Positions 1 to 64,000 of a DNA stretch of 64,000 bases are shown in pieces. The first letter of the stretch is position 1. Each line of letters starts with the position of its first letter. The notes under the pieces were generated by a model. The model did not search any database and was not told where the DNA came from. It saw nothing but the letters and a program-made list of their open reading frames with translations. The DNA comes from an uncultured Verrucomicrobia subdivision 3 bacterium. Its GTDB lineage: Bacteria; Verrucomicrobiota; Verrucomicrobiia; Limisphaerales; UBA11358. Position numbers and translations under genes: made by a program. The stretch spans positions 1 through 64,000 of the forward strand of contig CAIOIC010000062.1 in the NCBI GenBank assembly GCA_903858275.1, read 5' to 3'.

Positions 1-85
1 GTGAACGGCTTTAAGACGTATTCGTGCGACATGGCGTGAAATTGAAAGCGCAAACGGCGGCGGGCGAAAGGAAAAACTTCGGCCG

Positions 86-176
86 GGTCGCGCGAAGGCA
101 GCGAAGTGGGCGAAGGATTTTAAGAAGTGGAAGAAATGGGTTTATCCTTCGCAACCTTCGCTGCCTTCGCGCGACC
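86..176. repeat. 33-bp inverted repeat (large hairpin)
   Basis: The arms 86-118 and 144-176 are complementary at 30 of 33 positions, and the outer 21 bp (86-106 and 156-176) pair perfectly. The loop is about 25 nt and purine-rich. The arms are built of GCGAAGG/CCTTCGC words. No T-run follows, so it does not look like an intrinsic terminator. Confidence 0.8.
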
Positions 177-248
177 TCCTTTCCACGCGAAAAACATAGC
201 AGCGCAGCTGGCTCAAAAAAATGTGGCGCCAGCCGAAAGACCAGCCCG

Positions 249-404
249 ACTTTCCGGCCAGCCCGCCAAACTTTCCCGCCTTCTAGCTCGGCTAGACGGC
301 GTTCTAGCGTGACTTTATTACGTTCGAGTCAGACTTTATTGCGTTCTAGCACGGCTAGGTTGCGTTCCAGCACGACGAAATCACGTTCTAGAACGCAGGT
401 TAGA
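249..404. repeat. degenerate 21-bp tandem repeat, about 7 units
   Basis: Units starting at 279, 300, 321, 342, 363 and 384 are exactly 21 bp and five of them begin CGTTCTAG or a one-base variant. The period can be followed back to about 249 through ACTTTCC words at 249 and 270 and ACTTTATT at 312 and 333. A plus-strand frame (GTG at 24, stop at 434) reads it as heptapeptides of the LRSSTxx type. The last unit contains the palindrome CGTTCTAGAACG. It lacks the unique spacers of a CRISPR array. Confidence 0.8.
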
Positions 405-638
405 CGCCAAAAACCGCTAAAAATGCCATTTTAGCACCTTTTACCTCCGTAAGTGGTCAAAAATCGAAAGTTGGCGGCAGAACGGAGTTAGGAATTCAAC
501 GCCCAGTTGCCAAATTGCCAAGTTCCAGGGCAAAACCCGGCTCCACAGCGGGGATGGACCGACCAAAACGGTAGGAAATAGCCGAGCCTCCGCCCGTCGG
601 GAAATGCCGCTGGCAAGAAACAATTTAAACCGCCTATG

Positions 639-706
639 AATGAGGAAAGCAGGAAGGCAGGAATCAACTCTTCAAGATCTTTTCCTGCTTTCCTGCCTTC
701 CTTATT
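639..706. repeat. family A inverted repeat at the lnt 3' end
   Basis: The arm at 639-663 and the reverse complement of 682-706 share the pattern AATAAGGAAAGCAGGAA with a few mismatches. The inner arm lies inside the lnt reading frame and encodes its terminal RKAGKQEK residues. The lnt stop codon (664-666) lies between the arms. Confidence 0.8.
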
Positions 707-2118
707 GGCCGGCTTTTCCAATGGCGAAATAGCAGCAGAGCCAGGACGAGGCCGGTGACGCCGGTGCACACCGGCGCGAGGTAGCGGTCGAACGGGATGG
801 AACCATGACGCGGTAGCCGGAGCTGCGCGGAGAAGATTTCGCCGTTGCCGGGAATTGAGGTTTTCGCGACGACCCCGCCGCCGCCCGTGATGGCTTGCGA
901 AATGCCGGAGCTGGTAACGCGGAAAATGGGGACGCCGTATTCCGCCGCCCGCACGGGCGCGACGCGGGCGTGCAGTTCGTGCTGATGCCGGCCCCATTCC
1001 AGCACGTCCATCGTCGGGACAATGAGCAGTTGCGCGCCTTGCCGGACGAGTTCGTCGGTGATGCGCGAGTAGCTCAGGTCGTAGCAGACGCAGAGGCCGA
1101 TCTTGCCCCACGGCGAATTCCAGATTTTCTGTTCCGGCGCCCGCAGACCGTCCTTGAAAAACTGAATGGGCACGCTTTTGACCTGTTTGAAAACAACTTC
1201 GCCATTCGTGCCGATGACGAAGGCGGTGTTGTAGTAATTGTTTGAGCCGACCGGGTCTTTGCCGCCGACAACCAGAAATCGGGCGCGGCTGCGGCACCAA
1301 TCCTTGAGCGCGTTCGGCGGCGGACCGTCGAGCGTATATTCGCTCAAGACCAAGATGGACGCATTGGTGTTCTTGGCGAGGGCTTGGTCGAGGATTTTTG
1401 GAATGATGTTTTCCGTCGGAAATTCCATTTGGACGCCGACGAGGGAAACCGGTTTGTGGTTTGCGCTATAAGCATAAATCTTCATTCCAGAACCGAACTG
1501 TAAAAACCAAGCCAACGGGATCAAAAACAAAACAGCCAGACTCGCAATTTGAATTTGAATTTTTTTGAATGACTTTCTGAACGCAAAAATTATTGCCGCA
1601 GAGAAAAGTATAAATCCAACGCCATACATTCCGAGATTGATAAGCGGTGCGATTTGAAGGTTAGGGTAAGCATACCCCACATTCAGCCACGAAAACTTCA
1701 GGTAGTAGAGTTCACTGCGGAAGTATTCGAGGCCCGTCCAGACAATCGGAATCAGCCATGCCGCTTTGGTTTTTCCCCAGCGCCGGATTGCGCCGCAGAC
1801 AATCGCCGTGAACAGCCCGACCCAAAACGCCAGCACCAGCCACAGCACCACGGCGGCGACGTTGAAGATGCGCCAGAAGAAAAACAGTTGCGGTGCGTAA
1901 CAAAGAAAGCCCGTCGCCAGCCCGAAATAAAATGCCCTCCGGACATTCGGCTGGTCGGTAAGCCGGACTAGCCCATAAGCGTAGCCGAAGATCAGCAGGC
2001 CGGCGGCGGGAAAGCGGATTGAAGTGTAGGCCGCATGAAAGCAAGCCGTGGCAAGCGCGAGCCAAAGAAAAGATTTTTTCCAGCCAGGAGTTTCCGCCGA
2101 AGGATTGGCGATGTGCAT
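664..2118 (-). CDS. lnt: apolipoprotein N-acyltransferase
   Basis: This inner-membrane enzyme transfers the third acyl chain to the N-terminal cysteine of lipoproteins. About 210 hydrophobic residues form several membrane segments and are followed by a nitrilase-fold domain. The expected Glu-Lys-Cys triad is present: E in LSEYTLDG (about 260), K in KQVKSVPI (about 314) and C in GLCVCYD (about 345). I start at the ATG at 2118; a TTG at 2136 would add six residues, and neither has a clear ribosome binding site. The last dozen residues (RKAGKQEKILKS) are encoded by a family A repeat arm and are probably not part of the ancestral protein. It is divergent from the PfpI-like gene. Confidence 0.93.
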   Translation of the reverse strand: MHIANPSAETPGWKKSFLWLALATACFHAAYTSIRFPAAGLLIFGYAYGLVRLTDQPNVRRAFYFGLATGFLCYAPQLFFFWRIFNVAAVVLWLVLAFWVGLFTAIVCGAIRRWGKTKAAWLIPIVWTGLEYFRSELYYLKFSWLNVGYAYPNLQIAPLINLGMYGVGFILFSAAIIFAFRKSFKKIQIQIASLAVLFLIPLAWFLQFGSGMKIYAYSANHKPVSLVGVQMEFPTENIIPKILDQALAKNTNASILVLSEYTLDGPPPNALKDWCRSRARFLVVGGKDPVGSNNYYNTAFVIGTNGEVVFKQVKSVPIQFFKDGLRAPEQKIWNSPWGKIGLCVCYDLSYSRITDELVRQGAQLLIVPTMDVLEWGRHQHELHARVAPVRAAEYGVPIFRVTSSGISQAITGGGGVVAKTSIPGNGEIFSAQLRLPRHGSIPFDRYLAPVCTGVTGLVLALLLFRHWKSRPIRKAGKQEKILKS

Positions 2119-2142
2119 GACAAATTGAAACGCCAATCAATC

Positions 2143-2201
2143 AATAAGGAAAGCAGGAATGTTCTTTTCAAATTCTATTCCGCTTTCCTGCTTTCCTTAT
2201 T
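2143..2201. repeat. family A inverted repeat between lnt and the PfpI-like gene
   Basis: The arms are AATAAGGAAAGCAGGAAT (2143-2160) and the near-complement at 2177-2201 ending CTTTCCTTATT. It fills most of the divergent intergenic region, where both promoters should lie, so it may alter their spacing or form a transcribed hairpin. Confidence 0.85.
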
Positions 2202-2226
2202 GAATATTTTGGAGAATAACTGCGTC

Positions 2227-2745
2227 ATGCAAAACAAAGTCGTGCTCGCGTTCCTGGACGATGTTTATGAAGACTTGGAGCTGTGGTATCCCAAGCTGCG
2301 GCTGGAGGAGGCGGGCTATGCGTTGAAATGCGCCGCGCTGGAAATCAGGACCTACGCCGGCAAGCACGGTTATCCTGCCACGGCGGATCTGCTGCTGCAA
2401 GACGCGCGCAGCGAGGATTTTTGCGGATTGCTCGTGCCCGGCGGTTTCATGCCGGACAAATTGCGTCGCGATCCGAAGGTGCTGTCGCTCACGCGGGAGT
2501 TCTTCGCGCAGGGCAAGCTCGTTGCCTTCATCTGTCACGGTGGCTGGATTCCCATTTCCGCCAAAATCCTTTCAGGTAAACGCGTCACCGGCTCGCTCGG
2601 CATCAAGGACGACCTGGAAAACGCCGGCGGCATCTGGGTGGACGAGCCGGTGGTGGAGGACGGCAATTTGATTTCCAGCCGCACCCCGAAAGATTGCGCG
2701 CCGTTCGCGGCGGCGATGGTGAAATTTCTCAATGAAGCAAAATGA
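2227..2745 (+). CDS. DJ-1/PfpI family protein
   Basis: A 172-residue cytoplasmic protein of the class I glutamine amidotransferase-like (DJ-1/PfpI) fold. It has the family GGFMPDKLR segment near residue 80 and the nucleophile-elbow cysteine in AFICHGGW near residue 106, with the family histidine after it. Members include the protease-like PfpI, DJ-1 and deglycase/stress proteins, and substrate cannot be assigned from sequence. The start is the ATG at 2227; an in-frame extension further upstream runs through the repeat and is not credible. Its TGA (2743-2745) touches the next family A arm. Confidence 0.88.
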   Translation: MQNKVVLAFLDDVYEDLELWYPKLRLEEAGYALKCAALEIRTYAGKHGYPATADLLLQDARSEDFCGLLVPGGFMPDKLRRDPKVLSLTREFFAQGKLVAFICHGGWIPISAKILSGKRVTGSLGIKDDLENAGGIWVDEPVVEDGNLISSRTPKDCAPFAAAMVKFLNEAK

Positions 2746-2833
2746 ATAAGGAAGGCAGGGAAACAGGAAATAAAAACGAGCAAGGCGCTTCGCTTTTCTA
2801 TTTTTTATTCCTGCCTTCCTGCTTTCTTTATTA
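2745..2833. repeat. family A inverted repeat, left end of GxxExxY cassette
   Basis: The left arm starts at the last base of the PfpI-like stop codon with AATAAGGAAGGCAGGGAA; the right arm (about 2801-2833) reads TTCCTGCCTTCCTGC then TTTCTTTATTAAT. A third, inverted copy lies at 3220-3237 beyond the GxxExxY gene, so the gene is bracketed by family A sequences. Confidence 0.85.
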
Positions 2834-2843
2834 ATATTAGAAC

Positions 2844-3227
2844 ATGATTAAACTGGCTCACGAAGAATTGACCGGACGCATCATCGCGTGTGCGATTGAA
2901 GTTCATAAAGCGCTTGGCCCCGGCTTTCTGGAATCTATTTACGAGGCGGCGCTGGTGGTGGAATTGAAGCGGGCGGGTTTGAGGGTGGAACAGCAAAAGC
3001 CGCTCCCGATTTTCTACCGCGAGGTTATGGTTGGGGAGCATCGGCTGGATTTGCTGGTGGAAGACAAAATCGTGGTGGAGTTGAAAGCCATTTCAGAACT
3101 GGAGGACCTTCATTTTGCCATCGTCCGGTCGTATTTGAAAGCCGCCGGCCTGGAACACGGCCTGTTGCTGAACTTTGCCGCCATGCCGTTGACGGTGAAA
3201 CGCGTTATTTATCAGTCCGTTTCCTGA
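2844..3227 (+). CDS. GxxExxY protein (PD-(D/E)XK nuclease-like)
   Basis: A 127-residue protein with the defining motif at G27-F-L-E30-S-I-Y33. D68 followed by E78-L-K80 matches a PD-(D/E)XK nuclease core, so a metal-dependent nuclease fold is expected, though no activity is established for the family. It is full length, with an ATG 11 bp after the repeat arm. Its last codons and TGA lie inside the family A arm at 3220-3237. A second member at 27517-27894 places every motif residue at nearly the same position and is also bracketed by inverted repeats of another family. Confidence 0.88.
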   Translation: MIKLAHEELTGRIIACAIEVHKALGPGFLESIYEAALVVELKRAGLRVEQQKPLPIFYREVMVGEHRLDLLVEDKIVVELKAISELEDLHFAIVRSYLKAAGLEHGLLLNFAAMPLTVKRVIYQSVS

Positions 3228-3237
3228 TTTCCTTATT
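3220..3237. repeat. family A arm, right end of GxxExxY cassette
   Basis: TTTCCTGATTTCCTTATT is the inverted counterpart of the arm at 2745. It overlaps the last codons and the stop (3225-3227) of the GxxExxY gene and ends 33 bp before nuoA. Confidence 0.75.
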
Positions 3238-3270
3238 GAGTTTATCCCCCGGCGTTTCTAAACTTTTCGC

Positions 3271-3672
3271 ATGGATAGTTCGTCACCGTCGCAGTTGGCC
3301 CAATACATTCCGGTTCTGTTCCTGCTCGCCGCCGCCGTCGGTTTTGCGGGTGGGACGCTGTTGATTTCTGTCCTGCTCGGCAAATACGCCAGGTCTTCCA
3401 AGGCCAAGGACACCGCTTACGAATGCGGCAAGGATCCGATTGGCGCGGGCAGTTCGCGTTTTTCGGTCAAGTTCTATCTCGTCGCGATGCTGTTCATCCT
3501 GTTCGATATCGAAGTGGTGTTCATGTATCCGTGGGCGGTGGTCTATCGCGATATGCTGGCGGAACACGCCACCCGCAACCTCATTTTCGGCTCGATGATT
3601 TCCTTCCTCGGCATCCTGTTTGCCGGTTACATCTATGCGTTGAAGAAAAAGGCGTTTGACTGGAAACAATGA
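3271..3672 (+). CDS. nuoA: NADH-quinone oxidoreductase subunit A
   Basis: A 133-residue inner-membrane subunit of complex I with three predicted transmembrane helices, the conserved YECGKDPIG loop after helix 1 and the FDIEVVFMYPWA segment in helix 2. Length is normal. Nuo genes usually form one long operon, but here nuoA stands alone: pgm follows convergently behind a terminator and the GxxExxY cassette precedes it. The rest of complex I must be elsewhere. Confidence 0.95.
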   Translation: MDSSSPSQLAQYIPVLFLLAAAVGFAGGTLLISVLLGKYARSSKAKDTAYECGKDPIGAGSSRFSVKFYLVAMLFILFDIEVVFMYPWAVVYRDMLAEHATRNLIFGSMISFLGILFAGYIYALKKKAFDWKQ

Positions 3673-3686
3673 TTTCAGAAAACACT

Positions 3687-3722
3687 AAAAGCGCTGAAGC
3701 GAACTTTGCTTCAGCGCTTTTT
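3687..3722. terminator. intrinsic terminator between nuoA and pgm
   Basis: A 14-bp stem AAAAGCGCTGAAGC (3687-3700) pairs with 3708-3721 across a short loop. A-rich and T-rich flanks on opposite sides suit termination of both converging genes. Confidence 0.85.
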
Positions 3723-3738
3723 GCTTTTTCACCAACGG

Positions 3739-5385
3739 TTATTTGCTCGCGAGCGATGCGGTCACAATCGACTGCGCTTCGGCAATGATCGTGTCCAGGT
3801 GCGCTGGACCTTTGAAGCTCTCGGCATAAACCTTGTAAATGTTTTCCGTGCCGGACGGCCGCGCGGCGAACCAGCCGTTCGCCGTCTCCACTTTCAGGCC
3901 GCCGATGTCCGCGTTGTTGCCGGGCGCGCGGGTGAGCTTTTGTGTGATGGCGTCGCCGGCCAGCGTCTTGGCGGTCACGGCTTCGGGGGTGAGTTTCTTG
4001 AATGCCTGCTTTTGTTCCGGCGTGGCGGCGGCATCAATGCGTTTGTAGCTCGGCGCGCCGAACTTCGCGGTGAGTTCCGCGTAATGCTGGCCGGGGTCTT
4101 TGCCGGTCGTGGCGCAGATTTCCGCCGCCAGCAGGCCGAGGATCAAGCCGTCCTTGTCCGTGCTCCACACGCTGCCGTCGCGCCGCAGGAAGCTCGCGCC
4201 GGCGCTTTCCTCGCCGCCGAAACACACCGAGCCGTCGGCCAATCCGGGAGCGAACCATTTGAAACCAACGGGCACTTCCATGAGCTTGCGTCCGAGCGCG
4301 CCCACGACGCGGTCGATGATGCTGCTGCTGACGAGCGTTTTGCCGACGGCGGAATTCTGGTTCCACTGCGGACGATGCGTGAGCAGGTAATTGATGGCGA
4401 CGGCGAGATAATGATTCGGGTTTAGCAAACCCGCCGAGGGCGTGACGATGCCGTGGCGGTCGGCGTCCGGGTCGCAGCCGAACGCGATGCTGAATTTATC
4501 CTTCAATCCCACGAGGCTCGCCATCGCGTAGGGGCTGGAGCAATCCATGCGGATTTTCCCGTCGTGATCCAGCGTCATGAAGCCGAACTGCGGATCAACC
4601 TTGGTGTTCAAGATGGTGATGTCCAAGCCGTAGTATTCCTTGATCGGCTGCCAGTAGGGCAGCGACGCACCGCCGAGCGGATCAATGCCGATGCGCACGC
4701 CAGCAGCCTTGATGGCCGCCATGTCAATCACCTCGCCGAGCGTGGCGACGTAAGGCGTGATGAAATCGTGTTGGTGCGTATTGCTCGCCTGGAGCGCGGA
4801 TTCGTAGGTGAGGCGTTTCACGTCTTTGTTGCCGCCGCGTAGCAGTTCGTTCGCGCGGTTTTGCACCCAGTTGGTGATGTCCGTGTCCGCTGGGCCGCCG
4901 TTGGTGGGGTTGTATTTGAACCCACCGTCCGTGGGCGGATTGTGCGACGGCGTGATGACGATGCCATCCGCCAGGCCATTCGTGCGCCCGCGATTGTAAG
5001 TCAAGATGGCGTGCGAAATCGAAGGTGTGGGCGTGAGGCCATCATTGCGCTGGATGAATGTCTCCACACCATTCGCCGCGAGCACTTCGAGCGCGGTGCG
5101 TTGCGCGGGCGCGGAGGCGGCGTGCGAATCTTTGCCGATGTAAAGCGGGCCGCTGATGTTTTTGCCTTTGCGGTATTCGCAGATGGCCTGCGTCGTCGCG
5201 AGGATGTGTGCCTCGGTGAACGTGCCGTTGAACGGCGTGCCGCGATGCCCGCTCGTGCCGAAGCTGACGAGCTGGTGGGGGTTCGCTGTGTCCGGCTTGA
5301 GTTCGTAGTAGCAGCGTTCGAGCTGGCTGACATCAATCAACCGTTCGGCGGGGGCGGGTTTTCCGGCCAGTATATGTAAGCTCAT
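3739..5385 (-). CDS. pgm: phosphoglucomutase (alpha-D-glucose-specific)
   Basis: It interconverts glucose 1-phosphate and glucose 6-phosphate in the cytoplasm. The 548-residue protein aligns end to end with the E. coli Pgm type: SFGTSGHRG near residue 41, the phosphoserine loop TPSHNPP (Ser about 147), the metal loop [18 protein letters not shown] for sugar binding and the phosphate-binding [10 protein letters not shown] near the C-terminus. The ATG at 5385 begins [10 protein letters not shown] like the E. coli enzyme; the longer frame to 5625 would add an implausible leader. It is a single-gene unit, convergent with nuoA. Confidence 0.96.
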
Positions 5386-5538
5386 GTGAAATTCAGAATT
5401 ACGGACCGCATTTTGTGGCAGACGATTCCTTCGCGCAAGGTGGGTTTTCTGTTTTTTAAAAACGATTGCCATTGCCGGTGGCTGGAAAATCATTCTCGCC
5501 AAAATGGCCGTTTCGGCTATTTTTCTGGCTGAATTAAA

Positions 5539-6420
5539 ATGATGTTTACCGGCACTTACACTGCGATTGTCACGCCGTTCAAAAATGGACGGGTGGATGA
5601 ACCCGCGCTGGCGCGTCTCATCCAAGCCCAGATCAAGGGCGGTGTGGACGGCATTGTGCCCGTCGGCACCACCGGCGAATCACCCACGGTGGATTACGAT
5701 GAACACATCCGCATCATCGAGCTTTCCGTGAAAAATGCGGCGGGCAAAATCAAAGTGCTCGCCGGCACCGGCGCGAACTCCACCTCCGAGGCGATTTATC
5801 TCACGCAGGCAGCGGAACGCGTCGGTGCGGATGGTTCATTGCAGGTCGCGCCGTATTACAACAAGCCGTCGCCGGAGGGCTTGTATCAGCATTTCAAGGC
5901 CGTTGCGCGGGAGACGAAGCTGCCCATCGTGCTTTACAGCATCCCGGGCCGCTGCGGCATTGAGATTGCCGTGGACACGGTGAAGCGCCTCGCCGCCGAT
6001 TGCCAAAACATCGTCGGCATCAAGGAAGCGGGCGGCAGCGCGGATCGCGTTTCGCAATTGCGCGCGGCGCTGGGCGCGAAGTTCACGATTTTGTCCGGCG
6101 ACGATTCGCTGACGCTGCCGTTCATGTCCGTCGGTGCGCAGGGCGTCATCAGCGTGGCGTCCAATGTCATTCCCCGCGAGGTTTCGCGGATGGTGAACGC
6201 CTTTGCCCGCGGCGATGTGAAGCAGGCGGCGCAGTTGCACGCGAAGTTTTATCCGGTATTCAAGGATTTGTTCCTCGAGACGAATCCGGTTCCCGTCAAG
6301 GCCGCGCTGGCGATGCTGGGCGTGGTCGCGGAAGAATATCGCCTGCCGCTGGTCGCCATGAGCGCCGCGAACCGCGCGAAGCTCAAGGCTACGCTGAAGG
6401 CGTGCGGTATTTTGAAATAA
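5539..6420 (+). CDS. dapA: 4-hydroxy-tetrahydrodipicolinate synthase
   Basis: It condenses pyruvate with aspartate semialdehyde, the first committed step of the lysine/diaminopimelate branch. The 293-residue TIM barrel has GTTGESPT near residue 43, the catalytic Tyr in [10 protein letters not shown] (about 133) and the Schiff-base Lys in IVGIKEAGG (about 162). dapB follows after 60 bp, so the two steps are probably co-transcribed and supply peptidoglycan. Confidence 0.97.
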
Positions 6421-6478
6421 GCAGCTGGGAGATGGAAGTTGGGCCAGCGCCTGACCCCATCTGCCAACTCTCCAACTC
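6421..6478. repeat. short imperfect inverted repeat between dapA and dapB
   Basis: Directly after the dapA stop, AGATGGAAGTTGGG-like words on the left face CCATCTGCCAACTCTCCAAC on the right. It resembles the other short palindromes in position (touching a stop codon), but pairing is weaker, so assignment is tentative. Confidence 0.4.
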
Positions 6479-6480
6479 CT

Positions 6481-7215
6481 ATGATTAAAGTCATCATCAA
6501 CGGATTCAAAGGCCGCATGGGCCAGGCGCTCGTGAATTGCGTGCCCCAGCATCAGGAACTGGAACTCGCCGCCCAGGTGGACGCGGGCGACGATCTTGCC
6601 GCCGTCATCGGCTCGGGCGACGTGGTGATTGACTTTAGTTCGCAAGCCGCGACCGTCGGCGTCGCGGCGTTGTGTGCGCAGCACCAAAAGGCGCTGGTCA
6701 TCGGCACCACCGGTCACTCGGATACCGAGACGTTTGAGATCCGCAAGCTGGCCAAAGCCATCCCGATCGTCTGGGCGTCAAATTTTTCCACCGGCGTCAA
6801 CACGCTGTTCTGGCTCACGCGCAAGGCGGCGGAAATTCTCGGCCCGGACTTCGATCTCGAAGTCGTCGAGATGCATCATCGCCTGAAGAAAGATGCGCCG
6901 AGCGGTACGGCCAAAACGCTCGCGGAAATTCTTGCGGACGTGCGCAAGGTGCGGCTGAGCGAAGCGGCGCGGCACGGTCGTGCGGGTATTGTCGGAGCGC
7001 GCTTGCAGAGCGAAATCGGCGTCCATTCGATTCGCGGCGGCGATGTCGTTGGCGACCACACGGTTATTTTTGCGAACACCGGCGAGCGCGTGGAACTGAC
7101 GCACAAGGCCTCCAGTCGCGATACGTTTGCCAACGGTGCGTTACGCGCGGCGGAGTGGGTCGTGAATCAGCCGCCCGGCATCTACGATATGCAGGCCGTG
7201 CTGGGGCTGAAATGA
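6481..7215 (+). CDS. dapB: 4-hydroxy-tetrahydrodipicolinate reductase
   Basis: It reduces the DapA product with NAD(P)H. The 244-residue protein begins MIKVIINGFKGRMGQ (Rossmann nucleotide-binding motif) and has GTTGHS, SNFSTGVN and the substrate-binding EMHHRLKKDAPSGTA near residues 140-155. The ATG at 6481 fits the family; an in-frame start at 6439 would translate the repeat-like spacer. Its TGA (7213-7215) overlaps the first base of the repeat that forms the start of folK. Confidence 0.97.
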   Translation: MIKVIINGFKGRMGQALVNCVPQHQELELAAQVDAGDDLAAVIGSGDVVIDFSSQAATVGVAALCAQHQKALVIGTTGHSDTETFEIRKLAKAIPIVWASNFSTGVNTLFWLTRKAAEILGPDFDLEVVEMHHRLKKDAPSGTAKTLAEILADVRKVRLSEAARHGRAGIVGARLQSEIGVHSIRGGDVVGDHTVIFANTGERVELTHKASSRDTFANGALRAAEWVVNQPPGIYDMQAVLGLK

Positions 7216-7302
7216 ATTCGCAATGCGGAATTCGGAGTGCGGAATGAAAATTACTGTGCGCCCGGCAAAAAATTCCGCGCTCCGCACTCCGCGCTCCGCG
7301 CT
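7214..7302. repeat. family F inverted repeat forming the folK 5' end
   Basis: GCGGAATTCGGAGTGCGGAAT (within 7214-7246) faces AATTCCGCGCTCCGCACTCC (within 7271-7302). The palindrome begins at the dapB stop codon and supplies the folK start codons and about 27 N-terminal codons. Confidence 0.75.
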
Positions 7303-7786
7303 GGCCTTTGTCGCCCTTGGCTCCAACCTCGGTGATTCGCGTCGGATTCTCTTGGACGCGCTGGTGCGGTTGCAGAATCTTTCAGACCAGCCGATTCTAA
7401 AATCTTCCCTGTGGCAGACAACGCCGGTGGCTTGTCCGCCGGGTTCGCCAAAATTTCTAAATGCCGTTGCGGCTTTGGTGCCGCAAAGTGGTGAAACGCC
7501 CGCCTCGCTGCTGAAAAAACTGCGCGACTTGGAAAATGAATTTGGTCGCTCGCCCAAGAAAGTTTTTAACGAGCCGCGGCCGCTGGATTTGGATTTGATC
7601 GCGTTTGGCGACGAGCGGTGCGATTCGCCGGAATTGATTTTACCGCATCCGCGGGCGCATTTGCGGCGGTTTGTGCTTCAGCCGTTGAGCGAGATTGCGC
7701 CGGAGTTGATCTTGTCGGGGCAGGGGCAGACGGTTTCCGAATTACTCGTGTTGTTGCCTGCCGGTGAAAGCGTCACCCGAATTTGA
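7223..7786 (+). CDS. folK: HPPK, folate pyrophosphokinase
   Basis: 2-amino-4-hydroxy-6-hydroxymethyldihydropteridine diphosphokinase transfers pyrophosphate from ATP to the pterin in folate synthesis. The family core begins at FVALGSNLGDS and continues with the FLNAV strand, the ENEFGRSP segment and the metal-binding RPLDLDLI motif; HPHPRxxxRxFVL follows in the form PHPRAHLRRFVL. The first 28 or so residues are encoded by a palindromic repeat and have no family counterpart. Starts at 7223 and 7244 are both possible. The 3' end overlaps dgt (opposite strand) by 14 bp. Confidence 0.9.
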   Translation: MRNSECGMKITVRPAKNSALRTPRSALAFVALGSNLGDSRRILLDALVRLQNLSDQPILKSSLWQTTPVACPPGSPKFLNAVAALVPQSGETPASLLKKLRDLENEFGRSPKKVFNEPRPLDLDLIAFGDERCDSPELILPHPRAHLRRFVLQPLSEIAPELILSGQGQTVSELLVLLPAGESVTRI

Positions 7787-8933
7787 GCGTGTTGCCAAAA
7801 ATCCGCCGGTGTTCCTGGATGGCGTAGCGGTCGGTCATGCCGGCGATATAATCGCATACGGCGCGGTGCCGGCTGACGCGGCGGGTGCGCTGGGGGGAGG
7901 AATTGGCGATTTCGCCGGGATGTTTCAGGTAATAGGCGAACAAATCTTTCATCAACTGTTTTGCCCGGATGTGCGGCTCGTTGACGACGGGATTGAAATA
8001 CAGGTTTTTGTAGAGATAGCGGCGCAGTTCGACATTCAGTTTGCGGCGCTCCGGGCTGTATTGAATCAGGGGTTTGGCGAAGCGGCGCACGTCATCAGCG
8101 GATTGGACGCCGCTGGCTTGAATCAGCCGCTCGCTGTTGACGACGACGTCGCTGATCTGCTGGTCAATGATGGTGCGGATGGTGAAGTAGCGGCGGCATT
8201 CGTCCGGCAGGGCGCCGTGCTCCTTTTTGACGCGGCGGGCGGCCTGGTCCCAGACGCGGACATGGCGGCTTAATTCCTTTTCCGAAAGCAATTCCGAGTC
8301 GAGGCCGTCGTCGAGGTCGTGGCTGTAATAGGTGATCTCATCGGCGAGATTGGCGATCTGCGCTTCGAGCGACGGATTTTTGGCGAGGAAACCCTTTTTG
8401 ACGCCGGGCCGGTCAAAGGCGGTTTGATGTTTGGCCAGGCCTTCCAGCACTTCCCAGGAAAGATTCAAGCCCTGAAAGCCGGGATATTTTTGTTCCAGCT
8501 CTTCCACGAGGCGCAGGCTGTGATGGTTGTGTTCAAAACCGCCGTGCCCGCGCATCAGCTCGTTCAAAACGGTTTCGCCCTTGTGGCCGAAGGGCGGATG
8601 GCCGAGGTCGTGCGCGAGGGCGATGGTTTCCGCCAGATCCGTGTTTAATTTCAGCGCGCTGGAAAGGTTGCGCGCGATGGCTGCCACCTCGATGGTGTGC
8701 GTGAGCCGCGTGCGGAGATGGTCGCCGGTGCCGTTGAGGAAGACCTGCGTCTTGTATTCCAGCCGGCGGAAGGCGCGTGAATGGATGACGCGGTCGCGGT
8801 CGCGCTGGTATTGCGTGCGCCAGACGGGCGGGGGTTCGGAAAAAGTCCGGCCGCGCGTGCCGCCGCTGAACTGGGCGTAGGGAGCTAGAAACTGGCGTTC
8901 CTGTTGCTCGAGATCCAGGCGGGTGCGTGGCAT
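7773..8933 (-). CDS. dgt: deoxyguanosinetriphosphate triphosphohydrolase-like
   Basis: An HD-domain dNTP triphosphohydrolase of 386 residues, which removes triphosphate from dNTPs and influences nucleotide pools. Metal-binding histidines and aspartates are visible in RTRLTHTIEVAAIAR, in LAHDLGHPPFGHKGE and in the later EITYYSHDLDDGL segment; HSRAFRRLEYKTQVF precedes them as in the family. It follows ispH with 3 bp between, implying one transcript. Confidence 0.93.
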   Translation of the reverse strand: MPRTRLDLEQQERQFLAPYAQFSGGTRGRTFSEPPPVWRTQYQRDRDRVIHSRAFRRLEYKTQVFLNGTGDHLRTRLTHTIEVAAIARNLSSALKLNTDLAETIALAHDLGHPPFGHKGETVLNELMRGHGGFEHNHHSLRLVEELEQKYPGFQGLNLSWEVLEGLAKHQTAFDRPGVKKGFLAKNPSLEAQIANLADEITYYSHDLDDGLDSELLSEKELSRHVRVWDQAARRVKKEHGALPDECRRYFTIRTIIDQQISDVVVNSERLIQASGVQSADDVRRFAKPLIQYSPERRKLNVELRRYLYKNLYFNPVVNEPHIRAKQLMKDLFAYYLKHPGEIANSSPQRTRRVSRHRAVCDYIAGMTDRYAIQEHRRIFGNTLKFG

Positions 8934-8936
8934 GGT

Positions 8937-10172
8937 TTATTTCTTCAACAGTTCCTGCACGGAGATGCCGCGCAGTTCAAACAGCCGGCGGATGGTGTCT
9001 TCGATCAGATTGTTCGGGCAGCTGGCCCCGGCGGTGATGCCGACGGTGAGATTGCCGGCGGGCAGCCAGTCGCGGGTTTCGACTTCCTCTTTTTTGTGCT
9101 GGTTGTAATGCACAATCAGCTTGTCCGACTGCATTTTGGTTGCGTTTTTGATGAAGTAGGTCGGCAGCTTGGCTTCGCCCATCTCGGCGAGGTGCGAGGT
9201 GTTGGAGGAATTGTATCCGCCGACGACGATGAGCAGGTGGGGCGGGTCGAGGAGCATCTTTTCCAGCGCGTCCTGGCGGTCCTGCGTCGCGCCGCAAATC
9301 GTGTCGAAGAAGCGGAAATGGTGGCCGATGTTTTCCGCGCCGTATTTTTTTTCCATGACGGCCCGGAACCGGCGCTGCACCTCCTCGGTTTCGCCGCGGA
9401 GCATGGTGGTTTGATTGGCCACGCCGACGGCCTGCAGATGCAGATCCGGATCGAAGCCGGCGGAAAACGCGCCGTCAAATTTATTCAGGAATTCCTGCTT
9501 GTCGCCGCCGTGGAGGATGTAATGGCAGACGTAATCCGTCTCCGCGAGGTTGTAGACCACAAGGTAATGGCCGCTGCCGTAGGCGCGCGCCTGCGAGGTG
9601 GTGGCTTTGGTTTCCTCGTGCTTGGCTTTGCCGTGGATGATGCTGGTGACGTGCTCCTTGGAGTATTGCCGGACGCGTTTCCAGACGCTCATCACGTCGC
9701 CGCAGGTGGTGTCCACGAGCACGCAGCCTTTGGCTTCAATTTTCTTGCGGGTGCTGACCTCGGTGCCGAAGGCGGGAATGATGACCACATCCCCGGATTC
9801 CAGTTGCTCGACTTCCTCGTCGGTCGGTTTCGGGGCGATGATCTTGATGCCCATGTTGCGGATCTGGTCGTTGACCTCCGGGTTGTGGATGATCTCGCCG
9901 AGCAGGTAAATCGGCGTGTTTGGCGCCATGTCGGAAAAATATTTCCGCGCGGCGTAGGCGAGATCGATGGCGCGTTCCACGCCGTAGCAAAAGCCGAATT
10001 CCTTCGCCAGCTTGACGGTGAGCCCGCCGGCGGCCAGCACGCCGCCGTTGGCGCGGATGCTCTCCACAATCTCGCTGCGGTAATGCGACAGCACCTGGGC
10101 TGAGACGGCTTCCATCACATCGGGTCGGCGGAGGTTGATTTTGCCGGGCGTGGCGTGTGCTTCCTTTGACAT
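8937..10172 (-). CDS. ispH: 4-hydroxy-3-methylbut-2-enyl diphosphate reductase
   Basis: The last enzyme of the MEP isoprenoid pathway, reducing HMBPP to IPP and DMAPP with a [4Fe-4S] cluster. Three cluster cysteines are visible in FCYGVERA (about residue 62), VDTTCGDVM and TAGASCPNN. At 411 residues it is the long form seen in cyanobacteria and plants rather than the roughly 315-residue E. coli form. It supplies precursors for the carotenoid genes at 46-57 kb. It leads an ispH-dgt transcript. Confidence 0.95.
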   Translation of the reverse strand: MSKEAHATPGKINLRRPDVMEAVSAQVLSHYRSEIVESIRANGGVLAAGGLTVKLAKEFGFCYGVERAIDLAYAARKYFSDMAPNTPIYLLGEIIHNPEVNDQIRNMGIKIIAPKPTDEEVEQLESGDVVIIPAFGTEVSTRKKIEAKGCVLVDTTCGDVMSVWKRVRQYSKEHVTSIIHGKAKHEETKATTSQARAYGSGHYLVVYNLAETDYVCHYILHGGDKQEFLNKFDGAFSAGFDPDLHLQAVGVANQTTMLRGETEEVQRRFRAVMEKKYGAENIGHHFRFFDTICGATQDRQDALEKMLLDPPHLLIVVGGYNSSNTSHLAEMGEAKLPTYFIKNATKMQSDKLIVHYNQHKKEEVETRDWLPAGNLTVGITAGASCPNNLIEDTIRRLFELRGISVQELLKK

Positions 10173-10268
10173 GGCGAAAAACTAGCCGCGTTCGGCGGCA
10201 GCGTCGAGCAGAACTTCGGCGGGAATTTCATTGCGCCGCGCCGGAAAGTCGGGACAATGGCGTCGCGT

Positions 10269-10345
10269 CGGAGCGTAGCTCAGCCTGGTAGAGCACTTGC
10301 TTTGGGAGCAAGACGTCGCAGGTTCGAATCCTGTCGCTCCGACCA
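10269..10345 (+). tRNA. tRNA-Pro (TGG)
   Basis: A complete cloverleaf: acceptor CGGAGCG (10269-10275) pairs with CGCTCCG (10335-10341), the D arm is GCTCAGCCTGGTAGAGC, the anticodon loop TTTGGGA gives anticodon TGG, and the T loop is GGTTCGAATCC. CCA is encoded at 10343-10345. A weak -35/-10 pair (TTGCGC at 10231, ACAATG at 10254, 17-bp spacing) lies upstream. Confidence 0.96.
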
Positions 10346-10513
10346 TTTCCTGCAATCCCCCCCGGCCCCTCTTTTCTTTAGGCGCGCTTTCCATTCTTGA
10401 CGGCGGCCGCGTTCCGGCTGATGAATTAATGGATTCCATAAAAAAAAAGTTGCTTTGCCTTATCGTGTGAAATAGTTTCAAACAGCCATTTATCCATTTA
10501 ACGGAAACAACTT

Positions 10514-13500
10514 ATGAGCACATCATTGAACTCTATTGCCTTTAATAACCCGTCGTCGCGCCTTTGCCTGCGCGCCGCGTGCCGCTGGCTGATGGTGGCG
10601 GCGCTGCTGCTCGGCGTGAGCGCGCAGGCGGCCAACACCACCAATGTCTTTGTCGGCGCTACGAACGGTAGTCTTATTGTGGCGGGCAACTGGAGTTCGG
10701 GCGCGTTGCCCACCGCCGCCAGCGATGCGGTCTTTGATGGGACGGTCGGCCCGGGCATCCGTACGCTGACCAACGACCTGACCATGGGCTCGCTCAATGT
10801 GACCACCAATGCCGGCACCTATTCCATCCGCAATGATACCACCGCCTTCACCACCAACGCCCTGACGCTGGGCGGCGGCACGGGCAATTCCGTTCTCGGG
10901 GCGAATGCGCTCGACCTGATTTATGTCACCAATGGCGCCACGCTCAACTTCATTGCCACCAACAGCGCCGCCACCAACCTGGCTAGCCGGCTGCTCATCA
11001 CCCTGGCCACGAACGGCAATTTCAACATTTCCAACGGTGCTTTTTGCAATATCGGTGCCGATATCAACGGTGCGGGGTTCAGCGTGAACAAAACGGGCGG
11101 CGGAGTGTTGACGATCAGCGGCAACTTTAGCGGCAGCGGCGGGGTGACAAATTCGGCGGGTTGGTATACCAACACCAGCTTGAGCACCTATACCGGTCCG
11201 ACGGTGTTCAAAACCGGCACCACCAATGCCTTCAACAGTCTTGCCTCCAACGGTGTCGCGAGCGCCTTGGGTGCGCCTGCCTCGGGTGACAATAACGTCA
11301 TCCATTATCTCGGTGGCACTATGATTTTCACCGGTTCAGCCACGAACATCTCCGACCGTATGATTAACTGGAGCGGTGGTGGTTCTTTCTATCAAAACGG
11401 CTCCGGAAGGCTCATCCTGACCGGCGGGATTACGAACACCGGCACTCTGTCCGCCAGTTTCCGCGGCACCGGCACCATCGTGGTCAGCGGGCTGGTCAAG
11501 TTGGGCACGGGTGCCATGACCCGGACCGATGGTGGCACGGTGATTATTACCAATGGGCTTAACGAGTTTACCGGCACGCCGCAAATCTCGGATGGCAAAT
11601 TTTTCATTGACACGATTGCCAGCAATGGCGTCGCCTGCTCCCTTGGCAAGGGAACTCAAATCACCCTGGGTCAAAACGGCGTTCCCAACACGACCACCGG
11701 CACGCTGCAGTTGGCGGTGACGAATGGCAGTTTGACGGATCGCACCATCCTCATCCAATGCGGGACGTCTGGCGGTGGCCTCATTGAAAACACTTTGGCG
11801 GGCACCACGGTGACTTTCGGTGGCAATGTCAGCAGTTTCACTACGAATTTTGTGAACTCGCCGACCTTGACGCTCGCCGGCGTGGGCAATGGCGTGATAA
11901 GTGGTGTTATCGGTGCGACCACCAACACTGTCGTGGGGCTGGTCATCACCAAGACTGGCAATGGCACCTGGACGCTTTCGGGTGCGAACACCAACCAGGG
12001 CAAGACCACGGTGAGCGCGGGCACACTGCTGATCAATGGTAATTCCGCCGGCGCCACCAACACAGTGACGGTGAACACTGGCGGCACTTTGGGCGGCACG
12101 GGCACGATTGGCGGCACGGTGACCAATTTGTTGAATAGTTATCTGGCTCCGGGCGGTCTGGACTCACGCGGCACACTGACCTTGACCAATGGCTTGGGCC
12201 TTAACGGCGCCATCCTGTCCTTCACCCTGACCAATGCCGATGCGGCGGGTGTCACCTACGACACGCTGGCTGTCACCAACGGCGCCTTCGTGGCGAACGG
12301 CACCAACGTCGTCCAAATCTTTGCCGGCACCGGCACGCTGACCAACGGCACTTACACGCTGATCACCAACGTGAACACCCGCACCGGCATCGGCACGTTT
12401 GTGTTCGCCAATGGTTCCACCAACCTGGGCAACCTCTGGCTGACCAACGGCCCGAACAGCGTCGTGCTGGGCGTGACGGCGGACACCGCGAATAGCGGCA
12501 ACCTGGTATGGAAAGGCACGGTGAACGGCACCTGGAATACCACCGACGCGAACTGGTTCAATGGCACGCAAACGACTTTTGCGGATGGTGCCTATGTGGC
12601 GTTTGACGACACGGCGAGCCAGTTCACGATTGCCGGCGGGGGTTCCCCCGCCGCTGTGACCTTTAATAACAACGCCAACGCCTACACCGTCGCCGCGGCC
12701 ATTGGCGGCACGGGCGGGCTCACCAAAAACAGTTCGGCGGCGCTCACGCTCTTCGGCGCGAGCACCTATTCCGGGCCGACGGTGTTAAATGGCGGCAACG
12801 TTTCTTTCAACAGCCTGGCCTCCAACGGCAGCGCAAGTTCCTTCGGTTCGAATGGCATCATTGTGGTTACCGGCGGCGCCAACCTGCGTTTCACCAACGC
12901 CCCGACGGATTCCATCTCCGACCGCATCATCAACTGGGCCGGTGGCAATCTATACAACGATAGCACCAATGGCAGTAAGCTCATCCTGACCGGCGGCATC
13001 ACCAACAAAAACCCCGCTTTCCGCGGCAACGGCACCACTGTGGTCAGCGGTCTCATACAGATTGGTAGTGGCACCTTGACCCGCACCGATGCCGGCACGG
13101 TGATTCTCACCAATGCCCTCAACCCGTTCACCGGCAATATACAAATATTTCACGGCCAATTCTACATCGACACGATTGCCAACAGCGGGGTTAACTCTTC
13201 CATCGGCGCCGGCAGTGCAATTACCCTCGGTCAATACAGCGCTTCGAGCACCGGCACGCTGCAGTTGGCGGTGACGAATGGCAGTTCGACCGATCGCTCC
13301 ATCTTCCTCCAATGCCCCGCGAGCGGTGGCGGCACCATTGAAAATACGTTGGCGGGCAACACGGTCACCTTCGGCGGCAATGTCACCTTCCAGCCGACGA
13401 ATAATACGGTTCAGCCGGTATTGACGCTCACCGGCGTGGGCAATGGCGTGCTCAGCGGAACCATTGGCATCAACACCAACCTGCTGGCGAATCCGCCCAT

Positions 13501-16500
13501 CGTCAAAGCGGGCGTTGGCACCTGGACGCTTTCCGGACTGAATACCAACCGCGGCACGGTCGCGGTGAGCGCGGGCAAGCTGCTGATCACCGGCGATTCC
13601 TCCGGCGCCACCAACCGGTGGACGGTGAACGCGGGTGGCACCCTCGGTGGCACGAACGTGATTGGTGGCACGGTGACCAATCTGGCGGGCAGCGCTCTGG
13701 CTCCGGGCGGTTTGACCTCCCGCGGCACGCTGACTTTGACCAATGGCTTGGGCCTCAACGGCGCCACCCTGACCTTCACCCTGACCAATGCCAACACGGC
13801 GGGTCTCACCTATGACCAACTGGCTGTCACCAACGGCACCAATGTGGTAAATGGTGTTAACTATATCCAAATCATTGCGGCCACCGGCACGCTGACCAAT
13901 GGCACTTACACCCTGATCACCAACGTGAATGCCCGCACCGGCACCGGCACGTTTGTGTTCCCGCAGACGGGCACTACGAACTGGGGCAACCTGTCGCTGA
14001 CCAACGGGGCGAACAGCGTGGTGCTGCGGGTGGCGGCGAACACGGCGCTGACCAACCTGACCTGGAAGGGCGCTGTGAACGGCACGTGGAATACCAGCGA
14101 CGCGAACTGGTTCAACGGCAACAACACCACATACGCGGAAGGTGCCCAGGTGACGTTTGACGACACGGCGAGCCTGTTCACGATCACCAACGGCACGGCG
14201 TCGCCTGGCACTGTGTCCTTCGCCAACAATGTTAGCAACTATGTCGTTGGCGCGGCCATCGGCGGTTCCGGCACGGTCACCAAGAATGGCGCCGCCACCA
14301 CGACCCTGACCGGTGCGAACACCTACAGCAGCAACACCATTGTCAACGCCGGCACGCTGGTGGTGACGAACGGCGGTCAGATCAATTCGCCGCTGGCCAC
14401 GCTCAATGTTGGCTCCGCTGCCACTGCCGGCACGCTCACGCTGGCGAGTAACGGTGCCATCAACATCAAGCAACTGCTGTCCACCAACGTGGTGCTTGGC
14501 GGGGCGAACAACTCTGCCCTCAACTTCAATGCTGGCGGCGCGCTGATCACGTCGAATGCGGCAAATGCGATTGCGGCCAATATCATTGGGGCCAGCAACG
14601 CCAGCTTCTCCATCAACAGCCGTTGGACGATGAGCGGCGGCACCAACTTTATTGTTCCGGTGAATACCAACGGGAGTTTTGGCGCCATCTACATCGGCAA
14701 TGGGGTCAACAACGCGGTGGTGACGGTGAATTCCAACGCGGTGTTCAGCACGCAGAATCCGTGGATCACGAGCGCATCCAGTTCGACCAACATGGCGATC
14801 ACTATCGGCAATGGCGTCGGGTTAGGCGGCAACCAGTTGATCATCACCAATGGTGGCCGGGTTATCGCTCGGGCCAATCCAGCCAATGGCGGCGTCGGCA
14901 TCAACGTCGGTAGTGCGGGCAACAGTGGCAACAGCATCGTTGTGGCGGGCGCGGACGGTTCGGGGAAGAAGGCGGTTTTGGATTTGTCGGGTATCAATAC
15001 GTCTGGCAATGCCAACCGGCTGATTATCGGTGGAGCTCAATCCACCGCGACCAACAATTACGTGCTGGTGGGCGCCGGTGGTGTGATTACGAATGTCACC
15101 GTGTATTGTTTCAACGGCTATACGAACGGCTTGACCATCACCAACGGCGGTCAGGTTTACGCCATAGGTGTGGCGGTGGGGCGGTCGGGCTTTGCCGACT
15201 ATCTCAATGTGGCGGGCGCGGACAGCGCCGGCAACCGGGCGCTTCTGGCCGGGGCCAACAACGCCAATTTTGATCTGTATATCGGCGGGTCGGGCGGCGG
15301 ACCTGTCAATGCGTCCACCAACTGTAGTGTCTACGTGGGTCAGAGCGGTGTGGTGACGAATATCAACGCCGTCCGGGTGGGGCCGGACACGAATTCCTTT
15401 GGCAACTCGCTGGTCATCGCGAACGGCGGTCAGTTGTTCAGTTTGACCGCGAGCGCGGTGGGCGCTTTAAACAACGCAACCAACGCGAACAACAACTTTG
15501 TGACCATCGGCGGCAACTTTGGCTCCACGAACTCGATGTGGGCCATGAATGGGCAGACGTTGACGATCGGCGCCACCAATTTGTTGTGCACGAACAACTA
15601 TTTGACGCTGAACACCGGCGGCCTGTTGACAAATGTGTCGTCGGTCATTCTGGGCAGTGTGAACTCGCTGTTGACCTTCAACGGCGGCACGCTGGCGGCG
15701 GGCGCCGCTGGGAACTTGATTGCGACGAACAGCTCAACGCTCAACGCCACGAACTATGTGCGAAATGGCGGTGCGGTTATTAATTCCGGCAACTTCACCA
15801 TCACAACCATGTTGCCGTTCCTGGAAGACCCGGGCAGCACGGGCGGCGGTTTGACCAAGCTGGGCAGCGGCACCCTGACGCTGGCCGATGTCAATACCTA
15901 CACCGGCCCCACGCTGGTCAGCGCGGGCACGCTGGCGCTGTCCGGCTCCATTGACAACTCGCCGGTCTTGGTCGCGAGCGGTGCGACCTTCACGAATACC
16001 GCTTCCGGCGTCATTGCCGGAACCACCGGGGTTACCAGCTCCGGCACCGTGGCGCTCGACGGCAACAACACCTACTCCGGCCCCACGCTCGTCAGCGCCG
16101 GAAAATTATTGGCGCCCACGGGTGGCTCCTGCGCGAACAGCGCCGTCACCGTCCTGTCCGGTGCCACCAATAGCGTTCAGCTTCTCACCGTTGACGGCCA
16201 GTGGACCTGCGCCGGCTTGACGCAGGATGATGGCAGCACGTTTGAAATCAATTTTCGAATTATCACCCCCAGCACCGGCGTTGCTCCGTTGAATGTGACT
16301 GGCCCGGTTGCCCTGACCAACGTGAACATCAATGTGCACACCACGGGCGGCATTGGCATCGGCCAGTATCCGCTGATCAAATACGTTGACGGCAGCTCCA
16401 TCGGCGTCCTGAATGCCACCCCATCGCTGCCTTTCGGCATGGAGGCTTATGTCACCAACAATACCGACACTGCATCGATTGATCTGGTCGTCACGGCTCC

Positions 16501-19500
16501 CTACGTTCCCGCATTTAAATTTTACTGGGCAGGGGGCGATGGCGACTGGGATACGTTCACGATGAACTGGAAGGATACCCCGGCGATTGGCGGGGCGAAT
16601 GTGGTTTATACGAATAATACTGCCCCGGTGGTGCTGGATGACAGCGCCAGCGGCACCAGCCCCATTTTGGTGAACATCACCGCGCCCGTGACTCCGTCCA
16701 GCCTGTTGGTGGATGTGACGACCAAGGACTACACTCTCTCGGGCAGCGAAATCACCGGCACCAATACGCTGACCAAGGGCGGCAGCGGCACGCTGACGCT
16801 GAACAATCCCAATACCTACGCGGGCGACACGCTGGTCAACGGTGGCACGCTGGCGGTCAGCGGCGGCGGGGCGATTAATTCCCCGACGAACACGCTGAAC
16901 ATCGGCTCGGGTGCGACCGTGGCCACGAACACGCTGGCGGCGGGTGGTGCCATCACCGTCCAGACGCTGCTATCCACCAACGTGGTGCTTGGCGGGGCGG
17001 CTAACTCCTTCTTTAACTTCGCCGGCGGCACGCTGACCACCTCGAACAACAACGGTCTCGCGGCCAATATTATCCAGAAATCCAATACGGCTTACAATGT
17101 TCACGGCAGCTGGAACATGAATGCCGGCACCAACTTTGTGGTCAACGTGGCGACCAACTTTGTCTCGCCGACCAACTATTTCGGCAATGGGGACAATGAT
17201 TTGGTGTTCAATGTGAACAGCAGCGCGGTCTTGAGTCTGGCGAATCCGGCCATCAACTCGACGAACCAGACTCTCACCATCGGCAGCGGTAATGCCACAA
17301 ACAACGTGTTCACCGTCAATGGCGGTGTGGTGAACAATGTCAATTTGTTTGATGTTGGCAGTGGTAGCGGTTCCATCAGCAACCAGTTAATTATTACCAA
17401 CGGCGGCCAGTTCACTCTCGGGAACAGTCTCACCTTTAGCCATGTTCGAGGCAGCTACAGCTCCGTCATTGTGGCGGGCACGAATGCCGCCGGTCTGCGC
17501 GCGACTTTGGATTTGGGCGGTAGCGGGGATCGACGCATCTATGTGGCGGACAATGCCGCCTACACCGGCAATTTATTGCGGGTGGATGCGGGCGGTGTGC
17601 TCACCAATGGTGGCATCCAAATCCAAGGCTCATCTGGCCATTCCGTGGTTATCGCCAACGGCGGTCAGGCTTACTTGAACAGTGGCATTTCTGTGGGTCG
17701 CAACAGCGGCACCAGCAACTCCCTTGTTGTGGTAGGTTTTGATGGGAACGGCAGCAACTCCTTGATCAGCAGCACCGCGACCTTGGACATTGGCGGCAGC
17801 AACAATGGCGGCAATAGCGGCACGAACAACTGGGCGCGCGTGGATCAAGGCGGCGTGGTGAAATTGAGCGCCGTCAGGGTTGGCGGAAGTGGTCCAGACA
17901 TCAACAGCTTTGGCAACGGTTTGATCATCACCAACGGTGGTCAAGTGACCACCACCAATGCCAGCACGGTGGGTTCCATCACGAATGGTAGCAGCAACTG
18001 GGTCTTTGTGGGCGGCAACTTCGGCACCACGAACTCGCTGTGGAATCTGGGCAGCACGACTTTGACTATTGGGGCATCAAGCACTAACCACACCTCAACA
18101 AACAACTACGTCCTACTGGCCACCGGCGGCGTGATGACCAATGTGTCCTCGGTCATTCTGGGCGGTGTGAATTCGCTGTTGACCTTCAACGGCGGCACGC
18201 TGGCGGCCGGCACCAACAGCAATCTGATTGCGACGAATGTCACCACGCGCAATGCCGCGAACTATGTCCAGACGGGCGGGGCAATCATTGATTCGGCCAA
18301 CTTCATGGTGACGAATGTGCTGCCGTTGCTGGCAGACCCGGGCAGCCCGAATGGCGGTTTGACGAAGCTGGGCGCGGGCACGCTGGTTTTGAAAGGTGCG
18401 AACACCTACACGGGCAACACGCTGGTCGGCGCGGGCATGTTGGCGGGGGCGTCGGGCGGCTCCAGCGCGAACAGCGCGGTGACGGTTTTGGCGGGTGCCA
18501 CCAACAGTGCGATGGTAGTGGCGGCCAACGGCCAGTGGACCTGCGCCGCCTTGGCGAACAACGATGGCAGCACGCTGGACATCAACTGGGGCACCTTCGC
18601 TCCGAGTGTCAGCACCGCGCCGTTGCAGGTGACGGGCGCTTTTGACCTGACCAACGCGAACATCTCGGTGCGCGGCACGGCCATCATTCACACCGGCCAG
18701 TATCCGCTGGTCAAATATGGAAGCGTGAGTGGCACCCCGACCTCGGCGACGCTTTCGCTGCCGGCGGGCCTGGGTGGGTATCTCTCCAACAACGTGGACA
18801 ATCTCAGCATTGATCTGGTGGTCACAAACGGATTCACCGGGGTGTACTGGAAGGGGTATGTGAACGGGGTTTGGGATGACGCGGTGAACACGAACTGGCT
18901 GGGCAGCATCGCGACAATCTTCAACAACGGCGACGCCGTGGTGTTTGATGACAACCTGGTGGGGAATACGAACGTGAGCAGCAGCGCCGCGGTGCAGCCA
19001 AGCTCGGTGACAATTATCAACAATCTGACGAATTATGTCATCTCTGCGGCCATCGGCGGGACCGGCGCATTGACCAAGTCGGGCGCGGCCTCGTTGACCC
19101 TGAGCGGTTCCAATAGTTTCAGCGGTGGCGTGACGCTGAACGCGGGGACGCTGGCGCTGGGGAGCAGCAATGCGCTGGGGACCGGCGTGTTCACGATTAA
19201 CGGCGGCATCTTGGACAACAAGGCGGGCGTGTTCGTTAGCAACGTGAACAACAATTTGCAGATCTGGAACACTAACATCACCTTCGCCGGCTCAGCGGCC
19301 TTGAACCTCGGCACCGGGGCAGTGACGATTACTACTAATCTCACCATTACCGGGTCAACCAGCGTGCTGGCGGTGGGCGGTAACATCAGCGGCACGGGCG
19401 GGTTGACTCACTCGGGCAACGGCGCCTTGCTGCTATCCGGCGCGTTGGGTTTCAGCGGCGGGTTGACGAACACCGCGGGCACGCTGACCAACAGCGGATT

Positions 19501-22500
19501 GAACACGTATCCGGGCGCGACCGCGCTGACCGGTGGCACCCTTTACTACAATAGCCTGGCCAATGTTGGACAGGCGAGCGCGCTGGGCCAGCCAGCCAAT
19601 GCCGCCGATGGCGTCATCACGGTCAGCAACAGCAATATCCGTTTTATCGGAACCGCCGACTCCACTTCGGACCGCGTGTTCAGTTTGTATAACAGCACCT
19701 TCTATAACGACAGCACCACCGGCAAGCTCATCCTGACGGGCGGGTTTACCAATAACAACAATAGCGGTATCACTTTCCGCGGGGTCGGCACGAACGTGGT
19801 GTCCGGGTTGATTGATATTGGCACCGGTGGCGTGACCCGCACTGATGGCGGCATGGTGATTTTCACCAATCAGCTCAATCCTTATACCGGCAATGTGACC
19901 ATTCAGGATGGTTATTTCTACATTGATACGATTGCGAACAGTAATGCGCCCTGCGCGATTGGCGCGGGCGCTTCGATCACTCTGGGTCAGGTCGTCAGCG
20001 GGACGGTGGGCAGGCTGCAGTTGGCGGTGACGAACGGCAGTTCGAGCGATCGTGCAATTATCATCCTGGCCCAAAATGCATCCAGCGGCGGTTTGATTGA
20101 GAACACGATTGCGGGTCGGACGGTGACTTTCAGCGGGCCTGTCACGAGTCAGATCACGAATGCCTCGGTCGGGCCGACGCTCACGCTGGCGGGTTTGGGC
20201 AATGGCGTGCTGAGCGGCGTTCTGGGCATTAACACCAACCCGGCGGTGGCCATGAACCTTGCCAAGACGGGCTCGGGCACCTGGGCGATTTCGGGCTTGA
20301 ACACCAACCGGGGCACGGTCGCGGTCAATGCGGGCACGCTGTTGATCAACGGCAATTCTGCTGGTGCGACGAACACGGTGACGGTGGCCCTCGGTGCCAG
20401 CTTCGGCGGCACCGGCACGAACGGCGGCCCCGTGACCTTGAGCGCGGGCGGCATTCTGGTGCCGGGCGGATTAGCTTCCGTGGGCAAGCTGACGTTGAAC
20501 AACAACCTGACACTCAACGGCAGCACGCTCTACTTTGATCTGGGGAATGTGGCATCCGTGAGTGATCAGGTGGCGGTGGGCAGCGCTCTGAATCTGAATG
20601 GTGCGAACAGCATTCATTTGAGCTTCCCCGGCGGGCTGGCCCCGGCCGGCACCTATACGCTGATGACGATGGGTTCGACGAACGGCGTCGGCACGTTTGC
20701 GCTGGCCGGCAGCTACACGAACGTCCTGCTCAATGTCAGTGCCACGAGCGTGACGCTGGTGGTGAGCAATGGCGGCACCTATGCGGACAACTATACCTGG
20801 AACGGCAACGTGAACGGGACGTGGGATGCGGGCACCGCGAACTGGGTGAACAATGGCGTGGCGGGGGCAGTTTATGCGAATGCCCTCGATGTGACGTTTG
20901 ATGACACCTTGACGGCGAATCCCGCGGTCAGTAGCTCGGGCACGGTCTTGCCCAACTCGGTGACTTTTAACAACAGTTCAACCGCTTATACCATCGCTGC
21001 GACCATCGGCGGGACCAGCGCGCTCACCAAGAACGGCACGGCCACGACGGCGCTGACGGGCGCGAACACCTATACCGGCAACACGGTGGTCAACGCCGGC
21101 GTGCTGGTGGTGACGAACGGCGGGGTGATCAACTCGCCCTCGGCCACACTGAATGTCGGCTCTGGAGTGACGGTCGCCGCAAACACCTTGGCCGGCGGCG
21201 GCGCCATCACTGTCCAGACCTTGCTGGCCACCAACGTGGTCAACGGCGGAGTCAACAACTCCCTCTTGAACTTCACCGGTGGCACGTTGACCACCTCGAA
21301 CAACAACGGCATCGCGTCCAGCATCCTGCTCGCTTCCAACACCAGCCTGACCCTGAACAGCAGTTGGAACCTGAATGGCGGCACGAATATCCTGAGCAAC
21401 GTGGGGACCAATAGCGGGGCAAATGCGAGCGTGATTTTTGGCAATGCTGCCAATGACCGCCAGTTGAACGTGAATCCGAACGCAACTCTGTGGCTGGCGA
21501 TTCCGACCAACAGCTTTGCGACGAACACCCTGCAACTGATGGTCGGCAACGGTAATGCAACGAACAACGTGCTGACCGTCAACGGCGGCACCTTGATTGT
21601 GACCAACACCTATGGGCAGACGGTTAACATCCCTGTCGGTAACGGTTCGGGTGCCTTCGGCAATCAGATGATTGTCACCAACGGTGGCCAGGTCTTCACC
21701 CATGGGCTGGGAACCACCGGTCCCCAGGCGGTGAGCGTGGGTGCTGGCGGTAATAACAACAGCTTGCTGGTGGCGGGCACCAACGCGGCCGGTCGCAAGG
21801 CGCTGTTGGATTGCGGGTCTGACCGATGCCAAGCTGGCGGTGGCGGTGGCTCTGGCAATTGGATCCGGGTGGATCAGGGTGGTATAATCACCAACGCCTA
21901 TTTCATAGGCTACTATCTTAACTCTTCATTGACCATCGCCAACGGTGGCGAGATGTTCCCGACCGGTTTAACGGTCGGCCGGAACGGTAGCAATGTCAGC
22001 GTCGTCATCTCGGGGGCGGATGCCGGCGGCAACAAGGCGATGATGTCGTTTGTCGGTTTCGGAACCAACGGCCCTGGGGTAATGACGATCGGTGGCGGTT
22101 CTCCCAGCGGCGGTAATCCTGGCTCCAACAACTGGGTTCGGGTGGACGCGGGCGGTCTGATCACCAACGCGAGCACTATTTATGTCGGTGGCAACAACCT
22201 CGCATCCGACATCAACAATCAGCTCAACTCGCTGATCATCACCAATGGCGGTCAGGTATACAGCACGAATGGCGGCACGATTGGCAACAGCACCAACAAT
22301 AACAACAACTGGGTCAGCCTCGGTGGCGGTGCCGGTCAGTCGCTGTGGAACCTCGGTAACACGAGCTTGACCATCGGCAACCAGGCGGTCTCCACGAACA
22401 ACCATGTCACGCTGTTTGCCGGCGGTTCGCTGACGAATGTGTCCGCGGTGGTTTTGAGCGGTGTGAACTCGGTGCTGAACTTCAACGGCGGCATGCTGGC

Positions 22501-23635
22501 GGCGGGCACCAACGGCAACTTGATCGCAACGAATGCCGCGACGGTCAACGCCACGAACTTCGTGCTGAATGGCGGGGCAATTATTGACAGCGTCGGCTTC
22601 ATGGTGACGAACGAGTTGCCGCTGCTGGAAGATCCGGGCAGTCTGGGTGGCGGTTTGACCAAGCACGGCGTCGGCACGCTGGTCTTGAGCGCCGCCAGCA
22701 CTTACAGCGGCACCACTCTGGTGAGCGCGGGCGTGTTGCTGGTGGATAATGCGACCGGCAGCGGCACGGGCACGAACACGGTGACGGTGGCGAGCGGCGC
22801 GACCTTGGGCGGCAGCGGGACGATCGCGGGCAGCGTGACCTTGCAATCCGGCGCCTCGGCGACCAACACTGCGGGAACCTATCTGACCATCGCAGGCGCA
22901 GTGGTGCTGAACGGGAACCCGATGACCGTGGGTTCGACGAGCACCTTGGGAATTGGCGATTACCTGTTGATTACGAACACCAGCGGCGGCATCAGCGGCA
23001 GCTTTGCCAGCGGCGTGACCGTTGGCGGGGCGGGCTTGGCGGCGGGCACCAGCGCGACCATCGTGACCACGGCCAACGCGGTGACGCTGCGCGTGGCGGC
23101 GGTGACGACGCTGCAGTTGGTGAGCAGCCTTAATCCTTCAACGAATGGCAATACGGTGACCTTCACGGCGACGGTGCAGACCAACTCCGTTACGGCCACG
23201 GCGGCATCAGGCAACATTGTGTTCAAGGTGGGCGGCCTGCCGGTGGCAACGAATCTAGTGTCGAGCGGCGCGGCCGCATACGTGACGGGCACATTGCCGG
23301 TGGGGACGCACGCGATTGAGGCTGAATACAGCGGTGCGGCGAACTACCTGCCGAGCACGAACAGCACGTTGTCACAGGTGGTTGTGAGCGCGGGCCCGAG
23401 TTATCCGGCCACGGGGACGAACATCAACTTCACGCCGATTTCCGGCGGGAACACGTTTGATCTGACCTGGCCGGCGGAATACATCGGCTGGCAGTTGCAA
23501 TCCAACGCGGTGGATGTGTCGCTCACGAACTACTGGTTCCTGGTGCCGGGCTCGACGACCACGAACAAGGTGACGATCACGATCGACCCGTCGCAACCAA
23601 ACGTGTTCTACCGGATGCGGGTCCAGCTCCCGTAA
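10514..23635 (+). CDS. giant secreted autotransporter-associated beta-strand repeat protein
   Basis: A 4,373-residue Asn/Thr/Gly-rich protein, probably an adhesin or matrix protein (inference). A signal peptide covers about residues 1-39 (hydrophobic WLMVAALLLGVSAQA). Six modules follow, beginning near residues 44, 665, 1182, 2003, 2777 and 3428; five of them open with a WKG-NG-W-ANW-DD segment, and the first with a related NWSSG form. Two module types alternate as A-A-B-B-A-B: type A has SLASNG, LILTGG and RTDGGTVI segments; type B has VVTNGG-INSP and repeated LIITNGGQ. An Ig-like domain spans about 4200-4293 and a 75-residue domain ends FYRMRVQLP. There is no C-terminal beta-barrel and few cysteines. 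Repeats related to PATR (PF12951) suggest a long beta-solenoid. Confidence 0.9.
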   Translation: MSTSLNSIAFNNPSSRLCLRAACRWLMVAALLLGVSAQAANTTNVFVGATNGSLIVAGNWSSGALPTAASDAVFDGTVGPGIRTLTNDLTMGSLNVTTNAGTYSIRNDTTAFTTNALTLGGGTGNSVLGANALDLIYVTNGATLNFIATNSAATNLASRLLITLATNGNFNISNGAFCNIGADINGAGFSVNKTGGGVLTISGNFSGSGGVTNSAGWYTNTSLSTYTGPTVFKTGTTNAFNSLASNGVASALGAPASGDNNVIHYLGGTMIFTGSATNISDRMINWSGGGSFYQNGSGRLILTGGITNTGTLSASFRGTGTIVVSGLVKLGTGAMTRTDGGTVIITNGLNEFTGTPQISDGKFFIDTIASNGVACSLGKGTQITLGQNGVPNTTTGTLQLAVTNGSLTDRTILIQCGTSGGGLIENTLAGTTVTFGGNVSSFTTNFVNSPTLTLAGVGNGVISGVIGATTNTVVGLVITKTGNGTWTLSGANTNQGKTTVSAGTLLINGNSAGATNTVTVNTGGTLGGTGTIGGTVTNLLNSYLAPGGLDSRGTLTLTNGLGLNGAILSFTLTNADAAGVTYDTLAVTNGAFVANGTNVVQIFAGTGTLTNGTYTLITNVNTRTGIGTFVFANGSTNLGNLWLTNGPNSVVLGVTADTANSGNLVWKGTVNGTWNTTDANWFNGTQTTFADGAYVAFDDTASQFTIAGGGSPAAVTFNNNANAYTVAAAIGGTGGLTKNSSAALTLFGASTYSGPTVLNGGNVSFNSLASNGSASSFGSNGIIVVTGGANLRFTNAPTDSISDRIINWAGGNLYNDSTNGSKLILTGGITNKNPAFRGNGTTVVSGLIQIGSGTLTRTDAGTVILTNALNPFTGNIQIFHGQFYIDTIANSGVNSSIGAGSAITLGQYSASSTGTLQLAVTNGSSTDRSIFLQCPASGGGTIENTLAGNTVTFGGNVTFQPTNNTVQPVLTLTGVGNGVLSGTIGINTNLLANPPIVKAGVGTWTLSGLNTNRGTVAVSAGKLLITGDSSGATNRWTVNAGGTLGGTNVIGGTVTNLAGSALAPGGLTSRGTLTLTNGLGLNGATLTFTLTNANTAGLTYDQLAVTNGTNVVNGVNYIQIIAATGTLTNGTYTLITNVNARTGTGTFVFPQTGTTNWGNLSLTNGANSVVLRVAANTALTNLTWKGAVNGTWNTSDANWFNGNNTTYAEGAQVTFDDTASLFTITNGTASPGTVSFANNVSNYVVGAAIGGSGTVTKNGAATTTLTGANTYSSNTIVNAGTLVVTNGGQINSPLATLNVGSAATAGTLTLASNGAINIKQLLSTNVVLGGANNSALNFNAGGALITSNAANAIAANIIGASNASFSINSRWTMSGGTNFIVPVNTNGSFGAIYIGNGVNNAVVTVNSNAVFSTQNPWITSASSSTNMAITIGNGVGLGGNQLIITNGGRVIARANPANGGVGINVGSAGNSGNSIVVAGADGSGKKAVLDLSGINTSGNANRLIIGGAQSTATNNYVLVGAGGVITNVTVYCFNGYTNGLTITNGGQVYAIGVAVGRSGFADYLNVAGADSAGNRALLAGANNANFDLYIGGSGGGPVNASTNCSVYVGQSGVVTNINAVRVGPDTNSFGNSLVIANGGQLFSLTASAVGALNNATNANNNFVTIGGNFGSTNSMWAMNGQTLTIGATNLLCTNNYLTLNTGGLLTNVSSVILGSVNSLLTFNGGTLAAGAAGNLIATNSSTLNATNYVRNGGAVINSGNFTITTMLPFLEDPGSTGGGLTKLGSGTLTLADVNTYTGPTLVSAGTLALSGSIDNSPVLVASGATFTNTASGVIAGTTGVTSSGTVALDGNNTYSGPTLVSAGKLLAPTGGSCANSAVTVLSGATNSVQLLTVDGQWTCAGLTQDDGSTFEINFRIITPSTGVAPLNVTGPVALTNVNINVHTTGGIGIGQYPLIKYVDGSSIGVLNATPSLPFGMEAYVTNNTDTASIDLVVTAPYVPAFKFYWAGGDGDWDTFTMNWKDTPAIGGANVVYTNNTAPVVLDDSASGTSPILVNITAPVTPSSLLVDVTTKDYTLSGSEITGTNTLTKGGSGTLTLNNPNTYAGDTLVNGGTLAVSGGGAINSPTNTLNIGSGATVATNTLAAGGAITVQTLLSTNVVLGGAANSFFNFAGGTLTTSNNNGLAANIIQKSNTAYNVHGSWNMNAGTNFVVNVATNFVSPTNYFGNGDNDLVFNVNSSAVLSLANPAINSTNQTLTIGSGNATNNVFTVNGGVVNNVNLFDVGSGSGSISNQLIITNGGQFTLGNSLTFSHVRGSYSSVIVAGTNAAGLRATLDLGGSGDRRIYVADNAAYTGNLLRVDAGGVLTNGGIQIQGSSGHSVVIANGGQAYLNSGISVGRNSGTSNSLVVVGFDGNGSNSLISSTATLDIGGSNNGGNSGTNNWARVDQGGVVKLSAVRVGGSGPDINSFGNGLIITNGGQVTTTNASTVGSITNGSSNWVFVGGNFGTTNSLWNLGSTTLTIGASSTNHTSTNNYVLLATGGVMTNVSSVILGGVNSLLTFNGGTLAAGTNSNLIATNVTTRNAANYVQTGGAIIDSANFMVTNVLPLLADPGSPNGGLTKLGAGTLVLKGANTYTGNTLVGAGMLAGASGGSSANSAVTVLAGATNSAMVVAANGQWTCAALANNDGSTLDINWGTFAPSVSTAPLQVTGAFDLTNANISVRGTAIIHTGQYPLVKYGSVSGTPTSATLSLPAGLGGYLSNNVDNLSIDLVVTNGFTGVYWKGYVNGVWDDAVNTNWLGSIATIFNNGDAVVFDDNLVGNTNVSSSAAVQPSSVTIINNLTNYVISAAIGGTGALTKSGAASLTLSGSNSFSGGVTLNAGTLALGSSNALGTGVFTINGGILDNKAGVFVSNVNNNLQIWNTNITFAGSAALNLGTGAVTITTNLTITGSTSVLAVGGNISGTGGLTHSGNGALLLSGALGFSGGLTNTAGTLTNSGLNTYPGATALTGGTLYYNSLANVGQASALGQPANAADGVITVSNSNIRFIGTADSTSDRVFSLYNSTFYNDSTTGKLILTGGFTNNNNSGITFRGVGTNVVSGLIDIGTGGVTRTDGGMVIFTNQLNPYTGNVTIQDGYFYIDTIANSNAPCAIGAGASITLGQVVSGTVGRLQLAVTNGSSSDRAIIILAQNASSGGLIENTIAGRTVTFSGPVTSQITNASVGPTLTLAGLGNGVLSGVLGINTNPAVAMNLAKTGSGTWAISGLNTNRGTVAVNAGTLLINGNSAGATNTVTVALGASFGGTGTNGGPVTLSAGGILVPGGLASVGKLTLNNNLTLNGSTLYFDLGNVASVSDQVAVGSALNLNGANSIHLSFPGGLAPAGTYTLMTMGSTNGVGTFALAGSYTNVLLNVSATSVTLVVSNGGTYADNYTWNGNVNGTWDAGTANWVNNGVAGAVYANALDVTFDDTLTANPAVSSSGTVLPNSVTFNNSSTAYTIAATIGGTSALTKNGTATTALTGANTYTGNTVVNAGVLVVTNGGVINSPSATLNVGSGVTVAANTLAGGGAITVQTLLATNVVNGGVNNSLLNFTGGTLTTSNNNGIASSILLASNTSLTLNSSWNLNGGTNILSNVGTNSGANASVIFGNAANDRQLNVNPNATLWLAIPTNSFATNTLQLMVGNGNATNNVLTVNGGTLIVTNTYGQTVNIPVGNGSGAFGNQMIVTNGGQVFTHGLGTTGPQAVSVGAGGNNNSLLVAGTNAAGRKALLDCGSDRCQAGGGGGSGNWIRVDQGGIITNAYFIGYYLNSSLTIANGGEMFPTGLTVGRNGSNVSVVISGADAGGNKAMMSFVGFGTNGPGVMTIGGGSPSGGNPGSNNWVRVDAGGLITNASTIYVGGNNLASDINNQLNSLIITNGGQVYSTNGGTIGNSTNNNNNWVSLGGGAGQSLWNLGNTSLTIGNQAVSTNNHVTLFAGGSLTNVSAVVLSGVNSVLNFNGGMLAAGTNGNLIATNAATVNATNFVLNGGAIIDSVGFMVTNELPLLEDPGSLGGGLTKHGVGTLVLSAASTYSGTTLVSAGVLLVDNATGSGTGTNTVTVASGATLGGSGTIAGSVTLQSGASATNTAGTYLTIAGAVVLNGNPMTVGSTSTLGIGDYLLITNTSGGISGSFASGVTVGGAGLAAGTSATIVTTANAVTLRVAAVTTLQLVSSLNPSTNGNTVTFTATVQTNSVTATAASGNIVFKVGGLPVATNLVSSGAAAYVTGTLPVGTHAIEAEYSGAANYLPSTNSTLSQVVVSAGPSYPATGTNINFTPISGGNTFDLTWPAEYIGWQLQSNAVDVSLTNYWFLVPGSTTTNKVTITIDPSQPNVFYRMRVQLP

Positions 23636-23668
23636 GCGGGCGGAAGGAAACAGGATTTAAAGCAGAGA

Positions 23669-23698
23669 GCGGATGGCCAGGCGGCCATCCGCTTTTTT
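23669..23698 (+). terminator. terminator of the giant gene
   Basis: The stem GCGGATGGCC/GGCCATCCGC with a four-base loop is followed by six T residues, 33 bp after the stop codon. Confidence 0.93.
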
Positions 23699-23699
23699 G

Positions 23700-24560
23700 T
23701 TGGCTGTTGGCTGTTGAGTTGCCCGCAGATTTTGCCGATTCCCGCCGATTTTTTTAATCTGCGACAATCTACGCCATCTGCGGGCAGATCCTGAAGTTCC
23801 CTACCTCCGATGTCTCGTGGTCCGTAGTCCGTGGTCTGCCCTCTGGCCCTTGAACGTTGAATGTTGAATGTTTGTAGCCTCGTTCCGCCGGTGGGGCGAG
23901 CGTCCCCGCGAGCCGTGCCTGTCGTTTGATTAGCACCGGGCTTCAGCCCGGTGATCTTGGTGCCCCATCCTCACCAGCCGTTTTAACGGCTTTAGTCCGG
24001 AGCGCCGTGTCCGTTCCTGCTGCGGTGGGGTGAGCCGGTTCCGCTGCCGGTGAATGTTCAATTGACCGGGGACGTTTAGTCTCTCTGACCTCTGACTTCT
24101 TGCCAAACGAACCCAAACTCGCCCGCCCTTGGCCGGTCAACTTTCCGCTTTCCCAATTTCAGCTTTCAGATATTTAGCGTTTCAGCATTTCCGCTTTCTG
24201 CTTTTGCCTATGCTGCCCTCCGCCCTCTGGACGTTGAAAGTTAAATGTTGAATGTCCCCGCTCTGTGTCTCTGTGCCTCTGTGGCCAATTAACCCCAATT
24301 CCGCTTTTGCCTTTGCGGTCTTGGCGCCTTGGCGGTTTTAAATTTTTTCTGGTTTCCTGGCTTCCTTGTTTTTTGACCGGCTCCCGGCGGGAGCGGGTGG
24401 GGTGAGGGAGAACGTTCGGTCGCTTTTAAAAAAAGCCGCAGAAATAGTTAATCGCTCTAAATCGGGTGCCGGGGAACCATTGGCGAAATATTCTTTCCGT
24501 GGATAAAAAGCGGCAGGCGGAAGTTTTCTTTGGCGCTTCAAAAAAGTTCATTGCTTCAAA
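23700..24560. repeat. gene-free mosaic of interspersed micro-repeats
   Basis: No gene is visible. The region concatenates short repetitive words: GCCCGCAGAT and its inverted copy ATCTGCGGGC (23721-23785), GTTGAATGTTGAATG (about 23855 and again near 24230), TCTGTGTCTCTGTGCCTCTG (about 24263-24285), TTTGCCTTTGCGGTCTTGG (about 24307), GGTTTCCTGGCTTCCTTG (family A-like, about 24352) and paired ACCGGGC/GCCCGGT. Several families recur elsewhere in the window inside or beside genes. Confidence 0.75.
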
Positions 24561-24571
24561 AATGCCCGTAA

Positions 24572-25027
<456 letters not shown>

Positions 25028-25058
25028 CCCAAACTCAACGAACTAACTCGCTATACCC

Positions 25059-26570
25059 ATGAAAAAATATTTACTGACTCTTGCTTTGATTGCCGGCACC
25101 ACGCTGGGCGCGGTTTCATTGCGTGCGGAAGGCACGAATGCCCCCGCTGCTCCCGCCGCTCCGGCTCTGCCCGCCGCCTCGATCGATCAGCGCATTGCTG
25201 CTCTGGAGGCCTACATTGGCAACGGCGACCCGGCCGCCTCGTTGACCAAGGACACGAACGGCAACCTCACCGTGACCGCCCCGGCCACCGTTGGTGTGGC
25301 TGGCCCCGGCCACAATGCGTGGATGATGACCAGCGCAGCGCTGGTGTTGTTCATGACGCTGCCGGGCTTGGCGCTGTTCTACGGCGGCCTGGTGCGCAAG
25401 AAAAACATCCTGTCCGTGGTCGCCCAATGCTTCGGCATCACCGGTCTGGTGACGATTCTCTGGGTGGTTTGCGGCTACAGCTTCGTGTTTGCTGACGGCG
25501 CCGACCTCATCGGCGGCGTGCTGGGCAACCTGAAGTTCAAGCTGCTGGAAGGCGTCACTTCCGCACCGAACACAAACTACGCCTACTGGGTTTCCCAGAA
25601 CGTGTTCGCCATGTATCAATTGATGTTCGCCATCATCACCCCGGCGCTGATTCTCGGCGCCATTGCGGAGCGCATGAAGTTCGCCGCCATCCTGGTGTTT
25701 GTCGGTTTGTGGATGCTGGTGGTTTACTTCCCGCTCGCGCACATGGTCTGGGGCATTAACGGCGTGATGAACGGCGTCTGGAATGCCGGGGCCAAGATTC
25801 ACGCGATTGATTTCGCGGGCGGCACGGTGGTGCACATGAGCTCCGGTTGGTCGGCGCTGGTCCTCTGCTTGATCCTCGGCAAGCGCCTGGGCTTCGGCAA
25901 GGAATCCATGCCGCCGCACAGCATGGTGATGTGCTTCATCGGCACCGCGATGCTCTGGGTGGGCTGGTATGGTTTCAACGCCGGCAGCGCCTGCGCGGCC
26001 GACGGGGTGGCGGCGAATGCCTTCACCACCACCACGATTGCCACGGCGGTCGCCTCCTTCGTGTGGCCGATGCTGGAATGGCTCGTCAAGGGCCGTCCGA
26101 GTGTCCTCGGTTTCTGCTCCGGTGCCGTGGCGGGTCTGGTGGTCATCACCCCCGCTTGCGGTTTCGTGACTCCGGCGGGTTCGATCTTGATCGGTCTGGC
26201 TGCGGGCGTTATCCCGTGGTTCTTCTGCTTCAAGGTCAAAGGCTGGTTCGGTTATGACGATGCCCTCGACACCTTCGGCGTCCACGCCATCGGCGGCACG
26301 CTCGGCGCGCTGTTGACCGGCATGCTGGCCCGCAATTCCGTGAATGCCAATTTGGCGACGAACCTCAAGGCCTATGTCACCGACAGCCTGTTTCAACCGC
26401 TCGTGCTTGAGCAATTGAAGGCGATCGGTATCACGATTGCCCTGGCGGTGGTGGGCACGGCGATCCTCGCTTTCATCGTGAAACTGCTCATCGGCCTGCG
26501 CCCGACGGAAGAAGTCGAAATGACTGGCCTCGACGAATCCGAGCACGGCGAACCCGGTTATCACGACTGA
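25059..26570 (+). CDS. amt: ammonium transporter
   Basis: A 503-residue Amt/MEP/Rh channel. A cleavable-looking signal (MKKYLLTLALIAGTTLGAV) and a 60-residue Ala/Pro-rich periplasmic leader precede eleven expected membrane helices. GLALFYGGLVRKKN, the ammonium-site FDFAGG region in the form IDFAGGTVVHMSSG, and a late FGVHAIGGTLGALLTG carrying the second pore histidine are all visible. Conductance should be blocked by the P-II protein encoded upstream. The pair shares the sigma-54 promoter. Confidence 0.95.
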   Translation: MKKYLLTLALIAGTTLGAVSLRAEGTNAPAAPAAPALPAASIDQRIAALEAYIGNGDPAASLTKDTNGNLTVTAPATVGVAGPGHNAWMMTSAALVLFMTLPGLALFYGGLVRKKNILSVVAQCFGITGLVTILWVVCGYSFVFADGADLIGGVLGNLKFKLLEGVTSAPNTNYAYWVSQNVFAMYQLMFAIITPALILGAIAERMKFAAILVFVGLWMLVVYFPLAHMVWGINGVMNGVWNAGAKIHAIDFAGGTVVHMSSGWSALVLCLILGKRLGFGKESMPPHSMVMCFIGTAMLWVGWYGFNAGSACAADGVAANAFTTTTIATAVASFVWPMLEWLVKGRPSVLGFCSGAVAGLVVITPACGFVTPAGSILIGLAAGVIPWFFCFKVKGWFGYDDALDTFGVHAIGGTLGALLTGMLARNSVNANLATNLKAYVTDSLFQPLVLEQLKAIGITIALAVVGTAILAFIVKLLIGLRPTEEVEMTGLDESEHGEPGYHD

Positions 26571-26603
26571 TCTTAAGTCCAAGGAGGAGGAACGGGGGAT
26601 CAC

Positions 26604-26636
26604 ACGGCGGGCAACGCAAGTTGCCCGCCGTTTTTA
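26604..26636. terminator. terminator between amt and PP2C gene
   Basis: The 12-bp stem ACGGCGGGCAAC/GTTGCCCGCCGT with loop GCAA is followed by five T residues. It separates amt from the convergent phosphatase gene. Confidence 0.93.
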
Positions 26637-26639
26637 TTT

Positions 26640-27479
26640 TTAAATCACCTTGATCACCAGCGCGGTGGTGTTGTCGCGGCCGTCGTTTTTCACCGCCGCC
26701 TCCACCAGGGTTTTCGCCGGATTGGCCTCCGGCTTCTTTTCGCGGAGATATTCCGCGATTTGCGGGTTGAAAATGCCTTCCGTCATGCCGTCCGAGCAGA
26801 TGAGGAAAATATCGCCGCGGCCGTATTTCACGGTGCCGACCTGCGGATTCACGAATTGGTTTCCGCCGCCCAGCGCCTTTTGCAGCACGTTCCGGCGCGG
26901 ATGTGTGCGGGCCTGGTATTCGTTGATTTGGCCGTTGCGGAACAGCCAGCCGATGTGCGTGTCGTCCTCGGTGATCTGGCGGATTTCCTTTTTGCCTTTG
27001 GCGAGATGATAGATCCGCGTGTCGCCCACGTGGCCGAAATACATCCGGCCCGGCGTGAACCAGCCCAGGCTCATCGTGGTCTGCATCCCGTGGCATTCGT
27101 CATACGAGTCGCCCAGATAGACCAGCGCGCGGTGGATCTGCGCGTAAAGTTCCGCCAGCACGCCGCCGGAATTAAAATCCGTTCCGCGCGCGGTCTTTTG
27201 GAAGGCGCGCGGCAGCAGCGCGGTGATTTTTTCCACGGCGATATTGCTGGCGAACTCGCCCGCCTTGGCCCCGCCCATGCCGTCGCACACGGCGAAGGTG
27301 AAATCATGTTCCGCGAGCGAGGCGTCGCCGAATTTGCCGAGCCGGTGGACTTCGTGGGCGTCAAAGCGCAGGCCCAGAAACGAATCCTCGTTGTTTTTGC
27401 GGACGCGGCCCACGTCCGTCCAGCCGAACCATTGCAGTCCATCGGCGCGGGCGGCGGATGTTTTTTTGGATTTTTTCAT
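26640..27479 (-). CDS. PP2C-family serine/threonine phosphatase
   Basis: A 279-residue metal-dependent phosphatase with the PP2C motif series VRKNNEDSF, FAVCDGMGG, GHVGDTRIY, LICSDGMTEG and DGRDNTTALV. The last two supply metal-binding aspartates. No regulatory domain is attached. The ATG at 27479 directly follows an inverted-repeat arm, so no ordinary ribosome binding site remains; an in-frame ATG at 27527 would read through the arm. It lies in one direction with a minimal kinase gene upstream, separated only by a GxxExxY cassette, and beside glnB-amt and glnII. Confidence 0.93.
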   Translation of the reverse strand: MKKSKKTSAARADGLQWFGWTDVGRVRKNNEDSFLGLRFDAHEVHRLGKFGDASLAEHDFTFAVCDGMGGAKAGEFASNIAVEKITALLPRAFQKTARGTDFNSGGVLAELYAQIHRALVYLGDSYDECHGMQTTMSLGWFTPGRMYFGHVGDTRIYHLAKGKKEIRQITEDDTHIGWLFRNGQINEYQARTHPRRNVLQKALGGGNQFVNPQVGTVKYGRGDIFLICSDGMTEGIFNPQIAEYLREKKPEANPAKTLVEAAVKNDGRDNTTALVIKVI

Positions 27480-27508
27480 AAACCACGAAATGCGCGAAAT
27501 ACTCGAAA
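27480..27508. repeat. family B inverted-repeat arm, PP2C side
   Basis: This 29-bp arm matches the reverse complement of 27901-27929 at 24 of 29 positions (outermost 12 bp identical, AAACCACGAAAT). It begins one base after the PP2C start codon and ends 8 bp before the GxxExxY stop. Confidence 0.88.
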
Positions 27509-27516
27509 GGGATCTT

Positions 27517-27894
27517 TCATAGCACAATTCTTTCGTATTCCAGTTTTGGGTAATGGGCGAAGTTGACCAGTAAGCCGAGCTTGAACTGCGTCGCCCGTAG
27601 ATAATTCTGAACCTGTGCCCGATGTTCGTCGTTCAAGGCGGACACCGCCTTGAGTTCCAATATGATTTTTCCATGGCAAATAAAATCGGGTTTGAATCGG
27701 CTCTTCAGCGGGCGGCTCTTGTATGTCAGCGCCAGTTCGGTTTGTGGTTGAAACGGGATTTTACGGTCGTTTAATTCAAGCTCCAGACATTCTTGGTAAA
27801 CGGATTCCACGAAACCGCAGCCCTTTTCCTTATAAACTTCGAAGCAAGCCCCCATGATTTCAAAGCTTTCCAATTTAAAAATGATGTCGCTCAT
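27517..27894 (-). CDS. GxxExxY protein (PD-(D/E)XK nuclease-like)
   Basis: A 125-residue homologue of the 2844-3227 protein, with G27-F-V-E30-S-V-Y33 and D70, E80-L-K82 in register with it, but otherwise well diverged. The nuclease-like core appears intact. Between the gene ends and the flanking 29-bp inverted-repeat arms there are only 8 bp (3' side) and 6 bp (5' side). The unit interrupts an otherwise tight kinase-PP2C gene pair, which suggests insertion of a cassette. Function is unproven. Confidence 0.88.
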   Translation of the reverse strand: MSDIIFKLESFEIMGACFEVYKEKGCGFVESVYQECLELELNDRKIPFQPQTELALTYKSRPLKSRFKPDFICHGKIILELKAVSALNDEHRAQVQNYLRATQFKLGLLVNFAHYPKLEYERIVL

Positions 27895-27900
27895 TTTGTT

Positions 27901-27929
27901 TTTCGTGTCGTTCGTGTATTTCGTGGTTT
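27901..27929. repeat. family B inverted-repeat arm, kinase side
   Basis: This arm ends TATTTCGTGGTTT and overlaps the kinase stop codon TAA (27928-27930, read on the minus strand). It pairs with 27480-27508 across the GxxExxY gene. Confidence 0.88.
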
Positions 27930-28314
27930 AATCGGCCTTCTCCGGCAGAAGGGTGGCGAACTCGAAATCAATCAGACAAAAGCGCCCGTCCGTGAACCGG
28001 TAGGTGACATTGCGGATGTCCGGGTCATCGTGGCGCACCCCGAATTTTTCCAGTTCGGCGAATATTTCCCGGGTGCGCTTTTCATCGAGATGCTCCACGC
28101 GCCCGCCGCAGTTGGTGGTGACGATGCGGAGTTCTTCCGGGTGGGCCTCCAGCAGGCGCGGGACGAACGGGCAGCCGCGCGCCTCGAGATGTTTGAGCAC
28201 GCGCACCTCGTTGTCGAAGCGTGCCTGCGCCTTCGGGCCGTGATAAGCCTTGAAGACCCGGCCGTCGAAGCTCAAATGGACGGTGGCGCGGAGGGTGTCT
28301 TTGACTTTTAGCAT
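27928..28314 (-). CDS. minimal protein kinase-like protein
   Basis: A 128-residue protein with a reduced kinase signature: K22 (VFKAY), E36 in the alpha-C-like NEVRVLKHLE, a catalytic loop H95-x-D97-x4-N102 (HDDPDIRN) and D116-F-E in place of DFG. A glycine-rich loop is not evident and most of the C-lobe is absent, so it belongs with small Kdo/RIO/aminoglycoside-type kinases rather than Hanks kinases. Substrate is unknown. The ATG at 28314 fits; the longer frame to 28596 lacks kinase content. The partner PP2C gene lies downstream beyond the GxxExxY cassette. Confidence 0.72.
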   Translation of the reverse strand: MLKVKDTLRATVHLSFDGRVFKAYHGPKAQARFDNEVRVLKHLEARGCPFVPRLLEAHPEELRIVTTNCGGRVEHLDEKRTREIFAELEKFGVRHDDPDIRNVTYRFTDGRFCLIDFEFATLLPEKAD

Positions 28315-28502
28315 GCGCTGAAACCGCCGCGCGGTTTCCGTTTCACTATCGCGCAAATGGCGCCTGAAGCAAGGCGGATTGCGACTCGTTTTGTGCAGCG
28401 TGGATAATTTTCGCCAGCCGATACCCCCTTGCCTCAAATGGAATAAATTATTCTGTGCTAAATCCTTGGGTTTCCATGGCGGCGAGCAAAATTCTTGCGG
28501 TG

Positions 28503-28518
28503 TGGCATTTGTCCTGCT
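28503..28518 (+). promoter_or_regulatory. candidate sigma-54 promoter of glnII
   Basis: TGGCATTTGTCCTGCT retains TGGCA, the 10-bp GG-to-GC spacing and TGCT, with three departures from consensus. The predicted start is about 80 bp before the glnII ATG. Its resemblance to the glnB promoter at 24613 supports co-regulation. The rest of 28315-28607 shows nothing recognisable. Confidence 0.65.
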
Positions 28519-28607
28519 TAAAATAAAAAGATACAGGTTCAACCAAAAGTGATGAAGCTTTCGGACTGAGCAGCCTGTTTGAACCGATAACCACAACCAC
28601 CATTCAC

Positions 28608-29645
28608 ATGGCCAAATACAAACTCGAATACCTCTGGCTCGACGGCTACGAACCCGTCGCCAACATCCGCGGCAAAACCCAAGTCAAGGAATTTGCCAGC
28701 TTCCCCAAACTCAATCAGCTCCCGATGTGGGGCTTTGACGGCAGTTCCACCCGCCAGGCCGAAGGCCGCACCTCCGACTGCATGCTTAAGCCCGTGGCCG
28801 TCTATCCCGACACCACCAAGAAAAATGGCGTCCTCGTCATGTGCGAAGTCATGATGCCGGATTGCAAGACCCCGCATCCGTCCAACGGCCGCGCCACGAT
28901 CCCCGATGATTCCGGCGCCTGGTTCGGTTTCGAGCAGGAATATTTTCTCTACAAGGACGGCAAGCCCCTCGGTTTCCCGTCATCGGGCTTTCCCTATCCG
29001 CAGGGTGAATACTACACCGGCGTCGGCTACAAGAACGTCGGCTGCATCGCCCGCGAAATTGTGGACGCTCACCTTGAACTTTGCCTCGACGCCGGCATCA
29101 ACCACGAAGGCATCAACGCCGAAGTGGCCAAGGGCCAGTGGGAATTCCAGATCTTCGGCAAAGGCTCCAAGACCTCTGCCGATCAGGTTTGGGTCGCCCG
29201 CTACCTCCTCATGCGCCTCTGCGAAAAATACGGCGTGGACGTGGAATGGCATTGCAAGCCCCTCGGCAAGGATGTGGATTGGAACGGCTCCGGTATGCAC
29301 TCCAACTTCTCCACCACCTATATGCGCGAAGTCGGCGGCAAAGATTACTTCGAGGCTCTCATGGCCGCGTTCGACAAATACAAGAACGAGCACATCGCCG
29401 TCTATGGGCCGGACAATCATCTGCGCCTCACTGGCCTGCATGAAACCCAGTCCATCGACAAGTTCAACTACGGCGTGGCCAACCGCGGCGCCTCCGTGCG
29501 CGTCCCGCACAGCTTCGTCAACAACGGCTACAAGGGTTATCTCGAAGACCGCCGTCCGAATTCGCAGGGCGACCCCTACAAGATCGCGGGCCGCATCCTG
29601 CAGACCATCAACACCGTGCCGACGCCCAAGAAGGGCAAGAAATAA
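28608..29645 (+). CDS. glnII: glutamine synthetase, type II
   Basis: A 345-residue eukaryote-type (GSII) enzyme making glutamine from glutamate, ammonium and ATP. Visible family landmarks are [16 protein letters not shown] near residue 40, FGFEQEYFL with metal-ligand glutamates, [15 protein letters not shown], the HSNFST glutamate site and [12 protein letters not shown] lacks the adenylylation tyrosine loop of GSI, so control is likely transcriptional through the sigma-54 site upstream. It forms its own transcript ended by a strong terminator. Confidence 0.96.
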
Positions 29646-29665
29646 TTCAACGCTATAAACCCCGG

Positions 29666-29695
29666 CGGCGCGAACGAAAGTTCGCGCCGTTTTTC
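29666..29695 (+). terminator. glnII terminator
   Basis: The stem CGGCGCGAAC/GTTCGCGCCG with a GAAA tetraloop is followed by a T-run. Confidence 0.93.
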
Positions 29696-29792
29696 TTTGG
29701 ATTCTTCGGAAACCGTGTTTTTTTTCGCCGGAGGACGGCCAAGTCGTCCGCGCCGGTCTGCCTGGCGAGCGATTGAATTGAGTTTGGTTTGA

Positions 29793-30575
<783 letters not shown>

Positions 30576-30704
30576 GCCTGGCATCGGGGTTCCGCTCGAT
30601 CCGACTTTAAAAACATTGGCATTTGCCGGATAAGGATTTTTCGCAGCTTGCGCCTTTTTCCGCGGGCAAAGATACTGGTTTCATAATCCGTTGCGGAACC
30701 GCTC

Positions 30705-33008
30705 ATGCTTATGAAAAATCTCTGTTGGCAGTTACTCCCGAAAACCGGCATCGGGTCATCCTGCGCTGTCTTCACCGCCCTCGCAGTGTTTCTCTTGGCC
30801 CCGGTTTGTCCGGTACTGGCCGCCACTCCGGTTCCGGTGCCCGGTCGGCTTTTATTCGAGGTTAATCAGGGCTGGCAGGCGCGCTTCGATCCGGCGAACG
30901 CCATGCTGGAGTGTCTCCATGCGCCAACCGGAACGCGTGTGGCGGGACGGCTTTCTTTTGTGGTGGCGCGTGCCGGGCATCATACGGATTGGAAAGTTGA
31001 AGTTTCCCGGGATTTTGCGGGGCGGCGTCTGGCTCTGGTGGATGAGCGCCAGAATATTCAAGGATATGTCGCCGTTTCGGGTGATGCCTCCCGGCTCAAT
31101 CTGACGGTGCTGTCCCGTCCGCCGCAATCTTACGCCGGCGAATTGGTGTTTGCGCCGCAGATTACTTTTGGTTCCCGTGCCTTCACCTGCCGCACCCATG
31201 TGCCGGCCCGGACTTCCGTGGTGCCAATGGCGTCGGGCGCGGCTGACAGTCTTCTCAACGATTCCCTGTTTGATCCGGAGCGGGACTTGGTGTTGAATTT
31301 TTCCGCGCGGAAGGTCGTGTTGGAAACGGCGCCGGAACCGGCAGTTCGGGGAATCACCTTTCAGGCCAGTCTGGCGGCCTCGGTTGAAAGGGTTGACGGC
31401 GCCTCGATCTCAATGGAATTGGTGCCGGATTATTATCGCTCCCGCTATGTGCCGAATTATCGGACGATTGATCGTCGGCGCTGTCCGACCCCGCCCACCG
31501 GCTGGATGTCGTGGAACGTGTATTTTGATACCGCCGGGGAAAAGGAGAATCTGGATGAAGCCCGCCTGGGCGCGCGGTATTTGAAGCCGTTTGGCTTGGA
31601 AATCTGGTCCATTGAATCGTGGCAGGACAATTCGCCCCGGCTGCCGGTGAGTGATTTTCACAATCTGACGTTGCGGCCCTCGCCGGAGAAATTTCCCCAC
31701 GGCATGAAGTGGCTCGCGGGCGAAATCAAGGCTTTGGGCTTCCGGCCCGGGATTTGGACGGTTCCTTGGGGCACGGGTGATGCGAAGTTTTATCTGGCCC
31801 ACCGGGACTGGTTTTTGCACGACGCGGATGGAAAGCCGATGAAGAATTGGAACGGCCGGTATGTGCTGGATCCATCCCGGGCGCAAGTCCGGAGGCAGAT
31901 GGAGGAAAGTCATCGGACGATGTCGGCGGACTGGGGTTATGAATTTTTTAAAATTGATGGCATTTCCGGGCGCGGGCCGGGTTTGTCCGCGCACTTTTTT
32001 GAGCGGACCGAAGTGCGTGCCGCCTTCCGTGAAACTGTTATTAACCCTTACGCCCTCTGTATTGAAGCGTTGCGCCGGGGCATCGGGCCGGATCGGATCT
32101 TTCTGGCCTGCCAGGGTCATTACACCGGACCGGAAGTGGCCTGGGCTGACGCCGCCCGGCTTGGGGCGGACATTGTTCATCCCAACGAACCACCGCATTG
32201 GGCGAATTATCTCGATCAGGCCGGTATTGTTCAGGCCCAGCTGTTTGCCCACAACCTCATTTGGTATGGCGACCCCGATACTCTGCTGGTGGGCGAGCCT
32301 GCGCCGCTGAACTCGGCGCGCATCGCCACCACGGTGGTGGCCTTGCCGGGGCAGTTGACTTTCTTTGGCGACAAACTGGGGCCGTTGCCGCCCGCCCGCA
32401 TGCGACTGCTCCAACAGGCGCTGCCGGTGTGTGACGTGCGGCCCTTGGATCTGGTTCCAAATCCCGAGTTGAAACCGATCTGGGACTTGAAACTGCGTCG
32501 ATCGTTTGCCTCGTGGGATGTGGTCTCAGTTTTTAATTGGAACGACCAGCCGGGCGCGATCAAATTCTCATTTGCGGAACTCGGACTCAACCCCGGGAAA
32601 GCATATCTGGTTTATGATTTTTGGAATCGCCAGTTTCTCGGATCATTGCAGGGGGGCATGGAATGCCGGGTGGACGCGCGCGCCAATTCGCTGCTGGCCA
32701 TTCATGAGAATCTGGGGCGGCCCCAGTTGCTTTCCACCGACCGGCATATTACCCAGGGCGGGGTTGAGTGGACCGGTGAAACTTGGAATCCCGCGCGGCA
32801 GGAGCTGGTTTGTTCCTTCAAGCTGGTGGAAAACGATCCTCTGACCGCCGTCATCCACGTGCCCTCGTCTTGCCGGCTTGTCGCCGCGAAGTCAGCCGGG
32901 GCGACGGTGGAACCACAGATCAATGATTCCATCATTTCTGTGACCTTGCGGCGGGCGACTTCCGGCGAAGTTAGACTGGTGCTGACTTTCACCGGTTCTG
33001 CCCGGTAA
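30705..33008 (+). CDS. secreted clan GH-D glycoside hydrolase (melibiase-like)
   Basis: A 767-residue exported protein: signal segment near residues 15-38 (FTALAVFLLAPVCPVLA), an N-terminal beta domain of about 230 residues, a TIM barrel from about 260 (PTGWMSWNVYFD, the start typical of GH27/GH36 enzymes), and a C-terminal beta-sandwich. EFFKIDGIS near residue 410 supplies the expected nucleophile Asp. The acid/base residue is less clear and NEPPHWANY replaces the usual segment, so specificity (alpha-galactosidase or other alpha-glycosidase) is open. It stands alone, without transporter or regulator genes. The start may be the ATG at 30705 or 30711. Confidence 0.8.
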   Translation: MLMKNLCWQLLPKTGIGSSCAVFTALAVFLLAPVCPVLAATPVPVPGRLLFEVNQGWQARFDPANAMLECLHAPTGTRVAGRLSFVVARAGHHTDWKVEVSRDFAGRRLALVDERQNIQGYVAVSGDASRLNLTVLSRPPQSYAGELVFAPQITFGSRAFTCRTHVPARTSVVPMASGAADSLLNDSLFDPERDLVLNFSARKVVLETAPEPAVRGITFQASLAASVERVDGASISMELVPDYYRSRYVPNYRTIDRRRCPTPPTGWMSWNVYFDTAGEKENLDEARLGARYLKPFGLEIWSIESWQDNSPRLPVSDFHNLTLRPSPEKFPHGMKWLAGEIKALGFRPGIWTVPWGTGDAKFYLAHRDWFLHDADGKPMKNWNGRYVLDPSRAQVRRQMEESHRTMSADWGYEFFKIDGISGRGPGLSAHFFERTEVRAAFRETVINPYALCIEALRRGIGPDRIFLACQGHYTGPEVAWADAARLGADIVHPNEPPHWANYLDQAGIVQAQLFAHNLIWYGDPDTLLVGEPAPLNSARIATTVVALPGQLTFFGDKLGPLPPARMRLLQQALPVCDVRPLDLVPNPELKPIWDLKLRRSFASWDVVSVFNWNDQPGAIKFSFAELGLNPGKAYLVYDFWNRQFLGSLQGGMECRVDARANSLLAIHENLGRPQLLSTDRHITQGGVEWTGETWNPARQELVCSFKLVENDPLTAVIHVPSSCRLVAAKSAGATVEPQINDSIISVTLRRATSGEVRLVLTFTGSAR

Positions 33009-33064
33009 GGTTTCCGGTTTTGCCTCGTTGGCGGGCGGTGTTTTGCGATATAAATGTTTTTTTC

Positions 33065-33916
33065 ATGCCCGAACTGCCTGAAGTCGAAGTGCTCGTGCGC
33101 CATCTGCATCCGCTGTTGCGCGGAGCCACCATCCGCGCCGTGCAGGTCCGCCGCGCCAAAGTCATCGCGCCCGGCACGCCGCGTGAATTGTCGCGCGTTC
33201 TTACCGGTGCGAAATTCAAAGCCGTGAGCCGGCGCGGGAAATATCTTTTGTTCAGCCTTTATTCTCCAGCCCGCCGGCAGGATTTTTTGCTGTTGGGCCA
33301 TTTGGGCATGACCGGGCGGATGTTTCTGGCGCGCAAAAGCGAGTCGCTGCCCAGGCACGCGGCGGTGGTGTTGGAACTGGGGCGCGCCAATTTCATCTAC
33401 GAGGACCCGCGCTATTTCGGCCGGTTCACGCTGGATGTTTCGCCGGTGGCAAAGCTGGGGCCGGAGCCGCTGGGAAAACTTTTTTCCGCCGCGGAATTTG
33501 CCCGTCGCTTAAAACCATCGCGCCAGTCCATCAAGGTGAAATTGCTCGACCAGTCGCTGGTTGCCGGCATTGGCAACATTTACGCGAGCGAGGCATTGTT
33601 TCGGGCGGGGGTTTCCCCGCGCCGGCCGGCGAACCGCCTGACGGCGCGGCAGGTGGGGAAATTGCAGGCGGGCATTCGCCGGGTGCTGGCCGGGGCCATC
33701 CGCTGCGGTAGCACGATTCCGTTGAATTTTGCGCCGGGCAAGACCGGCGGGCTGTTTTATTTTGGGCGCGCCGCCGGCGCGCCGGATTATTATGGCGAGC
33801 GCTTGCAGGTTTACGGCCGGGCCGGCCGGCCCTGTTTCCAATGCGGTTCAGCCATCCGGCGGATGGTGCAGGCGGCGCGGAGCACTTTTTTCTGCCCGTG
33901 CTGTCAGAAATCGTGA
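33065..33916 (+). CDS. mutM: formamidopyrimidine-DNA glycosylase
   Basis: A bifunctional base-excision repair enzyme for oxidised purines. The mature N-terminus PELPEVEVL carries catalytic Pro and Glu. The 283-residue protein has the LGMTGRM segment, KVKLLDQSLVAGIGNIYASEALF of the helix-two-turn-helix region and a C-terminal zinc finger with CxxC (about 259-262) and CPCC cysteines. The ATG at 33065 is fixed by the need for Pro at position 2. Confidence 0.96.
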   Translation: MPELPEVEVLVRHLHPLLRGATIRAVQVRRAKVIAPGTPRELSRVLTGAKFKAVSRRGKYLLFSLYSPARRQDFLLLGHLGMTGRMFLARKSESLPRHAAVVLELGRANFIYEDPRYFGRFTLDVSPVAKLGPEPLGKLFSAAEFARRLKPSRQSIKVKLLDQSLVAGIGNIYASEALFRAGVSPRRPANRLTARQVGKLQAGIRRVLAGAIRCGSTIPLNFAPGKTGGLFYFGRAAGAPDYYGERLQVYGRAGRPCFQCGSAIRRMVQAARSTFFCPCCQKS

Positions 33917-33926
33917 AGGAATCCGT

Positions 33927-33955
33927 TTGACGATGCCCGTAGGGATTTGTAGATT
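33927..33955 (+). promoter_or_regulatory. sigma-70-type promoter of tRNA-Asn
   Basis: TTGACG and TAGATT are separated by 17 bp; the tRNA begins 16 bp after the -10 element. Confidence 0.65.
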
Positions 33956-33971
33956 ACGCCCCCGTTTGTGT

Positions 33972-34046
33972 TCCAGAGTAGCTCAATGGTAGAGCACGCG
34001 GCTGTTAACCGTGATGTTGAAGGTTCGAGCCCTTCCTCTGGAGCCA
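33972..34046 (+). tRNA. tRNA-Asn (GTT)
   Basis: Acceptor TCCAGAG (33972-33978) pairs with CTCTGGA (34036-34042); the D arm is GCTCAATGGTAGAGC; the anticodon loop CTGTTAA gives GTT; the T loop is GGTTCGAGCCC; CCA is encoded at 34044-34046. Confidence 0.96.
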
Positions 34047-34200
34047 TTTTAAATGATTTGACGAATCTTGCTCAAAGATTAGTCAGCCGGATTTTTCTCC
34101 AATTCTCAAAAGTTCTGTTTTTCGCAGTTGGTCGGCTTCATCTTCCGGGCTGAAAAGCGGCGCGGCAAAACCGATTGCGGACATGGTTTGACCAATCAGT

Positions 34201-35418
34201 TTACGTGGTGAATTTCAGGTAAATCACCTTCAAGTATTCCGCTTCCTTGAAGCCGGCGGGATGGTCCGGGGGCTGCCGCATGGTTTTCAGTTCGGAGAAT
34301 TTCCGTCCCGACTTCATGGCCGCGCGCCGCACGGCGTCAAAAAATTCCGCCGCCGGAACATGGGCCGAACAGGAGCCGGCCACCAGAACCCCATCTCGCG
34401 CCAGAAGGTTGATGCCGAGTGAATTCAGCCGTTCATAGGCGCGAACCGCCCCTTCACTTTCGCTGGCGCGTTTGGCCAGCGACGGCGGGTCGAGCACGAT
34501 CAAATCAAATTTTGCCGGCGCTTTTTCAATCCAGTCAAACGCGTCCGCCTGCACCGTCTCCTGCCGGCAGGCCGCCACGGCGGGAAAATTTCGGTTCAGC
34601 GCGAAATTGCGCTTGGCGGATTCCAGGGCGTGCGCGCTGATGTCGAGGTCGGTCACGGATTTTGCGCCACCCCGCGCGGCATAGACCGAGAAACCGCCGG
34701 AAAAACTGAACGCATTCAGCACTCGCCGGCCCGCTGCCAGAGTTTCCACCTCGCGTCGGTTTTCGCGCTGATCAAGGAAAAAACCGGTTTTTTGTCCGCG
34801 TATAACGTCGGCTTCAAACCGCACGCCGTTCTCGCAAAAGATCACCGCGCCTTCCGGCGGGGCGCCGAAAAGGATCTGTCCATCGTGTTGTTGAAAATCC
34901 TTTGCGGCCGCCGCCTGGAGGTTCCGGCTCAAACGGAGCACGATCCGCTCGCTGGGGATTTGGGCTTTGATCAGTGCGAGTGTTTCGTCCATTCGCGGCA
35001 GCCACGCGGCGGTGTAAAGTTTGAGCGCCAGCGTGGTGTCGTACCGGTCCAGCACCAGGCCCGGCCAGCCGTCGCTTTCGCCGTGGATGAGGCGGTAGCC
35101 CGTGGTCTGCGCGTCGAAAAGTCCGGCCCGCCTCGCCCGCGTCTGGCTGAGTCGCGCCTGCCACCATGCCGCGTCAATCGTCTGCGGTTTGCCGGCGTGC
35201 AAAATGCGGACGCGGATGGGCGAATCCGCATCGAACAAGCCGACGGCCAGAAATTTATCGTTGCGGTCATAGATGACGGCCAGTTCACCGGTCTGGCCCT
35301 CGCGATTTTGGTCGCGCAGGCTGTCGGCAAAAACCCAGGGATGCCCGCCGCGCACGATGGTTTCGGCGGTGGCTTTGACGCGCAGCCGCAAGCGGGTGTT
35401 GGCGGTGACGGCGGGCAT
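34201..35418 (-). CDS. RlmI-type 23S rRNA cytosine methyltransferase
   Basis: A 405-residue SAM-dependent methyltransferase with an N-terminal PUA domain ([12 protein letters not shown] near residue 25), a central [16 protein letters not shown] segment, [14 protein letters not shown], the SAM-binding [18 protein letters not shown] and the catalytic-side VLDPPSLAK. These are characteristic of the RlmI/YccW m5C family; the exact rRNA site cannot be read. I prefer the ATG at 35418 over a TTG at 35436. It shares segments with the C-terminal half of the fusion at 42673-44280, so the two are paralogous. It ends the YfhO-led operon, 28 bp after the preceding stop. Confidence 0.9.
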
Positions 35419-35446
35419 GGCTTTGCTGGTCTTCAATGGTTCGCTT

Positions 35447-36139
35447 TCAGGTTTGGTAAATCACCAGATTGGAACGCCAGGGGCCAAAACCGATTCCGGC
35501 GCGGCTGACCGTTGGCGAGCCCCCGGCCGGCCACATGGCTCGAAGTTCCCGGGCGGAAACGTAGTTCAAGTTTTCCTCCTGCGACCAGAAATCGTAGCGG
35601 GTGCCTTGCAGCAGCCGCCGGAACCAGGCCTTGGGCAGATAATGAACGAAGGGCAGGCAGGTGTGGTGTTCGATGGGAAATCCGCGATTGGGCACTGCAA
35701 GAAAACGGCGCGGCGCAACGCGGCATATTTCTTCCACAAACTTTTTTTGCCGCGGCGATGAGCCGACGTGTTCGAGCACGGCATTGCTGTAAACGATGTC
35801 AAACGCGTTGGCGTCAAAGGGCAGGGGTTCGCCCGCGGTTATCCGGACGTGCTGCACGCCGGGATAGGCGGCGAGGATGGCTTGGCCGTCGGTCAGGCTG
35901 GCGCAAGTCAGGTTTTCCCGGTGCGGATAAAGCCGTTCCAGCATGTTGGAGTCAGGGCCGGTGTCGTCGCTGGTGCCGATGTCGAGAATGCGGTCGCCGG
36001 GTTTTGGCTGCATCACTGCCATGAAGCGATCCTGCACCCGCCGCCGGGCGATGGTCGAGATGCGGCGTGTGATCCGGTTTCCAGTGTGCTGGTGATAGCG
36101 GACGTCAACCGGGTTGCCTGGTGCGGATGCAAGCTTCAT
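35447..36139 (-). CDS. class I SAM-dependent methyltransferase
   Basis: A 230-residue Methyltransf_11-like protein: [17 protein letters not shown] binds SAM (about residue 50), and [15 protein letters not shown] is the expected post-I region. The substrate is probably a polyprenyl- or glycan-linked sugar, inferred from its operon. Its ATG overlaps the preceding stop by 4 bp (ATGA), which shows translational coupling with the methyltransferase-glycosyltransferase gene. Confidence 0.85.
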
Positions 36140-37863
36140 GGCTCGGGAGGAATGATCTTTGCCGGACTTGTTTCATTGCCCATGGCTTTTAAATCCGGCA
36201 ATCGTGCCACCACCTTCATTGGCTCAATTCGCACAAATCGCAACCACACAATGGTTCCCAGCCATGCCAGTGGATCCAGCAGCAAGCGCACTTTTTTCCC
36301 CTCTTTAAAAGAGCGGGATCGGTAATTCACCGGCAATTCCACGGGGCGAAATCCTTTGCGGATAAGTTTGATGAGCAGTTCAAAATCAAAATCGAAACGG
36401 TTGCATTTGAATTCCAATCCGGCCAGACAGTCGCGGCGGAAGACCTTGAACATCGTGAACGGATCGCGGAGGCGCTGCCAGAACAGCACGTTGACGAGGG
36501 TCGCAAAAAACCAATGCCCCAGATTAACGAACAGACTCAGTCCCAGTTGGCCGGTGAATTGGCGCATTTTCCAGACGTTGCGGCCGCCATGCCGGGAGCC
36601 GAGCACGAAGGCGGCGCGTCCGGCGATGAGCGGCTCCAGCAGAGAATCGTAATCCTCGAGATCGTATTCGAGGTCGGCGTCCTGGATCAAAACATAGTCG
36701 CCGGTGGCTGCCTGTAAACCCGTGCGCACGGCGTGCCCCTTGCCGCGCGGTTGTTCCTCGAGAATCAATTTGACGCGGGGGTGATCCTCATGTTTCAAGG
36801 CCAGCTCGCGGGTGCCATCCGTCGAGTTGCTTTCCACGATGATGATTTCCAGTTGGAGGCCGGGTAATTCTTTCTGCAACAATGCGGCTATCAGCGTGCC
36901 GAAAGTATTGGCTTCGTTGAAGGCCGGAACAATCACGGACAAAACGGGGCGCGGCTGGACTTCCGGCTTGCGCGAGAAAACCATCATGCCGCTGGCGGCG
37001 ATCCGGCGCTGTTTGTGCTGCATCTTTCGCGGCAAAATGCGGGCGAGGCCTTTCACTGCCGTCGTCAGCACCGGAACCGGAAAGCGCTCGAAGTGCAGCT
37101 TGATGTAATCAAAGGTCAGGATTTTCCCGCCCGCTTGGACAATGACCTCGCGGAAACCGGATTTGGTGAGTGCGGTTTGGAGCGTCTGGCGTCCGAAATA
37201 AGTGAGGTGTTCGGATTTGAATTCCATCCAGTTCTGCCTCATGAACCGGGCGGACCAGGAATCAATGTCCGGCGTGGCAATGAACAGGGTGCCGCCCGGT
37301 TTAAGCAGGCGGTGGATTTCCCGCAGAAAGCTGAGCGGGTCGCGCACGTTGCCGATGACGTCAGAAACCACGCCGAGGTCAAATTTTTCTGTCCCTAGGC
37401 CTGCCTGCGGCAATTCGCCGCAAAGCACCACCCCGTTTTTCAGGCGCCCCCGCGTTTTTTCACTGGCGGCCGGAGAAGATTCGATGCCGGTCACCTGCCA
37501 GCCATCGGCTTCTGCCGCCACCAGAAAATCGCCGTCGCCGCAGCCGACTTCCAGCAGGCGTCCGCCTTGCAATCCGGAGTAGCGGCGGATTTCTGCCAGA
37601 TAAAGCCGGGCGGTGGCCTGTTTGATTTCGCTGACGGCCTGGCGTCCGGATTCCGTGTCGCCGCCGAGAAAATAATCCGCGCCGTAAATCCGGGCCAGCT
37701 CGGCCTCGCTTGGCTGCGGGTTGAGAAAAACCAGTCCGCAATCGTCGCAGCGCACCACCCGGCAATCGGCGGTTGAAAACAGGTAGTAAATCCGCGCGCT
37801 GTTGCAGACCGGGCAGGTTTTGATGGGGCGCCGTTCGCCTGATGGAATATCGGTGCGGCTCAT
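36136..37863 (-). CDS. methyltransferase-GT2 glycosyltransferase fusion
   Basis: A 575-residue two-domain protein. Residues 1-60 hold a zinc ribbon (CPVCNS, CDDCGLVFLNP) as in Methyltransf_13/23 C-methyltransferases, followed by the SAM motif LLEVGCGDGDFLV near 110. From about 305 a GT2 domain of the dolichol/undecaprenyl-phosphate sugar type begins (LSVIVPAFNEANTF, IVESNSTDGTRE, QDADLEYDLEDY, GSRHGG). C-terminal hydrophobic stretches may anchor it. The ATG at 37863 overlaps the YfhO stop by 4 bp. Likely role: making or transferring a methylated sugar on a lipid carrier (inference). Confidence 0.87.
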   Translation of the reverse strand: MSRTDIPSGERRPIKTCPVCNSARIYYLFSTADCRVVRCDDCGLVFLNPQPSEAELARIYGADYFLGGDTESGRQAVSEIKQATARLYLAEIRRYSGLQGGRLLEVGCGDGDFLVAAEADGWQVTGIESSPAASEKTRGRLKNGVVLCGELPQAGLGTEKFDLGVVSDVIGNVRDPLSFLREIHRLLKPGGTLFIATPDIDSWSARFMRQNWMEFKSEHLTYFGRQTLQTALTKSGFREVIVQAGGKILTFDYIKLHFERFPVPVLTTAVKGLARILPRKMQHKQRRIAASGMMVFSRKPEVQPRPVLSVIVPAFNEANTFGTLIAALLQKELPGLQLEIIIVESNSTDGTRELALKHEDHPRVKLILEEQPRGKGHAVRTGLQAATGDYVLIQDADLEYDLEDYDSLLEPLIAGRAAFVLGSRHGGRNVWKMRQFTGQLGLSLFVNLGHWFFATLVNVLFWQRLRDPFTMFKVFRRDCLAGLEFKCNRFDFDFELLIKLIRKGFRPVELPVNYRSRSFKEGKKVRLLLDPLAWLGTIVWLRFVRIEPMKVVARLPDLKAMGNETSPAKIIPPEP

Positions 37864-40361
37864 TTTACTGATGTGTTTGCCCGATTTTGTTCGCCGCGTC
37901 GGGCGCGGATGATGTCGGCCGCCGCCAATGCAATCACAATGCCCGCCGAAATCCAAAACAAAGTGCCGGCCAGTCGCCAATGCCGGGGCCGGTAGGTGAA
38001 CTCGATGTGGTAGTCGCCCGCCCGATTGAGATACACGCCCTTGAACGCGCGGTTGACGGTGAGCACTTCTCGGATTTCGCCGTTTACTCGGGCGGTGAAA
38101 TCTTTTGCCTGTCCTTCCGTAAGGCAGACCACTCCGGCGGCGGCGGCATGGACCTCGAACGCTGTTGAGTTGGCGCGCAATTCATAGCGCGTCGCGGGTG
38201 AGACGACGGTCGGCGTGGCTTCCCTCAACGCTCGCAAGCCGGGCTGTCTTTCCACGGCTTCCTGGCTCAGGCTGACAAAGGGTTGCTGGCCATTTGCCAG
38301 AAGTTGTTTGGCGAATTCGTCATTGGAAGCGCTGTTCGTCACTCGGTTGATAAAAAACGCCCTCGGCCACGCTTGTAAGTTTTCCAGCACCAGAAAATCG
38401 CTGCGGTCGCTGACGCGGAAGCTGGCTGCCGCCGGCGCGGGGTTGGTGGGATGGGTCAGCACATATTTGACGTTGAGCAGATTCAACCAGGGCTGCGCCG
38501 CCACCGGATTCACCAGGCAAATCTCCCACCCCCAGTTGCCGCCAAATTCCACCCCCGGAATTTTCCGGGCCAGGTTGATAAATTCGCTGTTGCTCAACGG
38601 CGCGCACGAACGGATGTCTTCCAGCCCGTAAACCGCCGAATAATCGCCGGGGAACGCCCAGTCCATTCCGACCACCCGGGCCGGGCCGGACTGATCCGCC
38701 TTGATTTTCGTGATGGCTTTGCTCGGGGCATCCAACACTGCCCGCGGGCCTGGCAGCATCAGCAATTGGTTGTTGCCAGAACTGTATAGTCCAAACCGGA
38801 AATGGGGAATGAACCCCAACACCATGACGCCCGCCAGCCCCATCGCGGTTATCGGGCGCTTGCCGTTTTTCAGATAGGTGAACAGCAACGGCGCGCCAAG
38901 GGCGCCCGCCAGGGCGCAGGCCAGATAATCCCGCGGCAGCGGGCGGTGCGAAATTACGAAGTCATACATCAGAATCATCCCGCCGCAGATCAGTCCCACC
39001 CATAGCAAATCAACCGCCGCGCGCCGGAAATTTTTCTCTTCCGCCAGGCACTTGAAGCCGTAGGCGCTCTGAAGGGTCAGGTGGATGACCAGCAGGTAGG
39101 AAAAGTCGGTATAGACGTGCTCCACCCGGTTTAGCAAGGGAATGGCCGCCAGCAGGGCGGCCGGAACCCAGCCGAAAACACAGCCGCCCCAGAGCAGGAT
39201 GGCGCCGCCGTTCACCCAATAGAAAGTCTCTCCCTTCAGCTGCCGCCATTTCAAAGCGGAAAGCATGCCCCCCACCATCACCAGCAGGCTGGTTCCTGGC
39301 GCGACTGCGGTGTAGGCATCGCGCCTGAACGCAAGCAGGGAAAACAGGTCGTCAAATACGCCCGGCAGTGTCGCGAAGGGAAGCTGCGTTACCCGGATTT
39401 CTGAATGCACGGTGTAAGCCCCCTCGAGCGCCGCCAGAAATGAAATCCAGACCGGCGCGGTCAGTCCCAGAAATAGGAGCGTGGCGATTCCCATGCGTCC
39501 CAGCAGTTGGACCGAACGGGCGACGTTGTTATCGCGGGCCAGTGCCTGCACGAGTGCCGCCAGATTCAATCCGCCGATCAATACCACCGCCACTTCAACA
39601 TGGCCGGCGTTGAAACAGCCAAAGCAGGCCAGCAGCCACGCCAGTCCCCAGGGAATCGGCCTTGTTGAATGCCGGTCGAGCAAAGCCATGGCGGAAAGTA
39701 AAATCCACGGCGCATAGGCAAAAACAAAAAACACCGGATGATTGAAGATATAAAAATAAGCTCCGCAATACGCGGCCAGCGCCGCGTAAATCAACGACAG
39801 CGGACGGCTCCCCAGCAGCCGCAGAACCAGCCAGCCGAAGCCGACGCAAAAAAGGAGCTTGGCCGCCACAAATTTGACATCCCACGCTCCCGCCGCGCCG
39901 CGCCCTAGGATGACAATCAATTGCAGCGGGTCTCCCAGCATGGAGACCGCCTGGGCGATGAGCGTATCGCCCGCGTGGCCGTATCGGTTCCACAACGGAA
40001 TCTCTCCGTGCTCCCGCAAACTGCGGGATTCGATAAACCCGGCCGGAATTCCCCACCACATCATTGACCCGGTATCGCTTCCATGCTGCGACATGCAATG
40101 ATAGCCGGCGGATTCCATTCCCGGCAGCGGGGGCGGCCAGTCATAAACCAGTGCGGCCATATAAGCCGGAGCGACATAGCTCTTCCCGCAAAATATGACC
40201 GGATAGCAATTGATGGCGACCGCCAGCAGTGAAACGAGCAGAATCGCCAGCCCCGGATTGTGCGCGCCCCACCTGGAAATCAGGCTGGCAGATGTTTCCG
40301 GCTGGTTTTTTGATTCCGGGTCGGTCATGGCTCGCGAATCTTTGGTCGGGTTTGGCTTCAT
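37860..40361 (-). CDS. YfhO-family integral membrane protein
   Basis: An 833-residue polytopic membrane protein with about a dozen hydrophobic segments, a GT-C-like periplasmic acidic loop after helix 1 and a C-terminal domain ending in FTYRPRHWRLAGTLFW, as in bacterial YfhO proteins. YfhO members glycosylate lipoteichoic acid or other envelope polymers using lipid-linked sugars, and a similar role suits the GT2 fusion translated in overlap with it. It is first gene of a four-gene minus-strand operon. Confidence 0.85.
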   Translation of the reverse strand: MKPNPTKDSRAMTDPESKNQPETSASLISRWGAHNPGLAILLVSLLAVAINCYPVIFCGKSYVAPAYMAALVYDWPPPLPGMESAGYHCMSQHGSDTGSMMWWGIPAGFIESRSLREHGEIPLWNRYGHAGDTLIAQAVSMLGDPLQLIVILGRGAAGAWDVKFVAAKLLFCVGFGWLVLRLLGSRPLSLIYAALAAYCGAYFYIFNHPVFFVFAYAPWILLSAMALLDRHSTRPIPWGLAWLLACFGCFNAGHVEVAVVLIGGLNLAALVQALARDNNVARSVQLLGRMGIATLLFLGLTAPVWISFLAALEGAYTVHSEIRVTQLPFATLPGVFDDLFSLLAFRRDAYTAVAPGTSLLVMVGGMLSALKWRQLKGETFYWVNGGAILLWGGCVFGWVPAALLAAIPLLNRVEHVYTDFSYLLVIHLTLQSAYGFKCLAEEKNFRRAAVDLLWVGLICGGMILMYDFVISHRPLPRDYLACALAGALGAPLLFTYLKNGKRPITAMGLAGVMVLGFIPHFRFGLYSSGNNQLLMLPGPRAVLDAPSKAITKIKADQSGPARVVGMDWAFPGDYSAVYGLEDIRSCAPLSNSEFINLARKIPGVEFGGNWGWEICLVNPVAAQPWLNLLNVKYVLTHPTNPAPAAASFRVSDRSDFLVLENLQAWPRAFFINRVTNSASNDEFAKQLLANGQQPFVSLSQEAVERQPGLRALREATPTVVSPATRYELRANSTAFEVHAAAAGVVCLTEGQAKDFTARVNGEIREVLTVNRAFKGVYLNRAGDYHIEFTYRPRHWRLAGTLFWISAGIVIALAAADIIRARRGEQNRANTSVK

Positions 40362-40383
40362 CTCGCGCGCCCGGGTTCGCTAA

Positions 40384-41349
40384 TTATTCCAGCCCGCTGG
40401 CCTTGCGCGCGCGTTTCAGGACGGTTTGCGCCAGTGCGCCGGCTTTCGTTGCGCCGGCGGCGAGGACGCCATTGACGTAATCGGGATTCGCCACGAGTTC
40501 CACGCGCTTCTTCCGCGCCTCGGCAAAATAATTCCAATAATGCTCGAACAGCGCCTTTTTCAGGTCGCCGTAGCCGAGTCCGCCCGCGCGCAGGCGGCTT
40601 TCATAGTCTGCCGCCACGGCGGGGGGCGCGACGAGCCTGAGCAGTTGGATGGCGAGGTTTTTATCCGCGTCCGGCTTCGGTTCTTCCGGCATCCGCGAAT
40701 CCATCTTGATGCCCATGATTTTTTTGCGGATGGCCTTTTCGTCCCCGAAAATCTCGATCGTGTTGCCGTAGCTCTTGCTCATCTTCTGGCCGTCGGTGCC
40801 GGGGACGACGGCGACTTCCTCGCGGATCTTCGGTTCGGGAATGACAAAAGTCTGGCCGTAGTGCTCGTTGAACTTGATGGCGATGTCGCGCGTGACTTCG
40901 ACGTGCTGTTTCTGGTCGCGGCCCACGGGCACGATGTTGGCATCGTAGAGCAGAATATCCGCCGCCATCAGCACGGGATAGGCAAACAGGCCGTGGTTCA
41001 CCGGAACGCCCTTGGCCGACTTGTCTTTGTAGGAATGGCATTTCTCCAGCAGGCTCATGGGGGTGAGGGTGGAAAGGATCCACGCCAGCTCGGTGTGCTC
41101 CGGCCGGTCGGACTGGCGGAAGAAGACGGATTTCTTCGGGTCCAGCCCGCACGCGAGAAAATCCAGCGCCACGTCGAGCGTGTTTTTGCGGCGCTGGGCT
41201 GCGTCGAACAGCGACGTCATCGAGTGGTAGTCCGCGATGAAATAAAACGCCTCGCCTTTTTCCTGCAGCTCGATGGCGGGCCGCATCATCCCGAAATAAT
41301 TTCCGAGGTGCAGCGCGCCGCTGGGCTGGATGCCTGACAAAATTCGCAT
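40384..41349 (-). CDS. trpS: tryptophanyl-tRNA synthetase
   Basis: A 321-residue class I synthetase with GIQPSGALHLGNYFG (HIGH signature as HLGN), FIADYHSMT, GRDQKQHVEVTRDIA and KMSKSYGN near residue 190. Length is typical for bacterial TrpS. The stop lies 22 bp upstream of the YfhO start, so the genes could share a transcript. Confidence 0.97.
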   Translation of the reverse strand: MRILSGIQPSGALHLGNYFGMMRPAIELQEKGEAFYFIADYHSMTSLFDAAQRRKNTLDVALDFLACGLDPKKSVFFRQSDRPEHTELAWILSTLTPMSLLEKCHSYKDKSAKGVPVNHGLFAYPVLMAADILLYDANIVPVGRDQKQHVEVTRDIAIKFNEHYGQTFVIPEPKIREEVAVVPGTDGQKMSKSYGNTIEIFGDEKAIRKKIMGIKMDSRMPEEPKPDADKNLAIQLLRLVAPPAVAADYESRLRAGGLGYGDLKKALFEHYWNYFAEARKKRVELVANPDYVNGVLAAGATKAGALAQTVLKRARKASGLE

Positions 41350-41366
41350 GGGGAAACATAGCGAAA

Positions 41367-41507
41367 AATAAGGAAGGCAGGAAAGCAGGAAACGTCGCCC
41401 GCCGATAGCACCGCTGCCCGTGGATTCTTAAGCAAGAATGATTTTAATCGGCGAAAATCGGCGCAATCTGCGGTTAGTGTCTTTGCAGGCTTCCTGTCTT
41501 TACTTCC
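41367..41507. repeat. family A repeat between trpS and recF
   Basis: A well-preserved arm (41367-41392, AATAAGGAAGGCAGGAAAGC) faces a degraded counterpart TTCCTGTCTTTACTTCC (41491-41507) that overlaps the last recF codons. Between them, 41439-41475 carries AATCGGCG/AATCTGCGG words like those at 23721-23785. Confidence 0.65.
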
Positions 41508-42550
41508 CATCGCTGCAAATCTTTGCTTAGTTCGCTGGGCCAGTTTTCCTCCGTGCAGGTCATGAACACCTGGCCGCGTGTCCGGCGCGCCGATTCGAGC
41601 AGGGGCAGGAAACCGCTGCGGCGTTTCCCGTCCAGCTCGCCCATCACATCGTCAATCAGCAGGATCGGCGGCGTGCCGTGGATGCCGGCGAGAAATTCCG
41701 CCTGCGCCATCTTCAAGGCAATCGCCAGCGTGCGCTTCTGGCCCTCGCTGCCGAACTGCGCGGCGGATTTCTCGTTTTGCAGCAATTGCAGGTCGTCGCG
41801 GTGCGGCCCGACGAGCGTGGCGCGGAACGTCCGTTCCCGCGCCCGCGACTGCGCGAGTTCCACGGCGAAATCATTTTTTACGCTCGGCTGATATTCGATG
41901 CGCAATTCCTCCGCGTCATTGGAAATGCGCCGGTACGCCAGCCGCGCGAGCGGCGAAAACTTCGGCACCAGCTCCCGGCGGGCGCGGATGATTTCATTGC
42001 CGAGTTTCACCAGTTCGGCGGAAAAACTTTCCAGCGCCGCCTCCTCCACGGTGCGCTGCTTGAGTAGCGCGTTGCGGGCGCGGACGCTGTGCATGTAGCG
42101 CTGGAGCAGCGGCAGATAGCCCGGCTGCGTCTGCGCCAGCAGCAGATCCAGAAACCGCCGCCGCGCCCGCGCCGTGCCTTTGATCAGCTGCGAATCTTCC
42201 GTGCAGAAAACCACCGTGCGCAGCGCGCCGAGATAATCCGCGAGCTTTTTAACCGGCTGGCCGTCGAGCGTGAGTTTGCGCTCGCGCAGCGCCCAATACA
42301 TTTTGATCTCATGGTCGCCCTGGCCGACGACGTTGCCGCCGACAAAATAGCCTTTCCCGCCGTGCCGGATCATCTGCGCGCCGCCGACGCCGCGAAAGGA
42401 GCGCAGCGTGGCCATGAGATAAATGGCTTCCAGTATGTTGGTCTTGCCCTGCGCGTTGTCGCCGAGCAGCAGGTGAAAGCCGGGCGCAAAATCCACGTCC
42501 AGCCGCGCGTAATTGCGGAAGTCTCGGAGTCGCAGATGGGCCAGATGCAC
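41474..42550 (-). CDS. recF: DNA replication and repair protein RecF
   Basis: An SMC-like ATPase that loads RecA at single-strand gaps. The GTG at 42550 begins with HLAHLRLRDFRNY, matching the family N-terminus, and gives 358 residues; the open frame runs on to 42682 but that extension has no family counterpart. Walker A is GDNAQGKTN (Ala replaces Gly), the signature is SEGQKRTLAIAL, and Walker B is ILLIDDVMGELD. The final WEVKTGSLQRH is encoded partly by repeat sequence. dnaA/dnaN are not adjacent. Confidence 0.93.
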   Translation of the reverse strand: MHLAHLRLRDFRNYARLDVDFAPGFHLLLGDNAQGKTNILEAIYLMATLRSFRGVGGAQMIRHGGKGYFVGGNVVGQGDHEIKMYWALRERKLTLDGQPVKKLADYLGALRTVVFCTEDSQLIKGTARARRRFLDLLLAQTQPGYLPLLQRYMHSVRARNALLKQRTVEEAALESFSAELVKLGNEIIRARRELVPKFSPLARLAYRRISNDAEELRIEYQPSVKNDFAVELAQSRARERTFRATLVGPHRDDLQLLQNEKSAAQFGSEGQKRTLAIALKMAQAEFLAGIHGTPPILLIDDVMGELDGKRRSGFLPLLESARRTRGQVFMTCTEENWPSELSKDLQRWEVKTGSLQRH

Positions 42551-42672
42551 GCTGATAAAATGAATGTCGCCGCGTGCGTTCGCGAGTTTTTTCAGTCGGA
42601 AAGCAATTGGGTTGGAGCGTTCGGCCTGTGGCCGAACCGCTCGCGCCGCAGGCTCGACGCTGCCGTTTGAAA

Positions 42673-44280
42673 ATGTTTTCATGGCGCATGGTTCCGTGCG
42701 TCATTTTCGAGGACGAGCATCTGCTGGTGGTGGTCAAACCCGCCGGCTGGAACACGCACGCCCCCTCGCCTTACGCGGGCGAAGGCATCTACGACTGGCT
42801 GCGCCACCGCGAAGCGCGCTGGGCCACGCTCGCCATTCTGCACCGGCTGGACAAGGAAACCAGTGGCCTCCTCGTCTTCGGCAAAACGCCGCTCGCTAAC
42901 CGGTCGCTCACGGAACAATTCGCCCGGCATCGCGTCCGCAAGCAATATCTCCTGCTCACCGACCGCGCCGTTCCGGAAAAAGAGTTCACGGTGAAATCTT
43001 CATTGCTGCGTGTCGGTGAGAAATACGCCAGCCGGTCCGGTGGCGAAATCGCGGAAACCAAATTCACGCCGGTCGCGGACTCGGAGCTCAAAACTCAAAA
43101 CTCAAAATTAAAAACTGTCAGCGCTTCGCCGCTGACCGGCCGCACGCACCAGATCCGCGTTCACGCGGCGGAGAGCGGCTTTCCGATTTTGGGCGACACG
43201 CTTTACGGCGGCACGGCGTCGTCGCGCGTCTTTCTGCACGCGGCGGAAATCGCCTTTGCGCATCCCGCGACGAATGAGCAGCTCAAGTTTTCAGCGCCGG
43301 TGGATTTTGCCGCCGAACCGCGCCAGGCCTTGCGCGCCGCCATCATGGATCCGGACGCTACCAGCGCCTTTCGCGTGATTCACGGCGCGAGCGATGGCTG
43401 GCCCGGCTGGTTTGTCGAAAAGCTCGGTGATTTTCTCCTCTCCCAATCCGAAGCGTCGCTGAATGCCAGGCAGAGCGGGGAATTGTCGCGACTCGCTAGG
43501 ACATTTGCCTCGCGCGGCGTGTATCACAAAACCCTTTCCCGCCAGGTTCGCCGCTCGACCACGACCGAAGTTTCGCCGCCACTCGTCTTCGGCGAAGCGG
43601 CGCCCGGGCGGTTTGAGATTTTGGAGAATGGTGTCCGTTACGAGCTGAGCTTCCGCGAAGGCTATTCCGTCGGCTTGTTTCTGGACCAGCGTGATAACCG
43701 CCGTCGCCTGCTCACCGGCCACCTCGCGGCAGATTTTCCCCAACTTCCGACTTCCGACTTCCAACTCCTGAATTGCTTCGCCTACACCTGCGGCTTTTCG
43801 GTCTGTGCGGCCAAAGCGGGCGCGCGGACGACCAGTCTCGATCTCTCCAAAAAATATCTCGAATGGGGGCGGCGCAACTTCCTCCTGAACGGTCTTGATC
43901 CGTCGCTCCATGATTTTATTTATGGCGACACGTTTGATTGGCTGCGGCGGCTGGCGAAGAAGGGCTGCGCGTTCGACGCCATCGTGCTCGATCCGCCGAC
44001 GTTCTCGCAATCGAGGGAGCACGGCGTGTTCCGGGTGGAAAAGAATTTTGGCGACCTTGTGGCCGCCGCGTTGCCGGTGCTCAAGCCGGGCGGGGTGCTG
44101 CTGGCTTCAACGAATGCCGTCGAATGGCCGCCGGAAAAATTTCTCGCCAGCGTGGATTCTGCCGTGCGCATCGCCGGGCGGAAGATTTTGAAGCGGCATT
44201 ATGTTCCGCAGCCGCCGGATTTCCCCGTCAGCCGCGCGGAACCGGCGTATTTGAAAACCGCGTGGGTGAAGATTCATTAA
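42673..44280 (+). CDS. pseudouridine synthase-rRNA methyltransferase fusion
   Basis: A 535-residue fusion of two RNA-modifying enzymes. Residues about 5-215 are an RluA-type pseudouridine synthase, with the catalytic Asp in ILHRLDKETSGLLVF and LTGRTHQIRVHA later. From about 230 it resembles RlmI-type methyltransferases without the PUA domain: VIHGASDGWPGWFVEK, YSVGLFLDQRDNRR, NCFAYTCGFSVCAAKAGA (SAM site) and IVLDPPTFSQ. Two inserts, ELKTQNSKLKT and QLPTSDFQLL, are encoded by interspersed DNA repeats. Start at ATG 42673 or 42688; the upstream frame overlaps the recF promoter side. Confidence 0.88.
   Translation: MFSWRMVPCVIFEDEHLLVVVKPAGWNTHAPSPYAGEGIYDWLRHREARWATLAILHRLDKETSGLLVFGKTPLANRSLTEQFARHRVRKQYLLLTDRAVPEKEFTVKSSLLRVGEKYASRSGGEIAETKFTPVADSELKTQNSKLKTVSASPLTGRTHQIRVHAAESGFPILGDTLYGGTASSRVFLHAAEIAFAHPATNEQLKFSAPVDFAAEPRQALRAAIMDPDATSAFRVIHGASDGWPGWFVEKLGDFLLSQSEASLNARQSGELSRLARTFASRGVYHKTLSRQVRRSTTTEVSPPLVFGEAAPGRFEILENGVRYELSFREGYSVGLFLDQRDNRRRLLTGHLAADFPQLPTSDFQLLNCFAYTCGFSVCAAKAGARTTSLDLSKKYLEWGRRNFLLNGLDPSLHDFIYGDTFDWLRRLAKKGCAFDAIVLDPPTFSQSREHGVFRVEKNFGDLVAAALPVLKPGGVLLASTNAVEWPPEKFLASVDSAVRIAGRKILKRHYVPQPPDFPVSRAEPAYLKTAWVKIH
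43087..43117. repeat. heptamer (AAAACTC) repeat inside a coding region
   Basis: Four AAAACTC-like heptamers; the 31 bp match the complement of 61913-61943 at 28 positions. It encodes LKTQNSKLKT within the pseudouridine synthase domain. Confidence 0.8.
43742..43773. repeat. (ACTTCCG) repeat inside a coding region
   Basis: AACTTCCGACTTCCGACTTC and a variant unit encode QLPTSDFQLL between the methyltransferase's LLTGHLAADF and its SAM motif. Similar CTGACCTCTGACTTC words occur near 24083. Confidence 0.6.
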
Positions 44281-44333
44281 ACCTAATGTCGTTTTGAGAT
44301 GAATCTGCCAGGTTTCCATCATCGGGTGTGGGT

Positions 44334-45083
44334 TCAGCGCGAGTGCTGCAAAAACCAGGTGAACAATTCCGGGTTCGCGTAAGTCTGCGTCCAGCTGTCG
44401 TGCTGCGCCTCGGGATAGACGGTGAATTTCACTTCCTTGCCGCCGATCTTTTTCAGGTAGTTGACCATGCGTTCCGATTCCGCCGGCGGCACCGTGGAAT
44501 CTCTGGCGCCGTGAAAGGCCCAGACCGGCAGCCTGGCCAGCTCGGATTTGTTCGCAAGCAACGGGGTGATGAGATCGCCGCCGCCGCAAATCGGCGCGAT
44601 GGCCGCAAAGCGTTCCGGATGGCTCAAGCCGAGGCTCCACGTCCCGAATCCGCCCATGCTGAGTCCGGTCAGATAAACCCGGTGCGTGTCCACGGCATAT
44701 CTGCTTTCGATGTCATCCAAAAGCGCGAGCAGCAAATCATTCGACCAGATTTTCCCGGCGGGGCATTGCGGCGAAACGACGATGAAAGGCAGCTTGGCGG
44801 AAGCCGCGATTTTTGGTGGGCCGTGCTTGGCGACCAGCCAGACGTTGGTGCCGCGCTCGCCGGCGCCGTGTAAAAATAAAATCAGCGGCCAGCGTTTTGC
44901 CGGGTCGGACCCGTAGCCGTCGGGCAATGATAAAAGGTAGTCGGCGGTTAAAACCTGTTTGCGTTCGCGGGAAAACTCTTGGGCGGTCTGGCCGTTCTTC
45001 ATGGGGAGGGAATTGCGGGTGGTGGAGCAGCCCGTCAGTCCGAGCAGGAGCGGAAGGAGCCGGAGCCAACCGTGGGTTTTCAT
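44334..45083 (-). CDS. lipoprotein alpha/beta hydrolase (esterase/PHB depolymerase-like)
   Basis: A 249-residue exported protein with a lipobox LLGLTGCS (Cys about 19), so it is probably membrane anchored. The hydrolase fold shows the oxyanion segment LILFLHGAGERG, nucleophile GLSMGGFG, acid Asp in HGARDSTVP and His in EAQHDSW. The pattern resembles dienelactone hydrolase/phospholipase-like esterases; the substrate is unknown. It lies 3 bp after kdsD on the same strand, so co-transcription is likely. Confidence 0.82.
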   Translation of the reverse strand: MKTHGWLRLLPLLLGLTGCSTTRNSLPMKNGQTAQEFSRERKQVLTADYLLSLPDGYGSDPAKRWPLILFLHGAGERGTNVWLVAKHGPPKIAASAKLPFIVVSPQCPAGKIWSNDLLLALLDDIESRYAVDTHRVYLTGLSMGGFGTWSLGLSHPERFAAIAPICGGGDLITPLLANKSELARLPVWAFHGARDSTVPPAESERMVNYLKKIGGKEVKFTVYPEAQHDSWTQTYANPELFTWFLQHSR

Positions 45084-45086
45084 GGC

Positions 45087-46094
45087 TTACATGATTTTCA
45101 ACTTCGGCAGATCTTGCGAATCTACCAGGCCGACCGGCTGGTTTTTGGCGTTCACCACGATGAGGTCGTCAATGTTCCGCTCGTTGAAAATCTTGAGCGC
45201 CTCGGCGGCCAGCGCATCGTCCCGGATGCAAATGGGCTTGCGTGTCATCACCGTTTTGAGCGGCTGGGACAACAGGTTTTCGTCCGTCGCCATGTGCCGG
45301 CGGAAATCCCCGTCGGTGAAAATGCCGGCGAGTTTGCCGCGCGCATCCACGACCGCGAGGCTGCCGGACTTGGCCTGTGTCATCACCAGCAGCGCTTCTT
45401 TTACCGTAAGCTTTTCCCCGGCGATGGCGTTGCGGTTGCCGCGGCGCATGATGTCGCCCACTTTGAGCAGCAGGGCCCGGCCAATGGCGCCGCTCGGATG
45501 ATATTTGGCAAAATCCTTCTGCTTGAAACCGCGCGCCTGTAGCACCGCCATCGCCAGCGCATCGCCCATGACCAGCATGGCCGTCGTGCTGCTGGTCGGT
45601 GCGAGGTTGAACGGACACGCTTCTTTCGGAATCCGGACGTTCAGCGTCAGATCGCTGTGCTTGGCGAGCGCTGATTTCCCGTTGCTGGTGAAAGCGATGA
45701 TTTTGACGGAAAAGCGCTTGAGCGCGGGGAGCAGGTTCAGCAGTTCGTCCGACTCGCCGGAATAGCTCAAGGCGAGAATCACATCGCCGTCATTGACGAG
45801 GCCCACATCGCCGTGCAGCGCGTCCACGCTGTTCAGCACCACGGCGGTGGCGCCGGTGCTGGTGAGCGTGGCGGCAATCTTCGCGCCGACATTGCCGGAT
45901 TTGCCGATGCCGACGATGACAATTTTCCCGCGCGACTTGAGCGCGGCGATGAGGGTCTCGACGGCGGCGTCAAAGGATTGATCGAGTTGCGCGCGGACGG
46001 CTTTGAGCGCGGCGAGTTCGATGTCGAACACTTCACGGGCTTTGGCAAGATGGCTCACAACGGGGAGATTGCCCGCAATGCCGCCGGATTTCAA
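45087..46094 (-). CDS. kdsD: arabinose-5-phosphate isomerase (KpsF/GutQ family)
   Basis: It converts ribulose 5-phosphate to arabinose 5-phosphate for Kdo and lipopolysaccharide synthesis. An SIS domain (GIGKSGNVGAKIAATLTSTG, then SYSGESDELLNLLP and ACPFNLAPTSSTTAMLVMGDALA) is followed by two CBS repeats, as in E. coli KdsD. The furthest start is TTG at 46094 (335 residues); a GTG at 46058 giving 323 residues, beginning SHLAKAREVF, fits E. coli length about as well. Confidence 0.93.
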   Translation of the reverse strand: MKSGGIAGNLPVVSHLAKAREVFDIELAALKAVRAQLDQSFDAAVETLIAALKSRGKIVIVGIGKSGNVGAKIAATLTSTGATAVVLNSVDALHGDVGLVNDGDVILALSYSGESDELLNLLPALKRFSVKIIAFTSNGKSALAKHSDLTLNVRIPKEACPFNLAPTSSTTAMLVMGDALAMAVLQARGFKQKDFAKYHPSGAIGRALLLKVGDIMRRGNRNAIAGEKLTVKEALLVMTQAKSGSLAVVDARGKLAGIFTDGDFRRHMATDENLLSQPLKTVMTRKPICIRDDALAAEALKIFNERNIDDLIVVNAKNQPVGLVDSQDLPKLKIM

Positions 46095-46167
46095 CCGCGA
46101 AGCGAAATGGTCGTTTGCAGCGGCGGATGGGTTGTGCTAAAACTTGGCGAAGTTATTTTAACGGCGC

Positions 46168-47691
46168 ATGAATCATTCCAGCAATTCAAAGAGGCACATC
46201 ATCGTGGTCGGCGCCGGGCCGGGCGGGTTGACGGCGGCGATGCTGCTGGCGGCGCGCGGTTTCAAGGTGACTCTGGTGGAAAAGGCTGGCCGCGTCGGCG
46301 GGCGTAACGCGGCCATCGAACGCAACGGCTACAAGTTCGACACCGGCCCGACGTTCCTGATGATGAAGTTCATTCTCGACGAAGTGTTCGAGGAATCGGG
46401 CCGCAAGAGCGAAGATTATTTAAAATTCGTGAAGCTGGAGCCGATGTATCGGCTGCAGTTTGACGACATGGTGTTCGAGCCGACGACCGATCACGCGGCG
46501 ATGCTGAAGCAGCTCAACGAAAAATTCCCCGGCAACGCCGAAGGTTACTGGCGGTTTCTCGAAACCGAGCAGGAACGGTTCCGCAAAATGTATCCGTGCC
46601 TGCAAAAGGATTATTCCTCGCTGCGCAGCTATCTTTCCACCGACCTGCTGAAAGCCGTGCCGCATCTTTCGCTGGGCAAGTCCGTCATGGATGTGCTCGC
46701 CGGTTATTTTAAACCCGATCGCCTCAAGCTTTGCTTCACGTTTCAGGCTAAGTATCTCGGTATGTCGGCGTGGGATTGTCCCGGCTTGTTCGCAATTCTG
46801 CCGTTTGTCGAACATGCTTACGGCGTCTATCACACACAGGGCGGCTTGAGCGAGATTTCCGAGGCCATGGCCAAAGTCTGCCGCGAATACGGCGTGGACA
46901 TCCGGTTGAATTCGCCGGTGAAGCAACTCGTTCTCGAAGGTCGCGATGTGCGCGGCGTGGAACTGGAATCCGGTGAAAAAATTCTAGGCGATGAAACTGT
47001 GCTGAACGCCGATTTCGGTTACGCGATGAAACATCTCGTGCCACCGGGCGTGCTGAAAAAATACACGCCGGAGAAAGTCGAGGAGAAGGAGTTTTCCTGT
47101 TCCACCTTCATGCTCTATCTCGGCGTGGACAAAATATACGACCTGCCGCATCACACAATTTTCTTTTCTAAGGATTACCGGAAAAATATCGAGGATGTTT
47201 TTCAGCGGAAGGTCTTATCGGACGAATGTTCCTTTTACGTCCGCAACGCCAGCGTCAATGATCCCGACCTCGCGCCGCCGGGACATTCTGCGCTTTATGT
47301 TTTGGTGCCGGTGCCGAACAAGACCGCGGCGATTGACTGGTCGAAAGAGAAAGGCGGTTTCCGCGACCGCCTGCTGGACGCGATGGAAACGCGCGGTGGC
47401 ATGAAAGATTTGCGCTCGCATATCCGTGAGGAAATTGTTTATTCGCCGGACAGTTGGGAGAGCCACAACATTCATCTCGGCGCGACGTTCAATCTTGCGC
47501 ACAAGCTGTCGCAGATGCTGCATTTTCGTCCGCGCAACAAATTCGAGGAGTTGGGCCACTGCTACCTCGTCGGCGGCGGCACGCATCCCGGCAGCGGTTT
47601 GCCGACGATTTATGAATCCGGCCGCATCGCCGCCAACCTGATTTGCCGCCAGCACCAGGTGCCGTTTGTTTCCAAGAACACGCAGGTCTGA
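46168..47691 (+). CDS. crtN: CrtN-like carotenoid desaturase
   Basis: A 507-residue FAD-dependent CrtI-family enzyme: dinucleotide-binding IIVVGAGPGGLTAAML at residue 10, FDTGPTFLMM, and the C-terminal GGGTHPGSGLPTIYES. Its segment order (YLGMSAWDCPGLFAILPFVEHAYGV, then the SCSTFMLYLGVDKIYD stretch) is closest in my memory to staphylococcal CrtN, 4,4'-diapophytoene desaturase, rather than to C40 CrtI. crtO/crtQ lie convergently next to it and crtP and aldH-like genes 5-9 kb away. Confidence 0.85.
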   Translation: MNHSSNSKRHIIVVGAGPGGLTAAMLLAARGFKVTLVEKAGRVGGRNAAIERNGYKFDTGPTFLMMKFILDEVFEESGRKSEDYLKFVKLEPMYRLQFDDMVFEPTTDHAAMLKQLNEKFPGNAEGYWRFLETEQERFRKMYPCLQKDYSSLRSYLSTDLLKAVPHLSLGKSVMDVLAGYFKPDRLKLCFTFQAKYLGMSAWDCPGLFAILPFVEHAYGVYHTQGGLSEISEAMAKVCREYGVDIRLNSPVKQLVLEGRDVRGVELESGEKILGDETVLNADFGYAMKHLVPPGVLKKYTPEKVEEKEFSCSTFMLYLGVDKIYDLPHHTIFFSKDYRKNIEDVFQRKVLSDECSFYVRNASVNDPDLAPPGHSALYVLVPVPNKTAAIDWSKEKGGFRDRLLDAMETRGGMKDLRSHIREEIVYSPDSWESHNIHLGATFNLAHKLSQMLHFRPRNKFEELGHCYLVGGGTHPGSGLPTIYESGRIAANLICRQHQVPFVSKNTQV

Positions 47692-47704
47692 CCGGTTGAC
47701 GGGA

Positions 47705-48184
47705 TTAAGTTGATTGAGTCAGCACGCGCAGAAACCGGGCGCGGTTGTAACGGAGCGCAAGGATGCAGGGGAAATTCACCGCCAGCGCAACCGCTGCGTT
47801 GACCAGCACCCCCCACCACGGATTCCAGATGGCGAATAGCGGCAACGTGAGCAAAGCCAGCCAGTGAACGACTTCGCCGCGCCAGGTTTCGCGCAGGAAA
47901 CGTTCGAGGTATTCTGAAGTGGCGGATTTCAGGTTTGCTTTCGCGAAGCCGCCACGAAACATGCGCGCGGCGTCCGGCAGTTTGTCTTTCCAGCGCTTGA
48001 TCGCAAACACGCGCTCGTAAAACCGCCCGCCGCGCTCCCAGCTTTTGGGTCGCGCCAGCCAGCCGCGATAGTGGAACCGCTCCGCCGCGATCCTCGTGAA
48101 ACCCCACGCCAGCCCGAACTGGATCACCAGCCACGCGCTGACGTTCAGCGCGGTGACCCACGCGATGGAGAGTTCAATCAGCAT
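47705..48184 (-). CDS. crtO: CrtO-like glycosyl-carotenoid acyltransferase
   Basis: A 159-residue membrane protein resembling staphylococcal CrtO, which acylates the glucose of glycosyl-4,4'-diaponeurosporenoate. Shared landmarks are RFYERVFAIKRWKDKLPD near residue 55, EYLERFLRETWRGEVVHW near 95 and the C-terminal NFPCILALRYNRARFLRVL. Two to three hydrophobic helices are present. The ATG at 48184 overlaps the crtQ end by 11 bp, indicating coupled translation. Confidence 0.85.
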   Translation of the reverse strand: MLIELSIAWVTALNVSAWLVIQFGLAWGFTRIAAERFHYRGWLARPKSWERGGRFYERVFAIKRWKDKLPDAARMFRGGFAKANLKSATSEYLERFLRETWRGEVVHWLALLTLPLFAIWNPWWGVLVNAAVALAVNFPCILALRYNRARFLRVLTQST

Positions 48185-49274
48185 GAATCTGCCTCCCTTT
48201 CCACGCAACGGTCTGCTTGTTGCGCGCACGACTGACCGAGCGCGCGAAGACCGCGAAATAGAAAACCAGCGGCGCGGGATAGAGCAGCGCCGTGCCCCAG
48301 TGAAACGTCCCCACCCGGCGCAGCAACCACGCGACTTGCGCCGCGCACAGGCCGTAGGCAGCGACCCACCATAGCGGCTGGCTGCCGAGCGCCAAGCCGA
48401 GCGGCGCGGTCATCAAGCCGAACATCCACGCGACAACAAGCAGCAGGATTGGCAGCGGCGTCTGGCCCGCGCCGGAAGCAAAACCTTTCGTCCAGCCGTC
48501 CACGACTTCGCGCCAGCCTTGCGGATACATGCGGAACGCGAACACGCCTTGCCCGCCGCGACATCGCAGCGGCACGCCCGCCGTGCGCAACTGCTCCGCG
48601 AGCCAGAAGTTTTCCAGGATGCGGCCCTTCACGGCTTCGTGACCGCCGACGCGCTCGTAGGCGGCGCGCTCGATGAGCATGAATTGCCCCAGCAAGCCGC
48701 GCGGCGCGAGCCGGTCGCCGCGCAGCGTGAATGCGGCCGTGCCCGCGAGCATCACCAGATTGAAGAAGGCGGAGAATTGCTCGTGAAAAGCGCGAACCGC
48801 GTGATGTGGCGCGACCGACAATGCGCCGCCGCCCGCCGCTTGAAATTCCATCAGCACGCGCCGCAAGCCGTCCGGCTCAAACCAAGTGTCGGCGTCGAGG
48901 AACAAGAACAATTCGCCGTTCGCCGCCTGCGCGCCCTGATGACACGCCCACGTCTTGCCGCGCCAGCCTTCGGGCAGCGGTTGCGAGTTCACGACGCGCG
49001 CCCCGTGTTCCTGCGCGACTTCCGCCGTGCGGTCGGTGGAGGCGTCGTTCACCACGATGATTTCGCATGGGCGGATGGCTTGCGCGGCCAGCGAGCGCAG
49101 CAGCGTGGGAAGATTTTGCTCCTCGTTGCGCGCGGGGATGATGATGGAAAGCCGCTCGGCAGTATTGGATTTGTCCCCGGCACCCAATCCGCAACCCCGC
49201 CCGCGCCCCAGCACGAGCCAACCCGCCGCCCAGAGCGCGAGTGTCACCGTCAACAGGAGTCCTTCGGTATTCAT
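48174..49274 (-). CDS. crtQ: CrtQ-like carotenoid glycosyltransferase
   Basis: A 366-residue GT2 membrane enzyme. An N-terminal helix is followed by LSIIIPARNEEQNL, VVNDASTDRTAEVA, GKTWACHQGA, the LFLDADTWF metal motif and FRMYPQGWREVVDGWTKGFASGAG. It ends with VAWKGRQ, as CrtQ of Staphylococcus does. Predicted role: glucosylating a C30 carotenoic acid. It is followed by crtO and preceded (59 bp) by the PGPGW gene on the same strand. Confidence 0.87.
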   Translation of the reverse strand: MNTEGLLLTVTLALWAAGWLVLGRGRGCGLGAGDKSNTAERLSIIIPARNEEQNLPTLLRSLAAQAIRPCEIIVVNDASTDRTAEVAQEHGARVVNSQPLPEGWRGKTWACHQGAQAANGELFLFLDADTWFEPDGLRRVLMEFQAAGGGALSVAPHHAVRAFHEQFSAFFNLVMLAGTAAFTLRGDRLAPRGLLGQFMLIERAAYERVGGHEAVKGRILENFWLAEQLRTAGVPLRCRGGQGVFAFRMYPQGWREVVDGWTKGFASGAGQTPLPILLLVVAWMFGLMTAPLGLALGSQPLWWVAAYGLCAAQVAWLLRRVGTFHWGTALLYPAPLVFYFAVFARSVSRARNKQTVAWKGRQIHAD

Positions 49275-49333
49275 CGGCGGTTCTAATTACACGTTCCCGC
49301 GCGCGGTTACAACTGGCAACCCGTCTGCTATTT

Positions 49334-49582
49334 TCAGGTGACGGGCGGGTTGTCGGACCGCTTCCTGAGCCGCCGCAGCCAATCTTTCAGGCCGGACTTG
49401 CGGCGGACTTTCGCGACCGCGCCCTTCGCTTTGCGCATGGCGCGCCGCGCCCAGATAAATTCCGTCGCCAAGATCGCCAGTCCGCCGGCAATGACCAGCA
49501 CGCCCGGCCCCGGCAAGACCAGCATGGCCACGCCGATCAAGATGACCGTTCCGCCCATGAGCGCGCTGAAGAACTTTTTCAT
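49334..49582 (-). CDS. PGPGW transmembrane protein
   Basis: An 82-residue membrane protein with the LVLPGPGVLVIAGGLAILATEF signature of the Transmem_PGPGW family: a hydrophobic hairpin around residues 7-42, then a strongly basic tail. Function is unknown. Its ATG overlaps the ion-channel stop by 4 bp (ATGA), so the two are translationally coupled. Confidence 0.82.
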   Translation of the reverse strand: MKKFFSALMGGTVILIGVAMLVLPGPGVLVIAGGLAILATEFIWARRAMRKAKGAVAKVRRKSGLKDWLRRLRKRSDNPPVT

Positions 49583-50460
49583 GCGGCGATCTCTTCCGGC
49601 TTTCGCTCGCTCGCGGTGGGCGCAAAACCTCCAGCCCACTTGCGCCGCAAGCCTGCCATGCGAGTCTGTGTCTCCTTCAACTCAAGTTCGAGGGACCGGA
49701 GTTCGTCCTCCAGCGTCGCCGCGCCGGTTTCGCGTTCATGCTGCGCGCGGTCGCGTTCGGCGATCTCGGCGTGCATTTCGGACATGCTGTTCATGATGAT
49801 GCCGATGAACAAGTTCATGATGATCATCGTGCCGAACAGGATGAATGTGACGAAGTAGAGCGCGACCTTGATGCCCGGGACGTGGGGCAATTGGTGGTTG
49901 AACAAGTCCGCCCAGTTGTCGAGCGTCACGAGCCGGAACAGCGACAGGAAGGCCGCTGGCAATGAGCCGAAGTTCTTCGGGTCATGCGCGCCGAACAGAT
50001 GAATGCCCGCCACCGCGTAAATGTAGAACAGCAACGAGAGCAGCAGACTCACATAACCCATCGCGGACAAACTCTTGAGCAGCGCCCCGACCAGGAGCTG
50101 GAGTTTGGGCAACGCGCTGATGAGCCGCAGCAGCCGCAACGCCCGCGTCAACCGCAGGATCGCCGCGAACGGCCCGCCCACGGGCACGAGGCAAAGCACG
50201 ATGATCAGGAAGTCGAACACGTTCCAGCCATCGGCAAAATAGCGCCAAGGCTGACGCCCGTGCGCCGCCATCTTGAGCAGCGCCTCGACGACGAACACGC
50301 CGAGGATGAACTTGTCCAGTCCGAGCAGGATCACGCCGTTACGCTCCATCATGGCCGGACTGGTTTCCAAGCCCGCGACCACGCCAGCCAGCACGATCAC
50401 CGCCACGATGGCGTGGTGAAACGCTTTCGCGGCGACGATTTGTTTGATGAATGCAGTCAT
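49579..50460 (-). CDS. single-domain voltage-gated cation channel (BacNav-like)
   Basis: A 293-residue six-helix channel subunit expected to form tetramers. The voltage sensor has Arg at 103, 106, 109 and 112 (RLTRALRLLR). The pore filter T179-L-D-N-W-A-D185 replaces the Na-selective TLESW of bacterial channels with two aspartates. After S6 (IIMNLFIGIIMNSM) a heptad-rich coiled coil spans about 228-270, as in the BacNav cytoplasmic neck. It lies in an operon with TerC and HPF genes. Confidence 0.87.
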   Translation of the reverse strand: MTAFIKQIVAAKAFHHAIVAVIVLAGVVAGLETSPAMMERNGVILLGLDKFILGVFVVEALLKMAAHGRQPWRYFADGWNVFDFLIIVLCLVPVGGPFAAILRLTRALRLLRLISALPKLQLLVGALLKSLSAMGYVSLLLSLLFYIYAVAGIHLFGAHDPKNFGSLPAAFLSLFRLVTLDNWADLFNHQLPHVPGIKVALYFVTFILFGTMIIMNLFIGIIMNSMSEMHAEIAERDRAQHERETGAATLEDELRSLELELKETQTRMAGLRRKWAGGFAPTASERKPEEIAA

Positions 50461-50481
50461 GAATTTGGCAGGTAGGGCGCG

Positions 50482-51474
50482 TCACTCCGTGCGCGCCGGT
50501 TTTGCATTCTGGTCGGCGGCGGGCAGAGGACTGCCCGCCCTACCACCGACAGGAATGTTCACCTTCTTCGGCTTCAACAGCGACCACACCACGCTCGTCG
50601 TCAGGATCGCCACGATCACGCCCAGCGACACCAGCGTGTCAATCTTCCACGCCGTATGCGCGAGAATCATCTTCACGCCCACGAACGTCAGCACCGCGCC
50701 CAGGCCAATCTTGAGGTAATGGAACTTGTCCATCACGCCGGCCAGCGCGAAATAGAGTGACCGCAGCCCGAGGATGGCGAACACGTTCGAGGTATAGACG
50801 ATGAACGGGTCTTTCGTGACCGCGAAGATCGCCGGGATGGAATCCACCGCGAAGATCACGTCGGAGATTTCCACCAGCAACAGCACCACGAACAGCGGCG
50901 TGGCCATGCGGATGCCGTTTTCGCGGACGAAGAATTTGTCCCCGCGATACTCCGGCGTCACCGGCATGAGCCGCTTGAACCATTTCACCACCGGATTGCG
51001 CTCGGGATGAATCTCCTCCTCGCGCTTCACGATCATCTTGATGCCGGTGAGGATTAGGAAGCCGCCGAACACGTAGATGATCCACGCGAACTTGGCGATG
51101 AGCGCCGCGCCCGCCACGATCATGATGGCCCGCATGATGAGCGCGCCGAGGATGCCCCAGAACAGCACCTTGTGCTGAAAAAGCGGCGGCACGGCGAAAT
51201 ATGAGAACAACAGCGCGAAGACGAACACGTTGTCCACGCTGAGCGATTTCTCGATGAGATAGCCGGTGAAGAACTCCAGCGCCTTCGTTGAGCCGGCGTA
51301 GTGCCACACGCCCAGGTTGAAGACCAGCGCCAGCCCGATCCAGACGAAAGTCCAGGTGAGCGATTCCTTCAGCGACACGATGTGCGCCTTGCGATGAAAC
51401 ACGCCGAGGTCCAGCGCGAGCATCGCGAGGACGAACACGTTGAAGCCGACCCAGAGCCAGATTGATTCAGTCAT
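50482..51474 (-). CDS. TerC/Alx family membrane protein
   Basis: A 330-residue polytopic protein with the TerC landmarks EKSLSVDNVFVFALLF (acidic residue in helix 3) and VEISDVIFAVDSIPAIFAVT, and around eight helices. Alx-type members export manganese and are induced at high pH in E. coli. No yybP-ykoY riboswitch can fit in the 16-bp gap upstream. The C-terminal tail VGGRAGSPLPAADQNAKPARTE looks repeat-derived. Confidence 0.9.
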   Translation of the reverse strand: MTESIWLWVGFNVFVLAMLALDLGVFHRKAHIVSLKESLTWTFVWIGLALVFNLGVWHYAGSTKALEFFTGYLIEKSLSVDNVFVFALLFSYFAVPPLFQHKVLFWGILGALIMRAIMIVAGAALIAKFAWIIYVFGGFLILTGIKMIVKREEEIHPERNPVVKWFKRLMPVTPEYRGDKFFVRENGIRMATPLFVVLLLVEISDVIFAVDSIPAIFAVTKDPFIVYTSNVFAILGLRSLYFALAGVMDKFHYLKIGLGAVLTFVGVKMILAHTAWKIDTLVSLGVIVAILTTSVVWSLLKPKKVNIPVGGRAGSPLPAADQNAKPARTE

Positions 51475-51490
51475 GGATGTTATTTTTAAG

Positions 51491-51739
51491 TCACTCGTTC
51501 AAGCCGCCGCGCTGCCAGGGTTGGATGTTTTGTAGCGGGACACGGGCCCGGAGGTAAATGCTGCGGGCAAATTCGGCAGACTTCCGCCGCGCAGCACGGA
51601 TTTCGTGGCGCGTGGCCCGCGCCGTCGCGCCGAGCATTTGTTTGGACGCATTCAATGCCCGCCCCGGAGCGGACGCCGCAAAGCCGAGCGTGTTGGCCGG
51701 CAAATCCGCCAGCGATTTCAGGATGAGTTTTGCTTTCAT
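51491..51739 (-). CDS. small basic protein of unknown function
   Basis: An 82-residue, Arg/Lys/Ala-rich protein with no recognised domain. The N-terminal 25 residues could be an amphipathic helix; the middle (ATRHEIRAARRKSAEFARS) is strongly basic. It lies 16 bp before the TerC gene and 34 bp after HPF on the same strand, with a proper ATG, so it is probably a real operon member. Confidence 0.6.
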   Translation of the reverse strand: MKAKLILKSLADLPANTLGFAASAPGRALNASKQMLGATARATRHEIRAARRKSAEFARSIYLRARVPLQNIQPWQRGGLNE

Positions 51740-51773
51740 GGTTTCGATGAGTTGAGGTGTTTGAGTCGCAGTG

Positions 51774-52112
51774 TCACCCGCCGCGCCGGGCTTTGACGTT
51801 GCTCTTGAAGCGTTGCAGCCGCTTCTGGGTGCGGCTGGTGATGGTTTCGCGCAGTTGCGCCATGGCCTTGGCGAAAGCAGCCCGCAGCGTGTGGTCGCGG
51901 CTCTCGGCGAAGACGTCCGGCCCGGGCGTGACGAGGTGGACGTTCACCTGATACGCGGGGCTGGCGTTTTCGTGGCGCACGAGGCGGACATTGGCTTCGT
52001 CAATCTGGCGAGCCTGACCGAGGGCGAGGATTTGGTTTTCCACCCACGAATCCAGCCGGTCAAGGGAACGCAGATTCAGATGTTGCAGGTTTAATCTCAT
52101 GGTCGTTGTCAT
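51774..52112 (-). CDS. HPF/RaiA-type ribosome-associated factor
   Basis: A 112-residue protein of the S30AE/HPF family (WVENQILALGQARQIDEANV, then HENASPAYQVNVHLVTPGPD and a basic C-terminus KRLQRFKSNVKARRGG). Short HPF-like proteins bind idle ribosomes under stress. The ATG at 52112 suits; the frame runs open far upstream through the antisense of the LysR gene. It is first in the stress operon and divergent from the NhaR-like regulator. Confidence 0.75.
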   Translation of the reverse strand: MTTTMRLNLQHLNLRSLDRLDSWVENQILALGQARQIDEANVRLVRHENASPAYQVNVHLVTPGPDVFAESRDHTLRAAFAKAMAQLRETITSRTQKRLQRFKSNVKARRGG

Positions 52113-52256
52113 AATTTTTAGTTGATGATTGTTTGTTGTTTGCGCCGTTTTACTCCGGCGGCGTTGACGTGAGCACATTAGGCGCAACCGGCGCGGCCGA
52201 CTAATACGCGTTTCCGAATGGACGCATAGGTTAATCCGAAGCATCATTATGCCACG

Positions 52257-53153
52257 ATGGAATGGCTTAATTATCACCACCTGCGTTACTTCTGGACCGT
52301 CGCGAAGGAAGGCAGCCTCGCGCGCGCCGCCGAAAAGCTGCACGTCTCCCAGCCCTCGATCTCGGAACAGATCCGCGAACTGGAATCCGCGTTCGGTGAA
52401 AAACTGTTCCGCCGCGAAGGACGCAACAACCAGCTCACTGACGCTGGCCAGGTTGTCTTTGGCTATGCCGAGGAAATTTTCGCGCTGGGCCGCGAGTTGA
52501 TGAACGCCGTGAAACAACGCCCCGGCACGCGGACGTTGCGGCTCACTGTCGGCGTGGCGGATTCGTTCCCCAAGCTGGTGACGAACGAAATATTGAAGCC
52601 CGTTTTCACGATGCCGCAGGCCGTGCACGTCGTCTGCCGCGAAGGGAAGATGGAAGACCTGCTCGCGCAACTTGCCGCGCACCGGCTCGACCTCGTGCTG
52701 TCGGACGAACCCGCGCCGAGCAGCACGAACTTCAAGGTGTTCAGCCACGCGCTCGGCGAAAGCAGCGTCACGCTGTGCGCCGAAGCGAAGCTGGCCGGGA
52801 AGTTGAAGCGAAATTTCCCCCAGTCGCTCAACGACGCCCCCGCGCTCCTGCCGGCGGAGAATACCGCGCTGCGCCGCTCTCTGGAAACGTGGTTTCGCAC
52901 GCACCACTTGAAGCCGAACGTCGTCGCCGAGTTTGAAGACCTTGCGCTGATGAAAGTGATGGCCGCCGAAGGCCGCGGCTTCATCGCCGTGCCGACCGTG
53001 GCGCTGCGGGAAGCGGTGTCCCGCTATCATTTCCGCAGCCTCGGACAGGCGACCGCCTGCCGCATTCAGTTCCACGCCCTCACCGCCGAACGGCGCATCG
53101 CGCATCCGGCGGTGCAACTCCTGACCCGGACCACGCCATGGAAGCTTTGCTGA
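52257..53153 (+). CDS. NhaR-like LysR-family regulator
   Basis: A 298-residue LTTR. It starts MEWLNYHHLRYFWTVAKEGS, close to E. coli NhaR (NYNHLYYFWHVYKEGS), with an HTH (AAEKLHVSQPSISEQIRELE) at residues 23-42, and ends with the NhaR-like ERRIAHPAVQ. NhaR activates Na+/H+ antiporter genes in response to sodium and pH. The 143-bp intergenic region shared with the HPF-TerC-channel operon is the likely operator, though I could not fix a site with confidence. Confidence 0.88.
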   Translation: MEWLNYHHLRYFWTVAKEGSLARAAEKLHVSQPSISEQIRELESAFGEKLFRREGRNNQLTDAGQVVFGYAEEIFALGRELMNAVKQRPGTRTLRLTVGVADSFPKLVTNEILKPVFTMPQAVHVVCREGKMEDLLAQLAAHRLDLVLSDEPAPSSTNFKVFSHALGESSVTLCAEAKLAGKLKRNFPQSLNDAPALLPAENTALRRSLETWFRTHHLKPNVVAEFEDLALMKVMAAEGRGFIAVPTVALREAVSRYHFRSLGQATACRIQFHALTAERRIAHPAVQLLTRTTPWKLC

Positions 53154-53242
53154 TGCCAGCCATGCCAGTCGAACCATGATCGGCTCAAGGGGCAACCGGC
53201 AATCGTCTCATTCGACAAATCGTCCGGCGGACCGTGAATTAA

Positions 53243-54721
53243 TCACTTGTCCCAAGCGACGATTTTCTTGGCGACGTTCTGGCCGCAGAGCACGACCATC
53301 GGCATGCCGCCGCCGGGGTTCACTGAGCCGCCCACGAAGAACAGGTTCGGGTAGAGCGTGCTTTGCTTCGGCGCTTTGAACGCGAGGTTCTTCCAGCGGT
53401 CGCTCACGACGCCGTAGATTGAGCCGCGGTTGGAGTTGTATTGCGCGCGGATGTCCAGCGGCGTCCAGAAGTGCTCGAAGACGACGTGCTTCCGCAGATC
53501 TTTCAGGCCCATCCGCTCCAGTTTGTCCAAAATGCGCTCCTTGAGCTTGGCGTAATCTTCGCGGGTGAGCGGGTGCGCGGCGTCAATGTGCGGTATGTGC
53601 GGGAGAATCTTCAGGCAATCGCAGCCCGCCGGCGCGACGGTCGGGTCGGTTTTGGACGCGGCGACGAGGTAGATTGTCGGGTCATCCGGCAATTCATAGC
53701 GCTCGAAGACTTTGGCGAAATGTTCCTTTTGGTGGCCGCTGAAGAAAAAGTTGTGGTGCGCGAGCTGCGGATACTGGCAATCAAGGCCCAACTCGATAAC
53801 GAGCCCGGAACAGGTGGGTTCGAGTTTCGTTTCCAGCGACGCGATGAAGGCTGGGTCTTCGTTGAGCAACTTTTCGTAAGCGGGTATGACCTCCATGTTT
53901 GACACAACAATGTCGGCGGCGTGGAATGTGCCATTCGCCACGAGGCCGGTGACGCGGCCGCTCTCCCGGCGGACTTCGCTGACTTCGGCGTTGAGGTTTA
54001 CCTTGATGCCGAGTTCGTCCATGAGCCGCTTCAGGCCGAGCGCGATATGATAAAGCCCGCCGTCCACATACCAGAGGTCGTAGCGGAACTGGATGGTGGG
54101 CATGGCATTCATGAACGCCGGCGCGCGATACGCCGACGAGCCGACGTATTTGATGAAGAAGTCGAAGATGTTGCGGAAATATTCCGTTTGCAGATGCGAC
54201 GCCACGCCCTGGTGCATCGTGCGAAACAGATCGAACTGGAAAAACTTGAACAAGCCGTAGTGCTTCGCGAATCCCTGCCAGTTGTCCAGGCCCTGCTCGA
54301 AGTAACCGTCGTTCGTCAGGTCGTAGAGGTCGGCGGAGTATTTAAGGAAGCGCTCGATGTTCTCCGGTGGTTCGCCGACCTTGCGCGCCTCGGCGGCCAT
54401 CTTGTCCGGTTCGGGATACAGGTCGAGCGTGACGCCGTCCTCGAAGAAATTCCGCCAGTGCGGCCGCAGCGGACGGATCGAAAAGTAATCACTCATCTTC
54501 TTGCCGCTGCGCTCGAACAGGCGCTCGAAGATGTGCGGCAGCGTGAGAATGGACGGCCCGAGGTCGAACGTGTAGCCCTGCTGCTTCAGCACGTTCAGCT
54601 TGCCGCCGATCTTGTCGTTCTTTTCGAAGATTTCGACGTCGTAGCCGGATTGCTTCAGCGAGATGGCCGCCGACAAACCGCCCAACCCCGATCCGATGAC
54701 GATGACTTTTTTGGTGCTCAT
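53243..54721 (-). CDS. crtP: CrtP-like diapolycopene oxygenase
   Basis: A 492-residue FAD enzyme of the CrtI superfamily, near in many segments to staphylococcal CrtP/CrtNb: FDLGPSILTLPHIFERLFERS, FIKYVGSSAYRAPAF, SNMEVIPAYEKLL, QYPQLAHHNFFFSGH, LPDDPTIYLVAASKTDPT, NRGSIYGVVSDR and FVGGSVNPGGGMPMV. CrtP oxidises a terminal methyl of a C30 carotenoid to an aldehyde, the substrate of the aldehyde dehydrogenase encoded at 55541. The TPR gene lies 7 bp upstream. Confidence 0.9.
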   Translation of the reverse strand: MSTKKVIVIGSGLGGLSAAISLKQSGYDVEIFEKNDKIGGKLNVLKQQGYTFDLGPSILTLPHIFERLFERSGKKMSDYFSIRPLRPHWRNFFEDGVTLDLYPEPDKMAAEARKVGEPPENIERFLKYSADLYDLTNDGYFEQGLDNWQGFAKHYGLFKFFQFDLFRTMHQGVASHLQTEYFRNIFDFFIKYVGSSAYRAPAFMNAMPTIQFRYDLWYVDGGLYHIALGLKRLMDELGIKVNLNAEVSEVRRESGRVTGLVANGTFHAADIVVSNMEVIPAYEKLLNEDPAFIASLETKLEPTCSGLVIELGLDCQYPQLAHHNFFFSGHQKEHFAKVFERYELPDDPTIYLVAASKTDPTVAPAGCDCLKILPHIPHIDAAHPLTREDYAKLKERILDKLERMGLKDLRKHVVFEHFWTPLDIRAQYNSNRGSIYGVVSDRWKNLAFKAPKQSTLYPNLFFVGGSVNPGGGMPMVVLCGQNVAKKIVAWDK

Positions 54722-54728
54722 GTTTGCC

Positions 54729-55493
54729 TCACTTGTTTGCCAAAACCCGTTTCAGACCTTCCCTGGCCAAATGATCAGCCGGGTGCATTGCCAGCGCTCT
54801 GGAAAAATATTCCCCGGCTGCTTTTCGCTGTCCTAGCAACTCGTAGGTGTGTCCGATAAACGTCAGGCAACTGTCGTAACCCCAGCGGGGATCGAGCGGC
54901 GCCGCGGCGGTTTTCGCTTCCACTTCGAATAACTTTTCTGCGCCAAGTAGCGTCGTCAGCGCTTCCTGCCACGCCGCCGGCTTCTTCGCCGTGTGGAACT
55001 GGCACATGCCCAGCAGATATTGGACGCGCGGATTCCCCGCGCCGGTCTTGAGCGCGCCGCTTTGATGCTTCGCCACGCGTGGGCCGAACCACGCTGCGCG
55101 GAGCAGGTTGCCGTTGATCTTCATGCCGTAGAGCGTGCCGAGCAATGCCTGGCACTCGGCGTGGTTCTCGTCGAGTTTTACCGCCGCCGTGAGCGCGGCG
55201 ATGGCGGATTCCAGCGCCGCGTCGGCCGCGCTGGTGTTGGTGGCATTTCCGCGCAGCTGCAGCATGCGATGAAACTCCGACGCGCCGAGCCAGTAAAAAT
55301 TTGTCACCGTCGCGGAAGCGTTCGTGCTCGCCTGGCGGAGCCGTTCAGAAGCGGCAGCGAAACGGCCTCCATCCCAGGCCTGATACGCCGCCGTGAACTC
55401 CGCGATGCCCGTGCCGGTAAGCTGGTCGGCAGCAGATTCCGCCCGCACCGGTAGCGAGGTCAGCCAGATTAAAATGAAGACACATCGAAACAT
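54729..55493 (-). CDS. exported TPR-repeat protein
   Basis: A 254-residue protein with a signal peptide (FILIWLTSLPVRAES) and helical TPR-like repeats: FTAAYQAWDGGRFAAASERL, LTAAVKLDENHAECQALLGTLYG and a final AAGEYFSRALAMHPADHLARE. No enzymatic motif is seen. It heads a transcript with crtP, which hints at a role in assembling or localising the carotenoid system (inference). Confidence 0.75.
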   Translation of the reverse strand: MFRCVFILIWLTSLPVRAESAADQLTGTGIAEFTAAYQAWDGGRFAAASERLRQASTNASATVTNFYWLGASEFHRMLQLRGNATNTSAADAALESAIAALTAAVKLDENHAECQALLGTLYGMKINGNLLRAAWFGPRVAKHQSGALKTGAGNPRVQYLLGMCQFHTAKKPAAWQEALTTLLGAEKLFEVEAKTAAAPLDPRWGYDSCLTFIGHTYELLGQRKAAGEYFSRALAMHPADHLAREGLKRVLANK

Positions 55494-55540
55494 CGCTTGA
55501 CTAAGTTATACGCAGCGGGTGAGTTTTATCCAAGTCGTTT

Positions 55541-56923
55541 ATGAATTTTACCGCTGCCCTTGCCGCCCAACGCCAATATTTCCAATCTGGCGCGACCCGC
55601 CCGCTGGCCTTCCGCCGGATGCAGCTTGAAAAGCTTTCCGCCGCGCTGGATCGACACGAAGCGCCGTTGCTCGCGGCTTTGGCGGCCGATCTCCGCAAGT
55701 CGGCGTATCAAGCCTACGCCACGGAACTCGGCGTCGTGCAGGCGGAAATCCGGACCGCCCTGAAGCACTTGACCCGCTGGGCCACGCGGCTGCGCTGCCG
55801 GACGCCGTGGTTGGTGGCGCCAGCCCGCGGTTGGGTGCAGCCCGAACCCTTCGGCCTCGTGCTGATTATCGGCCCGTGGAATTATCCGCTGAACCTCTTG
55901 CTCGCCCCGCTCGTGAGCGCCATTGCGGCGGGCAATTGTGCCGTGCTCAAGCCGTCCGAACTTGCGCCCCATACCGCCTCCGCTCTGACCGCGCTGATGC
56001 GGGAGACCTTTGCGGCGGAATTCGTTTCCGTGGTCCACGGCGGCGCGGACGTGGCCGCGGGATTGTTGCGCGAGCGGTTTGATAAAATCTTTTTCACCGG
56101 CAGCACCCGGGTGGGGCGGGCGGTGCTGGCGGGTGCGGCTCCGCATCTCACTCCAGTGACGCTGGAACTAGGCGGCAAATGTCCGGCCATCGTTTGCGCG
56201 GACGCCCCGGTGGAGCTGGCCGCGCGCCGGATCGCCTGGGGAAAATTTCTCAACGCCGGACAGACCTGTGTCGCGCCGGACTTTGTGCTCGTGCAGCGTG
56301 GTGTGCGTGACCGTTTCCTGGCCGCGTTGAAGAATTCGCTGCTGGCGTTCTATGGCGCGGATGCTCGCCGTAGCGCGGATTATGGGCGCATCGTGAACGC
56401 CCGCCATTTTGCACGACTGGTGAGCTACCTCCGCGATGGGAAGGTCTTTCACGGTGGCGACAATGATGCAACCGAATTATACCTGGCCCCGACCATTTTG
56501 ACTGATGTTCCCCCCGACGCAGCGGTGATGCAGGAGGAAATCTTCGGGCCGGTGCTGCCGGTTTTGGAATTTGATGATCTTTCCGAAGTTGTGTCAAGAC
56601 TGCAGGCCGCCGCCACGCCCTTGGCCCTGTATTTGTTTGCGCAGAACCGGACGGTCGAGGAAAAAATCCTGGCCGAAGTGCGCTCCGGCGGAGTTTGCGT
56701 GAACGATGTCATCTCCCACATGATCGGAACCAGCCTCCCGTTTGGCGGCCTGGGTGAAAGCGGCTTTGGAGCCTATCACGGGCGGGCTGGTTTTGACGCC
56801 TTTTCCCACCAACGTTCGGTTCTGCGCCAAGGAAGCTGGCTGGATTTGCCGTTCCGTTATCCGCCGCAACGGCTTTCCATTACGACGTTGAAGCGGGCAC
56901 TGAAATTTCTCCTGCGCGGCTGA
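55541..56923 (+). CDS. aldehyde dehydrogenase (AldH-like, carotenoid-linked)
   Basis: A 460-residue NAD(P)-dependent enzyme of the class 3-like ALDH group: GPWNYPLNLLLAPLVSAIAAGN, FFTGSTRVGR, catalytic E209 in TLELGGKCP and C243 in NAGQTCVAP, and EEIFGPVLPV. A C-terminal hydrophobic/basic tail may anchor it to membrane. In staphyloxanthin synthesis an ALDH of this type oxidises 4,4'-diaponeurosporenal to the acid; its place beside crtP suggests the same step. It is divergent from the TPR-crtP transcript. Confidence 0.87.
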   Translation: MNFTAALAAQRQYFQSGATRPLAFRRMQLEKLSAALDRHEAPLLAALAADLRKSAYQAYATELGVVQAEIRTALKHLTRWATRLRCRTPWLVAPARGWVQPEPFGLVLIIGPWNYPLNLLLAPLVSAIAAGNCAVLKPSELAPHTASALTALMRETFAAEFVSVVHGGADVAAGLLRERFDKIFFTGSTRVGRAVLAGAAPHLTPVTLELGGKCPAIVCADAPVELAARRIAWGKFLNAGQTCVAPDFVLVQRGVRDRFLAALKNSLLAFYGADARRSADYGRIVNARHFARLVSYLRDGKVFHGGDNDATELYLAPTILTDVPPDAAVMQEEIFGPVLPVLEFDDLSEVVSRLQAAATPLALYLFAQNRTVEEKILAEVRSGGVCVNDVISHMIGTSLPFGGLGESGFGAYHGRAGFDAFSHQRSVLRQGSWLDLPFRYPPQRLSITTLKRALKFLLRG

Positions 56924-56937
56924 AGCAGGCGGTCGGT

Positions 56938-57999
56938 TCACTCCACGTTCGGATACGAGCCGAGGATCTTCACGAAGTTGCAGTGTTTGCCGAGATGCTG
57001 GATGGCTTTGGCCACCTTCGCATCCAGATAATGTCCCGCGCAGTCTATGAAGAAAAAATACTCCCACGCCTTGCGCTTGCTGGGGCGGGACTCGATCTTT
57101 GTCATGTTGATTTTAAACTTGCGGAACGCGGCGATGGCCTCGTGCAGCGCGCCGGACTTGTCCGCCACGCTCAGCATCAGGCTCGTGCGGTCGTCGCCCG
57201 TCGGCGGGCTGCACGTCCGGCCGAGGACGATGAAGCGCGTGACGTTGACGGAATTGTCCTGGATGTCCTGCGCCAGAATCTTTAGGCCGTATTTCTCGGC
57301 GGCCAGCGCGCCGCCCAGCGCGGCGGAGAATTTTTCCTTCGCCGTGAGTTCGGCGGAGCGCGCGTTGGAGGACGTTTCCACGATTTCGACGCGCGGCAGA
57401 TTTTTTGCCAGCCAGCCGCGGCATTGCGCCAGCGACTGCGGATGGACGTAAAGCTTTTTGATTTTCGCCCGCGGGGAATTGCTCATCAGGCATTGCTGAA
57501 TCTTCAGGAGCACCTGCGAAACGATTTTCAGATCGCTGTCCACGAACATGTCGAGCGTGTGCGTGACGACGCCTTCGGTGGAGTTTTCCACCGGCACCAC
57601 GCCGTAATCGGCGGTCTTTTTGGCAACCTCGGTGAAGACGTCGCCAATGGTTTTCTGTGCGGAATAATTCAGGCTCGCGCCGAATTTTTGGATCGCGGCC
57701 TGATGGGTGAACGTCGCTTCTGGCCCGAAATACGCAATCGTCATGGTCTTTTCGAGCGCCAGCGCGCTGGACATGATTTCGCGGTAAATGGTGCGGAGCT
57801 GTTCGTCGGTGATCGGCCCGCCATTGCGTTTGCAGACGCGCTCGAACACGGCGCGTTCGCGGTGCGGCACATAGATTTCCTCGCCCGCCGCGAGCTTGAT
57901 TTCGCCGATGGCGAGGACATGGCGCGTGCGGTCGTTGAGCAGCCGGACGATCTGCGCATCCAGCTGGTCGATCGCCTGACGATGTTCAGGAAGGCTCAT
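56938..57999 (-). CDS. pheA: bifunctional chorismate mutase/prephenate dehydratase
   Basis: The phenylalanine-branch P-protein, 353 residues. An AroQ-type chorismate mutase occupies about 1-85 (RQAIDQLDAQIVRLLNDR), then prephenate dehydratase (IAYFGPEATFTHQAA, VPVENSTEGVVTHTLD, NVTRFIVLGR) and an ACT domain with the phenylalanine-binding ESRPSKRKAWEYFFFID. Both activities and feedback inhibition are therefore predicted. It is convergent with the ALDH gene, 14 bp between stops. Confidence 0.95.
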   Translation of the reverse strand: MSLPEHRQAIDQLDAQIVRLLNDRTRHVLAIGEIKLAAGEEIYVPHRERAVFERVCKRNGGPITDEQLRTIYREIMSSALALEKTMTIAYFGPEATFTHQAAIQKFGASLNYSAQKTIGDVFTEVAKKTADYGVVPVENSTEGVVTHTLDMFVDSDLKIVSQVLLKIQQCLMSNSPRAKIKKLYVHPQSLAQCRGWLAKNLPRVEIVETSSNARSAELTAKEKFSAALGGALAAEKYGLKILAQDIQDNSVNVTRFIVLGRTCSPPTGDDRTSLMLSVADKSGALHEAIAAFRKFKINMTKIESRPSKRKAWEYFFFIDCAGHYLDAKVAKAIQHLGKHCNFVKILGSYPNVE

Positions 58000-58058
58000 T
58001 TCTAGGAAGAATGATGAATTGCCCCCGAAGAATCAATCCGTTCGTGCGGTTTAATTCA

Positions 58059-58086
58059 TTGACTTCACCCGCCAAAAACCTATGCT
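58059..58086 (+). promoter_or_regulatory. sigma-70-type promoter of rpsU
   Basis: TTGACT and TATGCT are separated by 16 bp, about 70 bp before the rpsU ATG. Confidence 0.6.
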
Positions 58087-58156
58087 CCGCTTTCCTGAAT
58101 TTATGCGGGAACTGCCTGGGGCAGTTTTCACCCGCCCTCGAAAGGAAGTGAGTGTA

Positions 58157-58354
58157 ATGACAGAGATTAAACTGAAAAAAGGCGAACCAGTGGATCGTGC
58201 GTTGCGTCGGCTGAAGAAAAAAGTCGACCGCGAAGGCACGCTCAAATCCGTGCGCATGCGCCGGCAATTCGAAAAACCGAGTGCCGTCCGCCGTCGCAAG
58301 GAGAAGGTCGCCCGTTTCTCCGCCATGCTCGCCGCGCGCCACGCTGATGATTAG
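58157..58354 (+). CDS. rpsU: 30S ribosomal protein S21
   Basis: A 65-residue basic protein with PVDRALRRLKKKVDREGTL and RRQFEKPSAVRRRKEK, the S21 core that helps base-pair the Shine-Dalgarno region. The ATG at 58157 follows AAAGGAAGTGAG, one of the better ribosome binding sites in the window. The longer frame back to 58082 starts inside the leader. It is terminated directly downstream. Confidence 0.93.
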   Translation: MTEIKLKKGEPVDRALRRLKKKVDREGTLKSVRMRRQFEKPSAVRRRKEKVARFSAMLAARHADD

Positions 58355-58375
58355 GCCGTGATTTGCATTTTCACC

Positions 58376-58411
58376 ACCGGTCGCATCCGTTAGGATGCGG
58401 CCGGTTTTTTT
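58376..58411 (+). terminator. rpsU terminator abutting the next start codon
   Basis: CCGGTCGCATCC (58377-58388) pairs with GGATGCGGCCGG (58393-58404) across GTTA, followed by seven T residues. The A of the next ATG is the very next base, at 58412. Confidence 0.92.
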
Positions 58412-59326
58412 ATGTATTCGCTTTCAACCTGCTGGAATTCTGCCCGTCATACCGACGGCCGCGCGATGCTGCGCGAGATCCGCGAGCTCGGCTTTGAATA
58501 CGCCGAATTGAGCCACGGCATCCGCATCAGCCTGGTGCCGGGCATCCTGGAGGCCGTGAAGGCGGGGGAGATCAGGATTTCCAGCGTGCATAATTTTTGC
58601 CCGCTGCCCGTGGGGGTGGACAAGCCCGCGCCGAACCTCTACGAATTTTCCTCTGACCGCGAGCGCGACCGTCAGCTCGCGATTAAGTATACCATCAACA
58701 CGCTCGAATTCGCCCAGCGGGTCGGGGCGCCGCTCGTGGTGCTGCATTTTGGCAGCATGGATTTGAAGGATTACACCGGCAAACTCAAGGAGCTCCTCGA
58801 GCGCGGCGAAAAAGGCTCGCCGAAATTCTTGAAGGTGGTCGCCGAGGCCAATGCCGCCCGTGAGGCCAAAAAGAAAAAGTTTTATGATCGCTCCCGCGAA
58901 ACCCTGCGGCATCTGCTGACCGAGGCCAAATTTCGCGGCCTGAAATTCGGCATCGAAATCCGCGAGGCGGTCGAGGAACTGCCGGTGGAATCCGACTTCA
59001 AGTCGCTGCTGGAGGAATTTCCCGCGCCGTATGTTTATTATTGGCACGACACCGGCCATGCGCAGATCAAGGCAGACCTTGGTTTTATTAAACACGCGCC
59101 GTTTTTGGCGGAGCGCGCCGGCCGGCTGGCGGGTTTCCATCTGCACGATGTGAAGTTTCCCGCCCGCGATCATTTTCCCACTGGCGGCGGCGATATCGAT
59201 TTTGCCGCGCTCAAGCCGTTCGTGAAGCCGGAGCACATCAAGGTGTTTGAATTAAGCCCGAAAGTTCCGCTCGATTCGGTGCAGCGTGGCGTCGCGCACC
59301 TGAAACGCATCTGGGGCGAGGAATAA
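58412..59326 (+). CDS. xylose isomerase-like TIM-barrel protein
   Basis: A 304-residue AP_endonuc_2/sugar phosphate isomerase-epimerase family protein. Family landmarks are LGFEYAELSHG near residue 25, VVLHFGSMD, FGIEIREAVEELP (metal Glu), YYWHDTGHAQ (His/Asp) and GFHLHDVKFPARDHFPTGGGDID. The substrate is unknown. The ATG at 58412 directly follows the rpsU terminator T-run, leaving no leader or ribosome binding site, so it needs read-through or a start further downstream. Confidence 0.85.
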   Translation: MYSLSTCWNSARHTDGRAMLREIRELGFEYAELSHGIRISLVPGILEAVKAGEIRISSVHNFCPLPVGVDKPAPNLYEFSSDRERDRQLAIKYTINTLEFAQRVGAPLVVLHFGSMDLKDYTGKLKELLERGEKGSPKFLKVVAEANAAREAKKKKFYDRSRETLRHLLTEAKFRGLKFGIEIREAVEELPVESDFKSLLEEFPAPYVYYWHDTGHAQIKADLGFIKHAPFLAERAGRLAGFHLHDVKFPARDHFPTGGGDIDFAALKPFVKPEHIKVFELSPKVPLDSVQRGVAHLKRIWGEE

Positions 59327-59341
59327 TTTCATTTCGCCCCC

Positions 59342-59398
59342 AGTCGCAAAGCTTCGAAGCAAAATATCTTTGCGCCTTTGCGCCTTTGCGTGAGAATG
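59342..59398. repeat. CTTTGCGCCTTTGCG repeat before cca
   Basis: TTTGCGCCTTTGCGCCTTTG lies between the TIM-barrel stop and cca and matches the TTTGCCTTTGCGG words near 24307. It also contains the TTG at 59386 that would lengthen cca by six codons. Confidence 0.6.
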
Positions 59399-59403
59399 GT
59401 TTT

Positions 59404-60726
59404 GTGAATCTGTCGCCCCGTGAAAATGCCAAACAAATCGTTGCCCGCTTGCAGCAGGCGGGCTTCGCTGCGTTCTGGGTCGGCGGTTGCGTGCGCGATT
59501 TTTTGCTTGGCCGCGCGGCGCAGGACTTTGACATCGCCACGGATGCCCGGCCGGAGCAGGTGGAGCAGCTGTTCCTCAAAACCATTCCTGTCGGCAAAAA
59601 ATTCGGCGTCGTTATCGTGGTCGAAGGCGGCCACCAATTTCAGGTCGCCACGTTCCGCGCCGAGGCGGATTATCAGGATGGCCGCCGGCCGGAGACGGTG
59701 GTGTTTGCCAATGCCGGGGCCGATGCCTCGCGCCGCGATTTCACGGTGAACGGGCTGTTTTACGATCCGCTCACGGAAAAAATCCACGACTGGGTTGGCG
59801 GCGAAAAGGACTTGCGGGCCAAAATCATCCGCACCATCGGCCCGCCGGAGGAACGCTTTGGCGAGGATCATCTGCGGATGCTGCGGGCGGTGCGGTTCGC
59901 GGCGCAGTTGGATTTTGCGATCGAGCCGCCGACGTTCGCCGCCATCCGGGTGCTCGCGCCGAAAATCAAAATCATCAGCGCCGAGCGCGTGCGCGATGAG
60001 TTGATAAAATTATTTGCGCCGCCGCACGCCGCGCGCGGCTTGGTTTTGCTGCGGGACAGTGGCTTGCTGGAACACATTTTGCCGGAAGTCGCCGCGACGA
60101 TTCAGTGCGCGCAGTCGCCGGATTTTCATCCCGAAGGCAGCGTGTTCAACCACCTCCGGCTGATGCTGGAGAAGCTGCCGCGGGATGCCGCCGCCGCGCT
60201 GCCGTGGGCGGTGTTGCTGCATGACATCGCCAAGCCGGTGACGGCGGAACGGGATGTGGCGACGGGGCGGATCCATTTCTATGGCCACGAAAAAGTCGGC
60301 GCGGAGATGGCGGAGTCCATTTTGTCGCGGCTGCGGTTTCCCAATAAGCCGACGGAAGCAATCGTGGCTTGCGTGCGCCATCACATGCAGTTCAAGGACG
60401 TGAAGCAGATGCGCAAGGCGACGTTGCGGCGGCTGCTCTTGCGTGAGACGTTTCCGCTGGAGTTGGAACTGCATCGCTTGGACTGTCTTGGCTCGCACGG
60501 CGGTTTGGAGTATTACGATTTTCTGGTGCAGCAGGCGGAGGAATTGAAACATCAGCCCGCCCTCCGTCCGCCGTTGCTGACGGGTGATGATTTGATGGCG
60601 CTTGGCGTCCAGCCGGGCAAAGCCCTGGGGGTCTTGCTGGCGGAAATTCGCGAGCTGCAATTGTCGGATGAATTGGCCACGCCGGATCAGGCGCAGGCTT
60701 GGGTGAAGCAAAAGCTGGCAAGCTGA
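59404..60726 (+). CDS. cca: CCA tRNA nucleotidyltransferase / poly(A) polymerase family
   Basis: A class II nucleotidyltransferase that adds or repairs tRNA 3' CCA ends, about 440 residues. WVGGCVRDFLLGRAAQDFDIATD holds the GG and DxD catalytic motifs; RRDFTVNGLFYDP and EDHLRMLRAVRFAAQLDF follow. A C-terminal HD-type domain (LLHDIAKPVTAERD, HEKVGAEMAESIL, HH) is present, as in CCA enzymes with phosphatase activity. Start at GTG 59404 is preferred to TTG 59386, which lies in the repeat. Both tRNA genes in the window already encode CCA, so repair is a likely role. Confidence 0.92.
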   Translation: MNLSPRENAKQIVARLQQAGFAAFWVGGCVRDFLLGRAAQDFDIATDARPEQVEQLFLKTIPVGKKFGVVIVVEGGHQFQVATFRAEADYQDGRRPETVVFANAGADASRRDFTVNGLFYDPLTEKIHDWVGGEKDLRAKIIRTIGPPEERFGEDHLRMLRAVRFAAQLDFAIEPPTFAAIRVLAPKIKIISAERVRDELIKLFAPPHAARGLVLLRDSGLLEHILPEVAATIQCAQSPDFHPEGSVFNHLRLMLEKLPRDAAAALPWAVLLHDIAKPVTAERDVATGRIHFYGHEKVGAEMAESILSRLRFPNKPTEAIVACVRHHMQFKDVKQMRKATLRRLLLRETFPLELELHRLDCLGSHGGLEYYDFLVQQAEELKHQPALRPPLLTGDDLMALGVQPGKALGVLLAEIRELQLSDELATPDQAQAWVKQKLAS

Positions 60727-60728
60727 TG

Positions 60729-61388
60729 CTACAGCGGCGAGTAGGCGATGGAGCGGATTTCCAGCTCGCCGCCTTCGCTCTGGATGCCGATGCTGCCGGA
60801 ATTGATGGTGCATTCAGTGACTTCGTTCAAGAGCTTGCCGTTGATGAAGGAAGTGACCTTGTGGTTTTTGCAGATGATTTCGGCCTTGTTCCATTCTCCG
60901 GCGGGGCGTTCCCTGGATTCACCGCGTAATGGAACCGGGGTGTTTTTATCCATGCCTTGGTGCTCCTTGGCTTCCGCGCCTTCCATTAAAAAAATATCGC
61001 CCTGCCGCGTGTGTTTGCCCTGCACCTGCACGCATTGCGGCCAGAGTTTGTCGCCCGGCTGGATGTGGACCAGGATGCCGGAGTTGTCGGCCTTGGGCGC
61101 GATTTTGACGAAGCGCCATTCGACGGTGAGAAAATAATTGCTGTAAACTCCGGTGGTGCGGAGGTAGCCGAAGGGCGTGCCGGTGCAGTGAATGACGCCA
61201 TGGCTGACGCTCCACGTTGGGGCCGGGTTGGTGCTGTCCTTCGGAAAAAACGTCCAGCCGGCTAAATCCTTTTGGTTGAACAGCACGACCGTCATTTCGC
61301 GGCTTGGGTTCGGCGGGTAAGCTGGTTCGCTGTCCTGTGCCCGGCTGAGGGTGGTCGCCAGAAGGATTAAGGCCGCGATGGATTTCAT
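60729..61388 (-). CDS. secreted DUF1080 (3-keto-disaccharide hydrolase) protein
   Basis: A 219-residue exported protein with signal peptide MKSIAALILLATTLSRAQ and a concanavalin-like DUF1080 domain: LFNQKDLAGWTFF, GVIHCTGTPFGYLRT, NSGILVHI, EWNKAEIICK, and the closing GSIGIQSEGGELEIRSI. The family is expanded in Verrucomicrobiota and Planctomycetota and includes 3-keto-disaccharide hydrolases. No polysaccharide locus surrounds it. Confidence 0.88.
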   Translation of the reverse strand: MKSIAALILLATTLSRAQDSEPAYPPNPSREMTVVLFNQKDLAGWTFFPKDSTNPAPTWSVSHGVIHCTGTPFGYLRTTGVYSNYFLTVEWRFVKIAPKADNSGILVHIQPGDKLWPQCVQVQGKHTRQGDIFLMEGAEAKEHQGMDKNTPVPLRGESRERPAGEWNKAEIICKNHKVTSFINGKLLNEVTECTINSGSIGIQSEGGELEIRSIAYSPL

Positions 61389-61420
61389 GGCGCCGAGAAT
61401 TGTCCGGCGCTGCCCGCAAG

Positions 61421-62464
61421 TCAAGCGCGTGGCCCAAGCAACTTTTGCACGCGGTCGAAAACTTGGGCGGGTGGCAGTGCTTGCAAGCATTCGTCGGTTT
61501 TCTCAAAAGTGCAATGTGATTTCAAGCAGGGCGAGCAGGGGAGGTCGAGGCGCAGGACATTCCCAGGCTGGCCATAGGGGCCGGTGCGGTGCGGTGCGGT
61601 GGGGCCGAAGAGGGCGACAAGCGGTTTGCCGAGTGCGGCCGCCACGTGCATCGGGCCGGTGTCATTGGTGATCATCAAATCGCAGCGGCGGACCCATTCC
61701 ACCATTTCCGGCAGCGAAGTTTTGCCGCCCAGATTCAGGCAGCGGTCCGGCGCGGATTGTAAAATTGATTCGCCGAGCGGGTGGTCGGCTTTGCTTCCCA
61801 GAATGGCGAACCGCACCTCGGGAAATGTTTGGGCGAGCGAATGGACCAGTTCCCCGAAATGTTTTGCCGGCCAGCGTTTGTTTTTCCAGCGCGCGCCGGG
61901 CTGGAGCAAAATCAGTTTTGAATTTTGAATTTTGAGTTTTAAGTTTCCTTCCGGCCATTGGCGACTGACTTCGGCAGAGCTTTCGGGCCGCTCCGGCAGC
62001 CAGGTGAAATTTTTATGGACCGGCACGCCGAGCGGCGGCAGCACGGAGAGATACCAGTCCACGGCATGGGTGTGAAAAGATTTTCGCGGCACGGCGAGGT
62101 CGTAAAAGCCGCGGGCGCCTTCGCGGGTTTCATCGAGGCCGACCAGAAATTTTCCGTTGGCCAGCCACGCAAAGGTGGCGCTGCGGAGCAGGCTTTGCAG
62201 GTCAATGACCAGGTCAAAGTTTTGCGCGCGCAGCCAGCGGATGCTGCGGAACATTTCGGGCCAGTGCTGCGGTTTGGCCCAGCGTTTGCGCTCGAAGTGG
62301 ACGATGCCCGTCAGATCCGGGTCGTTTTCGATGAGCGGTGCGAGCGCGGAGTCAATCCACCAGAATATCTCCGCGGCGGGAGTGTGCTGTTTCAGCAGAC
62401 GCAGCACCGGCAACGCTTGAATCACGTCGCCGAGCGAACTGGGCTTGAGGATGAGAATTTTCAA
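61421..62464 (-). CDS. GT9 ADP-heptose:LPS heptosyltransferase-like
   Basis: A 347-residue inner-core LPS glycosyltransferase-like protein with KILILKPSSLGDVIQALPVL at the N-terminus, LILLQPGARWKNKRWP near 200, ITNDTGPMHVAAALGKPLVALFGPT and the terminal CSPCLKSHC/ECL cysteines. No ATG is suitable; TTG at 62464 gives the family N-terminus. The residues NLKLKIQNSKL are encoded by an interspersed DNA repeat. Consistent with kdsD, the host makes lipopolysaccharide. Confidence 0.87.
   Translation of the reverse strand: MKILILKPSSLGDVIQALPVLRLLKQHTPAAEIFWWIDSALAPLIENDPDLTGIVHFERKRWAKPQHWPEMFRSIRWLRAQNFDLVIDLQSLLRSATFAWLANGKFLVGLDETREGARGFYDLAVPRKSFHTHAVDWYLSVLPPLGVPVHKNFTWLPERPESSAEVSRQWPEGNLKLKIQNSKLILLQPGARWKNKRWPAKHFGELVHSLAQTFPEVRFAILGSKADHPLGESILQSAPDRCLNLGGKTSLPEMVEWVRRCDLMITNDTGPMHVAAALGKPLVALFGPTAPHRTGPYGQPGNVLRLDLPCSPCLKSHCTFEKTDECLQALPPAQVFDRVQKLLGPRA
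61913..61943. repeat. heptamer repeat inside the GT9 gene
   Basis: On the coding (minus) strand it reads as AAAACTC/AAAATTC heptamers and matches 43087-43117 at 28 of 31 positions. Confidence 0.8.
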
Positions 62465-62535
62465 GGGGCTCAAAGTCGCGGTTCCGGTTTGCGCGTGAAA
62501 ATTCTGAACGCTGAACCTTGAACTGGAAACATGAT

Positions 62536-63258
62536 TTATCGTCCAAACGCGAGGCGTTCGGCGAGGCGTTCGGGCAGGCCGGCATCGAGAATTTTCTTCT
62601 GTGCGGCGGCGATGTCGTATTCCAGGCGGCGCAGTTCGATGGTTTGGGCGTCCATGTCGTAGAGGACGTAGCCGGCTTTCGGGTTGTTGTCCCGGGGCTG
62701 GCCGACGGCGCCGACGTTGATGAAATATTTTTTGGACGGGTCCACCTTGAACTTGGAGTAAGTGCCGCCGCGCACCACGGTGTCGCGCATGAAGGCGACG
62801 GGGACGTGGGTGTGGCCAAAAAAACACATCTGCGTGGTCTGATAGGGGAAGCTGGCCGCCGCCGCGAGCTTGTCCAAGACGTAGCCCCAGCGCTGGGGGG
62901 CGTCGAGTGTGGCGTGAACCATGGTGAAGTTTTCGGCCATGCGGGTGTATTTCAGTTCGCGCAGCCAGTGCTTGTCGTCTTCGCTTAGTTGGTCGCGGGT
63001 CCAGTGGACGGCGTCCGCAGCGTGCGGGTTGAAGCCTTCCAGATGATTGTCGGTGGAGCAGTATTCGTCGTGGTTGCCCTTGATGCAGGGGATGTTCATC
63101 GCGCGGACGATTTGCAGGCATTCGCTGGGGTTGGCGTTGTAGCCGACCACGTCGCCCAGGCAGACGATGTGGGTGGCGTTTTGGGCGCGGATATCTTCCA
63201 GCACCACCTGAAAAGCTTCCAGATTGCCGTGTATGTCTGCGATGATGGCGTATTTCAT
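62536..63258 (-). CDS. YfcE/MJ0936-type metallophosphoesterase
   Basis: A 240-residue calcineurin-like phosphoesterase with all metal motifs: IIADIHGNLEA, CLGDVVGYNANP, IKGNHDEY, MVHATLD and FFGHTHVP. Such proteins cleave phosphodiesters or protein phosphates; the physiological substrate is unknown. acyP ends 3 bp upstream, so they form an acyP-phosphoesterase(-GT9) transcript. Confidence 0.9.
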   Translation of the reverse strand: MKYAIIADIHGNLEAFQVVLEDIRAQNATHIVCLGDVVGYNANPSECLQIVRAMNIPCIKGNHDEYCSTDNHLEGFNPHAADAVHWTRDQLSEDDKHWLRELKYTRMAENFTMVHATLDAPQRWGYVLDKLAAAASFPYQTTQMCFFGHTHVPVAFMRDTVVRGGTYSKFKVDPSKKYFINVGAVGQPRDNNPKAGYVLYDMDAQTIELRRLEYDIAAAQKKILDAGLPERLAERLAFGR

Positions 63259-63260
63259 TA

Positions 63261-63560
63261 CTAACGAACGATTTCAAATCCCCGAAATTCATTTTTCGCG
63301 GGAAGCCAAGTTACCTGTTCTTCGGAGATAAATCCAGCAAGACCTGCGTCGAGTATGGCGGTGCGAAAATCCGCCAGTTCCGTGCGGCCCCCTTCGGCTA
63401 TCAGCTCCACCCGGCCGTCGGGCAGGTTGCGGATGACGCCGGTGATTTCAAAGCCGGTGGCGACGGTTTTGGCGGTGTAGCGGAAGCCGACGCCCTGGAC
63501 CTTGCCGGAGTAAAGGACCGTCATCCGCTCGCGGGCGGGGTTGCTGGTTGGCGACGGCAT
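63261..63560 (-). CDS. acyP: acylphosphatase
   Basis: A 99-residue enzyme hydrolysing acyl phosphates. The signature GKVQGVGFRYTAKTVA has the catalytic Arg, and GVIRNLPDGRVELIAEG the catalytic Asn. Starts at 63560 (MPSPTSNP) or at the internal ATG of MTVLYSGKV are possible. Confidence 0.92.
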   Translation of the reverse strand: MPSPTSNPARERMTVLYSGKVQGVGFRYTAKTVATGFEITGVIRNLPDGRVELIAEGGRTELADFRTAILDAGLAGFISEEQVTWLPAKNEFRGFEIVR

Positions 63561-63724
63561 GACGGGATGAAGCCAAAGGCGCCGCGGGGATGCAATATTA
63601 TTTGCTGAAAGTTAAATTATTTATGATTTGTATTTGACCGAGGCGGGAATTTGGCTTAATCCATTCGCGCTGCCCTTGATGCGTGATTTTAAAATCGGTC
63701 GTGGGCAGCGATGTCGCATCCAAC

Positions 63725-64000
63725 ATGCTGAATACTAAATCATTTTTGACCATTGATTTCGGGGCGGGAAGCCTCAAGCTCGCGGAGTTTGAAGCCCATG
63801 AAACCGGTGGTTTGCAGCTCAAGAACTTTGTCATCCGGCCGCTCGGCTTGGAGGGTTCGCAGGAGGTCACGCGGGAAAAAACCATCTTGCTGGCTTTGCA
63901 GGAGGTCCTGGCCGAAAAAGCCATCACCGCCAAGAGCGTCAATGTCTGCGCCCCGGGCTTCCATGTTTTCTCCAAGTTCGTCAAATTGCCGCCGGTGGAC
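63725..64000 (+). CDS. pilM: type IV pilus assembly protein PilM, 5' part
   Basis: The frame is open to the window edge, giving 92 residues of an actin-like protein. MLNTKSFLTIDFGAGSLKLAEFE is the PilM phosphate-1 motif region, and VNVCAPGFHVFSKFVKLPPV matches the following PilM segment. PilM is the cytoplasmic platform of the PilMNOP complex, so pilN/pilO-type genes are expected just beyond. An in-frame GTG at 63701 is an alternative start. Confidence 0.82.
   Translation, partial: MLNTKSFLTIDFGAGSLKLAEFEAHETGGLQLKNFVIRPLGLEGSQEVTREKTILLALQEVLAEKAITAKSVNVCAPGFHVFSKFVKLPPVD

Follow-up and report, generated by a model that had tools for sequence, protein, structure and literature searches.

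GxxExxY genes, which encode nuclease-like proteins, are associated across their family with matched palindromic ends, with matched palindromes that carry no gene, and with sites that are occupied in some genomes and unoccupied in others. The best reading of this association is a palindrome system that works like REPIN-RAYT with an unrelated nuclease of the PD-(D/E)XK type. We infer that the GxxExxY nuclease probably cleaves its own palindrome and is the driver of its spread.

In the window, the whole stretch of 64,000 nucleotides analysed here, a minus-strand gene at 27517..27894 encodes a PD-(D/E)XK nuclease-like GxxExxY protein of 125 aa, which scores 139.4 bits against TIGR04256 and 138 bits against PF13366, far above the curated cut-offs of 35 and 22, respectively. 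Along the minus strand, it follows a gene for a kinase-like protein (27928..28314, minus strand; weak APH/Kdo/Bud32 matches, start of the longest ORF at 28596) and precedes that of a PP2C-type phosphatase (26640..27479, minus strand; PF13672), the host gene bordering the insertion. A single pair of inverted-repeat arms, 30 nt long and 83% complementary, encloses it, at 27479..27508 on the PP2C side (plus strand, degenerate CACGAAA-type units) and at 27901..27930 on the kinase side (plus strand). Read inward, the kinase-side arm consists of three units with a period of nine, CCACGAAAT-ACACGAACG-ACACGAAAA, and holds the kinase stop codon (27928-27930); the other arm adjoins the PP2C ATG (27479-27477), the A of which is included in the 30-nt version of the arm. 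An earlier note on this DNA had described arms of 29 bp with 24 of 29 positions complementary, which are the same pair minus one edge base. Its distances of 8 and 6 bp between arms and gene ends were reproduced with the gene at 27517-27894, and the coordinates agree with its placing of the kinase stop codon in one arm and of the other arm up against the PP2C start. The arm score of 35 exceeded all 115 shuffled controls (maximum 22) and, compared with 227 mismatched flank pairs, lay above the 95th percentile (27) and below the 99th (40).

A sister element, termed family A, occupies roughly 2740-3243 of the window. A complete palindrome of CAGGAAA units (2740..2829) stands upstream of its GxxExxY gene (L054; 2844..3227, plus strand, 139.5 bits), and a downstream half-palindrome (3220..3243, plus strand) overlaps the gene end. 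The arms around the kinase-PP2C insertion had been called unrelated to family A: their letters do differ (CACGAAA versus CAGGAAA units), but the architecture of repeated units is common to both, and the two are spellings of one architecture that recurs across the GxxExxY family. G016 and G017 carry the family A insertion at the orthologous site, as very likely does G024, where the gene and the next gene match. The insertion is degraded in G034 and missing from G004, G012, G014, G018, G020, G027, G028 and G029, where the gap measures 16-53 bp; in G009 and G035, the same gap holds instead palindromes that look CGCAGAG-like by eye. The remnant in G034 (L290, on G034:C18) is a truncated GxxExxY gene, a decaying copy. 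More arms, in CAGGAAA and CACAGAG spellings, lie at 689-706, 2184-2201, 24269-24285 and 41367-41384 of the window.

Of the 59 genomes sampled (own genome included), 39 yielded the kinase, and we read its locus in the window's genome and at 29 loci of relatives. PP2C followed the kinase at all 29 relatives' loci (fused to it in L032) and a GxxExxY gene lay between the two at none of them (0/29), which rules out the gene as a conserved member of this operon and bears out its earlier description as an insertion. That it had landed in a two-gene operon holds as far as the pair without the gene in relatives is concerned; the landing itself is read from presence and absence, as is all movement considered here, and no transposition was observed. 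Nine of the 29 relatives carry gene-free palindromes at the junction, similar in style to those of the window by eye, with types also assigned by eye: five of the CRCGAA type, like the window's arms (L010, L018, L020, L022, L025), three of the GCGAAGG type (L007, L012, L014) and one of the GCCAAGG type (L017). On a midpoint-rooted kinase+PP2C tree, Fitch parsimony required 7 changes for palindrome presence or absence and 9 for palindrome types; the genome that is sister to the window's carries a junction palindrome of another type. The junction is thus a repeated target, at which the GxxExxY gene is an addition. A further claim, that the insertion had replaced the PP2C ribosome binding site, proved not to be demonstrable: kinase stop and PP2C start overlap as ATGA in five relatives (L011, L023, L024, L027, L035), so that there was possibly no separate site to replace. 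The fused gene of L032 (G044:C93), one open frame of 493 codons, fits a functional pairing of kinase and phosphatase.

Beyond this junction, 50 of the 59 genomes have GxxExxY genes among the matches listed, with five in the window's own genome. The 114 loci read are the best-scoring of the matches listed, including the own five and mostly excluding low-scoring or broken copies; they hold 116 ORFs, of which 115 had enough flank and one was excluded. Among these copies from best-scoring loci, the inverted repeats on either side of the gene outscore all shuffled controls in 94/115 and, in 86/115, lie above the 95th percentile for mismatched flank pairs; the arms of the other 21 do not score above shuffles. 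Control loci of the same genomes had arm scores above 22 in 1/30 cases for the kinase and 2/29 for PP2C. The typical arm is made of three tandem 8-10-bp units of the C-R-N-R-A-x kind, and the spellings read include CACGAAA, CGCGAAA, CACGGAT, CACAGAT, CGCAGATT, CACAGAG, CGCAAAG, GCGAAGG, CAGGAAA and others. A strict regular expression for CRNRAD tandems matched on both sides of 41/115 GxxExxY copies versus 4.9 expected from shuffles, and on both sides of 2/31 four-helix, 3/30 RAYT, 2/30 kinase and 6/29 PP2C control loci, the last count being due in part to the kinase-PP2C junction palindromes.

At 60 element edges, direct repeats of 3-5 bp were not notably in excess, and for 2-bp repeats the largest excess was 12 versus 5, at one of 25 offsets tried. 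Same-genome GxxExxY pairs fell below 50% identity in 135 of 143 cases, none of the copies read is a recent cassette duplicate within a genome, and the outer flanks of many copies are homologous from genome to genome (27 clusters), so that the full cassette seems to move rarely or to have moved long ago. An rRNA intervening sequence was rejected, none of 13 loci having matched Rfam at gathering thresholds, as was a phage origin, viral contigs yielding one distant locus.

The earlier suggestion that two related nucleases are each matched to their own palindrome family was borne out by a correlation between clade and unit, including in named genomes of several phyla. Protein identity correlated with flank similarity in pairs from different genomes (r = 0.446, 0/2000 permutations; 0.164 for far flanks). 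Because 100 pairs have homologous outer flanks, these syntenic pairs were removed and the flank was limited to non-coding sequence, which gave r = 0.269 (0/2000 permutations, largest permuted value 0.048); for flanks 280-500 bp off, again with syntenic pairs removed, r was 0.014. The window protein groups with L116, L072 and L081, all with CACGAAA arms, and then with CGCGAAA and CGCGAAT elements.

As a prediction test, the window's clade was searched in named genomes, yielding 80 loci, 78 of them usable after two with short flanks (L315 and L352) were dropped. Their titles cover Verrucomicrobiota, Planctomycetota, Kiritimatiellota and Lentisphaerota, plus single MAGs titled Calditrichota, Hydrogenedentota, Chloracidobacterium and Desulfobacterales (the last dropped for its short flank); a few titles look wrong, e.g. 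Klebsiella. CRCGAA occurred at least twice beside the gene in 67/78 loci versus 3/78 at distance, and arms exceeded shuffles in 70/78. Six of the 78 are identical to copies already in the 59-genome set, and the 72 new loci gave 61 with CRCGAA at least twice near the gene, 3 far from it and 65 with arms above 22. Within a locus, the two arms agree better (median 44) than arms taken from different loci do (median 22); as one unit is common to all named loci, only 36/78 score above the 95th percentile for mismatched pairs.

Gene-free palindromes show the same pairing in their numbers, more weakly. Arm patterns of five spellings occur in 46, 15, 28, 21 and 26 of the 59 genomes, with zero matches except one for the reversed control pattern, and solo arms reach tens of copies per genome. 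Thirty F1 loci were read: several are hairpins of about 80 bp (arm, loop of 9-25 bases, arm), and other arms are without a clear partner. With each cassette's own two arms subtracted, solo arms were more numerous where the matching nuclease is present for families F1, F3, F5 and F6 (one-sided p = 0.011, 0.010, 0.0004 and 0.006, respectively, within genus), and not significantly so for F7 in genomes with the F7 nuclease (p = 0.30, within genus); clades were assigned to families from cassette arms, and the group without the nuclease may contain unread copies. When family labels were shuffled among the same genomes, own arms subtracted, the observed value was reached in 21 of 10,000 shuffles. Nine of the 59 genomes have no GxxExxY among the matches listed, some of them palindrome-rich: G050 has 36 F1 arms, and G057 and G010 have 50 and 10 F7 arms. 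Palindromes hence persist, or are moved, without GxxExxY there. In G050, a core of about 160 bp is repeated in several copies between outward-facing CRCGAA arms (L264, L266, L267), and at G017:C49:22809-23120 (L396), three AATAAGGAAGGCAGGAAA arms in the same direction with a spacing of exactly 147 bp form a local tandem amplification.

The AlphaFold2 model of the window's GxxExxY protein has a mean pLDDT of 94.9. The nearest solved fold by Foldseek is that of SSO0001 (PDB 4ic1; E 4.4e-4, probability 1.00, TM 0.54 by query length), which we take to be a Cas4 nuclease. Residues E30, E40, D70, E80, K82 and Q94 are invariant in 43 sequences, and Y98 is nearly so; we take them to be the PD-(D/E)XK motif of the RecB/Cas4 type (D-ExK, QxxxY). 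Modelled fold and residues fit an active nuclease of this type, which would cleave DNA. T7 endonuclease I gave the best PDB profile match, at a non-significant E of 0.28, and a sequence relation to it was rejected.

In the element we propose, a small PD-(D/E)XK nuclease-like GxxExxY gene would sit inside a palindrome with about three tandem 8-10-bp units per arm, nuclease and unit spelling forming a matched pair, and the gene-free intergenic palindromes of about 80 bp with the same spelling would be its non-autonomous copies. Most likely, the nuclease would recognise its own units, the palindrome probably having folded into a hairpin or cruciform, and would cut there; repair at the cut would then insert or copy palindromes to new sites, often gene ends, with the nuclease as putative driver.

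The main doubt is whether GxxExxY is this driver or the best-fitting passenger, since other genes were found in the same position. In G037, a SUKH gene (L275) and a DUF4279 gene (L276) lie between half-palindromes of matching spelling, as do an EVE-like/REase_II-like gene of 381 aa in G012 (L279) and, in G028, an EVE-like/HNH gene with CACAGAG arms (L392); the EVE matches, 17 for L279 and 18.9 for L392, are below the Pfam cut-off of 23. The loci in G012 (L279, G012:C40) and G028 (L392/L402, G028:C21) share the same site, by their flanks, and the same arm spelling. In G027 (L403, G027:C130), an HNH gene 89% identical to that of L392 lies at what by eye is the same site, within weaker arms (score 22) of the CGCAAAG type, unlike the CACAGAG arms of G028. 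This intergenic site is possibly a defence-gene exchange site. At another junction, GxxExxY genes of two clades are found in different genomes (L048, L043, L074, L076 and L089 versus L061 and L062), downstream of what we take, by translation, to be the 3' end of gltB; other flanking genes, likewise named by translation, are presumably PfpI-like, ndhC and an oxidoreductase. Given these varied genes and arm spellings at the same sites, the sites seem to exchange both their arms and their contents.

Such loci are what would be expected if other machinery moved the arms and GxxExxY were a frequent cargo, profiting from the arms or protecting them without driving them. In favour of this are the four other genes between arms of the same kind, the EVE-like/HNH gene at apparently one site in differently spelled arms, and the palindrome-rich genomes without GxxExxY among the matches listed. 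Nothing obliges a cargo, however, to agree with its arms in spelling, whereas unit spelling varies along with GxxExxY clade and the nuclease type predicts the number of solo arms. The EVE-like/HNH gene is no regular partner of arms: its six long matches comprise one with strong arms, one with weak arms, and four more distant or displaced relatives (L404-L407) without arms above background. RAYT, the obvious alternative driver, has different palindromes. We therefore consider a mere passenger role unlikely.

The palindromes might also be terminators or operators, with a host nuclease regulating itself through flanking hairpins and nothing moving at all. They often abut stop codons, and cassettes are mostly co-directional with their neighbours (30 of the 37 sites whose neighbours share a direction, by a longest-ORF rule), as this account would have it. 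It is nevertheless improbable in view of the gene-less solo arms, up to tens per genome, of single junctions that are empty, palindromic or occupied in related genomes, and of the other genes found between such arms. That REP palindromes moved by IS200-like Y1 transposases account for the arms, GxxExxY being incidental, is very improbable and was rejected for the different palindromes at Y1_Tnp genes: these genes do match in 52/59 genomes of the set, and 20 of the 30 read lie between inverted repeats that score above 22, but the 30 flanks are other sequences, mostly stems like those of classic REPs (e.g. GTCCCGTCAGGGACGA, AATAGCCCGGCGTTTCAACGCCGGG), with CRNRAD tandems on both sides in 3/30, and G053 has 10 F1 and 22 F7 arms with no Y1_Tnp match.

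A driving GxxExxY nuclease would resemble several known systems in part. REPtrons/TIRtrons, described in PMC3733652, are REPIN-RAYT systems with tyrosine transposases. The GxxExxY system is like them in that palindromes flank one nuclease gene, different nuclease genes have different palindromes, and many intergenic gene-free palindromes match the flanks of the gene (PMC3733652). Unlike REPIN-RAYT as described there, its enzyme is of the PD-(D/E)XK type and no Y1 tyrosine transposase, the gene matching only GxxExxY/PDDEXK_3, and its arms, judged by reading, are CRNRAD-type tandem units rather than GTAG/CGTC-tagged stems. The defining features of REPIN-RAYT are thus absent from the system, which would nevertheless work in a similar way. 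With Cas4/RecB nucleases, the protein shares the Cas4-type fold, as predicted by its model, and the conserved D-ExK and QxxxY residues; it differs from SSO0001, to which it is 19-20% identical, in being shorter (125 versus about 202 residues). Its gene neighbours at this locus are the kinase and PP2C. Like the MITEs and solo elements of DDE transposons, gene-less short inverted-repeat elements stand beside a gene-bearing version; unlike them, no target duplication was detected, no transposase gene lies between the window arms, and the ends are made of repeated units. The window protein clearly belongs to the families GxxExxY (TIGR04256) and PDDEXK_3 (PF13366), whose models supply no more than a name and a nuclease superfamily. 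In the literature searched, whose scope stops short of preprints and most subscription journals, no description of palindromic ends of GxxExxY or of a similar system and no paper with any of six unit strings was found; where GxxExxY is mentioned there, it is in passing.

If the GxxExxY nuclease is the driver, a family that so far has no more than the name 'GxxExxY protein' would be given a role, and, with a PD-(D/E)XK (Cas4/RecB-like) nuclease as the partner of a mobile palindrome, a REPIN-RAYT-like life style would have arisen independently. Recognition could be decoded from the many enzyme-target pairs that occur naturally in this matched series of nucleases and units, and the palindromes explain a set of intergenic repeats that reach tens of arms in some genomes. 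More tentatively, and at a little short of even chances in our judgement, GxxExxY proteins may act as the enzymes for mobile palindromes of a large class that spans many phyla, each nuclease lineage reading its own repeated unit in a natural recognition code. On this reading, the palindromes would double as interchangeable landing sites, by way of which single genes, restriction-type defence genes among them, enter and leave recurrent junctions.

Genes of the four-helix-bundle family TIGR02436, which we take to be the 23S rRNA intervening-sequence family, have flanking inverted repeats above 22 in 15/31 loci read in the same genomes. Like GxxExxY, they are multicopy small genes with flanking inverted repeats (loci L146-L175; 8 copies in G000). 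Unlike GxxExxY, they encode an unrelated protein and their tandem units are GTTGAG/GTTCAG-like (GTTSAR-like), a class judged by eye, the strict motif matching on both sides in only 2/31 loci. TIGR02436 is perhaps a third pairing of protein and palindrome beside RAYT and GxxExxY. Elsewhere in the window, an open frame of 4373 aa at 10514-23635 contains many similar repeats, which presumably resemble autotransporter-type passenger repeats.
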